Shown piece after piece: positions 1 to 40,100 of a DNA stretch of 40,100 nucleotides. Position 1 is the stretch's first letter. Each line of letters starts with the position of its first letter. Under the pieces are notes generated by a model. The model saw nothing but the letters and a program-made list of their open reading frames with translations, made no database searches and was not told the origin of the DNA. The position numbers and the translations under genes are program-made. Origin of the DNA: an uncultured Elusimicrobiales bacterium (lineage in GTDB: Bacteria; Elusimicrobiota; Elusimicrobia; Elusimicrobiales; Elusimicrobiaceae); contig CALUXH010000078.1 of the NCBI GenBank assembly GCA_944324695.1, positions 1 to 40,100 of the forward strand, written 5' to 3'.

Positions 1-77
1 GCAAAGAAACGGCAACCGGCGCGTATGGCGCCCTCGGCCAGCGCTTCATTGCCCTTGCGTAATGTTTTTTCTGCCAT
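1..77 (-). CDS. 2-oxoacid:acceptor oxidoreductase alpha subunit, N-terminal fragment
   Basis: Only the first 25 codons lie in the window; the gene runs off the left edge. The peptide starts MAEKTLRKGNEALAEGAIRAG and continues CRFF. This is the usual beginning of the pyrimidine-binding alpha subunit of 2-oxoacid (2-oxoglutarate or branched-chain) ferredoxin oxidoreductases, just before the conserved GYPITP segment. It starts 17 bases after the stop of a two-cluster ferredoxin gene, the normal delta/gamma subunit partner, so both should be co-transcribed leftwards. The enzyme would oxidatively decarboxylate a 2-oxoacid to an acyl-CoA and reduce ferredoxin in the cytoplasm. Which 2-oxoacid cannot be decided from this fragment. 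Confidence 0.75.
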   Translation of the reverse strand, partial: MAEKTLRKGNEALAEGAIRAGCRFF

Positions 78-94
78 GTTTGTTCCTCTTAAAA

Positions 95-298
95 TTATTT
101 GATAACGGTAATGGCCACGTCCGGGCATATCATGTAGCACATCGTACAGCCGATGCAGTCCTGCGGGTTTACCATTTCGGCGGGGAAATAGCCTTTCTTG
201 CTGATGGTCTTAGACTTGCCCAGGCATTTTTTCGGGCAAGTATTGACGCACAGATAACACGCTTTGCAGCGGTTGGCGTCCACTTCTATTCTAGGCAT
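95..298 (-). CDS. 2x[4Fe-4S] ferredoxin subunit of 2-oxoacid oxidoreductase
   Basis: A 67-residue ferredoxin-like protein. Two clusters are visible: C11-x2-C14-x2-C17-x3-C21-P and C48-x2-C51-x2-C54-x3-C58-P. The insertion between the motifs (KTISKKGYFPAEMVNPQDC) is typical of the small delta subunit of VOR/KOR-type oxidoreductases rather than of free clostridial ferredoxin. It carries electrons from the thiamine-diphosphate subunits to soluble ferredoxin. A strong Shine-Dalgarno (GGAGG) precedes the ATG. The alpha-subunit gene follows 17 bases downstream, so this is the promoter-proximal gene of the operon. A possible promoter lies at 333-362. Confidence 0.85.
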   Translation of the reverse strand: MPRIEVDANRCKACYLCVNTCPKKCLGKSKTISKKGYFPAEMVNPQDCIGCTMCYMICPDVAITVIK

Positions 299-332
299 GG
301 GGCCTCCTTCTTTCTCACTAGCTCTCCATTAA

Positions 333-362
333 AGTATATGTCTTTTTTTAGAACCCGCGCAA
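333..362 (-). promoter_or_regulatory. Putative promoter of the ferredoxin/oxidoreductase operon
   Basis: On the minus strand TATACT (333-338) is preceded at 18 bp by TTGCGC (357-362). The predicted start leaves a leader of about 30 nt with a GGAGG site, unlike the leaderless genes elsewhere in this window. It sits back to back with the msrC promoter. Confidence 0.4.
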
Positions 363-381
363 CAAGAAACGGGCAATGTGT

Positions 382-387
382 TATACT
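382..387 (+). promoter_or_regulatory. Extended -10 box of msrC, implying a leaderless transcript
   Basis: TATACT is preceded by TGn and followed by exactly 6 bases before the ATG at 394. Transcription should start at or next to the A of the start codon. No Shine-Dalgarno is present. The box lies downstream of the alternative upstream ATG at 376, which argues against that start. Confidence 0.55.
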
Positions 388-393
388 GTTTTT

Positions 394-837
394 ATGCATA
401 AAACCGTTTTGTACGCCTCCTTGTTGCAACAGGCCCGCGCGCTGACAGAAACGCGTTTTGGACGCATAACCAACGCGGCCAATTTGGCCGCGCTTTTATA
501 CCAAAACCTGCCGGATATAAACTGGGCGGGATTTTACTTTTTGGAAGGAGACATGCTGCGGCTGGGTCCTTTTCAGGGAAAACCCGCCTGCGCGGAAATC
601 CCTTTAGGCAAAGGCGTATGCGGCACGGCCGTAGTAAAAGGGGAAATATTGATAGTGCCGGACGTGCACGCTTTTGCGGGGCATATCGCGTGCGACGCCG
701 CTTCGCGCAGTGAAATCGTGGTGCCGCTGATGCACAACGCCAAACCTTGGGGCGTGCTGGATCTCGATTCGCCCGTTTTAAACCGCTTTGACGAAGAAGA
801 CGCGCAATTCCTGCAAAAAACGGCCGCCCTCCTCTAA
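394..837 (+). CDS. msrC: Free methionine-(R)-sulfoxide reductase (GAF domain)
   Basis: A 147-residue single GAF domain that reduces free methionine-R-sulfoxide in the cytoplasm, an oxidative repair function. The three family cysteines are present at residues 66, 76 and 100. Their spacings (10 and 24) equal those of E. coli C84, C94 and C118. The motifs NWAGFYF, LGPFQGKPAC, GKGVCG and a GVLDLDSP strand also match fRMsr. I chose the ATG at 394 because a -10 box (TATACT) sits between it and the in-frame ATG at 376. The C-terminus (AQFLQKTAALL) looks a few residues short of typical members. The gene ends 10 bases from the end of a convergent pilin gene, with no terminator between. Confidence 0.9.
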   Translation: MHKTVLYASLLQQARALTETRFGRITNAANLAALLYQNLPDINWAGFYFLEGDMLRLGPFQGKPACAEIPLGKGVCGTAVVKGEILIVPDVHAFAGHIACDAASRSEIVVPLMHNAKPWGVLDLDSPVLNRFDEEDAQFLQKTAALL

Positions 838-847
838 CGCAGCGAAA

Positions 848-1516
848 TCAGGGCAACCGATAAAAGCTCCATCTCCAAATAGAGCCGGCATACGAAGCCC
901 CAATGACTTTAGTGCAGAAATCGCCCCGTTCCCCCGGGAAAGGAGAAGCGTCGCGTTCCACGCAATACACCTCATCCGGCGTTACTCCCTTATAAGCCGC
1001 GGAAAAAGGAATATATACAAATCCCGCACAGGCATACGGCCCGTCTAAAAACAGATTAAACGCCACGCCGCTGCCTCCACCGTTGGGAGTAGTTAAAGAA
1101 GATTGTACGTTTTCATAATAAACCGTATCCGTAGCAGTTAAATTACAATTCGTGGAAGAAGTGCGTCCTTTTTGGGGCAGCTGTATATCCAGCTCATCAA
1201 ACCGACTGGCATATGCGCCATTGGCCATATAATAAGACTGCTGGGCTTTTTTCAAAGCATCGGCGCGGCTTAACAATTGCACTGATCGAGATTTCCACAC
1301 CGCTTTGGTATATTGCGGCAAAGCGATGGCGGCCAGAATGCCGATAATCAACACCGCCACTAACAATTCAATCAGCGTAAAACCGATCTGTTGGCCGGCA
1401 AGCGGATGGGATTTTAAATGAAATCTTTCCCAAGCGGCTTTATTCATAAAGCCGCCTAAAACGCCTTTGGCGGAGTTTTCCAGCGGAGGGTCATTTTTTT
1501 GATAAATTTTGTGCAT
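848..1516 (-). CDS. Type IV pilin/pseudopilin-like protein with long leader (pilin 1)
   Basis: A 222-residue prepilin-like protein. Class III signal: the cleavage site is G45|FTLIE with the essential Glu at mature +5, followed by the hydrophobic helix [19 protein letters not shown]. The 45-residue leader is the common 22-residue leader of this family (MHKIYQK...GVLGG) plus a 22-residue insertion. The middle carries the family motif [20 protein letters not shown], and the C-terminus has FCTKVIG. An in-frame TTG two codons upstream is a less likely start, because the ATG at 1516 lies in the conserved promoter/palindrome architecture. Likely exported and processed by a prepilin peptidase (none in this window); exact role unknown. 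It is monocistronic and convergent with msrC. Confidence 0.85.
1382..1447 (-). repeat. 66-bp in-frame insertion in pilin leader (copy A)
   Basis: Codons 24-45 of pilin 1 are absent from the short-leader relatives. They separate the family's GG|F site from the real G|FTLIE site. The peptide [22 protein letters not shown] has the same length as the insertion in the pilin at 30503-31177 and shares the core SHPL. Confidence 0.55.
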
Positions 1517-1550
1517 ACGCAAAATTTATCAAAAAAAAAAAACGAGTCAA
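1494..1550 (-). promoter_or_regulatory. Pilin promoter with T12 spacer and start-codon palindrome (copy 1)
   Basis: Minus strand: -35 TTGACT (1545-1550), 16-bp spacer containing T12 (1531-1542), -10 TAAATT (1523-1528, preceded by TGA), six bases, ATG (1514-1516). A palindrome with 13-bp arms occupies 1501-1530: GATAAATTTTGCG, loop TATG, CACAAAATTTATC, one mismatch. It is flanked by A7/T12. The predicted transcript is leaderless. Confidence 0.6.
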
Positions 1551-1572
1551 GCCGTTTGCATTCGGCCCTTTT

Positions 1573-2073
1573 TTACCAATAAGTAAAATGAGACATCCAC
1601 GAATAATACTTTTCCCCCATGGACGCGCATACTTCCCCGTAGAGTTTTGAACCAGATCCGTTACAGAAAAATTTAGCCGGGGCGGGGCAATTGGAATCGT
1701 TTATACCGGAAATGTTTTCAAAACAACGGGAAATACCCGGCCCTGCGCCATAATACATAACTTTATTTTGAAAGAGAGTAAATTCTTTTCCTTTAAAATT
1801 ATCCCAGTTTATATCCAGTTCGTCCTTATTTGTCGTGTAATATCCGTTGGCCATGTAAAAACGCTCTTCGGATTGCTGAATGCTTCTAAGCATAGGTAAA
1901 GCCTGGGCAATACGGGCTTTCATTACCGCCTTTTGATATTGAGGAAAGGCCACCGCCGCCAATATGCCAATAATAAGAACAACCACTAAAAGCTCAATGA
2001 GCGTAAAGCCGTCTAAAACGCTTTTAGCGGAATTTTCCCTGCCGAGGGTTATTTTTTGATAAATTTTGCGCAT
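1573..2073 (-). CDS. Type IV pilin/pseudopilin-like protein (pilin 2)
   Basis: A 166-residue prepilin-like protein. Leader of 22 residues ending VLDG|FTLIE, then the helix [30 protein letters not shown]. The family motif [19 protein letters not shown] follows at about residues 75-95. Four cysteines lie in the C-terminal half, ending with the family-type [11 protein letters not shown]. The ATG at 2073 lies in the loop of the palindrome shared with four other pilins; a TTG two codons upstream is less likely. It lies just upstream of pilin 1 in the same direction, but each has its own promoter. The two could be tandem copies that diverged in their C-terminal halves. Confidence 0.87.
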
Positions 2074-2107
2074 ACGCAAAATTTATCAAAAAAAAAAAAC
2101 AATGCAA
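2052..2107 (-). promoter_or_regulatory. Pilin promoter with T12 spacer and start-codon palindrome (copy 2)
   Basis: -35 TTGCAT (2102-2107), 16-bp spacer with T12 (2088-2099), -10 TAAATT (2080-2085), six bases, ATG (2071-2073). The palindrome is perfect here: 13-bp arms GATAAATTTTGCG / CGCAAAATTTATC at 2058-2087, extended by six T/A pairs on each side, with loop TATG holding the start codon. Confidence 0.62.
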
Positions 2108-2412
2108 GGCCAATTAAAATAAGCGGCCGACTAAGCAACAAAAAGAAGGAACAAAAATGGGTTATTGGGTAAAAAACATCGGGGTTAAATCGTTTTGCCC
2201 GCATACGCAGGCAAAGAAACCGTTACAAACGCCGTCCTGCTTAACTGAAAAACAGGCACAGGCAGCATGATTTTTCAAATTTAAGATAATTTTGCCGGAT
2301 TTAGCAGCCGCGCCGCATAGTCGCCGGCTATATAAGAGGCAAGAGACGGCAAAAGCGCTTAAATTTACAAAACTGCTTGCGTCCAAACACCCGGACAACG
2401 AAGGAGCCGTCA
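2108..2412. other. Intergenic region between pilin 2 promoter and mutL end
   Basis: I find no convincing gene here. Two short open frames (one per strand) run into mutL and match nothing I know. The right end carries one copy of a roughly 50-bp repeat (2361-2410). Confidence 0.4.
2361..2410 (+). repeat. Dispersed 50-bp intergenic repeat, copy 1
   Basis: About 41 of 50 bases match 28911-28960 without gaps, beginning AAATTTACAAAA and containing TTGCGTCC. It abuts the stop codon of mutL. The other copy lies just upstream of the hydrogenase gene. Confidence 0.65.
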
Positions 2413-4311
2413 TTACCGCCCAAACAGTTTGGCAATGTCTTTGGCGGACAGAACCGCCACGCACGGCCGCCCGTGCGGGCAATGCATGCCGTCTTTGCAC
2501 TTTTTCATGTTTTCCAACAGGCCTTCGGCCTCGGCGGCGGAAATCTGGTCATGGGCTTTAATGGCCCTTTTACAGGCCAGCAGGGCCACCATTTTGCGCT
2601 TGAGCGCGTCGCTGGATTTATCCGGGTCGCCCACGATTTGGGACAGCGAAGTAACAAAAGCCTTCATATCATCTTCTTTAAAGCGCAGCATGGAAGGCAC
2701 GGTGTTCACCAGCACCGTGCGCGGGGAAAAACGCGTTAAATCAAAACCCGCTTCTTTGAGCCACGGGGCCCAGCTCATCAGGCTTTCGGCGTTGCTGGGG
2801 GTAACGTCTACATGAATGGGAAAAATCAAATCCTGCACCGCCACTTTACGCGCTTCAAAGGCGTCCAAATAATGCTCAAACAATACGCGCTCCTGCGCGG
2901 CGTGCTGGTCAATCAAAATCAGGCCGTCGGGATTTTCAAACAACAAATAGGTTTTTTCCAGCTGGCCCAAATAATGATACGGCCCGTGCCACCACGCGGG
3001 AGCGTCCGTTTCCGGCGCAGGTTCCGGCGCGGATGTCTGCGGCTGCGGCGCGGCGGGCATGGAAACGGCACGGTATTCTACGGGTTCTTCCGTTTCACGC
3101 AAAGAAAAATCCGTTTTGGGCGTAAAATCCGTTTGCGGCGCGGACGGCAGACTGACGGCTTGCCCCGAAACGGTTTCAAACAAGTCCGCCGAAGCCGCCG
3201 GCGCAGGCGTTATCTGCGGCAACGGAGCGGAAATGATTTTTTCCGCCGGGGCCGGCTCCGCATCCGAGGGGACCGGGGCCTGCACGGGGGCAGACACCTT
3301 CATCTGTACGGGCGTAGCCGAGCCGAACACGGTTTCGGATACGGCTTTCATGACTGCACCGAACATGGCATGCTCATCGGCAAAACGGATATCGCGCTTC
3401 TGCGGGTGGATGTTCACGTCAAAAGAAGCGGGATCCAAATCCATATAAATGATAAAAGCCGGGTGGCGGTCTTTGGGGCGTACGTTCTGATAGGCTTTGT
3501 ACACGGCCTGCTGTACGGTCTTGCTGTCTACGGGGCGGCGGTTGACAAACATAAACTGCAAATCCCGCGTGGCCACCAATTTATCCGGCGGCGTAATAAA
3601 AATTTTCAGCCCCGATTCATTAAAAAATTTACTTACCAACGCACCGCCGGTTTCCGGCCCCAAAATCTCTTTGGCGCGGGAAAGCACGGCCTCTTTCTCG
3701 TCTCCTTCCTGCGCAGGCAGGCGGTACACTTCTCGTCCGGAACTGACTACGGTATAGGCCACCTGCAAATTGGCCAGTGCGCTTTCTTCCACCACTTTCA
3801 GCAGGCAGGCGCGCTCATACGACGCGCTTTTTAAAAATTTCAGACGCGCGGGCACATTGTAAAACAAATCCCGTATTTCCACCGTCGTGCCGCGTATGGC
3901 GGGCGCGGGGCTTTGCGCCAGCACTTTGCCGCCGTGCACCTCCAGCCGGCTGCCTTCGCCGCCTTCGGTGCAGCTGGTTATCGTCATCTTGGATACGGCG
4001 GCCGCGGAATACAAAGCTTCCCCGCGGAAACCGAAAGTATGCAGTTGGTTTAAATCTTCAAAACGGGTAATTTTGCTGGTGGCGTGGCGCAATACACTGG
4101 CGGCCAGGTCGTCCGGCGTCATGCCACAGCCGTCGTCGTTAATGCGTATCAGTTCGCGCCCGCCGCCCTCCATATCCACGCGGATATGGCGCGCACCGGC
4201 GTCTATGGCGTTTTCCAAAAGTTCTTTTAGCACCCCCGCGGGACGTTCTATGACTTCGCCCGCGGCGATTTGGCCCGCCGTCTTTTCGTCCAAAACGTGT
4301 ATTCTATTCAT
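2413..4311 (-). CDS. mutL: DNA mismatch repair protein MutL
   Basis: A 632-residue MutL. The N-terminal GHKL ATPase is intact: ELLENAIDAGA, DDGCGM, TFGFRGEAL, and the linker strands FVNRRPVD and HPQKRDIRF. A Pro/Ala-rich linker (about 340-430) joins the C-terminal dimerisation domain. That domain has the endonuclease motif DQHAAQERVLFE, plus ACKRAIKAHD and CPHGRP near the end. It should therefore nick DNA itself, as in bacteria without MutH. I chose the ATG at 4311 because the protein then begins at the canonical MNRIHVLDEKTAGQIAAGEV, and it overlaps the mutS stop by 8 bases (ATGAATAG). That implies translational coupling. An upstream in-frame start would lie inside mutS. Confidence 0.96.
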   Translation of the reverse strand: MNRIHVLDEKTAGQIAAGEVIERPAGVLKELLENAIDAGARHIRVDMEGGGRELIRINDDGCGMTPDDLAASVLRHATSKITRFEDLNQLHTFGFRGEALYSAAAVSKMTITSCTEGGEGSRLEVHGGKVLAQSPAPAIRGTTVEIRDLFYNVPARLKFLKSASYERACLLKVVEESALANLQVAYTVVSSGREVYRLPAQEGDEKEAVLSRAKEILGPETGGALVSKFFNESGLKIFITPPDKLVATRDLQFMFVNRRPVDSKTVQQAVYKAYQNVRPKDRHPAFIIYMDLDPASFDVNIHPQKRDIRFADEHAMFGAVMKAVSETVFGSATPVQMKVSAPVQAPVPSDAEPAPAEKIISAPLPQITPAPAASADLFETVSGQAVSLPSAPQTDFTPKTDFSLRETEEPVEYRAVSMPAAPQPQTSAPEPAPETDAPAWWHGPYHYLGQLEKTYLLFENPDGLILIDQHAAQERVLFEHYLDAFEARKVAVQDLIFPIHVDVTPSNAESLMSWAPWLKEAGFDLTRFSPRTVLVNTVPSMLRFKEDDMKAFVTSLSQIVGDPDKSSDALKRKMVALLACKRAIKAHDQISAAEAEGLLENMKKCKDGMHCPHGRPCVAVLSAKDIAKLFGR

Positions 4312-6871
4312 TGTCCACCCGTTTCTTCCACTCCGCAATTAACTGCAGCGCGCCCATGGGGGTCAGCTTGTCAGGGTCGGTGAGTTTGATTTCCTGCACG
4401 ATGGGCGCGGAAAACAAATCTTTGACCGGGTCTTTTTCGCGCGCGGAAATTTTGGCTCCTTTTTTAGCCTCCAAATCTTTAAGCACCTTGCGCGCGCGCA
4501 CCGTCACCGCCGCGGGCAAGCCCGCTATTTCGGCCACGTGTATGCCATAAGACTGGTCCGCCGCGCCGGGCAAAATCCGGTACAGAAACGCCAGTTTGCT
4601 CTGGCCGAAAGAGTCTTTATATTCTTTGGCCTCCACATGAAAATTTTTGACGCTGGGATATTTGTTTTCCAAATCCACCAGTTCAAAATAATGCGTGGCA
4701 AAAAGCACTTTGGCCCCGCCTTTGGGCTTATGCAAATATTCTACAATAGCCCAGGCGATGGAAATGCCGTCAAACGTGGAAGTGCCGCGGCCCACCTCGT
4801 CCAGCAGAATCAGACTGCGCGGCGTCTGCGAGGCCAGAATATGCGCCGTTTCATTCATTTCCACCATAAAGGTAGAGTTGCCGCGCTGCAGCGCGTCATG
4901 CGCGCCGATGCGCGTCATAATTTTGTCCACCACGCCCACGATGGCTTCCTGCGCGGGCACGAAAGAGCCCATTTGCGCCATAATCACAATCAGCGCGGTT
5001 TGCTTTAAATACACGCTTTTGCCACCCATATTCGGGCCGGTAATCAGCATCAGCTGCGTGTTCACGCCGTCCATGTCCAAATCATTGGGCACAAACGACC
5101 CCGCCGGCAGCAGGGACTCCACAATCGGGTGCCGCCCGCCTTTGTAAGACAAGCCCGTCCCGTCGTTGACGTTCGGGCGGGTGTAGCCGTATTTCATGGC
5201 GGCCAGCGCCAGAGACAGGTATACATCCAATTCCGCCGCCGTCTGCGCAAACTCCTTCAGCGCGGCAATCTGCCCCGCCAGCGTTTTGCGCACCGCGTCA
5301 AACAAGGAGCTTTCCAGGCGCAAAATGCGGCTTTCGGCGTTTAAAATTTTGTTTTCCAGTTCTTTAAGTTCTTCGGTAATATACCGCTCGGCGTTGGTCA
5401 GCGTCTGTTTGCGCGTATAATTATACGGCACCTTGGCGCTGTGGCTTTTGGTCACTTCCAAATAATACCCGTAAATGGAATTGTATCCGGCCTTCATATT
5501 GGGAATGCCGGTGCGTTCGCGCTCGCGCTGGCACAACTCTTCCAACGCTTTTCCGCTGCCGCTGCGCAGGGAACGCAGTTCGTCCAGCTCGGCGTTGTAG
5601 CCCCCGCGAATGATATTGCCGTCGGCTATACGCAGGGGAGGCTCTTCGTTTATGGCTTCATAGAGCAGCTTGGACATTTCCTGCGCGGCGGGATATACCG
5701 CGTCAAAACGTTCCTTCAGATGCGGAGCCACGGTCTGACCGTATTTCTCCAACCAGCGGCGCAAAGGTTCGGCGTTTAACAGCGACCTCCGAAGTCCGCC
5801 CAAATCCCGCGGGGAGGCATTGCCCGCCGCCACGCGCGTCATAATGCGTTCCACATCGGAAATATTTTGCAAAATGGAAGCCAGAGCGCCCAACGCTTCC
5901 TGATTTTTCACCAACCCTTCCACGCAGTCCTGCCGACGACGTATTTCGTCTACGGACAGAGACGGGCGCACAATCCACTCCTTGAGTTTACGGCTGCCAA
6001 AAGAAGTCTTGGTATGATCCAACAAGGCCCACAGACTGCCGGCACGGCCCCCTTCCTGGCTTTTGACCAGCTCCAGCGAGCTGACGGCGTTTTCGTCTAT
6101 CTGCAAAGAGTCGGAAAGCTCCGTATAAGAAGGCACCAGCGTGTCTTTGACGCCGGGCTCCGTGGAAGACACATAGGCCAGCACCTGCAAAGCGCAGGAC
6201 AGCGCCAGCTCTCTGCCGCGCCACATGGCCGCCACGGGCCAAGTGGGCAGGGGGGCTATTTCTCCTTCAAAAACGGGCACTTCCGTCAGCGGCAGCCGGG
6301 CGGGCAGCACCACTTTGTTTTGCAACAGCTGCAGGGTTTGGCCGTCCCCCACGATTTCCGCCGGGTTGACGGCGGCCAGCGCGGCGGCCAAATTGGTAAA
6401 ATTGGAATCGTCCAAATTTTGGCTGGCCCAAAACTGCCCCGTGGACACGTCCACGCAGGCAATCCCCCACCCCCCGCCCTGCGCACGCAGGCAGACCAGG
6501 AAATTAGACTGATTGGCGTCCAGCATGTCATCTTCCATGACGGTGCCGGGCGTAATAACGCGAATGACTTTGCGCTCAAAAAGTTTGCTTTTGTTGTCGG
6601 CAGACGCGCTGATTTGCTCGCAAATGCCGATTTTTTTGCCCGCTTTGAGCAAACGGCCTATATAAGAAGTGGCGGCGTGAAACGGGATACCGCACATGGG
6701 AATGCCGTGGCGCTGCGTCAGCGTCAGGCCCAAAATGGCGCTGACTTCGCGCGCCTGTTCGTCAAACATTTCATAAAAATCGCCCAAACGGAAAAATAAA
6801 ATAATCCCCGGGTACTGATTCTTGATATCGTAATACTGCTTCATCAAAGGGGTATTGTAACTGTTTTGCAT
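4304..6871 (-). CDS. mutS: DNA mismatch recognition ATPase MutS
   Basis: An 855-residue full-length MutS. The N-terminal mismatch-binding domain starts TPLMKQYYDIKNQYPGIILFFRLGDFYEMF, with the Phe-x-Glu motif in FYEMF. The C-terminal ABC ATPase has Walker A GPNMGGKS, Walker B LILLDEVGRGTSTFDG and the His-switch ATHYFEL. It binds mismatches and recruits MutL, whose gene overlaps its stop codon by 8 bases. There is no Shine-Dalgarno: a TGA-TAAAAT extended -10 box ends six bases before the ATG, so the operon mRNA is probably leaderless at mutS. Confidence 0.97.
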   Translation of the reverse strand: MQNSYNTPLMKQYYDIKNQYPGIILFFRLGDFYEMFDEQAREVSAILGLTLTQRHGIPMCGIPFHAATSYIGRLLKAGKKIGICEQISASADNKSKLFERKVIRVITPGTVMEDDMLDANQSNFLVCLRAQGGGWGIACVDVSTGQFWASQNLDDSNFTNLAAALAAVNPAEIVGDGQTLQLLQNKVVLPARLPLTEVPVFEGEIAPLPTWPVAAMWRGRELALSCALQVLAYVSSTEPGVKDTLVPSYTELSDSLQIDENAVSSLELVKSQEGGRAGSLWALLDHTKTSFGSRKLKEWIVRPSLSVDEIRRRQDCVEGLVKNQEALGALASILQNISDVERIMTRVAAGNASPRDLGGLRRSLLNAEPLRRWLEKYGQTVAPHLKERFDAVYPAAQEMSKLLYEAINEEPPLRIADGNIIRGGYNAELDELRSLRSGSGKALEELCQRERERTGIPNMKAGYNSIYGYYLEVTKSHSAKVPYNYTRKQTLTNAERYITEELKELENKILNAESRILRLESSLFDAVRKTLAGQIAALKEFAQTAAELDVYLSLALAAMKYGYTRPNVNDGTGLSYKGGRHPIVESLLPAGSFVPNDLDMDGVNTQLMLITGPNMGGKSVYLKQTALIVIMAQMGSFVPAQEAIVGVVDKIMTRIGAHDALQRGNSTFMVEMNETAHILASQTPRSLILLDEVGRGTSTFDGISIAWAIVEYLHKPKGGAKVLFATHYFELVDLENKYPSVKNFHVEAKEYKDSFGQSKLAFLYRILPGAADQSYGIHVAEIAGLPAAVTVRARKVLKDLEAKKGAKISAREKDPVKDLFSAPIVQEIKLTDPDKLTPMGALQLIAEWKKRVDNE

Positions 6872-6877
6872 AACGGT

Positions 6878-6883
6878 ATTTTA
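6878..6883 (-). promoter_or_regulatory. Extended -10 box of mutS (leaderless)
   Basis: Minus-strand TAAAAT preceded by TGA and followed by six bases before the ATG at 6871. No good -35 hexamer is visible, consistent with an extended -10 promoter. Confidence 0.45.
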
Positions 6884-7084
6884 TCAATTTTAAAGCAGGG
6901 CCGGCCGCCTTTTAATCTTTATTCGGCGCCGGCAGCCACCCCGCCGAAAGACCGGTTTTTCTTCGACGCGGCCTAAATAAAAGGTTTATTTTTATTTTAC
7001 CTTTTTAAATTACGCCCCTGCGCACAATTTGCCATGCGCACCGCAGGCGCCGACCGCGGGAAACGGCTTCCCGAAAAAACACAC

Positions 7085-7113
7085 ATGACACAAGTCTTTA
7101 TTTTTGTTATAAT
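7085..7113 (+). promoter_or_regulatory. Promoter of tRNA-Tyr
   Basis: ATGACA (7085-7090), 17-bp spacer, TATAAT (7108-7113). It is about 55 bases upstream of the mature tRNA 5' end. The rest of the 6884-7167 spacer shows no gene. Confidence 0.6.
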
Positions 7114-7167
7114 ATGTATATTCAAACGGCTGCGGGTGCTCCCCGCGGCGTTTTTAACCCTTTGTTC

Positions 7168-7251
7168 GGTAGGGTGGCTGAGTGGTCAAAAGCAACGGTC
7201 TGTAAAACCGTCGGGCTACGCCCTACATAGGTTCGAATCCTATCCCTACCA
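7168..7251 (+). tRNA. tRNA-Tyr (GTA)
   Basis: An 84-nt type II tRNA with a long variable arm. The acceptor stem pairs GGTAGGG with CCCTACC. The anticodon loop CTGTAAA gives anticodon GTA at 7202-7204. The T arm contains GGTTCGAATCC. The 3' CCA is not encoded (the genome reads A then an A run), so it must be added post-transcriptionally. A long variable arm is normal for bacterial tRNA-Tyr. Confidence 0.95.
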
Positions 7252-7258
7252 AAAATAT

Positions 7259-7285
7259 AACCCCGCGCAAGCGGGGTTATTTTTT
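7259..7285 (+). terminator. Intrinsic terminator after tRNA-Tyr
   Basis: Stem AACCCCGC / GCGGGGTT with loop GCAA, followed by ATTTTTT. The minus strand also ends the hairpin with a T-rich run, so it may terminate the convergent alaS transcript as well. Confidence 0.85.
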
Positions 7286-7319
7286 CTAAAGCAACGTTGC
7301 CGTCCTTCCCACGAGCCTT

Positions 7320-9929
7320 TTACATCGTTTCTTTTAAAGACGACATGAACTCCTGCCAGGGCTTTTTGGCTTCGCCGCCGCCCTGGGCAAAGTCCGGCCG
7401 GCCGCCGGCGCGGCCGTTGAGTTCCTCCGCTATTTGTTTGGCCACCTGCAAAGCGTCCGTATTAGGCAATTTGCCCACCATTTTGACCACAAAAGAACGC
7501 TTTCCGTCCCGGTCGGACACCACAATAATAAGGGCGTTGTCGTGTTTCTGACCGATGGTGTCGGCAATGGTGCGCAGTTCGCGCGGTTGGGCGCCTTCGG
7601 CGTTTTGCATGACTACCGTCGCTCCGTTTTTCATTGTGAAAGACACTTGCGCCACGCCTCCGGCCGCCAACGTTTTTTCGCGAAATTCCATATAGCGTTT
7701 TTTAACTTCGCGCAGTTCGTCCATCAGTGCGTGCAAACGCTGCGCCACGTCATCCACCGGCACGGTCAGCCGCGCGGCCATTTCTTCCATTTCCGCATTG
7801 ATCCCTTTCAAATAATCCAGCGCGGCGGGGCCGGCCACGGCCTCTATGCGGCGTACGCCGGCGGACAAAGAGCCTTCTTTTATGGGCACCACGGTAATAA
7901 TCTGCGCCGTATTGGACACATGCGTTCCGGCGCACAATTCCAAGCTGTATTTCTTTTCCGGCTCTTCAAAACTGCCGCCCATGAGCACAAAGCGCGCGGG
8001 GTCGGCGTACGTTTCGCCCAGCAGGGTTACCGCGCCGAGTTTGGCCGCGTCTTTTAAGGGGCGTTCCTGGCAAGCCACGGGCAAAGCCGCGTCTATGGCC
8101 TGCTGCACAATGGCCCAGACTTTTTTCCATTCTTCCGCCGTCGGAGTTTTGGACAGCGTATAGTCAAAGCGCAACCGCTGCGGCGACACGTAAGAACCAC
8201 TTTGGTGCACGCCGTCCCCGAACACCTGGCGCAAAGCCGCATTGATAACGTGAATGGCGCTGTGGTTGGCCGCGGCGCGGCGGCGGGCTTCTTTATTTAC
8301 GGACAAAAGAACTTCGTCCCCTACGGACAGCGCGCCGTCCACTTTGTGCAGGAAAATTTTGCCGATGGGCTTCTGCACGTCCAGCACGCGCGCGGCGGGC
8401 TGACCGTCTTTAAGCGCAAGGCCTCTGTCGCCCACCTGACCGCCGGATTCGGCGTAAAAAGAGGTTTTGTCAAATACGGCGTACCCCTCGCCCTGCAGGG
8501 TTTTCACTTCTTCAAATTCCGCATTCAAAAGGGTCAGCACGCGGGCGGATTGTTCCAGCGTCTCATACCCCGTAAACACCGTGGCGGGATAGGCCTGTTC
8601 CAGCCCTTGCAGTATTTTGACTTTTTCTTTGGAAAATTCGTCGGCGTAGCTGCGGCTTTTGGCGGAGGCTTCTTCCTTGGCTTTTTCATAACCCTTTTCA
8701 TCCACCGTGACGCCTTTGGCCGCCGCAATTTCCCGCGTCAATTCCAGCGGAAAACCGAACGTTTCGTGCAGATAAAACGCGTCCTTGCCGGACAGGGTCT
8801 TGCCCTTTTTAGCCAGCAGTTCGGCCAGTTTTTCTTCACCGGTCTGCAGGGTTTTTAAGAAAAGCGTTTCCTCGGCTTTCAGCACGTCCTCGATATGTTT
8901 TAAATTTTGGTCAATCTCCGGGTACAGCCCTTCAAAAATTTCCCCCACTTTTTTGGCCAACGTGTACAGAAACGGCTCTTGGCCGCCCATCAGTTTGGCG
9001 TAACGCGCCGCGCGGCGTATTAAACGGCGCAGGATGTACCCGCGGCCTTCGTTGGAGGGCAAAATGCCTTCCGCAATCAGGAAAGAAGAACTGCGCACAT
9101 GATCGGCAATAATGCGCAGGGCGGAAATTTCCAGCGGGGTTTTGCCCGCTATGTGCAGGGCTTCTTTGGCCGCGTCGGTCAGCGGGGTGAACAAATCCGT
9201 TTCGAAAATGTTCTGTTTGTTCTGCATGACCATACACAGCCGTTCCAGCCCCATGCCGGTGTCTATATTGTTCTGCGGCAGCGGCTGCAGGGAGCCGTCT
9301 TCCTGCCGGTTGTAGCTTTCAAAAACGATGTTCCAAATTTCCACAAAACGCCCGCAGTCGCAGGTGATGTCGCAATGGGGGTTTTTGCAGCCTTTGTCGC
9401 CGAAGTCATAATAAATTTCGCTGCAGGGGCCGCAGGGGCCGGTGGGACCCATGGTCCAAAAATTGTCGGCCTCGCCCAGTTCAAAAATACGCTCTTTGGG
9501 CACGTATTTCAGCCAGGCGTTGTAGGCTTCTTCGTCACGCGGAGCGATGCCGCCTTTGTAAATGCTCACATACAGCTTGTCCGGCGAAATGCCCAATACG
9601 CCCGTCAGGTATTCCCAGGCCCAGGCAATGGCTTCGTTCTTAAAATAATCGCCGAAAGAGAAGTTTCCCAGCATTTCAAAGAAAGTCAGGTGTCTCTCGG
9701 TAAAACCCACGCTGTCAATGTCGGTGGTGCGCACGCATTTCTGGCAGGTGGCGGCGTTTTTGAGGCTTTTGTCTATGCCCATAAAATTGGCCTTAAACTG
9801 CACCATGCCCGCAGACGTAAACAGCAGGGTCGGGTCCGAATGAGGAATCAGCGAGCTGGAGGGAATCACCGGCAGGCCTTTGGAATGAAAAAACTGCAAA
9901 AAACCGTTTCTGACTTCTGTACTTTTCAT
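7320..9929 (-). CDS. alaS: Alanyl-tRNA synthetase
   Basis: An 869-residue AlaRS that charges tRNA-Ala. The class II core begins KSTEVRNGFLQFFHSKGLPVIPSSSLIPHSDPTLLFTSAGMVQFK; GMGLERL is motif 3. The editing domain has zinc ligands in HSAIH and CAGTH. The C-terminal coiled coil and C-Ala domain (ending GRAGGRPDFAQGGG) are complete. Upstream is an AGGA Shine-Dalgarno and a leader of about 48 nt containing a GC-only hairpin (9947-9965). Unlike many genes here it is not leaderless. It converges with tRNA-Tyr and is divergent from the HAD gene. Confidence 0.97.
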   Translation of the reverse strand: MKSTEVRNGFLQFFHSKGLPVIPSSSLIPHSDPTLLFTSAGMVQFKANFMGIDKSLKNAATCQKCVRTTDIDSVGFTERHLTFFEMLGNFSFGDYFKNEAIAWAWEYLTGVLGISPDKLYVSIYKGGIAPRDEEAYNAWLKYVPKERIFELGEADNFWTMGPTGPCGPCSEIYYDFGDKGCKNPHCDITCDCGRFVEIWNIVFESYNRQEDGSLQPLPQNNIDTGMGLERLCMVMQNKQNIFETDLFTPLTDAAKEALHIAGKTPLEISALRIIADHVRSSSFLIAEGILPSNEGRGYILRRLIRRAARYAKLMGGQEPFLYTLAKKVGEIFEGLYPEIDQNLKHIEDVLKAEETLFLKTLQTGEEKLAELLAKKGKTLSGKDAFYLHETFGFPLELTREIAAAKGVTVDEKGYEKAKEEASAKSRSYADEFSKEKVKILQGLEQAYPATVFTGYETLEQSARVLTLLNAEFEEVKTLQGEGYAVFDKTSFYAESGGQVGDRGLALKDGQPAARVLDVQKPIGKIFLHKVDGALSVGDEVLLSVNKEARRRAAANHSAIHVINAALRQVFGDGVHQSGSYVSPQRLRFDYTLSKTPTAEEWKKVWAIVQQAIDAALPVACQERPLKDAAKLGAVTLLGETYADPARFVLMGGSFEEPEKKYSLELCAGTHVSNTAQIITVVPIKEGSLSAGVRRIEAVAGPAALDYLKGINAEMEEMAARLTVPVDDVAQRLHALMDELREVKKRYMEFREKTLAAGGVAQVSFTMKNGATVVMQNAEGAQPRELRTIADTIGQKHDNALIIVVSDRDGKRSFVVKMVGKLPNTDALQVAKQIAEELNGRAGGRPDFAQGGGEAKKPWQEFMSSLKETM

Positions 9930-9946
9930 ATAGTTTCCTGTGAGGG

Positions 9947-9990
9947 GCGCGCTTTACGGGCGCGCGCGGGGATATATATAATAAATTATA
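9947..9990. promoter_or_regulatory. Divergent alaS / HAD promoters and alaS leader hairpin
   Basis: Minus TATAAT (9985-9990, preceded by TGA) should drive alaS. Plus TATAAT (9977-9982) should drive the HAD operon. The two -10 boxes are 2 bp apart and point away from each other's start regions, so they probably compete for polymerase. In the alaS leader, GCGCGC / GCGCGC with a 7-nt loop (9947-9965) forms a strong hairpin. Confidence 0.45.
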
Positions 9991-10017
9991 TCAAATAGCT
10001 TTCAGGCAGGACCGTAT

Positions 10018-10707
10018 ATGAAAAACAACATCAAATTCATTGCTTTTGACGCCGACGACACGCTTTGGGTCAATGAAAATTATTTCCGCGAGGCGGAACA
10101 TGCTTTCTGCCATTTGATGATGGACTGGCTTCCGCATGAAAAAACCGCGGACGAACTGTTTAAAACCGAAATGCAAAACCTGGAACTGTTCGGTTACGGC
10201 GCGAAAGGCTTTGCCCTGTCTTTAATAGAAACGGCCGTGCGCATTTCTGACGGCAAAATCACGGGCCGCCAAGTACAAAAAATCATAGACATCGTCAAAC
10301 GGCTGCTGGAGCAGCCCGTGGAACTGCTGCCGGATGTGCCCGAAGTGCTGAGCACGCTCAAAAAGAAATACACTTTGGTACTGGCCACCAAAGGGGACCT
10401 GCTGGACCAGCAGCGCAAAATAGCCAAGTCCGGCCTGGCAGGGTATTTTGCGCATACGGAAATTATGAGCGACAAACGCCCGCAGGATTACGCCCGCCTG
10501 CTGCAGCGGCTGGGAGCTAAAGCGCAGGAATTTGTCATGGTGGGCAACTCTTTAAAATCAGACGTACTGGCCCCGTTGCAAACGGGAGCGTACGCCGTAT
10601 ATGTGCCCTATCCTATTATTTGGAAGCACGAATGCACGCCGGAACCGCAGTCCCCGCGTTATTATAAGGCAGAAAAACTGCGGGATATTTTGGACTTTTT
10701 GTTATAA
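10018..10707 (+). CDS. HAD-superfamily hydrolase
   Basis: A 229-residue cytoplasmic HAD phosphatase-like protein. Motif I is D11-A-D13-D-T15, motif II is LVLATKGD, the motif III Lys lies in MSDKRP, and motif IV is VGNSLKSDV. An alpha-helical cap (about 17-100) lies between motifs I and II. The sequence resembles YjjG/Gph-type haloacid dehalogenase hydrolases acting on small phosphorylated metabolites; the substrate cannot be told. It has an AGGA Shine-Dalgarno. It is the first gene of a tight four-gene cluster, but a second promoter sits over its stop codon, so the downstream genes can be expressed separately. Confidence 0.8.
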   Translation: MKNNIKFIAFDADDTLWVNENYFREAEHAFCHLMMDWLPHEKTADELFKTEMQNLELFGYGAKGFALSLIETAVRISDGKITGRQVQKIIDIVKRLLEQPVELLPDVPEVLSTLKKKYTLVLATKGDLLDQQRKIAKSGLAGYFAHTEIMSDKRPQDYARLLQRLGAKAQEFVMVGNSLKSDVLAPLQTGAYAVYVPYPIIWKHECTPEPQSPRYYKAEKLRDILDFLL

Positions 10708-10708
10708 T
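10703..10708 (+). promoter_or_regulatory. Extended -10 box inside the HAD stop region
   Basis: TATAAT preceded by TGT, overlapping the HAD stop codon, six bases before the ATG at 10715. It predicts an internal leaderless transcript for the next three genes. Confidence 0.5.
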
Positions 10709-10714
10709 TCTTCT

Positions 10715-11071
10715 ATGCATAACAAGATTATTGGATATTTATTGCTGGTCATCGGGTTGGGGCTGATGTTTTTTGCGTTTACGGGCATGTATCAGACTTT
10801 TGTAAACAAAAAACCCGTGGTGCAGGTGCTGGAAACCAAACCGCTGGCCATGAACACCCAATACGGCAAAGTGGAAGTTCAGGCCGACGTGGTCAGCCAG
10901 GTGCTCAATTTGGCGTTGTTTGCGTTGTTTATGCTTTTTATGGCTGCCGTCGGAGGCAGGGTGGCGCAGGCGGGCAACAATCTGGTCAAAACCGAACGCC
11001 TGTGCGAAACATTGCTGGAGTTGAAAAAATCCGACGTATTGGCCCGGCCGGACGAAATTAAAAAATTATGA
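10715..11071 (+). CDS. Small two-helix membrane protein, unknown function
   Basis: A 118-residue protein I do not recognise. Two hydrophobic segments (about 6-26 and 62-80) flank a 35-residue polar loop. A C-terminal charged tail (KTERLCETLLELKKSDVLARPDEIKKL) should be cytoplasmic if both ends are inside. I chose the ATG at 10715 over upstream in-frame starts because those lie inside the HAD gene and a consensus TATAAT sits six bases upstream of this ATG. The stop overlaps the next start (ATGA), implying translational coupling to the lipid kinase. A membrane-associated role related to that kinase is possible but unproven. Confidence 0.7.
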   Translation: MHNKIIGYLLLVIGLGLMFFAFTGMYQTFVNKKPVVQVLETKPLAMNTQYGKVEVQADVVSQVLNLALFALFMLFMAAVGGRVAQAGNNLVKTERLCETLLELKKSDVLARPDEIKKL

Positions 11072-11949
11072 AAACCTTTATTATCATTAATCCCGTCAGC
11101 GGCGCACGGCGCATGGAACCGGCGGAGCTGGAACGCGCCGCACTGATTAACTTTCCGCACGCGCAGGGCGCATTTACCAAACACGCGGGCCACGCCACGC
11201 AGCTGGCCGCACAGGCCGTTAAAGACGGCTATGAATGCATCATCGTGGCCGGAGGAGACGGCACCATCAACGAAACGGCCAAAGCGCTGGTCGGCACGCA
11301 AACGGCCCTGGGCATTGTGCCCAAAGGCTCCGGCAACGGGCTGGCGCGGGAACTGGGTATGCCGCTTTTGTATGAGGAAGCTTGGACCGCCCTGCAAAAA
11401 GCACAGCCGGTGGCCTGCGATGTAGGCCAAGCCAACGGCGAATATTTTTTCAATTTGGCCGGCGTGGGCATAGAAGCCGAAATCGCGCGGCAGTTTGCCG
11501 AGCACGGCAAAAACGGCGCGCGCGGCAAATGGCCGTATTTCAAACTGGGCGCCAAGGCCGTATTTACTTATCAGCCCAAAACCCTGCGCGTGCGCTATAA
11601 CGGCAAAGACGAAATTTTAACCCCGCTGACGCTGGTGTTTGCCAACGGCACCCAATACGGCAGCAACTTTAAAATCGCTCCGCGCGCCAATTTAAGCGAC
11701 GGGTTGTTTGACATGGTGGAAGTGCTGCCGGTCAGCAAATTTAAACTGGCGCTGGCCGCACCGACTTTTTTCAGCAAAACCTTCCGCCCCGTGGAAGTAA
11801 CGCGCACCCAGCGCACCTCCGAGGCGGTCATTAACTATGCCGGTGAAATTGTGTACCACCTGGACGGAGAGCCGAAAGTGACGCAAAACGAGCTGAAAAT
11901 CTCTCTCCTGCCCAAAGCCCTGCGCCTGCTGGTGCCGCGGGGATATTAA
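11068..11949 (+). CDS. Diacylglycerol/lipid kinase family protein (YegS/DagK type)
   Basis: A 293-residue lipid kinase. The catalytic domain shows the nucleotide loop NPVSGARR near the N-terminus, GGDGTINE at 62-69 and PKGSGNGLARELG at 85-97. The second domain has typical family strands such as FANGTQYGSNFKIAPRANLSDGLFDMV and ends with a DGEP-type motif (YHLDGEP). It would phosphorylate diacylglycerol or a similar lipid at the inner membrane face, recycling it into phospholipid synthesis. It is coupled to the preceding gene by a 4-base overlap and to the nuclease gene by a 1-base gap. The lipid substrate is not determined. Confidence 0.88.
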   Translation: MKTFIIINPVSGARRMEPAELERAALINFPHAQGAFTKHAGHATQLAAQAVKDGYECIIVAGGDGTINETAKALVGTQTALGIVPKGSGNGLARELGMPLLYEEAWTALQKAQPVACDVGQANGEYFFNLAGVGIEAEIARQFAEHGKNGARGKWPYFKLGAKAVFTYQPKTLRVRYNGKDEILTPLTLVFANGTQYGSNFKIAPRANLSDGLFDMVEVLPVSKFKLALAAPTFFSKTFRPVEVTRTQRTSEAVINYAGEIVYHLDGEPKVTQNELKISLLPKALRLLVPRGY

Positions 11950-11950
11950 T

Positions 11951-12442
11951 ATGGCGCGGCGCAAAAGAAAATACACCCAAAAACAGGCCAAATTCTGGAC
12001 CGCCGTACTGGCCGCGGCGGCGCTGGCCGTCATACAACAGACGGGCAAGCCTGCCACGCAGACCTCCGCCCTGCCGGATGCGCAGGCGCTGCAAAACGTA
12101 TCCGTCGCCTCCGTCTATGACGGGGACACCTTTAAAATCAATCTGAACTGTTCGCTGGCCGTGTACTGCGAAAAAGTACCCGTGCGCGTGCTGGGCGTGG
12201 ACTGCCCCGAAATCAAAGGCAAAACCAAACGCGAAAAAGCCCTGGCCCAGAAGGCCAAGGCTTTCACCAAAGCTTTTTTGCAAAACGGCCCCGTTTCCCT
12301 GACAGACTGCTCGCGCGACAAATATTTCCGCCTGCTCTGCGCCGTCACCAACGGACTGGGGCAAAACCTGGCCGAAGAACTCATCAACCGGGATTTAGGC
12401 TACCGCTACGAAGGCGGCAAAAAATCAGACCATTACCGCTGA
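11951..12442 (+). CDS. Thermonuclease-like (SNase) nuclease, membrane-anchored or exported
   Basis: A 163-residue staphylococcal-nuclease-fold protein. The catalytic set is visible: YDGDTF (56-61), R79 and E87 in VRVLGVDCPE, and R127 in DKYFRLL, equivalent to SNase R35, E43 and R87. The helix REKALAQKAKAFTKAFL and the segment GQNLAEELINRDLG also fit. Residues 14-28 form one hydrophobic segment after a very basic start, so the protein is either anchored or secreted; no clean cleavage site is seen. It starts one base after the lipid kinase stop and is the last gene of the cluster. It likely degrades extracellular or periplasmic nucleic acids. Confidence 0.87.
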   Translation: MARRKRKYTQKQAKFWTAVLAAAALAVIQQTGKPATQTSALPDAQALQNVSVASVYDGDTFKINLNCSLAVYCEKVPVRVLGVDCPEIKGKTKREKALAQKAKAFTKAFLQNGPVSLTDCSRDKYFRLLCAVTNGLGQNLAEELINRDLGYRYEGGKKSDHYR

Positions 12443-12465
12443 AAATATACCGTCAGCGGGGTGCA

Positions 12466-12984
12466 TTAATCTTTATAGCACCAGCCATCCACATCCTTGT
12501 CACTGTCAAAACACTGCCGGTTCCCTGTCAGGGATTTACATATGCCCGCACCCTGTTCATAACAAATCCGGTTAAGCTGTCCTTTCCCGTTAGACATAAT
12601 ACCCAGCTCGTACGCCAGATCTCCTGTGGCAAGAGCCCCCGAACCGGTAATACGCGTGGCCATAGCGAAAAAGCTATTGCCACCATCTGAAGAAGAGAGT
12701 TGAATTTTAAAATTCTTCGTTTGTATTTCTTTGGTAAAGCCGCTGCCGACGCCCGGCAGCTGAATATCCAGCGCGGACATATCATTGCTATATACGCCGT
12801 TACTCAAATAATACAATGTCTGCGCCTTTCCTAACGCCTCCAACAGAGTCATTGCTTCCACCGCACGGGACTTTTCTACTGCTTTCTGATACTGCGGCAC
12901 GGCCACCGCGGCCAGTATGCCGATAATTAAAACAACCACTAACAATTCTATTAAGGTAAATGCGGCGCTTTTCGGGTTTTTCAT
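12466..12984 (-). CDS. Type IV pilin/pseudopilin-like protein, short leader (pilin 3)
   Basis: A 172-residue prepilin-like protein with an 8-residue leader, MKNPKSAA|FTLIE, so Ala rather than Gly is at -1. The helix [32 protein letters not shown] follows, then YYLSNGVYSNDMSALDIQLPG. C-terminal cysteines occur in ICYEQGAGICKSLTGNRQCF and near the end (DGWCYKD). It is convergent with the nuclease gene (23-base gap). Its upstream region keeps a TTGACT box but only 14 bp separate it from the ATG, against 28-29 bp in the other pilins, and no -10 is found. The coding frame is intact; expression is doubtful. Confidence 0.83.
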   Translation of the reverse strand: MKNPKSAAFTLIELLVVVLIIGILAAVAVPQYQKAVEKSRAVEAMTLLEALGKAQTLYYLSNGVYSNDMSALDIQLPGVGSGFTKEIQTKNFKIQLSSSDGGNSFFAMATRITGSGALATGDLAYELGIMSNGKGQLNRICYEQGAGICKSLTGNRQCFDSDKDVDGWCYKD

Positions 12985-13004
12985 GTAAAAAGAAAATGAG
13001 TCAA
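12985..13004 (-). promoter_or_regulatory. Shortened, probably defective pilin promoter
   Basis: Minus-strand TTGACT (12999-13004) is followed by a T/C-rich 14-mer and then the ATG. Compared with the promoter at 25085-25118, about 14 bp covering the -10 box and part of the T tract are missing. Confidence 0.45.
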
Positions 13005-13162
13005 ACCCCAGCGATTAAGTCACAAAAAACACCGACGAAAAAACAACAACGGCAAACGACCTATTTATTAAGCCGTATTTCAACTTATACGCCGCTTTCA
13101 TTTTCATATAAGATAAGATCAAAATCCCAGCGGCAAACCCGGCGCTTGCTTTATGTAATAAC

Positions 13163-13192
13163 GCGGCGCAGGGCGATATGCCCCGCGCCGCA
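13163..13192 (-). terminator. Possible terminator hairpin downstream of purA
   Basis: A 12-bp GC-rich stem (GCGGCGCGGGGC / GCCCTGCGCCGC, one G-T pair) with a 5-nt loop, 25 bases beyond the purA stop. Only a weak T-rich run follows, so terminator function is uncertain. The remainder of 13005-13216 shows no gene. Confidence 0.4.
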
Positions 13193-13216
13193 CGAAGAAT
13201 AAACCACAAAAACCGC

Positions 13217-14233
13217 TTATAACACCAGCGTATCTTCCATATCCGCGCCGGTGGACACCAACGCCAGTTTCGGATGCGGATACACCTGGCGGGAAAGCTC
13301 GCGCATGCTTTCCAAAAATTCCTTGGCCTGCGGAGTGAAATCCTCATAGCTCTTAATATGGTCATTGCCCTCGAACATATCAATATGCGTAATGGCTATT
13401 TTGGTGGCGTTGTTAATCATAATCGCGCGCGAAGCCGAACGCTTTTCAAACACGCCCACGCGGCGCAGGCGTTTGCTGACGCTGCCGATTTCATGGCCTT
13501 TGGTATGGTAAATTTCCAAATCTTTTTCATCGGTCATTTCCTTTTCCAGCGGCCCGGGACCCACGCGCGTGATATACGGCTTAAACACTACATACACATC
13601 CCGCACGCTCTTGGGGCCGAGGCCGGCCTCTCCCAGGAAAGTGGACGCGGTGGTATCACGCGAGGTAACAAACGGGTATTCCCCGTGCAGCAAAGACAGT
13701 TTAATACCCTGCGTGCCTTCCAGCAAAATATGCTCCCCTTTGTCCAGCGCGCCGTTAAGCAGCTCCGGCACGTCCTGGATAAATTCCTTCAGCGCGGGCT
13801 CGTCCTTGGCAAACTTTACATTACGCCGCTCAATACGGTCTTTGACGGCCTGCCCCAGCCCGGTGCCCACGCTGCCGATATGCTGCATAAAGTGGCTTGC
13901 GCCTTTTTCGGCGGCGGTTTCTTCGTCCGTAATCAGCACGGCGTACGGATCAATAATCAAACGGTCGGCCGTACCCGTCAGCTGCACTTCTTTGAGCAGC
14001 CACTCGGTTTTGGTGTATGCGCCCGCGCCCAGTACCAATTTGGTAGCGGGATTTAAAAAACCCGACGGGATATTTTTAAGCGTATAGGATTTGCCGTCGG
14101 CCACCACGGTATGCCCCGCATTGGGGCCGCCCACGCGCACGCAGTATTCATAATCGCCTTTATACGACAAATACGCCGAAATCTTTCCTTTCCCTTCATC
14201 GCCGGCCTGACCGCCGCACACAATATCTATCAT
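13217..14233 (-). CDS. purA: Adenylosuccinate synthetase, short archaeal-like form
   Basis: A 338-residue enzyme converting IMP, Asp and GTP to adenylosuccinate, the first step to AMP. Signature GQAGDEGKGK near the N-terminus, then GGPNAGHTVV, IGSVGTGLGQA, LLEGTQGIKLSLLHGEYPFVTSRDTT and KGHEIGSVSKRLRRVG. Typical bacterial PurA is about 430 residues. This length matches the compact archaeal type (Pyrococcus-like), and the C-terminus (YPHPKLALVSTGADMEDTL) is intact, so it is not truncated. I chose ATG 14233: it has a GGAGG site and gives the canonical N-terminus MIDIVCGGQAGDEGKGK. It overlaps the purB stop by ATGA, so the two AMP-pathway enzymes are coupled. Confidence 0.95.
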   Translation of the reverse strand: MIDIVCGGQAGDEGKGKISAYLSYKGDYEYCVRVGGPNAGHTVVADGKSYTLKNIPSGFLNPATKLVLGAGAYTKTEWLLKEVQLTGTADRLIIDPYAVLITDEETAAEKGASHFMQHIGSVGTGLGQAVKDRIERRNVKFAKDEPALKEFIQDVPELLNGALDKGEHILLEGTQGIKLSLLHGEYPFVTSRDTTASTFLGEAGLGPKSVRDVYVVFKPYITRVGPGPLEKEMTDEKDLEIYHTKGHEIGSVSKRLRRVGVFEKRSASRAIMINNATKIAITHIDMFEGNDHIKSYEDFTPQAKEFLESMRELSRQVYPHPKLALVSTGADMEDTLVL

Positions 14234-15624
14234 AATTTTCCTCCCGCCTGCCGCGGAGCAAGCCCCGTATAAGAGCATACATCCAAGGCCAGCAGTTTTT
14301 GTTTGGTTTTTTTGTCCGTGTTTAAACTTTGTATAAATATTTTCAAATCTTCCGCCGTTACGGCGCGCCCGCGCGTAAAGGCTTTCATTTTTTCATACGC
14401 CCCATCAACGCCGGCAGCGCGCAACACCGTTTGGTAGGCTTCCGCCAAAACTTCGGGATGAGCCAAAAGTTCAGCTTTCGCGGCGCACGCGTCAAAATCC
14501 GTTTTACGCAGCCCTTTCAGCAGGGACTGATACGCCAGCAGACAATGCCCCAGCCCCACGGCCATGTTGCGCAGCACCGTGGAATCGGACAAATCGCGCT
14601 GCAAACGCGAAAGCGGCAGTTTCTCGCTGAAAAAGGACAGCAGGGTGTTGGCCAGGGCCAAATTGCCTTCTGCATTTTCAAAATCTATGGGATTTACCTT
14701 TTGCGGCATGGTGGAGGAACCCACCTCCCCCGCCACGGTTTTTTGCTTTACCAGCCCCGCCGAGATATACCGCCACATATCCTGGCAAAGCCCCAGCAAA
14801 ATAATGTTCACGCGGCGCAAAGCGTCAAACAGTTCCGCATAACTGTCGCGATTGTCCACCTGAGTGGAAACGGGGCTGACAAACAATTTGTTTTTGCGTC
14901 CCTTGCTCAGCTTCCCCGCCAACTTGCGCGCCGCGCGCGGCCAGTTTGCCTTTGGAAAGGCCGCCATATGCGCATTATAAGAGCCTACCGCGCCGCCGGC
15001 CTTGCAGGAAATTTCCTGTTTCTTTAACTGCTCCAGCTGACGGACCAGACGCGTTTCAAATACTTTAAGTTCTTTGCCAAATGTAGTCGGCACCGCAGGC
15101 TGGCCGTGCGTGCGCGCCAGCATGACCCCGCGCGCATATTTGCGGGAGCGGGCGTTTAAATCTTTGCGCAAATCTTCCAGCGCGGGTACGATGACCCGTC
15201 CCAACGCGTCCGACAAAATCTGCGCATACGCCAGGCTGTTTATGTCTTCGCTGGTCAGGGCAAAATGCACCCACGCCGCCCGGCAGGCAAAGCCGTTTTC
15301 GGTCAATTTATCCGAAATAAAATATTCCACGGCTTTAACGTCGTGATTGGTGGCGGGACGGCCGTTACGGCCTTTTTTTTCTATATCATGTAAAATCTGC
15401 AAGTCCGCATCCGCCAGTGCGGGCAGTTTTTCCAGCAGGGTTTTTTCTTTGGCGGACAGCGGTTTGAAACCGGGCAGTTTCAACTCTGCCAGCGTCAAAA
15501 GCCAGCAGGCTTCTGCACGCACGCGGGCGCGCGCAAAAGCCCCCGCACCGGCCGTTCGGGCCAGCGGGGCCATGCTTTCTTTATATCGCCCGTCCAGCGG
15601 GCTGATGACGTCCCATTCACACAT
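14230..15624 (-). CDS. purB: Adenylosuccinate lyase
   Basis: A 464-residue lyase of the fumarase/aspartase superfamily that cleaves SAICAR and adenylosuccinate in purine synthesis. It begins like the E. coli-type enzyme (ISPLDGRYKES). It carries TNHDVKAVEYFI, HFALTSEDINSLAY, ARTHGQPAVPTTFGKE and the signature loop GEVGSSTMPQKVNPIDFENAEGN. It is the first gene of a purB-purA pair with an ATGA overlap. There is no Shine-Dalgarno; a TGC-TACAAT box (15633-15638) lies eight bases upstream of the ATG, suggesting a leaderless or nearly leaderless mRNA. Confidence 0.96.
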   Translation of the reverse strand: MCEWDVISPLDGRYKESMAPLARTAGAGAFARARVRAEACWLLTLAELKLPGFKPLSAKEKTLLEKLPALADADLQILHDIEKKGRNGRPATNHDVKAVEYFISDKLTENGFACRAAWVHFALTSEDINSLAYAQILSDALGRVIVPALEDLRKDLNARSRKYARGVMLARTHGQPAVPTTFGKELKVFETRLVRQLEQLKKQEISCKAGGAVGSYNAHMAAFPKANWPRAARKLAGKLSKGRKNKLFVSPVSTQVDNRDSYAELFDALRRVNIILLGLCQDMWRYISAGLVKQKTVAGEVGSSTMPQKVNPIDFENAEGNLALANTLLSFFSEKLPLSRLQRDLSDSTVLRNMAVGLGHCLLAYQSLLKGLRKTDFDACAAKAELLAHPEVLAEAYQTVLRAAGVDGAYEKMKAFTRGRAVTAEDLKIFIQSLNTDKKTKQKLLALDVCSYTGLAPRQAGGKL

Positions 15625-15632
15625 ACGTGTTT

Positions 15633-15638
15633 ATTGTA
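15633..15638 (-). promoter_or_regulatory. Extended -10 box of purB
   Basis: Minus-strand TACAAT preceded by TGC, with 8 bases to the ATG at 15624. The predicted leader is 0-2 nt. Confidence 0.45.
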
Positions 15639-15661
15639 GCAAATTCCCCTTTCGGGCACAT

Positions 15662-15690
15662 AAAAAACGGCCCCAAAGGGCCGTTTTTAA
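15662..15690 (-). terminator. Intrinsic terminator of the RND efflux operon
   Basis: Stem ACGGCCC / GGGCCGT with a 4-nt loop, followed on the minus strand by a T run, between the outer-membrane channel gene and purB. The A run on the other side makes it look bidirectional. Confidence 0.8.
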
Positions 15691-15700
15691 AATGTTATTT

Positions 15701-17254
15701 TTATTCTTCCTGCTCAGCGGCCGGTGCGGGGCCATGTTCCGGCTTGACCGCCTCCTGCAAAGCGGCTTCCTCCCGTTTCGCCTGCTCCTGCGCAGCCGCG
15801 CGTTCATCCGCTTTTTGTTGTTCAAATGCGGCGCGCTGCGCTTCCACCTGCGCCTCAAAAGGGCCGAAACCGCATTTTTCGTCCCAACCGCCGCCAAAGG
15901 CCTTGGCTAACGTAACCAACGCATTCAGCTCGTTCTGTCTGGCGGAGGCCAAATTCATTTCCGCCTGCAATAGGTTGCGCTCCACGTCCAACAGCTCCAT
16001 GGTGCCTATAAGCCCCGCGTCTTCCTGTTTTTTGGTCAGCTCATAACCGCGGCGCAAAGCTTTGGTTTGGCCCAAATAGATGTCATACATTTCCTGATAC
16101 ACGCGGTAGCCATTTATGGCGTCCAACGCTTCTTTAAAAGCATTTTGCACGGCCTGTTCGTAAGCGGCCAGCATTTCACGGTATTGGGCTTTGGCCGCTT
16201 TGTTCTGCGACACAATACGCCCGCCGGCAAAAATCGGCTGCATCAGCTGGCCTGTAAACGCCCACAAACCGGCCGGTTGGCGAAATAATTCATTTAACTG
16301 CGGACTGGCAAATCCCGCCGCACCGGTCAGAGAAATATCGGGGAAATACGCCGCGCGCGCCGCGCCGATTTGCGCATTGGCCGCTATCAGCATGCCTTCT
16401 GCGCTGCGCACATCGGGCCGCTTGGCCAAGAAAGCAGAGGGCAGCCCCGCCGGCAGCTGCGGCGTCTGTATTTTATTCAGCAAATCGTCTCCTCGCTCTC
16501 CCGGGCCCTGCACAATTTCACGCGGGGAACGGCCCACCAATACGGACAAAGCCGTTTCCGTCGTGGCGACGGAAAGTTCCAGCGATTTCACCGTAGCCGC
16601 CACGGAATACATATCCGCTTCAATACGGCGCAAGTCCACTTCCGTTACATAGCCTGCATGATAACGGCTGGTGTAAATGCGCACGCTTTCTTTGCGCGTT
16701 TGCAAAGTCTGTTTGGCCGTTTGCAGCTGGCTGTTCAGCGCCAACAGCGTAAAATACGCAGACGCCACCTGCGCCGTCAAAGATAAAAGCACCGTATCTT
16801 TGGCCGCCATGGTAGACAAAAGCTGCGCGCGGGCCGCTTCGCTTAAACGGCGGTATTTGCCCCACAAATCCAGTTCAAAAGAAGCCACTACCGTGCCGGT
16901 GCTTAATGTCTGTCCGGAGCCGTAATCATTGCCGGCGCGGCCGCTGCCTCCCTGAATGCCGATGGTGGGCAGCTGGTCCGCCACCGCGCTGCCTACGGCC
17001 GCACGCGCCTGGTCCACCCGGGCGACGGCCTGGCGCAGGTCGCGGTTATACAACAAAGCTTCCGTTTCCAGTTTATTGAGTTGTTCGTCGCCGAACATTT
17101 CCCACCACTGGTAGTTTTCAAAAACGCTGTAGTCCTCTCCCTCCTGCGGCTGAACGGGCAGATCCAATTCCGGCCGTTTATAATTGGGCCCCATCATACA
17201 GCCTGAAAGCATAGCGGCGCACACCGCCGCGGAAATTAATTTTTTAAATATCAT
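15701..17254 (-). CDS. Outer-membrane efflux channel lipoprotein (OprM/TolC family)
   Basis: A 517-residue outer-membrane factor. It has a lipoprotein signal with lipobox L16-S-G-C19, followed by the family hallmark MGPNYKRPELDLP. Two OEP repeats follow, with typical segments such as ANAQIGAARAAYFPDISLTGAAGF and the second-repeat helix YELTKKQEDAGLIGTMELLDVERNLLQAE. A roughly 60-residue C-terminal tail rich in Ala, Glu, Gln and Lys (from about 455) is unusual and may be periplasmic or a coiled coil. It overlaps the RND pump gene by 11 bases and is the last gene of the operon. It forms the trimeric exit duct; its presence implies a double-membraned cell. Confidence 0.93.
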   Translation of the reverse strand: MIFKKLISAAVCAAMLSGCMMGPNYKRPELDLPVQPQEGEDYSVFENYQWWEMFGDEQLNKLETEALLYNRDLRQAVARVDQARAAVGSAVADQLPTIGIQGGSGRAGNDYGSGQTLSTGTVVASFELDLWGKYRRLSEAARAQLLSTMAAKDTVLLSLTAQVASAYFTLLALNSQLQTAKQTLQTRKESVRIYTSRYHAGYVTEVDLRRIEADMYSVAATVKSLELSVATTETALSVLVGRSPREIVQGPGERGDDLLNKIQTPQLPAGLPSAFLAKRPDVRSAEGMLIAANAQIGAARAAYFPDISLTGAAGFASPQLNELFRQPAGLWAFTGQLMQPIFAGGRIVSQNKAAKAQYREMLAAYEQAVQNAFKEALDAINGYRVYQEMYDIYLGQTKALRRGYELTKKQEDAGLIGTMELLDVERNLLQAEMNLASARQNELNALVTLAKAFGGGWDEKCGFGPFEAQVEAQRAAFEQQKADERAAAQEQAKREEAALQEAVKPEHGPAPAAEQEE

Positions 17255-20200
17255 GCAGAGCCTCCGCTTTGGCGCCTGTGGCGTTGGGATCGTTTTTCTC
17301 TTTCCAGCCGCCGGAAATCAGGTAAAAGAATAAAGGTACAAACAAAGGCGCTATGGCCGTGGCGGCCAACATGCCAAATACCACGGCGGTGCCGATGGAG
17401 TGGCGGCTGGCCGCACCCGCACCGGAACTGACGGCCAACGGCACGCAGCCCAAAATGAACGCCAAAGACGTCATAACAATGGGGCGGAAACGCAGCTTTA
17501 CCGCCTGCAAAGCCGCCTCATAAGCCGTGGCGCCTTGTTCTTTGACCAGCACGGCAAATTCCACAATCAAAATGGCATTTTTGGCCGCCAAACCGACCAA
17601 AGCCACCAACGCAATCTGGAAATAAATATCATTGGACAGACCGCGCATATAGGTGCCCAACAAAGCGCCAAACATACCAAACGGCACGGCCAAAATAACC
17701 GCAAAGGGCAGCCCCCAGCGTTCATATTGGGCGGCCAGAATCAGAAACACCACCAGCATACCCAACATCAGCGCAATGGTGGAAGAACTGCCGCTGATGG
17801 TTTCTTGATAGGTGGAGCCGGTCCAAGACAGCGTGAACTCTTCACCCAATGTTTCGCGCGCCACCTCTTCCATGGCGGCTATGGCCTGACCGGAGCTGTA
17901 ACCGTCGGCCGGCGTGGCCATCACTTTGGCCGCGGGGAAAGCGTTGAAACGTTCCACCATATCCGGCCCCAGAATCGGAGTCAGAGTAATAAAAGCCGAC
18001 AACGGCACCATGGCGCCGGTGTTGGAGCGAACGTAAATCTCCCCCAGCTGTTCCGGCCGGGCGCGGTAATCGCCTTCGGCCTGCACCATCACGCGGAAAC
18101 TGCGGCTGTATTTGGTAAAGTCGTTGACATATGCCGTCCCGAACGTACCCTGAATGGTGGCGTAAAGCTCAGCCAGGGACACATTCATGGCCATGGCTTT
18201 AATTTCGTCCACGGTTAACTTATACTGCGGCGTGGCGGAAGAGAACGTCGTACTGACGCCCGTCAATTCGGGCCGTTTCTGCGCGGCGGCAATAAATTCA
18301 TTGACCTTGGCCTCCAAGGCGGCACTTCCCTCTCCGGAACGGTTCTGCACGTATCCTTCCAAACCGCCGGTGGTGCTCATGCCCATAATCGGCGGCGGAT
18401 TGAACGGCATTACTAACGCGCCCGTAATCTGCGCCCCCAATTTAGCAATGGCGGATACCACGCCGAAAGAGGACAATTCATGCGTTTTGCGTTCTTTCCA
18501 CGGAATTAAAGAAATGAAAGAGGCAATGGAGCTGCTCTTCATCGTGCTGCTGAGAATATCGTAACCGGCAAAGGTCAGCTCTTCTTTCACGGCCGGCTGT
18601 TCCAAAATAATCTGTTCCAGCTGTTTGGCCACATCCTGGGTGGTAGAGAGCGAAGTGGCCGGATCCAGCATGGTGGCCACAATCAGCATACCCTGGTCTT
18701 CATCGGGCAACAAGCTGGAAGGCACGATTTTAAACAGCCCCAGCGCGGCCGCCCAAATTAACACCACCGTCAGCACCGCCACCGGAAGACGGCGGATAAA
18801 AAATCCCGCCCAGCTGGTGTATCTGTCCGTTACTTTGGCAAACCACTGGTCAAACTTAAAGAAGAATCCGCTGGTGCGAGGCTTCATATCTTTTAAAAGC
18901 AATGCGCACAGCGCAGGCGTCAACGTCAAAGCCACCAGACCGGAAATAATGACGGACACGGCAATGGTAATGGCGAACTGCTGGTACATGACCCCCGTAA
19001 AACCGCCCATGAACGCCACGGGCACGAATACGGAACACAGCACCAGCACAATGGCCACCACGGGGCCGGTTACTTCGTCCATAGCCTTAATGGTTGCTTC
19101 CTTGACGGGCAAATGCTCGTCGTGCATAATACGTTCCACGTTTTCAATCACCACGATGGCGTCGTCCACCACGATACCGATGGCCAACACCAAGCCAAAC
19201 AGCGTCAGCGTATTAATGGAAAACCCGAGCAGCAACATACCCGCAAAAGCGCCCACGATAGACACCGGCACGGCCAGACACGGAATTAACGTGGCGCGCC
19301 AGTCATGCAGGAACAAATACATGACCAGGAACACCAGTATCATGGCTTCTATAAGGGTATGAATCACTTCTTCAATAGACGCATTGACGAACAGCGTGGT
19401 ATCGTAGGCCACTTTGTATTCAATGCCGCCCGGGAAATTCTGCGCCAGTTCTTCCATGCGCTTTTTGACGGCTTCGGCCGTGGCCACGGCGTTGGCTCCC
19501 GGAGAAAGGAACACGCCGATAGGCACGGCGGGCTGATTGTTGTACTGTCCGGAAAATTCATAAGTCTGGCTGCCCAGTTCCACACGGGCCACATCTTTTA
19601 AGCGCAAAGAAGTACCGTCCGGATTGGCGCGCAAAATAATTTCTTCAAATTCTTCCGGCTCCTGCAGGCGGCCCGGAGCAATGATGGAATACATGCGGTC
19701 CACTTTGTGCAAAAGCGGCGGCTGGCCGATTTTGCCGGCGGCGCGCTGTGTGTTTTGCGCCTGCACGGCGGCCATCACATCGGAAACGGATACACCCAAC
19801 TGGCTCATGACATCGGGTTTAAGCCAAATGCGGATGGAATAGTCGTTGGCGGACATGACCTGCGCGTCACCCACGCCGTTAATACGTTTAAGGTCATCCA
19901 CCACGTTGACCAGCGCATAGTTACCAATATAAGTGGTATCATATACGCCCGACGGGGAAAACATGGTAATCAACTGCAAAATAGCCGAAGAACGCTTCTG
20001 CACCGTCACGCCGTAACGGCGCACGTCTTCGGGCAGCGTGGTGGTGGCAGCCTGGACGCGGTTGTTGACGTTAATCATGGCCTGGTCCGGATCCGTACCC
20101 ACTTCAAAATAGACCATCAGGTTCATGTCGCCGTTGGCCGAAGAAGTGGAGTTCATGTACAGCATATCCTCCACCCCGTTGACCTGCTGCTCAATGGGGG

Positions 20201-20390
20201 CGGCCACCGTATCGGCGATGACTTCCGGGCTCGCGCCCGGATACTGCGCCGACACCTGCACCGAAGGCGGCGTCAAATCCGGATACTGCTCAATAGGCAG
20301 CTGGGTAATGGACACAATACCCGCCAGCAAAATAAGCAGCGAAACAACGGTGGAAAAAATAGGACGGTTAATAAAAAATTTGGAAAACAT
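17244..20390 (-). CDS. RND multidrug efflux transporter (AcrB/MexB, HAE1 family)
   Basis: A 1048-residue inner-membrane proton/drug antiporter. The N-terminus FFINRPIFSTVVSLLILLAGIVSITQLPIEQYPDLTPPSVQVSAQYPGAS is typical. TM4 carries the proton-relay pair in GIVVDDAIVVIENVER (AcrB D407/D408 equivalent). GFTGVMYQQFAITIAVSVIISGLVALTLTPALCALLL and the second-half AAKNAILIVEFA supply the TM10 Lys. Length equals AcrB (1049). It lies 20 bases after the adaptor gene and overlaps the channel gene by 11 bases, so one operon makes the full tripartite pump. The substrate range cannot be read from sequence; drugs, bile salts or other hydrophobic toxins are plausible in the gut. Confidence 0.96.
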   Translation of the reverse strand: MFSKFFINRPIFSTVVSLLILLAGIVSITQLPIEQYPDLTPPSVQVSAQYPGASPEVIADTVAAPIEQQVNGVEDMLYMNSTSSANGDMNLMVYFEVGTDPDQAMINVNNRVQAATTTLPEDVRRYGVTVQKRSSAILQLITMFSPSGVYDTTYIGNYALVNVVDDLKRINGVGDAQVMSANDYSIRIWLKPDVMSQLGVSVSDVMAAVQAQNTQRAAGKIGQPPLLHKVDRMYSIIAPGRLQEPEEFEEIILRANPDGTSLRLKDVARVELGSQTYEFSGQYNNQPAVPIGVFLSPGANAVATAEAVKKRMEELAQNFPGGIEYKVAYDTTLFVNASIEEVIHTLIEAMILVFLVMYLFLHDWRATLIPCLAVPVSIVGAFAGMLLLGFSINTLTLFGLVLAIGIVVDDAIVVIENVERIMHDEHLPVKEATIKAMDEVTGPVVAIVLVLCSVFVPVAFMGGFTGVMYQQFAITIAVSVIISGLVALTLTPALCALLLKDMKPRTSGFFFKFDQWFAKVTDRYTSWAGFFIRRLPVAVLTVVLIWAAALGLFKIVPSSLLPDEDQGMLIVATMLDPATSLSTTQDVAKQLEQIILEQPAVKEELTFAGYDILSSTMKSSSIASFISLIPWKERKTHELSSFGVVSAIAKLGAQITGALVMPFNPPPIMGMSTTGGLEGYVQNRSGEGSAALEAKVNEFIAAAQKRPELTGVSTTFSSATPQYKLTVDEIKAMAMNVSLAELYATIQGTFGTAYVNDFTKYSRSFRVMVQAEGDYRARPEQLGEIYVRSNTGAMVPLSAFITLTPILGPDMVERFNAFPAAKVMATPADGYSSGQAIAAMEEVARETLGEEFTLSWTGSTYQETISGSSSTIALMLGMLVVFLILAAQYERWGLPFAVILAVPFGMFGALLGTYMRGLSNDIYFQIALVALVGLAAKNAILIVEFAVLVKEQGATAYEAALQAVKLRFRPIVMTSLAFILGCVPLAVSSGAGAASRHSIGTAVVFGMLAATAIAPLFVPLFFYLISGGWKEKNDPNATGAKAEALHDI

Positions 20391-20410
20391 GTAATTCTCC
20401 GTTCCGCCTT

Positions 20411-21721
20411 TTAGTCCTGCCGGCCCAAAAGCGCATTGGTTACTTTGTTGTTCTTACGGGCGGGCTGCTGCACGCTCTGCGTATCGGGCTTGACGTCTTC
20501 CTTAATCACTTCGTCAAATTCACCGACATTTTGGGCCGTCACGGAACTGGGAGCCGTCGGCTCTTCATAGGACGGAACGCCGAAATCTTTCATCTGCGGG
20601 TTTACTTTCATGCCCGGGCGGATTTTCAGCAGTCCTTCGGAAATGACGGTTTCTCCGCCTTCCAGCCCCTCGTTGACAATATACATATTATCCTGCAGCT
20701 GCACCGTTACGGGCTGGGCTTTGGCGGTGCCGTCTTCCTGCACAATATAAACCAGGTCCCCGGTCGGCGTGCTGAGCACGGCGGAAGAAGGAATCAGCAC
20801 CGCGTCTTTATACGTGGCTCCTACCAAACGCACGCGCACGAACTGCCCCGGCATCAGCATACGCTGGTTTTTAGGGTTGGGGAATTCGGCCTTGATAGCC
20901 AAAGACGAGGTCTGGGTGTCTTCGGTGCTGTCAAAGAAAATGATGGAACCTTTTTGCGGATACACGCGCCCGTCGGCGGTAATGGCTTCCACGTACAGCG
21001 GTTGGTCGCCCTCGCCGTCCAGCGTAATACTGCCGTCCAAAAACCCGCTGGCCATTTTGTAAAACTGCGCGCTGGGCATGGAAAAGTTCACCCACAGCGG
21101 GTCAATCTGCACCATGGTGGTAAGCAAGCCGTTGCCCGCAGGAGAAACCAAACTGCCCACGGACTGGGCTTCTTTGCCCGTAATGCCGGAAATAGGCGCC
21201 AGCACGCGGGTATATTCCAAATTGATTTTGGCGCCGTTTACGCCCGCCCGGGCCACTTTAACGGAAGCCTGGGCCGCTTCGTAAGCGGACAGTGCATCGT
21301 CGTAATCTTTCTGGCTGATGGCGTTGTCGGCACGCAGTTTTTTCATGCGTTCATAATCGCGGCGGGTGCGGTTTTCATTGCTTTGGGCCTGGGCCAGCGT
21401 GCCTTCGGCCTGCTGCAAGGCCACTTCGTATTCCTGGGGGTCAATTTGGAACAGCTGCGTTCCCTGTTTCACGTATGCGCCCTCGTCAAAAAGACGGGCC
21501 TTTAAAATACCGCCCACCTGCGCGCGGACCTGAATCTCCAAAGAACCCGCCACCTGCGCGGGATATTCAATATTCCAAGGCAAATCGGTTTTCAGCACTT
21601 TGACGGCCGAAACGGGTATGGCCGCAGAAGACTGCTGCTGAGTTTTATCGCCGCACGCGCCGAGAGCGCCCAGACAGGCCGCCAGCGCAAACACGGCGGC
21701 AACACGCATATATTTATTCAT
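20411..21721 (-). CDS. RND efflux periplasmic adaptor lipoprotein (AcrA/MexA family)
   Basis: A 436-residue membrane fusion protein. Lipobox L20-G-A-C23 predicts a lipid anchor in the inner membrane. A split lipoyl domain (VEIQ-type strands AGSLEIQVRAQVGGILKARLFDEGAYVKQGTQLFQIDP) flanks an alpha-hairpin of about 90-170. It is followed by the beta-barrel segment and LIPSSAVLSTPTGDLVYIV. The C-terminal 50 residues after DFGVPSYEEP are low-complexity and not conserved in AcrA. It is the first gene of the adaptor-pump-channel operon, and its upstream region has a TetR-type operator candidate. Confidence 0.94.
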   Translation of the reverse strand: MNKYMRVAAVFALAACLGALGACGDKTQQQSSAAIPVSAVKVLKTDLPWNIEYPAQVAGSLEIQVRAQVGGILKARLFDEGAYVKQGTQLFQIDPQEYEVALQQAEGTLAQAQSNENRTRRDYERMKKLRADNAISQKDYDDALSAYEAAQASVKVARAGVNGAKINLEYTRVLAPISGITGKEAQSVGSLVSPAGNGLLTTMVQIDPLWVNFSMPSAQFYKMASGFLDGSITLDGEGDQPLYVEAITADGRVYPQKGSIIFFDSTEDTQTSSLAIKAEFPNPKNQRMLMPGQFVRVRLVGATYKDAVLIPSSAVLSTPTGDLVYIVQEDGTAKAQPVTVQLQDNMYIVNEGLEGGETVISEGLLKIRPGMKVNPQMKDFGVPSYEEPTAPSSVTAQNVGEFDEVIKEDVKPDTQSVQQPARKNNKVTNALLGRQD

Positions 21722-21763
21722 TCTCGTTCTCCGCTTTCCCCCGGATACGACGGGGAAATTTGT

Positions 21764-21816
21764 TTACCTACCGGTAAGTATATTTTACCAAAAACAACCC
21801 GCGCATGCAACATGCA
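21764..21816 (-). promoter_or_regulatory. RND operon promoter with TetR-type operator candidate
   Basis: Minus strand: TTGCAT, 17 bp, TAAAAT, then about 5 bp downstream the palindrome TACTTACC/GGTAGGTA (21765-21780; 7 of 8 pairs). ACCGGTAGGT-like palindromes are common operators of TetR-family repressors of efflux pumps. The site lies at the predicted transcription start, so binding would block initiation. No repressor gene is in the window. Confidence 0.5.
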
Positions 21817-21899
21817 TGCCGGTACTTTTTCCATTGTATAAAATTTACTCATTTTGTTACCGAAATGTTATGTTTTTTTTGAATTAGAACTAAAATTGC

Positions 21900-21905
21900 T
21901 ACAAT
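21900..21905 (+). promoter_or_regulatory. Extended -10 box of the acetyltransferase gene (leaderless)
   Basis: TACAAT preceded by TGC, with five bases to the ATG at 21911. A TTGAAT lies 15 bp upstream. Confidence 0.5.
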
Positions 21906-21910
21906 AAGGC

Positions 21911-22516
21911 ATGAGCGAAAAAGAAAACATGTTGGCAGGGCTGTTTTATAATTCTTTAGATCCAGAACTGGTACGCCTGCGCCAAGAAGCGCGCCGAACG
22001 CTGTGGCAGTATAACGCCACCGATCCGGCCGATGCGGCCAAACGGCGCGAATTGACGGAAAAACTGTTCGGCCGCGCAGGTGAAAACCTAATCATTGAAC
22101 CGCCTTTTTACTGCGACTACGGCAGTCAAATCCACTTCGGAAACAATGTTTTTCTGAATTTCAACTGTACGATCTTGGACTGTGCGCGCGTGGAAATAGG
22201 AGACGGCTGCCTGCTGGGCCCCAATGTGCAGATTTATACCGCCACACACCCGCTGGAACCCAAAGCCCGCAAAGAGGGCAAAGAATTTGCCGCCCCCGTC
22301 AAAATAGGCAAAAACGTTTGGATAGGCGGCGGGGCAATTATCCTGCCCGGGGTAACCATCGGCGATAATGCCGCCATTGGCGCCGGGGCGGTGATAACCA
22401 GGGACGTACCGGCCCTGTCCGTAGCGGTAGGCAACCCGGCTAAAGTGATGCGGCAGTTTTATGATTTTAAAAAGGACGCGCCCAAAGACGCTCCCGCCGC
22501 AGAACCGACTAATTAA
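21911..22516 (+). CDS. Maltose/galactoside O-acetyltransferase-family protein
   Basis: A 201-residue hexapeptide-repeat acyltransferase. The N-terminal Mac domain (LAGLFYNSLDPELVRLRQEARRTLWQYNAT) and left-handed beta-helix repeats (from VEIGDGCLLGPNVQIYTATHPLEP) are clear; the catalytic His is H113. VWIGGGAIILPGVTIGDNAAIGAGAVITRDVP and VAVGNPAKVMR are the standard Maa/LacA/NodL motifs. It transfers acetyl from acetyl-CoA to a sugar hydroxyl; the acceptor is unknown. The C-terminal 18 residues (KDAPKDAPAAEPTN) are low-complexity. It is divergent from the RND operon and 57 bases upstream of the dehydrogenase. Confidence 0.92.
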   Translation: MSEKENMLAGLFYNSLDPELVRLRQEARRTLWQYNATDPADAAKRRELTEKLFGRAGENLIIEPPFYCDYGSQIHFGNNVFLNFNCTILDCARVEIGDGCLLGPNVQIYTATHPLEPKARKEGKEFAAPVKIGKNVWIGGGAIILPGVTIGDNAAIGAGAVITRDVPALSVAVGNPAKVMRQFYDFKKDAPKDAPAAEPTN

Positions 22517-22573
22517 TTTTTTGCGCCGCCCCCGTGCGGCGTATATTATATAAGGAAGAATAAGGGGGAACAC

Positions 22574-23599
22574 ATGAAAACCGTATTTTTTGACGTAGAC
22601 AAAATTACCCGCGATTATCTGGAAAAACAGCAAATCTGCACCGGAGACACCGTCCTGCTGCCTGAGAGCATGGAAAATATTTCGCAGCAGCAATATGAAC
22701 AAATCAAAGACGCGGAAATTATTTCCGTCTTTGTGCATACCGCGCTGAAAATGAACCAAGAATCTTTGGACCGCTACCCCAAACTCAAGCTGATCGCCAC
22801 GCGCTCTACGGGTTTTGACCATATTGATTTAAACTACTGCAAGCAGCGCGGCATAGAAGTGGTCAATGTTCCCAAATACGGCGAGGCCACCGTGGCCGAA
22901 TTTGCCTTCGGCACGCTGCTGGCGCTGGCGCGGCACATCATCCAGGCGCGCACGGATATGAAAAACAATTTTGTGCGCATGAACGAATACATCGGTTTTG
23001 ACCTTTATGGTCACACCATCGGCATTATCGGTACGGGAGCCATCGGCCGCCACGTAGCCAAGCTGGCGCGCGGCTTTGGAATGGACGTGCTGGCTTATGA
23101 CCTCTACCCCAACGAAGAGTTCCAGCGCATTTATAATATCCATTATGTCGGGCTGGACGAACTGTATGCCAAATCCGACGTGATTACCCTGCACGCGCCG
23201 GCCACCAAGGAAAATTACCACTTGCTTAATGACGAAGCTTTCAAAAAAATGAAAGACGGCGTCATTATTTTAAACACCGCGCGCGGCAGCCTGGTGGACC
23301 CCGAAGCCCTTTACCGCGCGCTGACCCACGGCAAAGTAAAAGGGGCCGCGTTGGACGTGCTGGAAAACGAAGATTTTATTATTCATGACGATATTATTTT
23401 AAAATCGCAGGACATCCCCATAGATTACGCCATGAACACCATTATCAACGCGCGTTTAATGCAGATGAAAAACGTGCTGATCACGCCGCATATTGCGTTC
23501 AATTCCGTGGACGCGGTGCACCGCATTTTGCACACCACGCTGGAAAACATCAACCATTTCTGCAGCGGGCAGGTACAGAATTCCGTGCTGAAAAAATAG
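22574..23599 (+). CDS. D-2-hydroxyacid dehydrogenase (D-lactate dehydrogenase-like)
   Basis: A 341-residue NAD-dependent enzyme. The Rossmann motif is G153-T-G-A-I-G158. The catalytic triad is R237 (TARGSL), E266 (in ALDVLENE) and H306 (TPHIAFN). [43 protein letters not shown] matches the D-lactate/D-hydroxyisocaproate dehydrogenase subgroup. It would reduce pyruvate or a related 2-oxoacid and reoxidise NADH in fermentation. A strong Shine-Dalgarno (AAGGGGG) precedes the ATG. It lies 8 bases upstream of the cysteine synthase gene, so the two are co-transcribed. The exact substrate is not determined. Confidence 0.9.
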
Positions 23600-23607
23600 G
23601 GGAATGT

Positions 23608-24525
23608 ATGCCATACGCCGCCGATTTGACCCAACTGATAGGCCATACGCCGCTGGTGCGCATTAATAAATTAAATGCAGGCCCGGCCGCGCTGTACGCC
23701 AAGCTGGAAATGTTTAACCCCTACAGCGTCAAAGACCGCCCCGCGCTGGCTATGCTGCAAGCCGCCGAAAAAAGCGGCCTGCTGCACCCAGGAGACACCA
23801 TTATAGAACCCACCAGCGGGAATATGGGCATTGCGCTGGCTTTTCTCTGCGCAGTCAAAGGCTATCACATGATTTTGGTCATGCCGGAAAACATGAGCCC
23901 CGAACGAGTCAAACTCGTGCGCGCGCTGGGCGCGCGGGTGGAACTGACGCCCGCGGCGCAGGGCATGAAAGGGGCCATAGCCAAAGCGCAGGAACTGTTA
24001 AAACAAATTCCCAATGCTTATTCGCCCAACCAGTTTAACAACCCCAATAATTCCGCCGCGCATGCGCAAACGGGCCGTGAAATAGACGAAGCACTGGACG
24101 GCAAAGCGGATATTTTTATAGCCGGAGTGGGCACGGGCGGCACGATTACGGGGGTGGGGCGGTATTTAAAAAAGAAAAACCCCAAAGCCCAAATCATCGC
24201 CGTGGAACCGGCGGACTCGGCCGTTTTGGAAGGCAAACCCGCGGGCGCGCATAAAATACAGGGGATCGGCGCGGGCTTTGTACCGACTATTTTGGACCGC
24301 AGCCTAATAGACGAAATTATCCCCGTTACTAACGAACAGGCTGCGGAAACGGCCCGCCGCCTGGCCCAAGAAGAAGGCATTTTGGCCGGCATCAGCTCCG
24401 GCGCGGCCATGTATGCGGCGCTGCAGGCGGCGCGCCGCCCCGAAAACGCGGGAAAAAATGTTGTGGTATTACTGCCGGACACGGGGGAAAGATATTTAAG
24501 CACCTGGGTGTTTGACGGGAATTAA
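23608..24525 (+). CDS. cysK: Cysteine synthase-family PLP enzyme, Met variant of the GNTG loop
   Basis: A 305-residue fold-type II PLP enzyme of the O-acetylserine sulfhydrylase family. The PLP lysine is K42 in SVKDRPA. The phosphate loop is [16 protein letters not shown], and GIGAGFVP plus GISSGAA complete the site. The substrate-binding loop reads PTSGNMG (68-74) where most cysteine synthases have GNTG. A Met here occurs in plant beta-cyanoalanine synthases, so sulfide-releasing or cyanide-using side activity is possible. The Shine-Dalgarno AGGGG lies just after the dehydrogenase stop; the genes form one operon. A pilin gene converges 43 bases downstream. Confidence 0.88.
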
Positions 24526-24568
24526 CCGAACGCGCTTCAAAAACCGCATACAAAATAAAGCGGGGAAA

Positions 24569-25084
24569 TTAATTCAGGATATAGGTATTTGTGCCGGGAC
24601 CGTACCAGCCGCTTCCGGCCAGCTTTCCCTGGCTTTTGCATACACGTTCCCAGGCATGGCCTTGCGCGGCGGTGCAATAAACGGCGTCGTCGCGGGTATC
24701 AAACCAAAAATAATAAGTCAGAGCCCGATCTTCGGTGCGGACTTCCACTTTTTGTTCGCCGGCGCGCAAGATGTCAACACACACCCCCTGTTCCACACGC
24801 TTCCCTTTCCGCAAGGCCGTTTGGGGGGAAGCAGAATCTGTCATAAATCCCGCGGGAAGCGCAACGGCCAGGGCGGACAGGTCCGTGGAATAGCGGCCCG
24901 TTTCCAAGTAATATATCTTCTGTGCGTCTCGGAGTTTTTCCCCCAAAAGCAGCATTTCCGCGGCCCTGCTCTTTAAAACGGCGGTTCGGTATTGCGGCAC
25001 GGCAATGGCAGCCAATATACCGATAATTAAAACGACTACTAACAACTCTATTAGGGTAAATGCGGCACTTTTTTCACTCTTCAT
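24569..25084 (-). CDS. Type IV pilin/pseudopilin-like protein, short leader (pilin 4)
   Basis: A 171-residue prepilin-like protein. Leader MKSEKSAA|FTLIE with Ala at -1, as in pilin 3. The helix [31 protein letters not shown] follows, then the family motif YYLETGRYSTDLSALAVALPAG. The cysteine-bearing end contains VYCTAAQGHAWERVCKSQGKLAGSGWYGPG. It has its own T12-spacer promoter but no start-codon palindrome, so leader type and promoter type go together. It converges with cysK. Exported pilin or pseudopilin subunit; function unknown. Confidence 0.86.
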   Translation of the reverse strand: MKSEKSAAFTLIELLVVVLIIGILAAIAVPQYRTAVLKSRAAEMLLLGEKLRDAQKIYYLETGRYSTDLSALAVALPAGFMTDSASPQTALRKGKRVEQGVCVDILRAGEQKVEVRTEDRALTYYFWFDTRDDAVYCTAAQGHAWERVCKSQGKLAGSGWYGPGTNTYILN

Positions 25085-25118
25085 GCAAAAAGTGTATCAA
25101 AAAAAAAAAACGGGTCAA
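25085..25118 (-). promoter_or_regulatory. Pilin promoter with T12 spacer, no palindrome (copy 6)
   Basis: -35 TTGACC (25113-25118), 16-bp spacer with T12 (25099-25110), -10 TACACT (25091-25096, preceded by TGA), six bases, ATG (25082-25084). Same geometry as the palindromic copies, with a better -10. Confidence 0.65.
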
Positions 25119-25196
25119 TACCCGTCGGATAAACGCCAAAAAGCCCGGCGCAAAATGCTCCCGGCGGCCTTCTTCTAAAATACGCGGCACGGCCCG

Positions 25197-25736
25197 TTAA
25201 GGCAAGTCATAAACACGGTTATTATTGGCAGTTCCCGTCAGTTTCCCGCCCAAAGACAGACAAACTTTATTAGCCAGGGAGGAGGTGTCGGCGGCCAAGC
25301 AGCGGCGCTGCCCGGTGCGGGGATTATCCGAATAAATTAAAATATTGCCCATATTGCAATATGCCGTAGCAACGGGGGATCCGTCCGAATTTTTCTGATC
25401 GCTCAGCCAGCAGCTGTAATTGCCCACCATGCACCGGCGGCCGTTGCTTAAAATGCTTTCGCAGCCCATATCCACATCCAACGTTTCAAAATCCGTGGCA
25501 TATTTTCCGTTGGCCATATAATAACGCTGGCTGGCCTGTTTCATGGCCGTCACCGTTACGATCATCTGCGTAACGCGGGATTTCATCACCGCCACCTGAT
25601 ACTGCGGCACGGCAATGGCGGCCAATATACCGATAATCAAAACCACCACCAAAAGCTCTATGAGCGTAAAACCTCTTAAAACGCTTTTAGCGGGGTTTTT
25701 GCCGCGGGGGGTCATTTTTTGATAAATTTTGCCCAT
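25197..25736 (-). CDS. Type IV pilin/pseudopilin-like protein (pilin 5)
   Basis: A 179-residue prepilin-like protein. The 22-residue leader MGKIYQK...SVLRG|FTLIE has Gly at -1. The helix [31 protein letters not shown] is followed by YYMANGKYATDFETLDVDMG. Several cysteines follow (CESI, RRCMVGNYSCW, AYCNMG, RRCLAAD), then the family C-terminal VCLSLGGKLTG. It is divergent from the secreted-protein gene at 25847. Its promoter has 13 rather than 12 T residues, the only length variant seen in the window. Confidence 0.87.
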   Translation of the reverse strand: MGKIYQKMTPRGKNPAKSVLRGFTLIELLVVVLIIGILAAIAVPQYQVAVMKSRVTQMIVTVTAMKQASQRYYMANGKYATDFETLDVDMGCESILSNGRRCMVGNYSCWLSDQKNSDGSPVATAYCNMGNILIYSDNPRTGQRRCLAADTSSLANKVCLSLGGKLTGTANNNRVYDLP

Positions 25737-25771
25737 ACGCAAAATTTATCAAAAAAAAAAAAACAATGCAA
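25715..25771 (-). promoter_or_regulatory. Pilin promoter with T13 spacer and start-codon palindrome (copy 3)
   Basis: -35 TTGCAT (25766-25771), 17-bp spacer with T13 (25751-25763), -10 TAAATT (25743-25748), six bases, ATG (25734-25736). Palindrome core 25721-25750 with one mismatch next to the loop. Confidence 0.6.
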
Positions 25772-25833
25772 GGCATTTTAAAAACGCCTGCAAAAAACTC
25801 AAACCTCTTTGCCTGTTTTATCCTTGAAAATGC

Positions 25834-25839
25834 TAGACT
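25834..25839 (+). promoter_or_regulatory. Extended -10 box of the secreted-protein gene
   Basis: TAGACT preceded by TGC, seven bases before the ATG at 25847; no Shine-Dalgarno. Confidence 0.4.
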
Positions 25840-25846
25840 GATTATT

Positions 25847-26635
25847 ATGAAAACATTTTTGTTAGCTGCGGCCCTCCTTCTGCCGGCGGCGCCGCAAGCC
25901 TGGGCACAGGACGAAATTGTTATAGAAATGACGGGCGACGCTTCCGCCGCGCCCGCCGTCCCTACCATGTGGGACTACAATGCCGTGCAGCTCACCCGCC
26001 GTCTGCGCGGCAAAACACGCGAGCAGGTTTTATATGACGCACCCGTCGTATCGGATAAAGACCGCATCGTGCGCGCAGGCGGCAAAGAATATGCCCTGGT
26101 GGAGTATTACAGCGGGGGTGAATTCCGCAAATTCCTTTTTAAAGCCGAGAGCCCGCAAACCTTCGTGGCGGCCGCGGCTACCGCCGCCGACGTGCTGGCC
26201 GTAAATAAAAAATACGGCCTAAACATCGGATTGCCGCGCAAGGCGTTTGAAAATTTTTACGAGGGGCAAATTTCCGCGGAAGGGGAAGGCGTTCTGCCGC
26301 AAAGCGCCCGGCTGTACAAATTGTTCTACCGGGACATAAACACCCCCTCCCCCTTCAACCGCTGGTTCCTTTTTGAAAAAGACGAACTGACGCGCACCTT
26401 TGAAACGGAAGCGGATAAAAACGCCTATCTGGATAAACTGCAAAAACAAAACGAAGCGGCCGTTGAAGCAAGGCGTCAGGCTCAGGAAAAGACCGCTTCA
26501 GGCACACAAAATCAAAAGCGGACGGTGCGCAAAGCGCTTATTTCCGGGGGAACGTCCTGGGACCAGGCCAACCTGCCGCGCGTAGTCAACCCCCGCCTTA
26601 TTCCCACTCCCACGCTGAAAAAATCATCGGATTGA
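25847..26635 (+). CDS. Secreted protein of unknown function
   Basis: A 262-residue protein I do not recognise. Residues 1-20 form a clear Sec signal peptide with cleavage after AWA (AWA|QDE). The mature part has a region of mixed strands (about 45-170, e.g. KEYALVEYYSGGEFRKFLFKAESPQTFVAAAATAADVLAVNKKYGLNIG). A charged helix (about 180-225) and a basic, Pro-rich C-terminus follow. I chose ATG 25847 because the upstream in-frame ATG at 25766 lies within the pilin 5 promoter, while this one directly begins the signal peptide and has a -10 box seven bases upstream. It is the head of a rightward run with the cardiolipin synthase 80 bases on. Confidence 0.7.
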   Translation: MKTFLLAAALLLPAAPQAWAQDEIVIEMTGDASAAPAVPTMWDYNAVQLTRRLRGKTREQVLYDAPVVSDKDRIVRAGGKEYALVEYYSGGEFRKFLFKAESPQTFVAAAATAADVLAVNKKYGLNIGLPRKAFENFYEGQISAEGEGVLPQSARLYKLFYRDINTPSPFNRWFLFEKDELTRTFETEADKNAYLDKLQKQNEAAVEARRQAQEKTASGTQNQKRTVRKALISGGTSWDQANLPRVVNPRLIPTPTLKKSSD

Positions 26636-26681
26636 CAAAACACGCCGCATTTCTAACCCCAAAAAACCGGACATGATTTTC

Positions 26682-26712
26682 TATAATTAATCTAAAGTAA
26701 AGGAAAGGGGGT
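26682..26712 (+). promoter_or_regulatory. -10 box and Shine-Dalgarno of the cardiolipin synthase gene
   Basis: TATAAT (26682-26687) followed by a leader of about 23 nt with GGAAAGGGGG just before the ATG at 26716. An ordinary leadered gene, in contrast to its neighbours. Confidence 0.45.
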
Positions 26713-26715
26713 TGT

Positions 26716-28149
26716 ATGGACTGGTTTTCTTCACTGACTATAGCAGGGGTTCTGTGGCTGGCTTTGCAGGCCGTAGTAACCGCCCATATCATTTTGCATA
26801 AAGACGACGTCCCCAGCGCCATCGGCTGGACGGGGCTGGTATGGCTGGCCCCCGTAATCGGCAGCCTTGCATACATCATCCTGGGCATTAACCGCGTACG
26901 GCGCAAAGCGCTGCGCCTGCACAACGGCGGAGCGGACATTTTTACGCTGACGGGCAAAACCGCCGAAGAAATAGAAAAAGAAGTTCCCGCTTCCCTCTTG
27001 CAATTGCTGCGCCTGGGATATAAAGTGCACCCACAACATTTGGCGTTGGGCAATTCCGTCAGAGCGCTGATTAACGGAGACGAAGCCTATCCGCAAATGT
27101 GCGCCGCCATCGCAAAAGCCAAAAAACAGGTGCTCATCGCCAGTTACATTTTCAATAATGACAAAGCCGGCAAAATGTTTCTCCCCTCTTTAAAACAAGC
27201 CGTCAAAAACGGGGCGCAGGTGCGCATGCTCATTGACGGAGTGGGACTTAATTACAGCCGGCCCAACATTGCCGCGGCCGTCAAAAAAACCAAAGGCGTA
27301 CAGTTTTCCGTTTTTCTGCCCAGCAAAAGCCCGGTGAATTTGCCCTTTGTCAATTTGCGCAATCACCGCAAAATGATGATTATTGACGGGGAGACGGCCT
27401 TCTTCGGCGGGATGAATGTGGCCGAAGGAAACCTGGTGGCAGAAAGCCCTAAAGACCCCATACAAGACGTAACTTTTGAAGTAAAAGGCCCAATCATCAA
27501 CCAAATGATACGCCTGTTTGAAGAGGACTGGATTTTCTCCGGCAAAAAGCCCTTCATGCCCGCCTCGGCGCGCAGTTCCAAAGGGGAGGCCGCACCGGGC
27601 CAAACGCCAGCCCGCATTATCCCCGACGGACCGGACGGAGACTACGGTAAAATAGAACGCCTGTGCCTGGGCGCGCTGGCCTGCGCACAAAAAACCGTCA
27701 GCATCGTTACCCCGTATTTCCTGCCGGAGAACGAAATGCTTTCCGCTCTGGAAACGGCCGCCATGCGCGGGGTGGACGTGGAAATCATTCTGCCGCAGAA
27801 AAGCAACATCTTCGGCATGGACTGGGCCATGCAGGCCAATTTCCGCCGTCTGCTTTCCAAAGGCGTAAAAATTTACCGCGCCGCGCCCCCGTTTGACCAC
27901 AGCAAACTGTTCTTGGTAGATGAAGTATGGCTGTTCGCGGGCTCGGCCAATTGGGACGTACGCAGTTTTAAACTCAATTTTGAAAGCAATATGGAATGCT
28001 TTGACCCGGCGCTGGCCAAACAGGTGCGCCAAATCATAGAACACAAAAAACAAAGCTCCGTACGCGTGCCGTATGAAAAACACCTGCGGCCGCCACTTTT
28101 GCGCACACTGCGCAACAATGCTTTCAGACTGCTGACGCCGTATTATTAA
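26716..28149 (+). CDS. cls: Cardiolipin synthase (phospholipase D family)
   Basis: A 477-residue membrane enzyme condensing phosphatidylglycerol to cardiolipin. Two N-terminal transmembrane segments (about 7-27 and 36-57) precede two HKD catalytic motifs: H217-x-K219-x4-D224 (HRKMMIID) and H395-x-K397-x4-D402 (HSKLFLVD). The flanking segments MLIDGVGLNYSRP, FFGGMNVAEG and IVTPYFLPENEML are typical of ClsA. The last 10 residues are basic. The EEP-family gene begins two bases after its stop, so they are translationally linked. Confidence 0.93.
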   Translation: MDWFSSLTIAGVLWLALQAVVTAHIILHKDDVPSAIGWTGLVWLAPVIGSLAYIILGINRVRRKALRLHNGGADIFTLTGKTAEEIEKEVPASLLQLLRLGYKVHPQHLALGNSVRALINGDEAYPQMCAAIAKAKKQVLIASYIFNNDKAGKMFLPSLKQAVKNGAQVRMLIDGVGLNYSRPNIAAAVKKTKGVQFSVFLPSKSPVNLPFVNLRNHRKMMIIDGETAFFGGMNVAEGNLVAESPKDPIQDVTFEVKGPIINQMIRLFEEDWIFSGKKPFMPASARSSKGEAAPGQTPARIIPDGPDGDYGKIERLCLGALACAQKTVSIVTPYFLPENEMLSALETAAMRGVDVEIILPQKSNIFGMDWAMQANFRRLLSKGVKIYRAAPPFDHSKLFLVDEVWLFAGSANWDVRSFKLNFESNMECFDPALAKQVRQIIEHKKQSSVRVPYEKHLRPPLLRTLRNNAFRLLTPYY

Positions 28150-28151
28150 CT

Positions 28152-28892
28152 ATGAAAAACCCGCTCCTGCCCGACACCCCGCTTATCAATACCGGCCCTG
28201 CCCCTTCCCTGGGGCGTCTGCCGCGCACGTTCCGCCTGGCCGTGTGGAACTGGCACAAATGCAAACATGCAGACTGGAAACGGGATTTTTTAAACCTGTG
28301 CGCGCACAGTGATTTATTCCTGGCGCAGGAAGCGAGACTGAGCCCCGCCTGCGCCGAGGCCGTCAGCCAAAGCGGACTGAACTGGAACGCCGCCATCAGT
28401 TTCCTCTCCCCGCGCGCCAGAATTCCCACCGGCATAGCCGCCGGCTGCCGCGCCCCCGCCACAGACATTGTATTTAACGCCAGCGTATGCGAACCGTTGC
28501 TGCATATACCCAAAATGACCATGCGGCTGCTGTACCCGCTGGAAAACACGCGCCTGTTGGTTATCAATTTGCACGCCATTAATTTCACGGGTATAGGGCC
28601 TTTTAAACGCACCCTGCAAAACGCTTCCGATCTGCTGGCCCGCTTTGACGGCCCCGTAATTGTGGCGGGCGATTTTAACGTTTGGAGCCGAAAGCGGCAT
28701 GAAGAACTGATCTTGACGGCGCAAAAGCTGGGCCTGCGGGAAATTACCTTTGCCCCCGACCTGCGCACGCGGTACTTCCGGCGTACGGTGGACTATATTT
28801 TTGTGCGCGGGCTGGAAGCGGTGGAATCTTCGGTGCCGGCCATAGACTCTTCCGACCACCGCCCGCTTACCGCCGTCCTGCGCCTGACCTGA
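28152..28892 (+). CDS. Endonuclease/exonuclease/phosphatase (EEP) family hydrolase
   Basis: A 246-residue EEP-fold hydrolase. Visible motifs: VWNWHKCK (first strand), FLAQEARLS (metal-binding Glu), VIVAGDFNVWSRKRHEEL (catalytic Asp/Asn), and RTVDYIFVRGLEAVES with the terminal SSDHRPLTAVLRL (catalytic Asp-His). This matches the YafD-like small EEP subgroup that acts on nucleic acids or phospholipids. No signal peptide is seen. Because it is coupled to cardiolipin synthase, a lipid phosphodiester substrate is possible but unproven. Confidence 0.85.
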   Translation: MKNPLLPDTPLINTGPAPSLGRLPRTFRLAVWNWHKCKHADWKRDFLNLCAHSDLFLAQEARLSPACAEAVSQSGLNWNAAISFLSPRARIPTGIAAGCRAPATDIVFNASVCEPLLHIPKMTMRLLYPLENTRLLVINLHAINFTGIGPFKRTLQNASDLLARFDGPVIVAGDFNVWSRKRHEELILTAQKLGLREITFAPDLRTRYFRRTVDYIFVRGLEAVESSVPAIDSSDHRPLTAVLRLT

Positions 28893-28910
28893 CCGGCGGC
28901 CAAACAGCTC

Positions 28911-28960
28911 AAATTTACAAAATTGTTTGCGTCCGAAAACCCGGCAACTGAAGAAGCCGT
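28911..28960 (+). repeat. Dispersed 50-bp intergenic repeat, copy 2
   Basis: Ungapped match (about 41/50) to 2361-2410 on the same strand. It lies between the EEP gene stop and the -10 box of the hydrogenase gene. Confidence 0.65.
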
Positions 28961-28977
28961 TACATTACCCAATATGG

Positions 28978-28983
28978 TAAAAT
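28978..28983 (+). promoter_or_regulatory. Extended -10 box of the hydrogenase gene
   Basis: TAAAAT preceded by TGG, nine bases before the ATG at 28993. The predicted leader is only about 0-3 nt, with no Shine-Dalgarno. Confidence 0.4.
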
Positions 28984-28992
28984 GTAATTAAT

Positions 28993-30453
28993 ATGAACGA
29001 CAATAAAGCCATCAGTTTTAAACGCCAAGCCCTTCGCAAAGTCATTGAAACATTTGACAAGGGCACGCTGGAAACCGCGGCTTACCGCATTCCTTATGAC
29101 GTCATCCCGCGCGACGCCAAGCTGGACGTGCGTTGCTGTGTCTATAAGGAACGCGCCGTATTCCGCGCCCGCACGCTGGCCGCTTTGGGCTGCTCCGTGG
29201 AGCAGGACGACGAAGCCACTTCCCTCAATGATTACGCCAAACAGGCCCTTTTGCGCAAAGACACCCCCGAAGTACCGCTGACCGTTTTGGACATTGCCTG
29301 CAAAGGCTGCGTAAAAGCCCGCCACATCGTTACCGAGGCCTGCCAGGGCTGTCTGGCCCGCGCCTGCGAAACCGCCTGCAAATTCGGCGCGGTAAAAGTG
29401 GTCAACGGCAGAAGCCACATTGACCCCGACAAGTGCAAAAACTGCGGCCAGTGCAAAGCCGCCTGCCCCTACAACGCCATTACCTACGTACCCGTCCCGT
29501 GCGAGCAGGCCTGCCCCGTGGACGCCATACACAAAGGGGAAAACGGCTTCGCGCAGATTGATTTTGACAAATGCATCTCCTGCGGACACTGCATGGACGC
29601 CTGCCCGTTCGGCGCCATTATGGAGCGCAGCCAGCTCATTGACATTTTAAGCGCCATGAAAAGCACGCGCAAAGTCTGCGCCGTGGTGGCCCCGTCCGTT
29701 GTGGGCCAGTTTAACGCCACCCTGCCGCAGCTGCTGACGGCCGTTAAAAAAGCCGGTTTTGACAAAGTAACCGAAGTGGCCGAAGGAGCCGACGTCACCA
29801 CGCGCAACGAGGCCAAAGAACTCATTGAACGGCTGGAACGCGGCGACAAGTTTATGACCACCTCCTGCTGTTCCGCCTGGATACAGGCCGTGCGCAAACA
29901 TTTGCCCGCTTTGCAGAAATATGTGTCCGATACGCACACGCCGATGTCCTACATTGCCGAGATTGAAAAGAAAAACGGTTATGAAGTGGTGTTTATCGGA
30001 CCCTGCGTTTCCAAACGCGTGGAAGGACGCGAGGACCCCAATGTGGACTATGTGATGACTTACGAAGAACTGGGCGCCCTGCTGGACGCGCGCGGCATCA
30101 ACCCCGCCGAATGCGAAGAAACCCCGCTGGACCCCAAAGTATCCGGTGAAGGTCGCTATTACGGCGTTACCGGCGGCGTGGCCAAAGCCGTGGAAACAGC
30201 CGTCAACGGACACCGTCCCGTTAAAATGATGACTATTAACGGCCTGGACAAAAAGTCCATGCTGATGCTCAACGCCTACGCCAAAGGCGTGGGTGATTTC
30301 CAACTGTTGGAAGTGATGAGCTGCAAAGGCGGCTGCATCGGCGGGCCGTGCACATTATGCAGCCAGGCCAAGGTGATTAAACCCATCAAAGACCTGGTGG
30401 ATGCCAGCCCGCATATAGCCCCCGTCTTCGACAAACAAAAAGAAAACAAATAA
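28993..30453 (+). CDS. Monomeric [FeFe]-hydrogenase, group B-like
   Basis: A 486-residue iron hydrogenase. The H-cluster motifs are L1 TSCCSAW (290-296), L2 GPCVSKRVE (336-344) and L3 EVMSCKGGCIGGPC (440-453). All four H-cluster cysteines (C292, C338, C444, C448) are present. L1 has Ser for the usual Pro and L2 has Gly for Met, as in group B rather than the classic group A enzymes. The N-terminus has many cysteines: C103/C106/C117/C120/C125/C129, a 4Fe-4S set at C148-C158, C170/C174 and another 4Fe-4S set at C194-C204. The protein would interconvert protons and H2 using ferredoxin; no partner subunits or maturases are nearby. Confidence 0.9.
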   Translation: MNDNKAISFKRQALRKVIETFDKGTLETAAYRIPYDVIPRDAKLDVRCCVYKERAVFRARTLAALGCSVEQDDEATSLNDYAKQALLRKDTPEVPLTVLDIACKGCVKARHIVTEACQGCLARACETACKFGAVKVVNGRSHIDPDKCKNCGQCKAACPYNAITYVPVPCEQACPVDAIHKGENGFAQIDFDKCISCGHCMDACPFGAIMERSQLIDILSAMKSTRKVCAVVAPSVVGQFNATLPQLLTAVKKAGFDKVTEVAEGADVTTRNEAKELIERLERGDKFMTTSCCSAWIQAVRKHLPALQKYVSDTHTPMSYIAEIEKKNGYEVVFIGPCVSKRVEGREDPNVDYVMTYEELGALLDARGINPAECEETPLDPKVSGEGRYYGVTGGVAKAVETAVNGHRPVKMMTINGLDKKSMLMLNAYAKGVGDFQLLEVMSCKGGCIGGPCTLCSQAKVIKPIKDLVDASPHIAPVFDKQKENK

Positions 30454-30460
30454 GTTTAAA

Positions 30461-30491
30461 AAAGGCCCCGCTTAAAGCGGGGCCTTTTTCA
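30461..30491 (+). terminator. Intrinsic terminator of the hydrogenase gene
   Basis: Stem AAAGGCCCCGC / GCGGGGCCTTT with a 5-nt loop and T run, 8 bases after the stop. The symmetric A/T flanks let it serve the convergent pilin transcript too. Confidence 0.88.
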
Positions 30492-30502
30492 TAGAGAAAA
30501 AC

Positions 30503-31177
30503 TTAGTTTAGCGCATACCCGCTACACACCCCGCCTATAGCATTGACGCAACTCTGCCATTGGCCTGCTACGCTGGTATCCAGGACGCCGCCCATACTTT
30601 TGCAGGCCTTAACTGCCGCTTTATTTGTATATACTGCCAGGCAATATATTTTCCCCGGCAGCTTGGAATGATCAAAATACATCGCATAACCTACTTTCCC
30701 TTTTTTGTCCAATCCTTGTACATATACCCTCATACCGTCTGCAGAGTCAGCCAAAACAAAACCATAACGTTGGTCGCCGCAGACGGCGCCTCTATTGTCT
30801 CTGTTTATTACACAATTGCCCGGCAGGGAGACACCCAGACTTCCCATTACGTCTGCCATCGTATAAAACGGATAATGCCCGTGGGTCAGATAATACATCT
30901 CCGCTCCTTCCTTCAGATTTTTAACGATGGGCATCAGGGTGGCCAGGCGGCTTTTGGCCACGGCGGTCTGATACTGCGGAAGTGCAATAGCCGCCAATAT
31001 GCCGATAATTAAGACGACTACAAGAAGTTCTATCAGCGTAAAACCGGCCCGCTTGAAAGAAAGAGGATGAGATTCTGAGTAAAAACTCCTCAGAATGACA
31101 TGGTAAATAAAACCGCCTAAAACGCTTTTAAAACGGTTTTTATATTGCAGATACATTTTTTGATAAATTTTGCTCAT
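30503..31177 (-). CDS. Type IV pilin/pseudopilin-like protein with long leader (pilin 6)
   Basis: A 224-residue prepilin-like protein. The 45-residue leader is the common 22-residue MSKIYQK...SVLGG unit plus a 22-residue insertion ending KRAG|FTLIE. The helix [32 protein letters not shown] follows, then YYLTHGHYPFYTMADVMGSLGVSLPG. Cysteines are paired in the C-terminal half, with the family-type ACKSMGGVLDTS. It is convergent with the hydrogenase gene and shares its terminator. The ATG at 31177 lies in the promoter palindrome. Confidence 0.86.
   Translation of the reverse strand: MSKIYQKMYLQYKNRFKSVLGGFIYHVILRSFYSESHPLSFKRAGFTLIELLVVVLIIGILAAIALPQYQTAVAKSRLATLMPIVKNLKEGAEMYYLTHGHYPFYTMADVMGSLGVSLPGNCVINRDNRGAVCGDQRYGFVLADSADGMRVYVQGLDKKGKVGYAMYFDHSKLPGKIYCLAVYTNKAAVKACKSMGGVLDTSVAGQWQSCVNAIGGVCSGYALN
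31043..31108 (-). repeat. 66-bp in-frame insertion in pilin leader (copy B) with palindrome
   Basis: Codons 24-45 of pilin 6. It contains an 8-bp inverted repeat ATTCTGAG/CTCAGAAT (31072-31079 and 31089-31096, 9-nt loop). Same length and position as the insertion at 1382-1447, with the shared peptide core SHPL. Confidence 0.6.
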
Positions 31178-31211
31178 ATGCAAAATTTATCAAAAAAAAA
31201 AAACAATGCAA
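31156..31211 (-). promoter_or_regulatory. Pilin promoter with T12 spacer and start-codon palindrome (copy 4)
   Basis: -35 TTGCAT (31206-31211), 16-bp spacer with T12 (31192-31203), -10 TAAATT (31184-31189), six bases, ATG (31175-31177). Palindrome arms of 12 bp (31162-31191) with a 6-nt loop containing the ATG. Confidence 0.6.
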
Positions 31212-31374
31212 GACCTTTTAAACAAAGCGGCGCAGCTTTTTCTTAAAAACAAGCCCGGCGCGCACTTTTGCCCCAAACGCCTGACGGAGAGGCCGCCCTG
31301 CAGAACAATGAATGCTTCCAAGAGAGACATCGGACCAGCGCATAAAACCCGGCTGCTCCCCATCTCTTTTTTAT

Positions 31375-31380
31375 TATAAT
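31375..31380 (+). promoter_or_regulatory. -10 box of phoH
   Basis: Consensus TATAAT seven bases before the ATG at 31388; the predicted mRNA is leaderless. The preceding 31212-31374 stretch shows no convincing gene. Confidence 0.5.
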
Positions 31381-31387
31381 TTAAGGG

Positions 31388-32332
31388 ATGATTAAAAAGA
31401 TTTTTTTGCGCGATCAGGATGAAATCCTGCTGGCTTTGGGGGTGCAGGACCGCAAACTGCGCGCATTGGAAAAAGAATTTAAAATTGACGCCACCGTTAA
31501 ATATAACGAGGACGGGCAGGGAGCGGAACTGTCTTTAAAAGGGACGCATTCGCGCCTGGACAAGGCTTTGGCCCGGCTGAAAAAAATTTTGGAAATGTCG
31601 GCCAAAATGAAAACCGAAGAGCCGGAGCGCGACCGCGTGCCTTTTAAAGACAATATCATTTTCCGCCCGGAGCACGCCCGCCCGGTGGAAGCGCGTACCG
31701 AAAATCAAAAGAAATACATAGAAGCCGTTTTTGACAATGACCTGGTCGTATCCGTCGGCCCCGCCGGCACGGGCAAAACATTTTTGGCCTGCGCGTGCGC
31801 GCTGCGCGCGCTGGAGCTGGGCATGGTGGAACGCATCATCGTCACGCGCCCCATTGTGGAAGCCGGCGAAAAACTGGGGTTCCTGCCCGGGGACATCAAC
31901 GAAAAAACCGACCCGTACCTGCGGCCCATTTATGACGCGTTTTACGCCATGCTGGGCGTGGAACGTTTCCGCGCTTTAAAATACGGCAACGTACTGGAAA
32001 TCGCTCCGCTGGCTTATATGCGCGGGCGTACGCTGGAAAAGGCTTTTATTATTTTGGACGAAGCCCAAAACACCCTGCCGGCGCAAATGAAAATGTTTTT
32101 AACGCGCATGGGCGTTAATTCCAAAATGGTGGTCAACGGGGATTTAACACAAATCGACCTGCCGCAAAAAAGCCAAAGCGCGCTTTTGCAGCTGCCCAAA
32201 ATTTTAAAGGGCGTGCCCGGCGTGGCGTTTGCCGACTTCGGCCCCGAGGACGTCGTGCGTCACCCGCTGGTCAAAAATATTTTGCATGCATACGACAAAT
32301 GGGAAAAGAAAACCCAAAAAGCGGCCAAATGA
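31388..32332 (+). CDS. phoH: PhoH-like ATPase
   Basis: A 314-residue PhoH/PhoL-type P-loop protein. An N-terminal KH-like region (about 10-70) is followed by GPAGTGKT (Walker A, 124-131), RPIVEAGEKLGFLPGDINEKTDPYLRPIYDAF, and FIILDEAQNTLPAQMKMFLTRMG (Walker B). VVNGDLTQIDLP completes the signature. It is linked to RNA metabolism in other bacteria, and its neighbour here is ybeY, a very common pairing. The two genes overlap by ATGA. Confidence 0.94.
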   Translation: MIKKIFLRDQDEILLALGVQDRKLRALEKEFKIDATVKYNEDGQGAELSLKGTHSRLDKALARLKKILEMSAKMKTEEPERDRVPFKDNIIFRPEHARPVEARTENQKKYIEAVFDNDLVVSVGPAGTGKTFLACACALRALELGMVERIIVTRPIVEAGEKLGFLPGDINEKTDPYLRPIYDAFYAMLGVERFRALKYGNVLEIAPLAYMRGRTLEKAFIILDEAQNTLPAQMKMFLTRMGVNSKMVVNGDLTQIDLPQKSQSALLQLPKILKGVPGVAFADFGPEDVVRHPLVKNILHAYDKWEKKTQKAAK

Positions 32333-32778
32333 AAACAAATATTTTCTATCAAACCGACGTGCCCAAACACCTGCGCCGGACAGGGCTTTTTAAAAAGGCC
32401 TGTCTGGAAGCCTTAAAACCCTGCGCCAAAGAAAATGCGGAAGTAAACATCATTTTTGTAGACGAAAAGGAAATCCTGCGCGTAAATCAAACCTACTTAA
32501 ACCATCATTATGTAACGGACGTTATTTCCTTTAACCATCCGCGGCCGCCTTTTGACATCGGCGCCCCGTGGGCTTTTGGGGACGTCTATGTCTGCTACCA
32601 AGTGGCGCGCAAAAACGCGCCGCTGTTTAAACACACTTATCTGCAGGAAATGATGATGTACGCCGTACACGGCTGCCTGCATTTAACGGGCATGGACGAC
32701 CACGCCCCCCAAGACCGCGCCGAAATGGACCGCCGTGCCGAAAAGATTATTAAACTAACATTTAAAAAAACCGCCTAA
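32329..32778 (+). CDS. ybeY: Endoribonuclease / rRNA maturation factor YbeY
   Basis: A 149-residue UPF0054 metalloprotein involved in 16S rRNA 3' maturation and ribosome quality control. The zinc motif is H114-x3-H118 with a third His at H125 (HGCLHLTGMDDH), one residue longer than the usual HGxLHLxGYDH. TDVISFNHP and FGDVYVCYQVARKNA are typical. I chose ATG 32329 because it overlaps the phoH stop (ATGA) and gives the normal family length; an in-frame ATG at 32299 lies deeper in phoH. Its stop codon is embedded in the loop of the terminator hairpin. Confidence 0.94.
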   Translation: MKTNIFYQTDVPKHLRRTGLFKKACLEALKPCAKENAEVNIIFVDEKEILRVNQTYLNHHYVTDVISFNHPRPPFDIGAPWAFGDVYVCYQVARKNAPLFKHTYLQEMMMYAVHGCLHLTGMDDHAPQDRAEMDRRAEKIIKLTFKKTA

Positions 32779-32790
32779 AAGGCGGTTTTT
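32766..32790. terminator. Bidirectional terminator between ybeY and pilin 7
   Basis: Stem CCGCC/GGCGG with loop TAAAA, extended by A5/T5 on both sides. It begins inside the last codons of ybeY, and also ends the pilin transcript from the other strand. Confidence 0.8.
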
Positions 32791-33310
32791 AAAATTCATA
32801 CAAACCATCAGCATTTAATTTGCCAAACATTGCGCATATTGTTTTGCCTTTATTCGAATATGCCCGACAGACCATACGGCCATCTTTTAATTTTCCGATT
32901 AAATAATATTGCTCTCTAGGGAAACGACTGCAGACCGCCAAAAATTCCCCCCATATGGATCCTTCAGCAGGACGGGTGGGACGGCAAATAAAATCTTCTG
33001 TCTCAAACCCTGGCACATAATAAGTGGCCGGTGTTCCCGGGAAGGAAATATCTAATTTGCCAATATCGGCCGCATATTCCCCGTTAGCCATAAAATAACG
33101 TTCTTCCGCATCTGCAATTGCCCGAACCAAAATAGTAATCCGACCGGCACGGGTTTTTTCCACCGCCTTGTCATATTTTGAAATAGCCACAGCAGTTAAA
33201 ACACCAATAATCAACACCACGACTAATAATTCTATTAGCGTAAACCCGCCAAATCCCGTTTTAGAGCGGTTTTTTTCTACGTTCTGCTTCTTTTGATAAA
33301 TTTTGTTCAT
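32789..33310 (-). CDS. Type IV pilin/pseudopilin-like protein (pilin 7)
   Basis: A 173-residue prepilin-like protein. The 22-residue leader MNKIYQK...TGFGG|FTLIE has Gly at -1. The helix [31 protein letters not shown] is a slightly diverged version: Lys replaces the usual Gln in PQY, reading ISKY. Then come YFMANGEYAADIGKLDISFPG and the C-terminal ICAMFGKLNADG. Its palindrome differs from the other copies by paired changes on both arms. It is convergent with ybeY. Confidence 0.86.
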   Translation of the reverse strand: MNKIYQKKQNVEKNRSKTGFGGFTLIELLVVVLIIGVLTAVAISKYDKAVEKTRAGRITILVRAIADAEERYFMANGEYAADIGKLDISFPGTPATYYVPGFETEDFICRPTRPAEGSIWGEFLAVCSRFPREQYYLIGKLKDGRMVCRAYSNKGKTICAMFGKLNADGLYEF

Positions 33311-33344
33311 AAACAAAATTTATCAAAAAAAAAAAACGATGCAA
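33291..33344 (-). promoter_or_regulatory. Pilin promoter with T12 spacer and start-codon palindrome (copy 5)
   Basis: -35 TTGCAT (33339-33344), 16-bp spacer with T12 (33325-33336), -10 TAAATT (33317-33322), six bases, ATG (33308-33310). The perfect 13-bp arms here read GATAAATTTTGTT / AACAAAATTTATC (33295-33324): two inner pairs differ from copy 2 and both sides changed together. Confidence 0.62.
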
Positions 33345-33392
33345 GCCCTTCTGCACCGCCTTCAAAAACTCCTCTGACCAATCAAAAACCCC

Positions 33393-34172
33393 TCAGCTAA
33401 TCGTCACCACTTCCGGCTCCCCGTTGACCAACCTTAAATATTGCATTTTTCGGTGGAGGCCCACATCCACCGGGATAATGTTGCGCCCGTTATTGAGCAC
33501 AATTTCATTCACTTGCGTATGTCCCACCACTTGGCACAGCTCGCTGCGCGGGCAAGAAGTCAGCAAATCATCCAGATCTTCCCAAAAAATGCCGCCAAAT
33601 TTATCGGTGCCGCTGCGGTGCAGACTGATATTGAAAATCGGATGACGGAAAAATTCGTGCTTGATGGCCTCACGAAAAATCATATTGGTCAAAATGGCCA
33701 CATTGTTTTCGCTCAGTTCATCCAGCTGCATTTTAAAAATTTTCATCAGTTTGTGCGTTACGCCCGCATGCGTAAACAAATAGCCTTTATAGGCGTAAGC
33801 CGCACGGATTTCAAAGTCCAACACCTGCCTTTTGAGCTTGTCACGCACCAAACGGGCCTCTTCTTTGCCAAAGCCTGAAATCAGGAAATTGCTCATCAGC
33901 AGCTCCAGCTCGTGGTTGCCCACCAGGCGGATTACTTCCCCCTGTGCATCATTGGCCTGACGCTGTATTTTATCCAGCAAATCATCCACCTGCCGCGGTT
34001 TGGGCCCCCGGTCAAAAATATCCCCCATCTGAACCAAGCGGTTTCGGCCGCCGCACCAGTTTAAATCTCCGTCTATCAGGCCGGCATGGCGCAGCATCAG
34101 CACAAAAGGCTCATATTGCCCATGCACGTCCCCGATAACAACTACCTGGCGGTGTGGTCTTTGCTCATTCAT
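33393..34172 (-). CDS. Metallophosphoesterase (PPP-like Ser/Thr phosphatase or ApaH-like)
   Basis: A 259-residue calcineurin-like phosphoesterase. The metal-binding signatures are complete: GDVHG (14-18), GDIFDRG (about 51-57) and GNHE (about 95), with later His in FTHAGV and VVGHTQVNE. This order resembles the bacterial PPP phosphatase / diadenosine tetraphosphatase branch. The substrate (phosphoprotein or nucleotide) is not determined. A TGC-TATACT box (34188-34193) lies 15 bases upstream of the ATG. The gene is divergent from the FAD-oxidase operon and is not obviously linked to a neighbour. Confidence 0.88.
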   Translation of the reverse strand: MNEQRPHRQVVVIGDVHGQYEPFVLMLRHAGLIDGDLNWCGGRNRLVQMGDIFDRGPKPRQVDDLLDKIQRQANDAQGEVIRLVGNHELELLMSNFLISGFGKEEARLVRDKLKRQVLDFEIRAAYAYKGYLFTHAGVTHKLMKIFKMQLDELSENNVAILTNMIFREAIKHEFFRHPIFNISLHRSGTDKFGGIFWEDLDDLLTSCPRSELCQVVGHTQVNEIVLNNGRNIIPVDVGLHRKMQYLRLVNGEPEVVTIS

Positions 34173-34219
34173 AAATAATATAATGACAGTATAGCAAAAT
34201 TCGCATTTCTGACAGAGGT

Positions 34220-34225
34220 TAATCT
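34220..34225 (+). promoter_or_regulatory. Possible -10 box of the FAD-oxidase operon
   Basis: TAATCT, six bases before the ATG at 34232, no Shine-Dalgarno. A weak match, listed because the spacing equals that of the other leaderless genes. Confidence 0.3.
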
Positions 34226-34231
34226 ATCCAT

Positions 34232-36235
34232 ATGCGCATTTCCCCCCGCGTGCTGAAAGAATTGCAACGCCTGCTGGGCCCTGAAAATATCCTGACGGAC
34301 GAAATTTCCCTGGCGTTAAACGGCTATGACTGTTCCCAAAGCCGCCACCGGCCCGACGCCGTGGCCACGGTGCACAATGCCGCTCTGCTGGAACCGCTTG
34401 TCTGCCTGCTCGCGCGGGAGAAAATCCCTTTTGTTCCGCGCGCCGCGGCCACCAATCACGCCGGCAGCTGCGCCGCGGTTCAGGGCGGGGTGGTGCTCAA
34501 TTTAAACCCGCTGGATCAAATTTACCAAATTGATACCGCAAGAGGTTTTGCCGATACAGCCCCGTGTGCAGTTACCGGGGATTTGCAGGCCGCGCTGGCG
34601 CCGCTTGGTTTTTTCTACGCACCGGATCCTGCCAGCGAAAAAGTCAGCACCTTAAGCGGCAACCTGGCCCAAAACGCCAGCGGCGCGCGCTGCCTCAAAT
34701 ACGGCAACACTTCTGACAATACGCTAAACATTGAATTTATTTCCCCTTCCGGGGAAACCTTCGTCCTGCGCCATGACGCGCCGGGGCCGGACTGGCTGGG
34801 CCTCATAGCCGGCAGCGAAGGAACGCTGGGCCTCATCAAACGCCTGCGCGTAAAAATATTGCCCGCACCCAAACACGTTAAAACTTTTTTAGCCACTTTT
34901 CCCTCTTTAGCCGCCAGCGTGCAAACCGTCAGCGATTTAGTGGCACGGGGCCTAATTCCGCGCTGTGTGGAAGCCATGGACCAAATTACCACCCGCGCCG
35001 TGGAAGACTTTGCCCATGCCGGTTATCCCAAAGACGCGCAGGCGCTTCTAATTATTGAGTTAGACGGAGATATAAAACACATTAAACAAGACGCGCAAAC
35101 GCTGGAGGAGCTTTGCCGCCAAAACGGCTGTGATACTTTTGCCGCCGCACGCACGGAAGCCGAACGCGAAAAACTCTGGCGCGGACGGCGCGCGGCTTAT
35201 TCGGCCATGGCGGCGCTGGCGCCTAATGTGGCGGTGGGGGACGGCACCGTGCCGCGCAGCGAACTGCCGCGCGCGCTGGCGCAGGTGCGCTGGGTAATAG
35301 ACCGCTGCGGGGTAACGGCCAGCCTGCTTTTTCACGCGGGAGACGGCAATTTCCACCCGCAAATTGTTTTTGACGTGCGTAATCCCGACCAAACCCGCCG
35401 CGTCAGCCGGGCCCTGCATGAAATTTTGCAAACCTGCGTCCGTTTTGGAGGAACAGTATCGGGCGAACACGGCATCGGCGTGGAAAAACGCGCCGTTATG
35501 GCCTGCCAGTACAGCCGCGAAACCCTGCGTCTTTTTCAAAAAATCAAACACGCCTTTGACCCGGACAACCTGGCCAATCCGTCCAAAATCATCCCGATTG
35601 GATTTGAGGAAAAGGCTTCCCCCTGCACGGAAACAGACCCCGAAGTATTGGCCCTGTCATCGGAAATCAAACGCCGCTTTATGCAAAAAACGCCATCCGT
35701 CATCGCGGGGAGCAATTCCCGGTTGAAAAGCGCCTCGACGCATATTTTATCCGCCGCACCGCTGCACCGTATTTTGGAAATTGACAAAACCAATTATATG
35801 GCGGTGGCACAGGCCGGCGTAAAAGTGCAGGACTTGCTGGCCGAACTGAAAATGCAGGGGGCGGACGCCAAGCTGCCCAAAAGTTACACCGGCACGCTGG
35901 GAGGCTTGGTCGCGTCCAAAGCGGCGGCGGAATTTATCAGCCAAATTACCGGCCTGCAAGCCATCCTGCCTAACGGAGATGTTGTGGAGTACGGCGGCAA
36001 ACTGATGAAAAACGCCGCCGGCTACAATTTATGCCGTCTGTTTACCGGCTCGGCCGGTGCGCTGGGCATGATAACCAAATTGACGTTTAAAATATACGCC
36101 ACTGCGCAGGACCATACGGCCAAACCGCAGCCGTTATTGTCTTTCACGCCGGACAATCTGTTCCGCGCCGTCAAGAAAGAGCTGGACCCGGACGGCCTTT
36201 TCCGCACGCCCGTTTTTGAAGGAGAGAAAAAATGA
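34232..36235 (+). CDS. FAD-linked oxidase, GlcD-GlcE-like fusion
   Basis: A 667-residue two-module flavoprotein. Residues about 1-465 form a complete GlcD-type subunit. They include the FAD-binding PCMH half (PRAAATNHAGSCAAVQGGVVLNL, SGNLAQNASGARCLKYG, GSEGTLGLI) and the oxidase C-domain (VGDGTVPRSELP, FHAGDGNFHPQI, GTVSGEHGIGVEKR, FDPDNLANPSKI). Residues about 490-667 are a GlcE-like half: VAQAGVKVQDLL, LGGLVASKAAAEF, GGKLMKNAAGYNLCRLFTGSAGALGMITKLTFK, LDPDGLF. In E. coli glycolate oxidase these are separate proteins. It likely oxidises a 2-hydroxyacid (glycolate or lactate). It overlaps the Fe-S subunit gene by ATGA. Confidence 0.9.
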   Translation: MRISPRVLKELQRLLGPENILTDEISLALNGYDCSQSRHRPDAVATVHNAALLEPLVCLLAREKIPFVPRAAATNHAGSCAAVQGGVVLNLNPLDQIYQIDTARGFADTAPCAVTGDLQAALAPLGFFYAPDPASEKVSTLSGNLAQNASGARCLKYGNTSDNTLNIEFISPSGETFVLRHDAPGPDWLGLIAGSEGTLGLIKRLRVKILPAPKHVKTFLATFPSLAASVQTVSDLVARGLIPRCVEAMDQITTRAVEDFAHAGYPKDAQALLIIELDGDIKHIKQDAQTLEELCRQNGCDTFAAARTEAEREKLWRGRRAAYSAMAALAPNVAVGDGTVPRSELPRALAQVRWVIDRCGVTASLLFHAGDGNFHPQIVFDVRNPDQTRRVSRALHEILQTCVRFGGTVSGEHGIGVEKRAVMACQYSRETLRLFQKIKHAFDPDNLANPSKIIPIGFEEKASPCTETDPEVLALSSEIKRRFMQKTPSVIAGSNSRLKSASTHILSAAPLHRILEIDKTNYMAVAQAGVKVQDLLAELKMQGADAKLPKSYTGTLGGLVASKAAAEFISQITGLQAILPNGDVVEYGGKLMKNAAGYNLCRLFTGSAGALGMITKLTFKIYATAQDHTAKPQPLLSFTPDNLFRAVKKELDPDGLFRTPVFEGEKK

Positions 36236-37530
36236 AAAAGAAAAAATTTTCCCTCTCTTCCCCGCTCCGCGTCGGCGGCCCCGCAGGCGCACGAAGCCTA
36301 AAAGAAAGCGTGGACTACTGCACGCGCTGTAATGCCTGCGTGCAAAGCTGCCCCTCCTACTTGCTGCACCGGGAAGAAGCTTATTCCCCGCGCGGGCGCA
36401 ACCAAATTGTACGCCTGCTGGCTGAACGAAAAATCAAATTTACGTCCAATGCTCCGCTGATAAAGGACGTTACCCGCACCTGCCTGCTGTGTGCGCGCTG
36501 CACCGCAGCTTGCGCCGGAGCATTGCCCATGGCGGACCATGTGCTGGCACTGCGCCGTGCGGCGGGATGGAATTTTTTGCCCGCACCGCTTAAAATGTTC
36601 CTGCGCCTGCACGGCACTCGCCCCAAAATATTTGAACGGCTGCTTGCGCCGCTGCGCCTGCTGCGCCGCCTGGGTCTGGTGCGCCTGCTGCGCATAAGCG
36701 GGCTCTTGCGCCTCTCTGCCCTGCAATGGATACGACACGCGGACGATATAGTGCCTCGCCGCGGCCGTTCTTTGCAAAAAATACTGAAGAAACAGAAAAT
36801 AAACCTCTCCCCGGAAAATGCGGACATACTGTACTTGCCTTCTTTTGAAGCCCAATATCTGAACGCGGAACAGGCCCGTTGCATCCTGCACCTGCTCAAA
36901 TCCAAAAGCCCCTGCATTCTGCTGAATATTCCTTCGGGACTGTTTGAATACATATACGGAGATTTGGCTTTAAGCCTGGCTCAGGCCAAACAGCTGCTAA
37001 CCGTTTGGAACAAACTGGCCGGCAAACGCAAACTGCCGGTTCTGACCGACAGCATAGAAGTGTATGGATTTTTAAAACATTTTCCCGTTTTATTCGCCGC
37101 TTATCCATCCTGGCACAAACGCGCGGCGGCCTTTGCCGCCAAAGTGCTGTTTGTAACAGATCTGCTCCCGACTCGGCCGACGGAAACGGCCGCGGCGGAC
37201 GGACTTTGCGCGCTGGACGCGTCATCGGTTTTATACCCGGCGGAAGATGCCGCCGCCAAAGCGCGTAAAATATTAAAAACACATTTCGGAAAAAATTTTG
37301 TAGAGTGTGAGTATAGCCGTTTCGTCACCCTTGCAGGCGGCCTCGCTTTTGTGCGCGGCGCGCAGACACAGGAAACGGCGCTTGAAAACGTCAAGGACGT
37401 CGCACGGCGGCAAATCACACAGGTATATTGTCTGTCGGGTTTGGCCGCCCTGGAGCTGGACGCCGCATTGCGTCGGCATTATCCGCAGGCGCGGGCGCGG
37501 CACATAGTGCAAATGCAGGCAGAGCCATGA
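36232..37530 (+). CDS. GlcF-like Fe-S subunit lacking CCG domains
   Basis: A 432-residue protein. Two [4Fe-4S] motifs lie near the N-terminus: C30-x2-C33-x2-C36-x3-C40-P and C84-x2-C87-x2-C90-x3-C94. A basic, Leu/Arg-rich helical stretch follows (about 125-190). The C-terminal half corresponds in position to the CCG domains of GlcF, HdrB and LldE, but I see no CCG cysteine pairs there. It should take electrons from the flavoprotein encoded just upstream. Whether it can pass them to quinone or to another acceptor is unclear. It is coupled by ATGA overlaps to both neighbours. Confidence 0.8.
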   Translation: MKKKKFSLSSPLRVGGPAGARSLKESVDYCTRCNACVQSCPSYLLHREEAYSPRGRNQIVRLLAERKIKFTSNAPLIKDVTRTCLLCARCTAACAGALPMADHVLALRRAAGWNFLPAPLKMFLRLHGTRPKIFERLLAPLRLLRRLGLVRLLRISGLLRLSALQWIRHADDIVPRRGRSLQKILKKQKINLSPENADILYLPSFEAQYLNAEQARCILHLLKSKSPCILLNIPSGLFEYIYGDLALSLAQAKQLLTVWNKLAGKRKLPVLTDSIEVYGFLKHFPVLFAAYPSWHKRAAAFAAKVLFVTDLLPTRPTETAAADGLCALDASSVLYPAEDAAAKARKILKTHFGKNFVECEYSRFVTLAGGLAFVRGAQTQETALENVKDVARRQITQVYCLSGLAALELDAALRRHYPQARARHIVQMQAEP

Positions 37531-38738
37531 CCGAATTCAAGAACGACCCCCCGAAACTGTCCGCCGACGAGAAATTAAATCTGCTCGTCGAGTTTGGCGC
37601 ACGCATCTCCAGCGAATTGCGCCTGGATAAACTTTTGGATATCATCGCCCAGCAAATTACCCGCATGCTCAACGTGGGCCGCTGCACCATTTACTTAAAA
37701 GACGGCGAAAGACATGAGCTCTGGTCCAAAATTGCACAGGGGAGAGGCTTGGAACACACGGAAATACGCGTGCCGCTGGACGGGAACAATGTGGTTGCCG
37801 TCGTCGCTCGCACCGGGCAAACCATTAATTTGCCCAACGCCTATGAAGACGAACGTTTTTCCATGGACGTAGACATGGTGACCGATTTCCGCACACACTC
37901 CCTGCTGGCCGTGCCGCTAAAAAACAATGCCGGCAAAGTGCTGGGTGTTTTCCAGGTGGCCAATAAAGCAGACGGCACCCCCTTTGACAAAAAAGACGAA
38001 GGCATCTTGCTGCTGCTGGCCACACTGGCCGCCAGCTCCATTGAAATCGCACGCCTATACCAGGACGTGCACGTGGCCCAGCTGGAAACCATATACCGCC
38101 TGGCCGTCACCGCCGAATACCGCGACCAGCAGGACACCCGCGCCCATTTAAAAAACATCAGCATTATCTCTTATCTGCTGGCACTGGCGCTGGGCATGAG
38201 CAAAAAAGAGGCGGAACTCATCAAAAACGCCAGCCCGCTGCATGACATCGGCAAAGTGGCGCTGGCAGACAACATTCTGTTAAAACCGGGCCGTCTGACG
38301 CCGGAAGAATTTGAAATCATGAAATCGCACACCATTTACGGCGGGCGGATTTTGGAAGGGGCCCATTCCAAGGTGCTTCAGGTAGCTCACAAGATGAGCC
38401 TCTACCATCATGAGAAATGGAACGGCACCGGCTACCCCAAGGGCCTTAAAGGCGAAGACATCCCGCTGGAAGCGCGCATTATTACGGTGGCGGACGTATT
38501 TGACGCATTATGTGTGGAACGCGTGTATAAAAAAGCCTGGAAAACAGATGACGCTTATTTATACATCCTGGGAGAAAGCGGCAAAGCGTTTGATCCGCGC
38601 ATCGTGGCCGCGTTTAAAAAGATTTATTCTTCCGTACGCAAGCTTTACCTCAATCAAACGCCCCGACAGAACGTCCCGACGCAGGCTGAGCACTTCCGCC
38701 CGGCGGACAAGCCCTCCGTCCCTCCGGGCCAAAACTGA
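37527..38738 (+). CDS. GAF / HD-GYP domain protein, cyclic-di-nucleotide phosphodiesterase candidate
   Basis: A 403-residue signalling protein. GAF domain about 15-178 (LLDIIAQQITRMLNVGRCTIYLKD ... LLAVPLKNNAGKVLGVFQVANK). A linking helix leads to the HD-GYP domain about 185-375, with HD at 239-240 (LHDIGKVALAD), HHEKWNGTGYPKGL at 294-307 and ITVADVFDAL. The GYP residues are present, so it probably hydrolyses c-di-GMP or a related cyclic dinucleotide. It has no transmembrane segment, so it senses a cytoplasmic ligand. I chose ATG 37527, which overlaps the previous stop (ATGA); an in-frame start at 37428 lies inside the Fe-S gene. Confidence 0.9.
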   Translation: MTEFKNDPPKLSADEKLNLLVEFGARISSELRLDKLLDIIAQQITRMLNVGRCTIYLKDGERHELWSKIAQGRGLEHTEIRVPLDGNNVVAVVARTGQTINLPNAYEDERFSMDVDMVTDFRTHSLLAVPLKNNAGKVLGVFQVANKADGTPFDKKDEGILLLLATLAASSIEIARLYQDVHVAQLETIYRLAVTAEYRDQQDTRAHLKNISIISYLLALALGMSKKEAELIKNASPLHDIGKVALADNILLKPGRLTPEEFEIMKSHTIYGGRILEGAHSKVLQVAHKMSLYHHEKWNGTGYPKGLKGEDIPLEARIITVADVFDALCVERVYKKAWKTDDAYLYILGESGKAFDPRIVAAFKKIYSSVRKLYLNQTPRQNVPTQAEHFRPADKPSVPPGQN

Positions 38739-38749
38739 CGCTTCTGCTT

Positions 38750-38777
38750 TTGCCTGCCAAAATTACTAAAATATAGT
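38750..38777 (+). promoter_or_regulatory. Promoter of mnmA
   Basis: TTGCCT (38750-38755), 16 bp, TATAGT (38772-38777), giving a leader of about 47 nt with a GAGG site at 38822-38825. Confidence 0.5.
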
Positions 38778-38830
38778 GTCCTTTTGGCTTTCAACCTTAA
38801 GTACATATTTTCAGAACAAACGAGGAAATG

Positions 38831-39913
38831 ATGGACAAAAAGACCGTTTTGGTGGGTCTAAGCGGGGGAGTGGACTCCGCCGCCGCGGCCCTGCTGCTTA
38901 AAGAACAGGGCTGGCGCGTCATCGGCGCAACCATGCTGATTTGGGATCCTTCCCTGCCGCTGCCGCAGGGCCCGCGCAACGCCAACGCCTGCCTGTCTCC
39001 GGAAAAAGAGGACGTCAGTGAAATCCGCGCACTGGCCCAAAAAATAGGCATAGAATATGTAACCGTAGACTGTCGCGAAGCCTACCGCCGCGCGGTGTTG
39101 GACAATTTCCGCTCCGAATACGCCAGTGGGCGCACACCCAATCCGTGCGTGATTTGCAACAGCGTCATCAAATTCGGCGTATTGCCGCAGGCGGCACGCG
39201 AACAGGGTATTGCGTTTGACAAATTCGCCACCGGCCATTACGCCCGCGTGGAGCAGGACCGGCAGAGCGGAGATTACCTGCTCAAAACCGCCAAGGATTT
39301 ATCACGCGACCAAAGTTACTTTTTACACCGCCTGACGCAAAAGCAACTTTCGCAGGTGCTTTTCCCGCTGGGGGAAATGACCAAGGACGAAATACGCCAA
39401 ATAGCGCGCCGGGCGGGGCTGGCCGTGGCCGACAAACAGGACAGCCAGGATTTTTATTGCGGGGATTACAACGACCTGCTGAATTTCCCCAACAAGCCGG
39501 GCGACTTGGTGCTGCAGGACGGCACCGTCATCGGCCGCCATAAGGGCATTTGGGGATATACCATCGGCAAACGCAAAGGATTGGGCATCAGCGGTTTTAA
39601 AGAGCCCATGTACGTGGTGGGCATAGACGCGCCTAATAACCGCGTCATCATCGGCCCCAAAGCGGCTTTGTACTCAGGCTCTTTGCACGCGGCGGACCTG
39701 ACCTGGACGCGCGGCCATGCGCCTGCCTCCGCGTTTGAAGCCCGCATTAAAATACGCAACCTGCACCATGCCGCGCCGGCACGGGTAACCGTCAGTGCGG
39801 ACGGACAAAGCCTGCAGGCTGTTTTTGCAGAGCCCCAACTCTCCGTCACCGCCGGGCAAAGCGCCGTGCTTTATGACGGCGATGTAGTTTTGGGCGGCGG
39901 CGTGATTTTGTAA
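38831..39913 (+). CDS. mnmA: tRNA-specific 2-thiouridylase MnmA
   Basis: A 360-residue enzyme that thiolates U34 of tRNA-Lys, -Glu and -Gln. The ATP pyrophosphatase loop is SGGVDS (11-16). The catalytic cysteines lie in NPCVICN (E. coli C102 position) and SQDFYCGDY (C199 position). KSPRDQSYF-like DLSRDQSYFLHRL, GKRKGLGI and the C-terminal beta-barrel (VFAEPQLSVTAGQSAVLYDGDVVLGGGVI) complete it. Two adjacent ATGs occur; the second (38831) is 5 bases from GAGG and fits better than the first (2 bases). Confidence 0.96.
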   Translation: MDKKTVLVGLSGGVDSAAAALLLKEQGWRVIGATMLIWDPSLPLPQGPRNANACLSPEKEDVSEIRALAQKIGIEYVTVDCREAYRRAVLDNFRSEYASGRTPNPCVICNSVIKFGVLPQAAREQGIAFDKFATGHYARVEQDRQSGDYLLKTAKDLSRDQSYFLHRLTQKQLSQVLFPLGEMTKDEIRQIARRAGLAVADKQDSQDFYCGDYNDLLNFPNKPGDLVLQDGTVIGRHKGIWGYTIGKRKGLGISGFKEPMYVVGIDAPNNRVIIGPKAALYSGSLHAADLTWTRGHAPASAFEARIKIRNLHHAAPARVTVSADGQSLQAVFAEPQLSVTAGQSAVLYDGDVVLGGGVIL

Positions 39914-39936
39914 ACCGGCTGCAAATAAGCTATAAT
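39908..39936 (+). promoter_or_regulatory. Promoter of rplU
   Basis: TTGTAA (39908-39913), overlapping the mnmA stop codon, 17 bp, TATAAT (39931-39936). Confidence 0.65.
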
Positions 39937-39942
39937 ATATAG

Positions 39943-40011
39943 GCTTACTAAAGAGCGTTTCGCCGCATAAGAGGCGGCGGAGAGTTTTTTGCTCTTTAAA
40001 ACGGAAATAAC
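39943..40011 (+). promoter_or_regulatory. Structured leader of rplU (L21 leader candidate)
   Basis: The leader folds as two nested stems: AAAGAGC/GCTCTTT (39950-39956 with 39991-39997) and CGCCGC/GCGGCG (39961-39966 with 39974-39979). It lies between the promoter and a GGAA ribosome site. Its position and shape recall the ribosomal-protein L21 leader; sequence identity to a known family is not established. Confidence 0.45.
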
Positions 40012-40100
40012 ATGTACGCAATTATTGAAACTGGTGGAAAACAGTACTGGGTGAAACCCGGTCAAGATCTGCAGGTTGAAAAGCTGGACGCGGAAGCGGG
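40012..40100 (+). CDS. rplU: 50S ribosomal protein L21, N-terminal fragment
   Basis: The first 29 complete codons and part of the next lie in the window: [17 protein letters not shown], then [12 protein letters not shown], the canonical L21 start. L21 binds 23S rRNA in the large subunit. rpmA (L27) usually follows, but lies outside. It has its own consensus promoter and structured leader. Confidence 0.97.

What the first reader, a model, noticed from the sequence alone, without database searches (positions are those of the whole stretch)
12985..13004. One pilin copy has lost 14 bp including its -10 box
The gene at 12466-12984 keeps TTGACT but has 14 bp to the ATG instead of 28-29, and no -10-like hexamer at a usable distance. 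Its closest relative in leader type (24569-25084) has the full T12 and TACACT. The coding frame is still open, so loss may be recent, or the copy may be a silent donor for recombination with expressed copies.
Basis: seen in the sequence. Interest (0 to 1): 0.5.

Follow-up and report, generated by a model that had tools for sequence, protein, structure and literature searches.

The report
Pilin gene with a deleted promoter
One of roughly a hundred scattered pilus-protein genes in a gut bacterium has lost a 14-base piece of its on-switch while its protein code looks intact, which probably makes it a recently silenced copy in a fast-changing family of pilus genes.

Summary
Gene 12466-12984 (minus strand) keeps TTGACT but has 14 bp to its ATG instead of 28; the alignment with sister copies shows one 14-column gap covering eight T's and most of the -10. 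Of 17 G000 pilins picked by coding start alone, 16 have the promoter core; this one does not. No hexamer at a usable distance resembles a -10. The short form occurs once in 66 genomes of the genus. The genome is a gut Elusimicrobiaceae metagenome assembly near Candidatus Avelusimicrobium, with 118 prepilin-motif places, 90 with a TTG-N5-T(~12)-GATA-like core. The ORF looks intact, but no orthologue was found; at this site one close relative has no pilin and another has a different one. Best reading: recent promoter deletion in a newly gained copy, probably silent. A silent-donor role is possible (promoter-leader modules differ in 8 of 36 classifiable ortholog pairs) but no conversion tract involving this copy was found. 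Silence is inferred; there are no RNA data.

The parts
12466..12984 (-). type IV pilin ORF, 172 aa, no Shine-Dalgarno seen before the ATG, N-methylation motif, C-terminal Cys pair; no orthologue found
   Evidence: (C149 invariant, C141 nearly invariant)
12985..13004 (-). truncated promoter: TTGACT (13004-12999) plus 14 bases; 14 bp missing relative to sister copies, including eight T's and most of the -10
13005..13080 (-). upstream stretch that aligns loosely with class II copies (30 of 70 aligned bases differ from their consensus; other rows 10-39), pointing to a class II promoter module as origin
13162..13192 (-). 13-pair GC-rich hairpin after purA, present with changed pairs in L083; possible purA terminator
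   Evidence: not listed by the consensus terminator scan
13217..14278 (-). purA, co-directional upstream gene
11951..12442 (+). SNase-like nuclease, convergent downstream neighbour
24569..25118 (-). intact class II sister copy with its promoter (25118-25085)
848..1550 (-). class III pilin with T12 promoter (core 1550-1527)
1573..2107 (-). class III pilin with T12 promoter (core 2107-2084)
25197..25771 (-). class III pilin with T13 promoter (core 25771-25747)
30503..31211 (-). class III pilin with T12 promoter; its 94%-identical counterpart at the same place in G079 has a class I promoter and leader
32789..33344 (-). class III pilin with T12 promoter; no pilin at the same place in G079

Best explanation
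Gene 12466-12984 is a lineage-specific member of a very large, dispersed type IV pilin family in a gut Elusimicrobiaceae bacterium. Most of these genes carry their own promoter with a T tract of about 12 between -35 and -10. In class II copies only 6 bases separate the -10 from the ATG, so the mRNA should be leaderless (inferred). In this copy a 14-bp deletion inside the T-rich promoter removed most of the T tract and of the -10, so the gene should no longer start its own transcript. Read-through from purA may be limited by a hairpin and would reach a start codon with no Shine-Dalgarno sequence. The intact ORF is best explained by a recent loss in a recently acquired copy. Shown: the deletion, its uniqueness in the genomes searched, the open and typical ORF, promoter cores on comparable sister copies, no orthologue found. 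Inferred: sigma-70-type recognition, leaderless initiation, silence, recency.
For: One 14-column gap against sister copies; 16 of 17 G000 genes with the same coding start have the promoter core, this one not. Best -10 match at spacings 13-21 is 3 of 6; the only intergenic candidate reported is 8 of 12; the promoter scan lists no minus-strand site between purA and the pilin. Short form at 1 place in 66 genomes. In-frame codon-usage score at or above 97 of 110 pilins, itself included; pilin fold, mean pLDDT 82, best PDB matches 5vxx and 1ay2, Neisseria pilins, TM-scores 0.45-0.54. G079 has 171 bp where the window has 779 bp between nuclease and purA; L083 has another pilin with an intact T-tract promoter there. 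Body DNA: only 41- and 66-bp matches in 2 of 65 other genus genomes. Promoter loss with open frame recurs in G079 by different deletions (C1:118301, C15:698), and neither body has more than a partial match (about 100 bp, 73-74%) in G000. Hairpin after purA.
Against: No expression data. One metagenome-assembled genome (83% complete, 2.8% contamination); reads cannot be inspected. The promoter model is a consensus inference; by eye class III copies fit sigma-70 hexamers poorly, so the elements RNA polymerase really needs are unproven. The pair C68:3448 / G079 C13:4303 lacks a properly spaced -35 yet has dN/dS 0.05, so a non-standard promoter need not mean a dead gene. The hairpin after purA has a weak U tail and is not listed by the terminator scan. 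No orthologue, so recency cannot be measured.
Confidence: 0.66

Rival explanations
1. Silent reservoir: the copy persists as a pilin body without promoter that can be re-expressed, or donate sequence, by recombination at the conserved FTLIELL-coding stretch with a copy that has a promoter.
For: Promoter-leader modules and bodies part company in evolution: 8 of 36 reciprocal-best body pairs between G000 and G079 with both ends classed I, II or III differ in class; C10:12678 and C55:7889 in one genome have 93%-identical bodies and different modules; window gene 30503-31183 looks like a fusion of a tandem pair still present in G079.
Against: No conversion tract found for this copy: matches to other bodies are 70% over 114 bp at best, next to the conserved N-terminal stretch, and at most 29 columns past body position 125. 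It keeps its own N-terminal coding region, unlike gonococcal pilS cassettes (recalled). Among genes with the same coding start, copies without the core are rare (1 of 17 in G000, 1 of 20 in G079).
Confidence: 0.14
2. Still expressed: an unrecognised promoter upstream, read-through from purA, or the remaining TTGACT with a non-standard -10 drives it.
For: Typical coding statistics; C68:3448 pair under purifying selection without canonical spacing; one 8-of-12 sigma-70-like candidate upstream; the terminator scan lists no terminator between purA and the pilin.
Against: Strong hairpin between purA and the pilin, also in L083; no Shine-Dalgarno before the ATG; no hexamer above 3 of 6 at spacings 13-21.
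Confidence: 0.15
3. Assembly artefact: the deletion is a mis-assembly around a homopolymer in a metagenome contig.
For: Single metagenome-assembled genome, T tracts are error-prone, reads not available.
Against: The missing segment includes six bases that are not part of the T run; the promoter also carries substitutions (3 in 20 aligned bases); 90 of 118 places in the same assembly have a readable core; the contig is collinear with G079 apart from pilin gains and losses.
Confidence: 0.05

Closest known systems
Neisseria porA and opc promoters (titles seen in the reference list of PMC5084427, passages only)
   Same: length variation in or between the -35 and -10 region changes expression of a surface protein
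   Different: single genes there, about 90 cores here, T tract; in the present copy the tract is broken so it can hardly switch by slippage
Chlamydia trachomatis CT533/lpxC promoter (PMC4514472, passages read)
   Same: run of 12 A (T on the other strand) between predicted -35 and -10, lengths 12 and 11 mixed in one population
   Different: single housekeeping gene, not a pilin family
Neisseria pilE/pilS antigenic variation (recalled)
   Same: many pilin variants in one genome, recombination involving the conserved N-terminal coding part
   Different: here bodies are complete genes, dispersed, mostly with their own promoter; the present copy has a full N-terminus; no conversion tract found
Bordetella pertussis fim genes with poly-C promoters and the promoterless fimA remnant (recalled)
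   Same: homopolymer-regulated fimbrial genes with one copy that lost its promoter
   Different: unrelated fimbriae, few genes, C tract

Membership tests
type IV pilin (prepilin) family | N-terminal methylation/cleavage motif above curated cut-off | tested here: met
   PF07963 32.2 bits, cut-off 21.2; TIGR02532 24.1 bits, cut-off 16.3
type IV pilin (prepilin) family | long N-terminal helix packed on a beta sheet | tested here: met
   model helix 5-62 and five strands, pLDDT 82; top PDB hits are Neisseria pilins
class II T-tract promoter pilins of this genome | -35 hexamer of the TTGAC(C/T) type | tested here: met
   TTGACT at 13004-12999
class II T-tract promoter pilins of this genome | uninterrupted T tract of about 12, TACACT-like -10, 28 nt from -35 to ATG | tested here: not met
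   14-column gap, T4-C-T5 left
phase-variable homopolymer-spacer promoter (this copy) | homopolymer of 8 or more between -35 and -10 | tested here: not met
   longest run between TTGACT and ATG is T5
phase-variable homopolymer-spacer promoter (sister copies) | tract length varies between near-identical alleles | tested here: met
   T length differs in 14 of 31 same-class pairs as parsed, two of them (C7:15084, C62:9138) ambiguous; C101:266 T12 against G079 C20:10857 T13 with 438 of 438 body bases identical
phase-variable homopolymer-spacer promoter (sister copies) | expression changes with tract length | not testable with these tools
   needs RNA or reporter data
silent pilin cassette (pilS-like) | no promoter | tested here: inconclusive
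   no good consensus promoter found, one 8-of-12 candidate; transcription not measured
silent pilin cassette (pilS-like) | lacks the conserved N-terminal coding part (recalled criterion) | tested here: not met
   full N-terminus present
silent pilin cassette (pilS-like) | conversion tracts shared with an expressed locus | tested here: not met
   none found among the G000 pilin bodies compared

The most novel reading that the evidence does not exclude
Gut Elusimicrobiaceae run a genome-wide, combinatorial pilin system: about a hundred dispersed pilin bodies, most behind one of a few interchangeable promoter-leader modules whose T12 spacer flickers by slippage, with modules swapped between bodies by recombination at the FTLIELL-coding stretch. 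The copy 12466-12984 is then a body in a switched-off state that can be re-armed by acquiring a new module.
Probability: 0.25. Interest if true: 0.78.

Novelty: new variant of a known kind. Interest (0 to 1): 0.45.

Why it matters
On its own this is a natural promoter knock-out in one gene. Its value is as an internal control for its family: it bears on which bases of a promoter module found about 90 times matter, and it shows a body that has outlived its promoter. The family itself (over a hundred prepilin-motif places in 1.4 Mb, T-tract cores nearly always in front of pilins, modules that part from bodies, rapid turnover between species) makes the question of how gut Elusimicrobiota diversify their pili directly testable.

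Tried and rejected
Considered and rejected: (1) that the short form is a separate promoter class: the pattern is found once in 66 genomes. (2) That the coding frame is decaying: GC by codon position and in-frame codon-usage score are typical. (3) That an orthologue would date the loss: none by protein in 40 relatives (best 53% identity, in G007, with a different upstream region), none by body DNA beyond 41 and 66 bp in 65 genus genomes; the genome-contig scan with the C-terminal part found no relative. (4) That the T-tract core is a general promoter: 76 of 80 pattern hits in the genome lie just upstream of catalogued prepilin-motif genes; of the other four, two are pilin starts cut by contig ends, one is an orphan module without a pilin, one precedes a non-pilin ORF with a signal-peptide-like start. 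(5) sigma-28 and sigma-54 promoter types were considered from memory and do not seem to fit; not tested. Literature: searches (Elusimicrobium, Elusimicrobi-, Elusimicrobium minutum with pilin, pilin genes, pili or type IV pil-; Avelusimicrobium alone); in the rows listed (20 of 200, 15 of 5,424, 10 of 10, 7 of 7, 2 of 2) no title or abstract start describes this pilin family; the papers were not read for it apart from passages of PMC8035907. The E. minutum genome paper of 2009 is recalled only. Searches looked for homopolymer promoters and pilin paralogues.

Counting notes. Class counts depend on patterns that differ a little; the call is given with each count. The 118 places are not all distinct whole genes: C24:5412 and C41:13479 share 127 of 127 compared bases at contig ends and C48:21120 and C94:20040 are 99% identical over 267 bases. 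In one search nine pairs differ among classes I, II and III; I dropped C68:3448/G079 C13:4303 as misclassified after reading both, leaving 8 of 36; pairs with an end classed IIb, IV, x or none are not in the 36, among them C23:3073/G079 C12:45307, whose G079 copy is cut by the contig end but ends like class I. dN/dS was computed for 24 of the 58 pairs, picked by hand. Of the 80 loci, the first 20 were inspected at the purA site; L089 ends there and tells nothing.

Full report
What is there. On the minus strand the pilin gene 12466-12984 is preceded by TTGACT (13004-12999), 14 bases and the ATG. The intact copy 24569-25084 has 28 bases between its -35 hexamer and the ATG. The window is contig C78 of a metagenome-assembled genome of 1.41 Mb in 112 contigs, 83% complete. 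A purA search in named genomes gives neighbours 98-99% identical, one of them Candidatus Avelusimicrobium excrementipullorum (98%), of a poultry-gut genus placed in the Elusimicrobiaceae (PMC8035907, passages).

The family. The genome has 118 places with the prepilin motif PF07963, a few of them overlapping contig ends. Reading upstream of all 118, 90 have a TTG-N5-T-tract-GATA-like core; the implied -35/-10 spacing is 16 bp in 74, 15 in 6, 17 in 5 and 14 in 5. The other 28 include genes clustered on contig C59 beside a pilus ATPase, other genes with unrelated upstream regions, contig-cut genes, a few degenerate cores (for example C68:3448, C79:17247) and the present copy. Three main 5' modules exist: class I (GATACCCTATAC and a 5' stretch of about 65-75 bases ending in a Shine-Dalgarno-like run), class II (GATACACTTTTCGCATGAARAGTG, 6 bases between -10 and ATG) and class III (mostly TTGCATTG, T12, GATAAATTTTGCGTATG, then the second arm of an inverted repeat). 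A pattern for the core hits 80 places in the genome, 76 directly upstream of catalogued genes, and occurs in 54 of 66 genomes of the genus, with 0 or 1 hit per strand to the reversed pattern. The pattern is loose, and a few listed hits are not true cores.

The deletion. With 22 class II rows the gene aligns with a single 14-column gap, covering eight T's and GATACA of the consensus. Those rows were chosen by a pattern that needs tract and -10, so the better control is: of 17 G000 genes chosen by coding start alone, 16 have the core and only this gene lacks it; in G079 19 of 20, the exception (C5:41629) having an altered -35 and an interrupted tract. Outside the gap this copy has 3 differences in 20 aligned promoter bases (others 0 to 8 in 34) and 14 in the first 90 coding bases (others 4 to 15, one outlier 32), so it is at the divergent end but not out of range. 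No hexamer at spacings 13 to 21 from TTGACT matches TATAAT in more than 3 of 6 positions; the one alternative reported between purA and the pilin is an 8-of-12 site, and the consensus scanner lists none there on this strand. The short form is found at this one place in 66 genomes, up to 3 mismatches.

The protein. Pfam and NCBIfam give the prepilin motif above cut-off. In an alignment with 19 pilins from related loci the two conserved C-terminal cysteines are in place. The predicted structure is an ordinary pilin, helix 5-62 and a small sheet, mean pLDDT 82, the last residues poorly predicted, closest in the PDB to Neisseria pilins with modest TM-scores of 0.45-0.54. Codon statistics are typical of the family.

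The locus in relatives. G079, whose mutS DNA is 92% identical, is collinear with the window apart from pilin gains and losses, and between the nuclease and purA it has 171 bp where the window has 779 bp; the pilin is missing (sequences). L083 has purA, a similar hairpin and then a different, class I pilin with an intact T-tract promoter. In G001 and G020 the similarity ends after the nuclease and the fetched stretches hold no pilin match; other genes follow in G001, G020 was not looked at further. Of the first 20 purA loci inspected only L083 has a pilin next to purA (L089 is cut there). The body DNA has only 41- and 66-bp matches in 2 of the 65 other genus genomes. Such lineage-specific copies are common: 42 of 114 G000 pilin bodies have no match in G079 at E 1e-10.

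Could it be read anyway? purA reads towards the pilin. A 13-pair hairpin at 13192-13162 is kept in L083 with changed pairs. It may be a terminator, but its U-rich tail is weak and the terminator scan did not list it. Class II genes show no Shine-Dalgarno sequence, and the constant 6 bases between -10 and ATG suggest leaderless mRNA; a read-through transcript would then start translation poorly. This is inference.

Is the family exchanging sequence? Between G000 and G079, 58 reciprocal-best pairs of pilin bodies were found. Among those with both modules classed I, II or III, 28 share the class and 8 differ, one misclassified pair dropped. Within G000, C10:12678 (class III) and C55:7889 (class I) have 93% identical bodies. 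In the window, 30503-31183 has a body 94% identical to the G079 gene at the same place, but its leader matches the class III leader of the next G079 pilin upstream; a recombination between tandem pilins at the conserved FTLIELL stretch would produce this. For the present copy no exchange was detected: the best matches to other bodies (70% over 114 bp, 69% over 93 bp) adjoin the conserved N-terminal part, and past body position 125 none exceeds 29 columns.

Are promoter losses recurrent? In G079, C1:118301 keeps the class III -10 and palindrome but lacks the -35 and the T tract, and C15:698 keeps the end of a class I leader without the core; both have open frames and only partial matches of about 100 bp in G000. 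In G000 there is also the reverse case, a class III-like module with no pilin behind it (C44:407). Against a simple reading, the pair C68:3448 and G079 C13:4303 lacks a properly placed -35 and yet has dN/dS 0.05. Over 24 hand-picked pairs of the 58 the median is 0.13, range 0.03 to 1.36, the highest from a pair with almost no synonymous change. So pilin bodies are generally selected, and an odd promoter can go with selection.

T tract. Lengths centre on 12 in both genomes; spacings of 14 or less are found in 5 of 90 cores in G000 and 14 of 67 in G079, as parsed. Same-class pairs differ in length in 14 of 31 cases as parsed, two of them ambiguous; one pair has 438 identical body bases and T12 against T13. 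This fits slippage, as proposed for the Chlamydia lpxC promoter with 12 or 11 A's between -35 and -10 (PMC4514472, passages) and as titles in the reference list of PMC5084427 state for Neisseria porA and opc. Whether expression follows tract length here is untested.

Conclusion. The most likely account is a recent deletion that disabled the promoter of a newly acquired pilin copy. Its possible role as a reservoir gains general support from module swapping but none specific to it. The more interesting object is the family.

Noticed in passing
class III modules of G000, e.g. window 1527-1550, 2084-2107, 25747-25771, 31188-31211, 33321-33344 and the bases after them: Class III promoters carry an inverted repeat whose left arm contains the -10 and whose right arm lies in the coding start (GATAAATTTT...AAAATTTATC). 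Compensated variants exist in G000, G079 or other loci (GATAGATTTT/AAAATCTATC, GATACATTTT/AAAATGTATC, GCTAAATTTT/AAAATTTAGC); 32 of 93 T8-G sites in the G000 loci scanned have the repeat against 56 of 18567 random positions. Function unknown, perhaps an operator.
   Followed up: partly
window 30503-31183 against G079 C3:194985 and its upstream neighbour: Same body, different promoter-leader module at the same chromosomal place; looks like fusion of a tandem pilin pair by recombination at the conserved N-terminal stretch.
   Followed up: yes
class III leaders, e.g. window 31045-31105; also L083 about 6440-6540: A palindromic insert (GTCATTCTGAG...CTCAGAATCTC type) of about 60 bases sits in frame in the prepilin leader of 12 of 37 class III-like genes by a loose motif, and a similar repeat lies between genes in L083; resembles palindromic elements that insert into coding sequence.
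   Followed up: partly
L227 (G000 C44:407-428): Orphan class III-like promoter module with no pilin behind it, the mirror image of the promoterless pilin.
   Followed up: partly
L226 (G000 C32:20415-20435): A T9 version of the core precedes a non-pilin ORF with a signal-peptide-like start; possibly a co-regulated secreted protein.
   Followed up: no
G079 contigs C1, C3, C4: Prepilin-motif genes are strongly co-oriented: 14 of 14 on C1, 16 of 16 on C3, 12 of 13 on C4.
   Followed up: no
G001 against G000 and G079: G001 and G079 both have 92% mutS DNA identity to G000 but differ greatly in hits to the T-tract core pattern: 8 in G001, 70 in G079, 80 in G000.
   Followed up: no
L230 (G000 C59:8173-9324): The best T2SSE (PilB-like) gene of this assembly has one in-frame TAG near its end; the best matches of the four relatives checked have no stop inside. 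Assembly error or a real defect was not resolved.
   Followed up: partly
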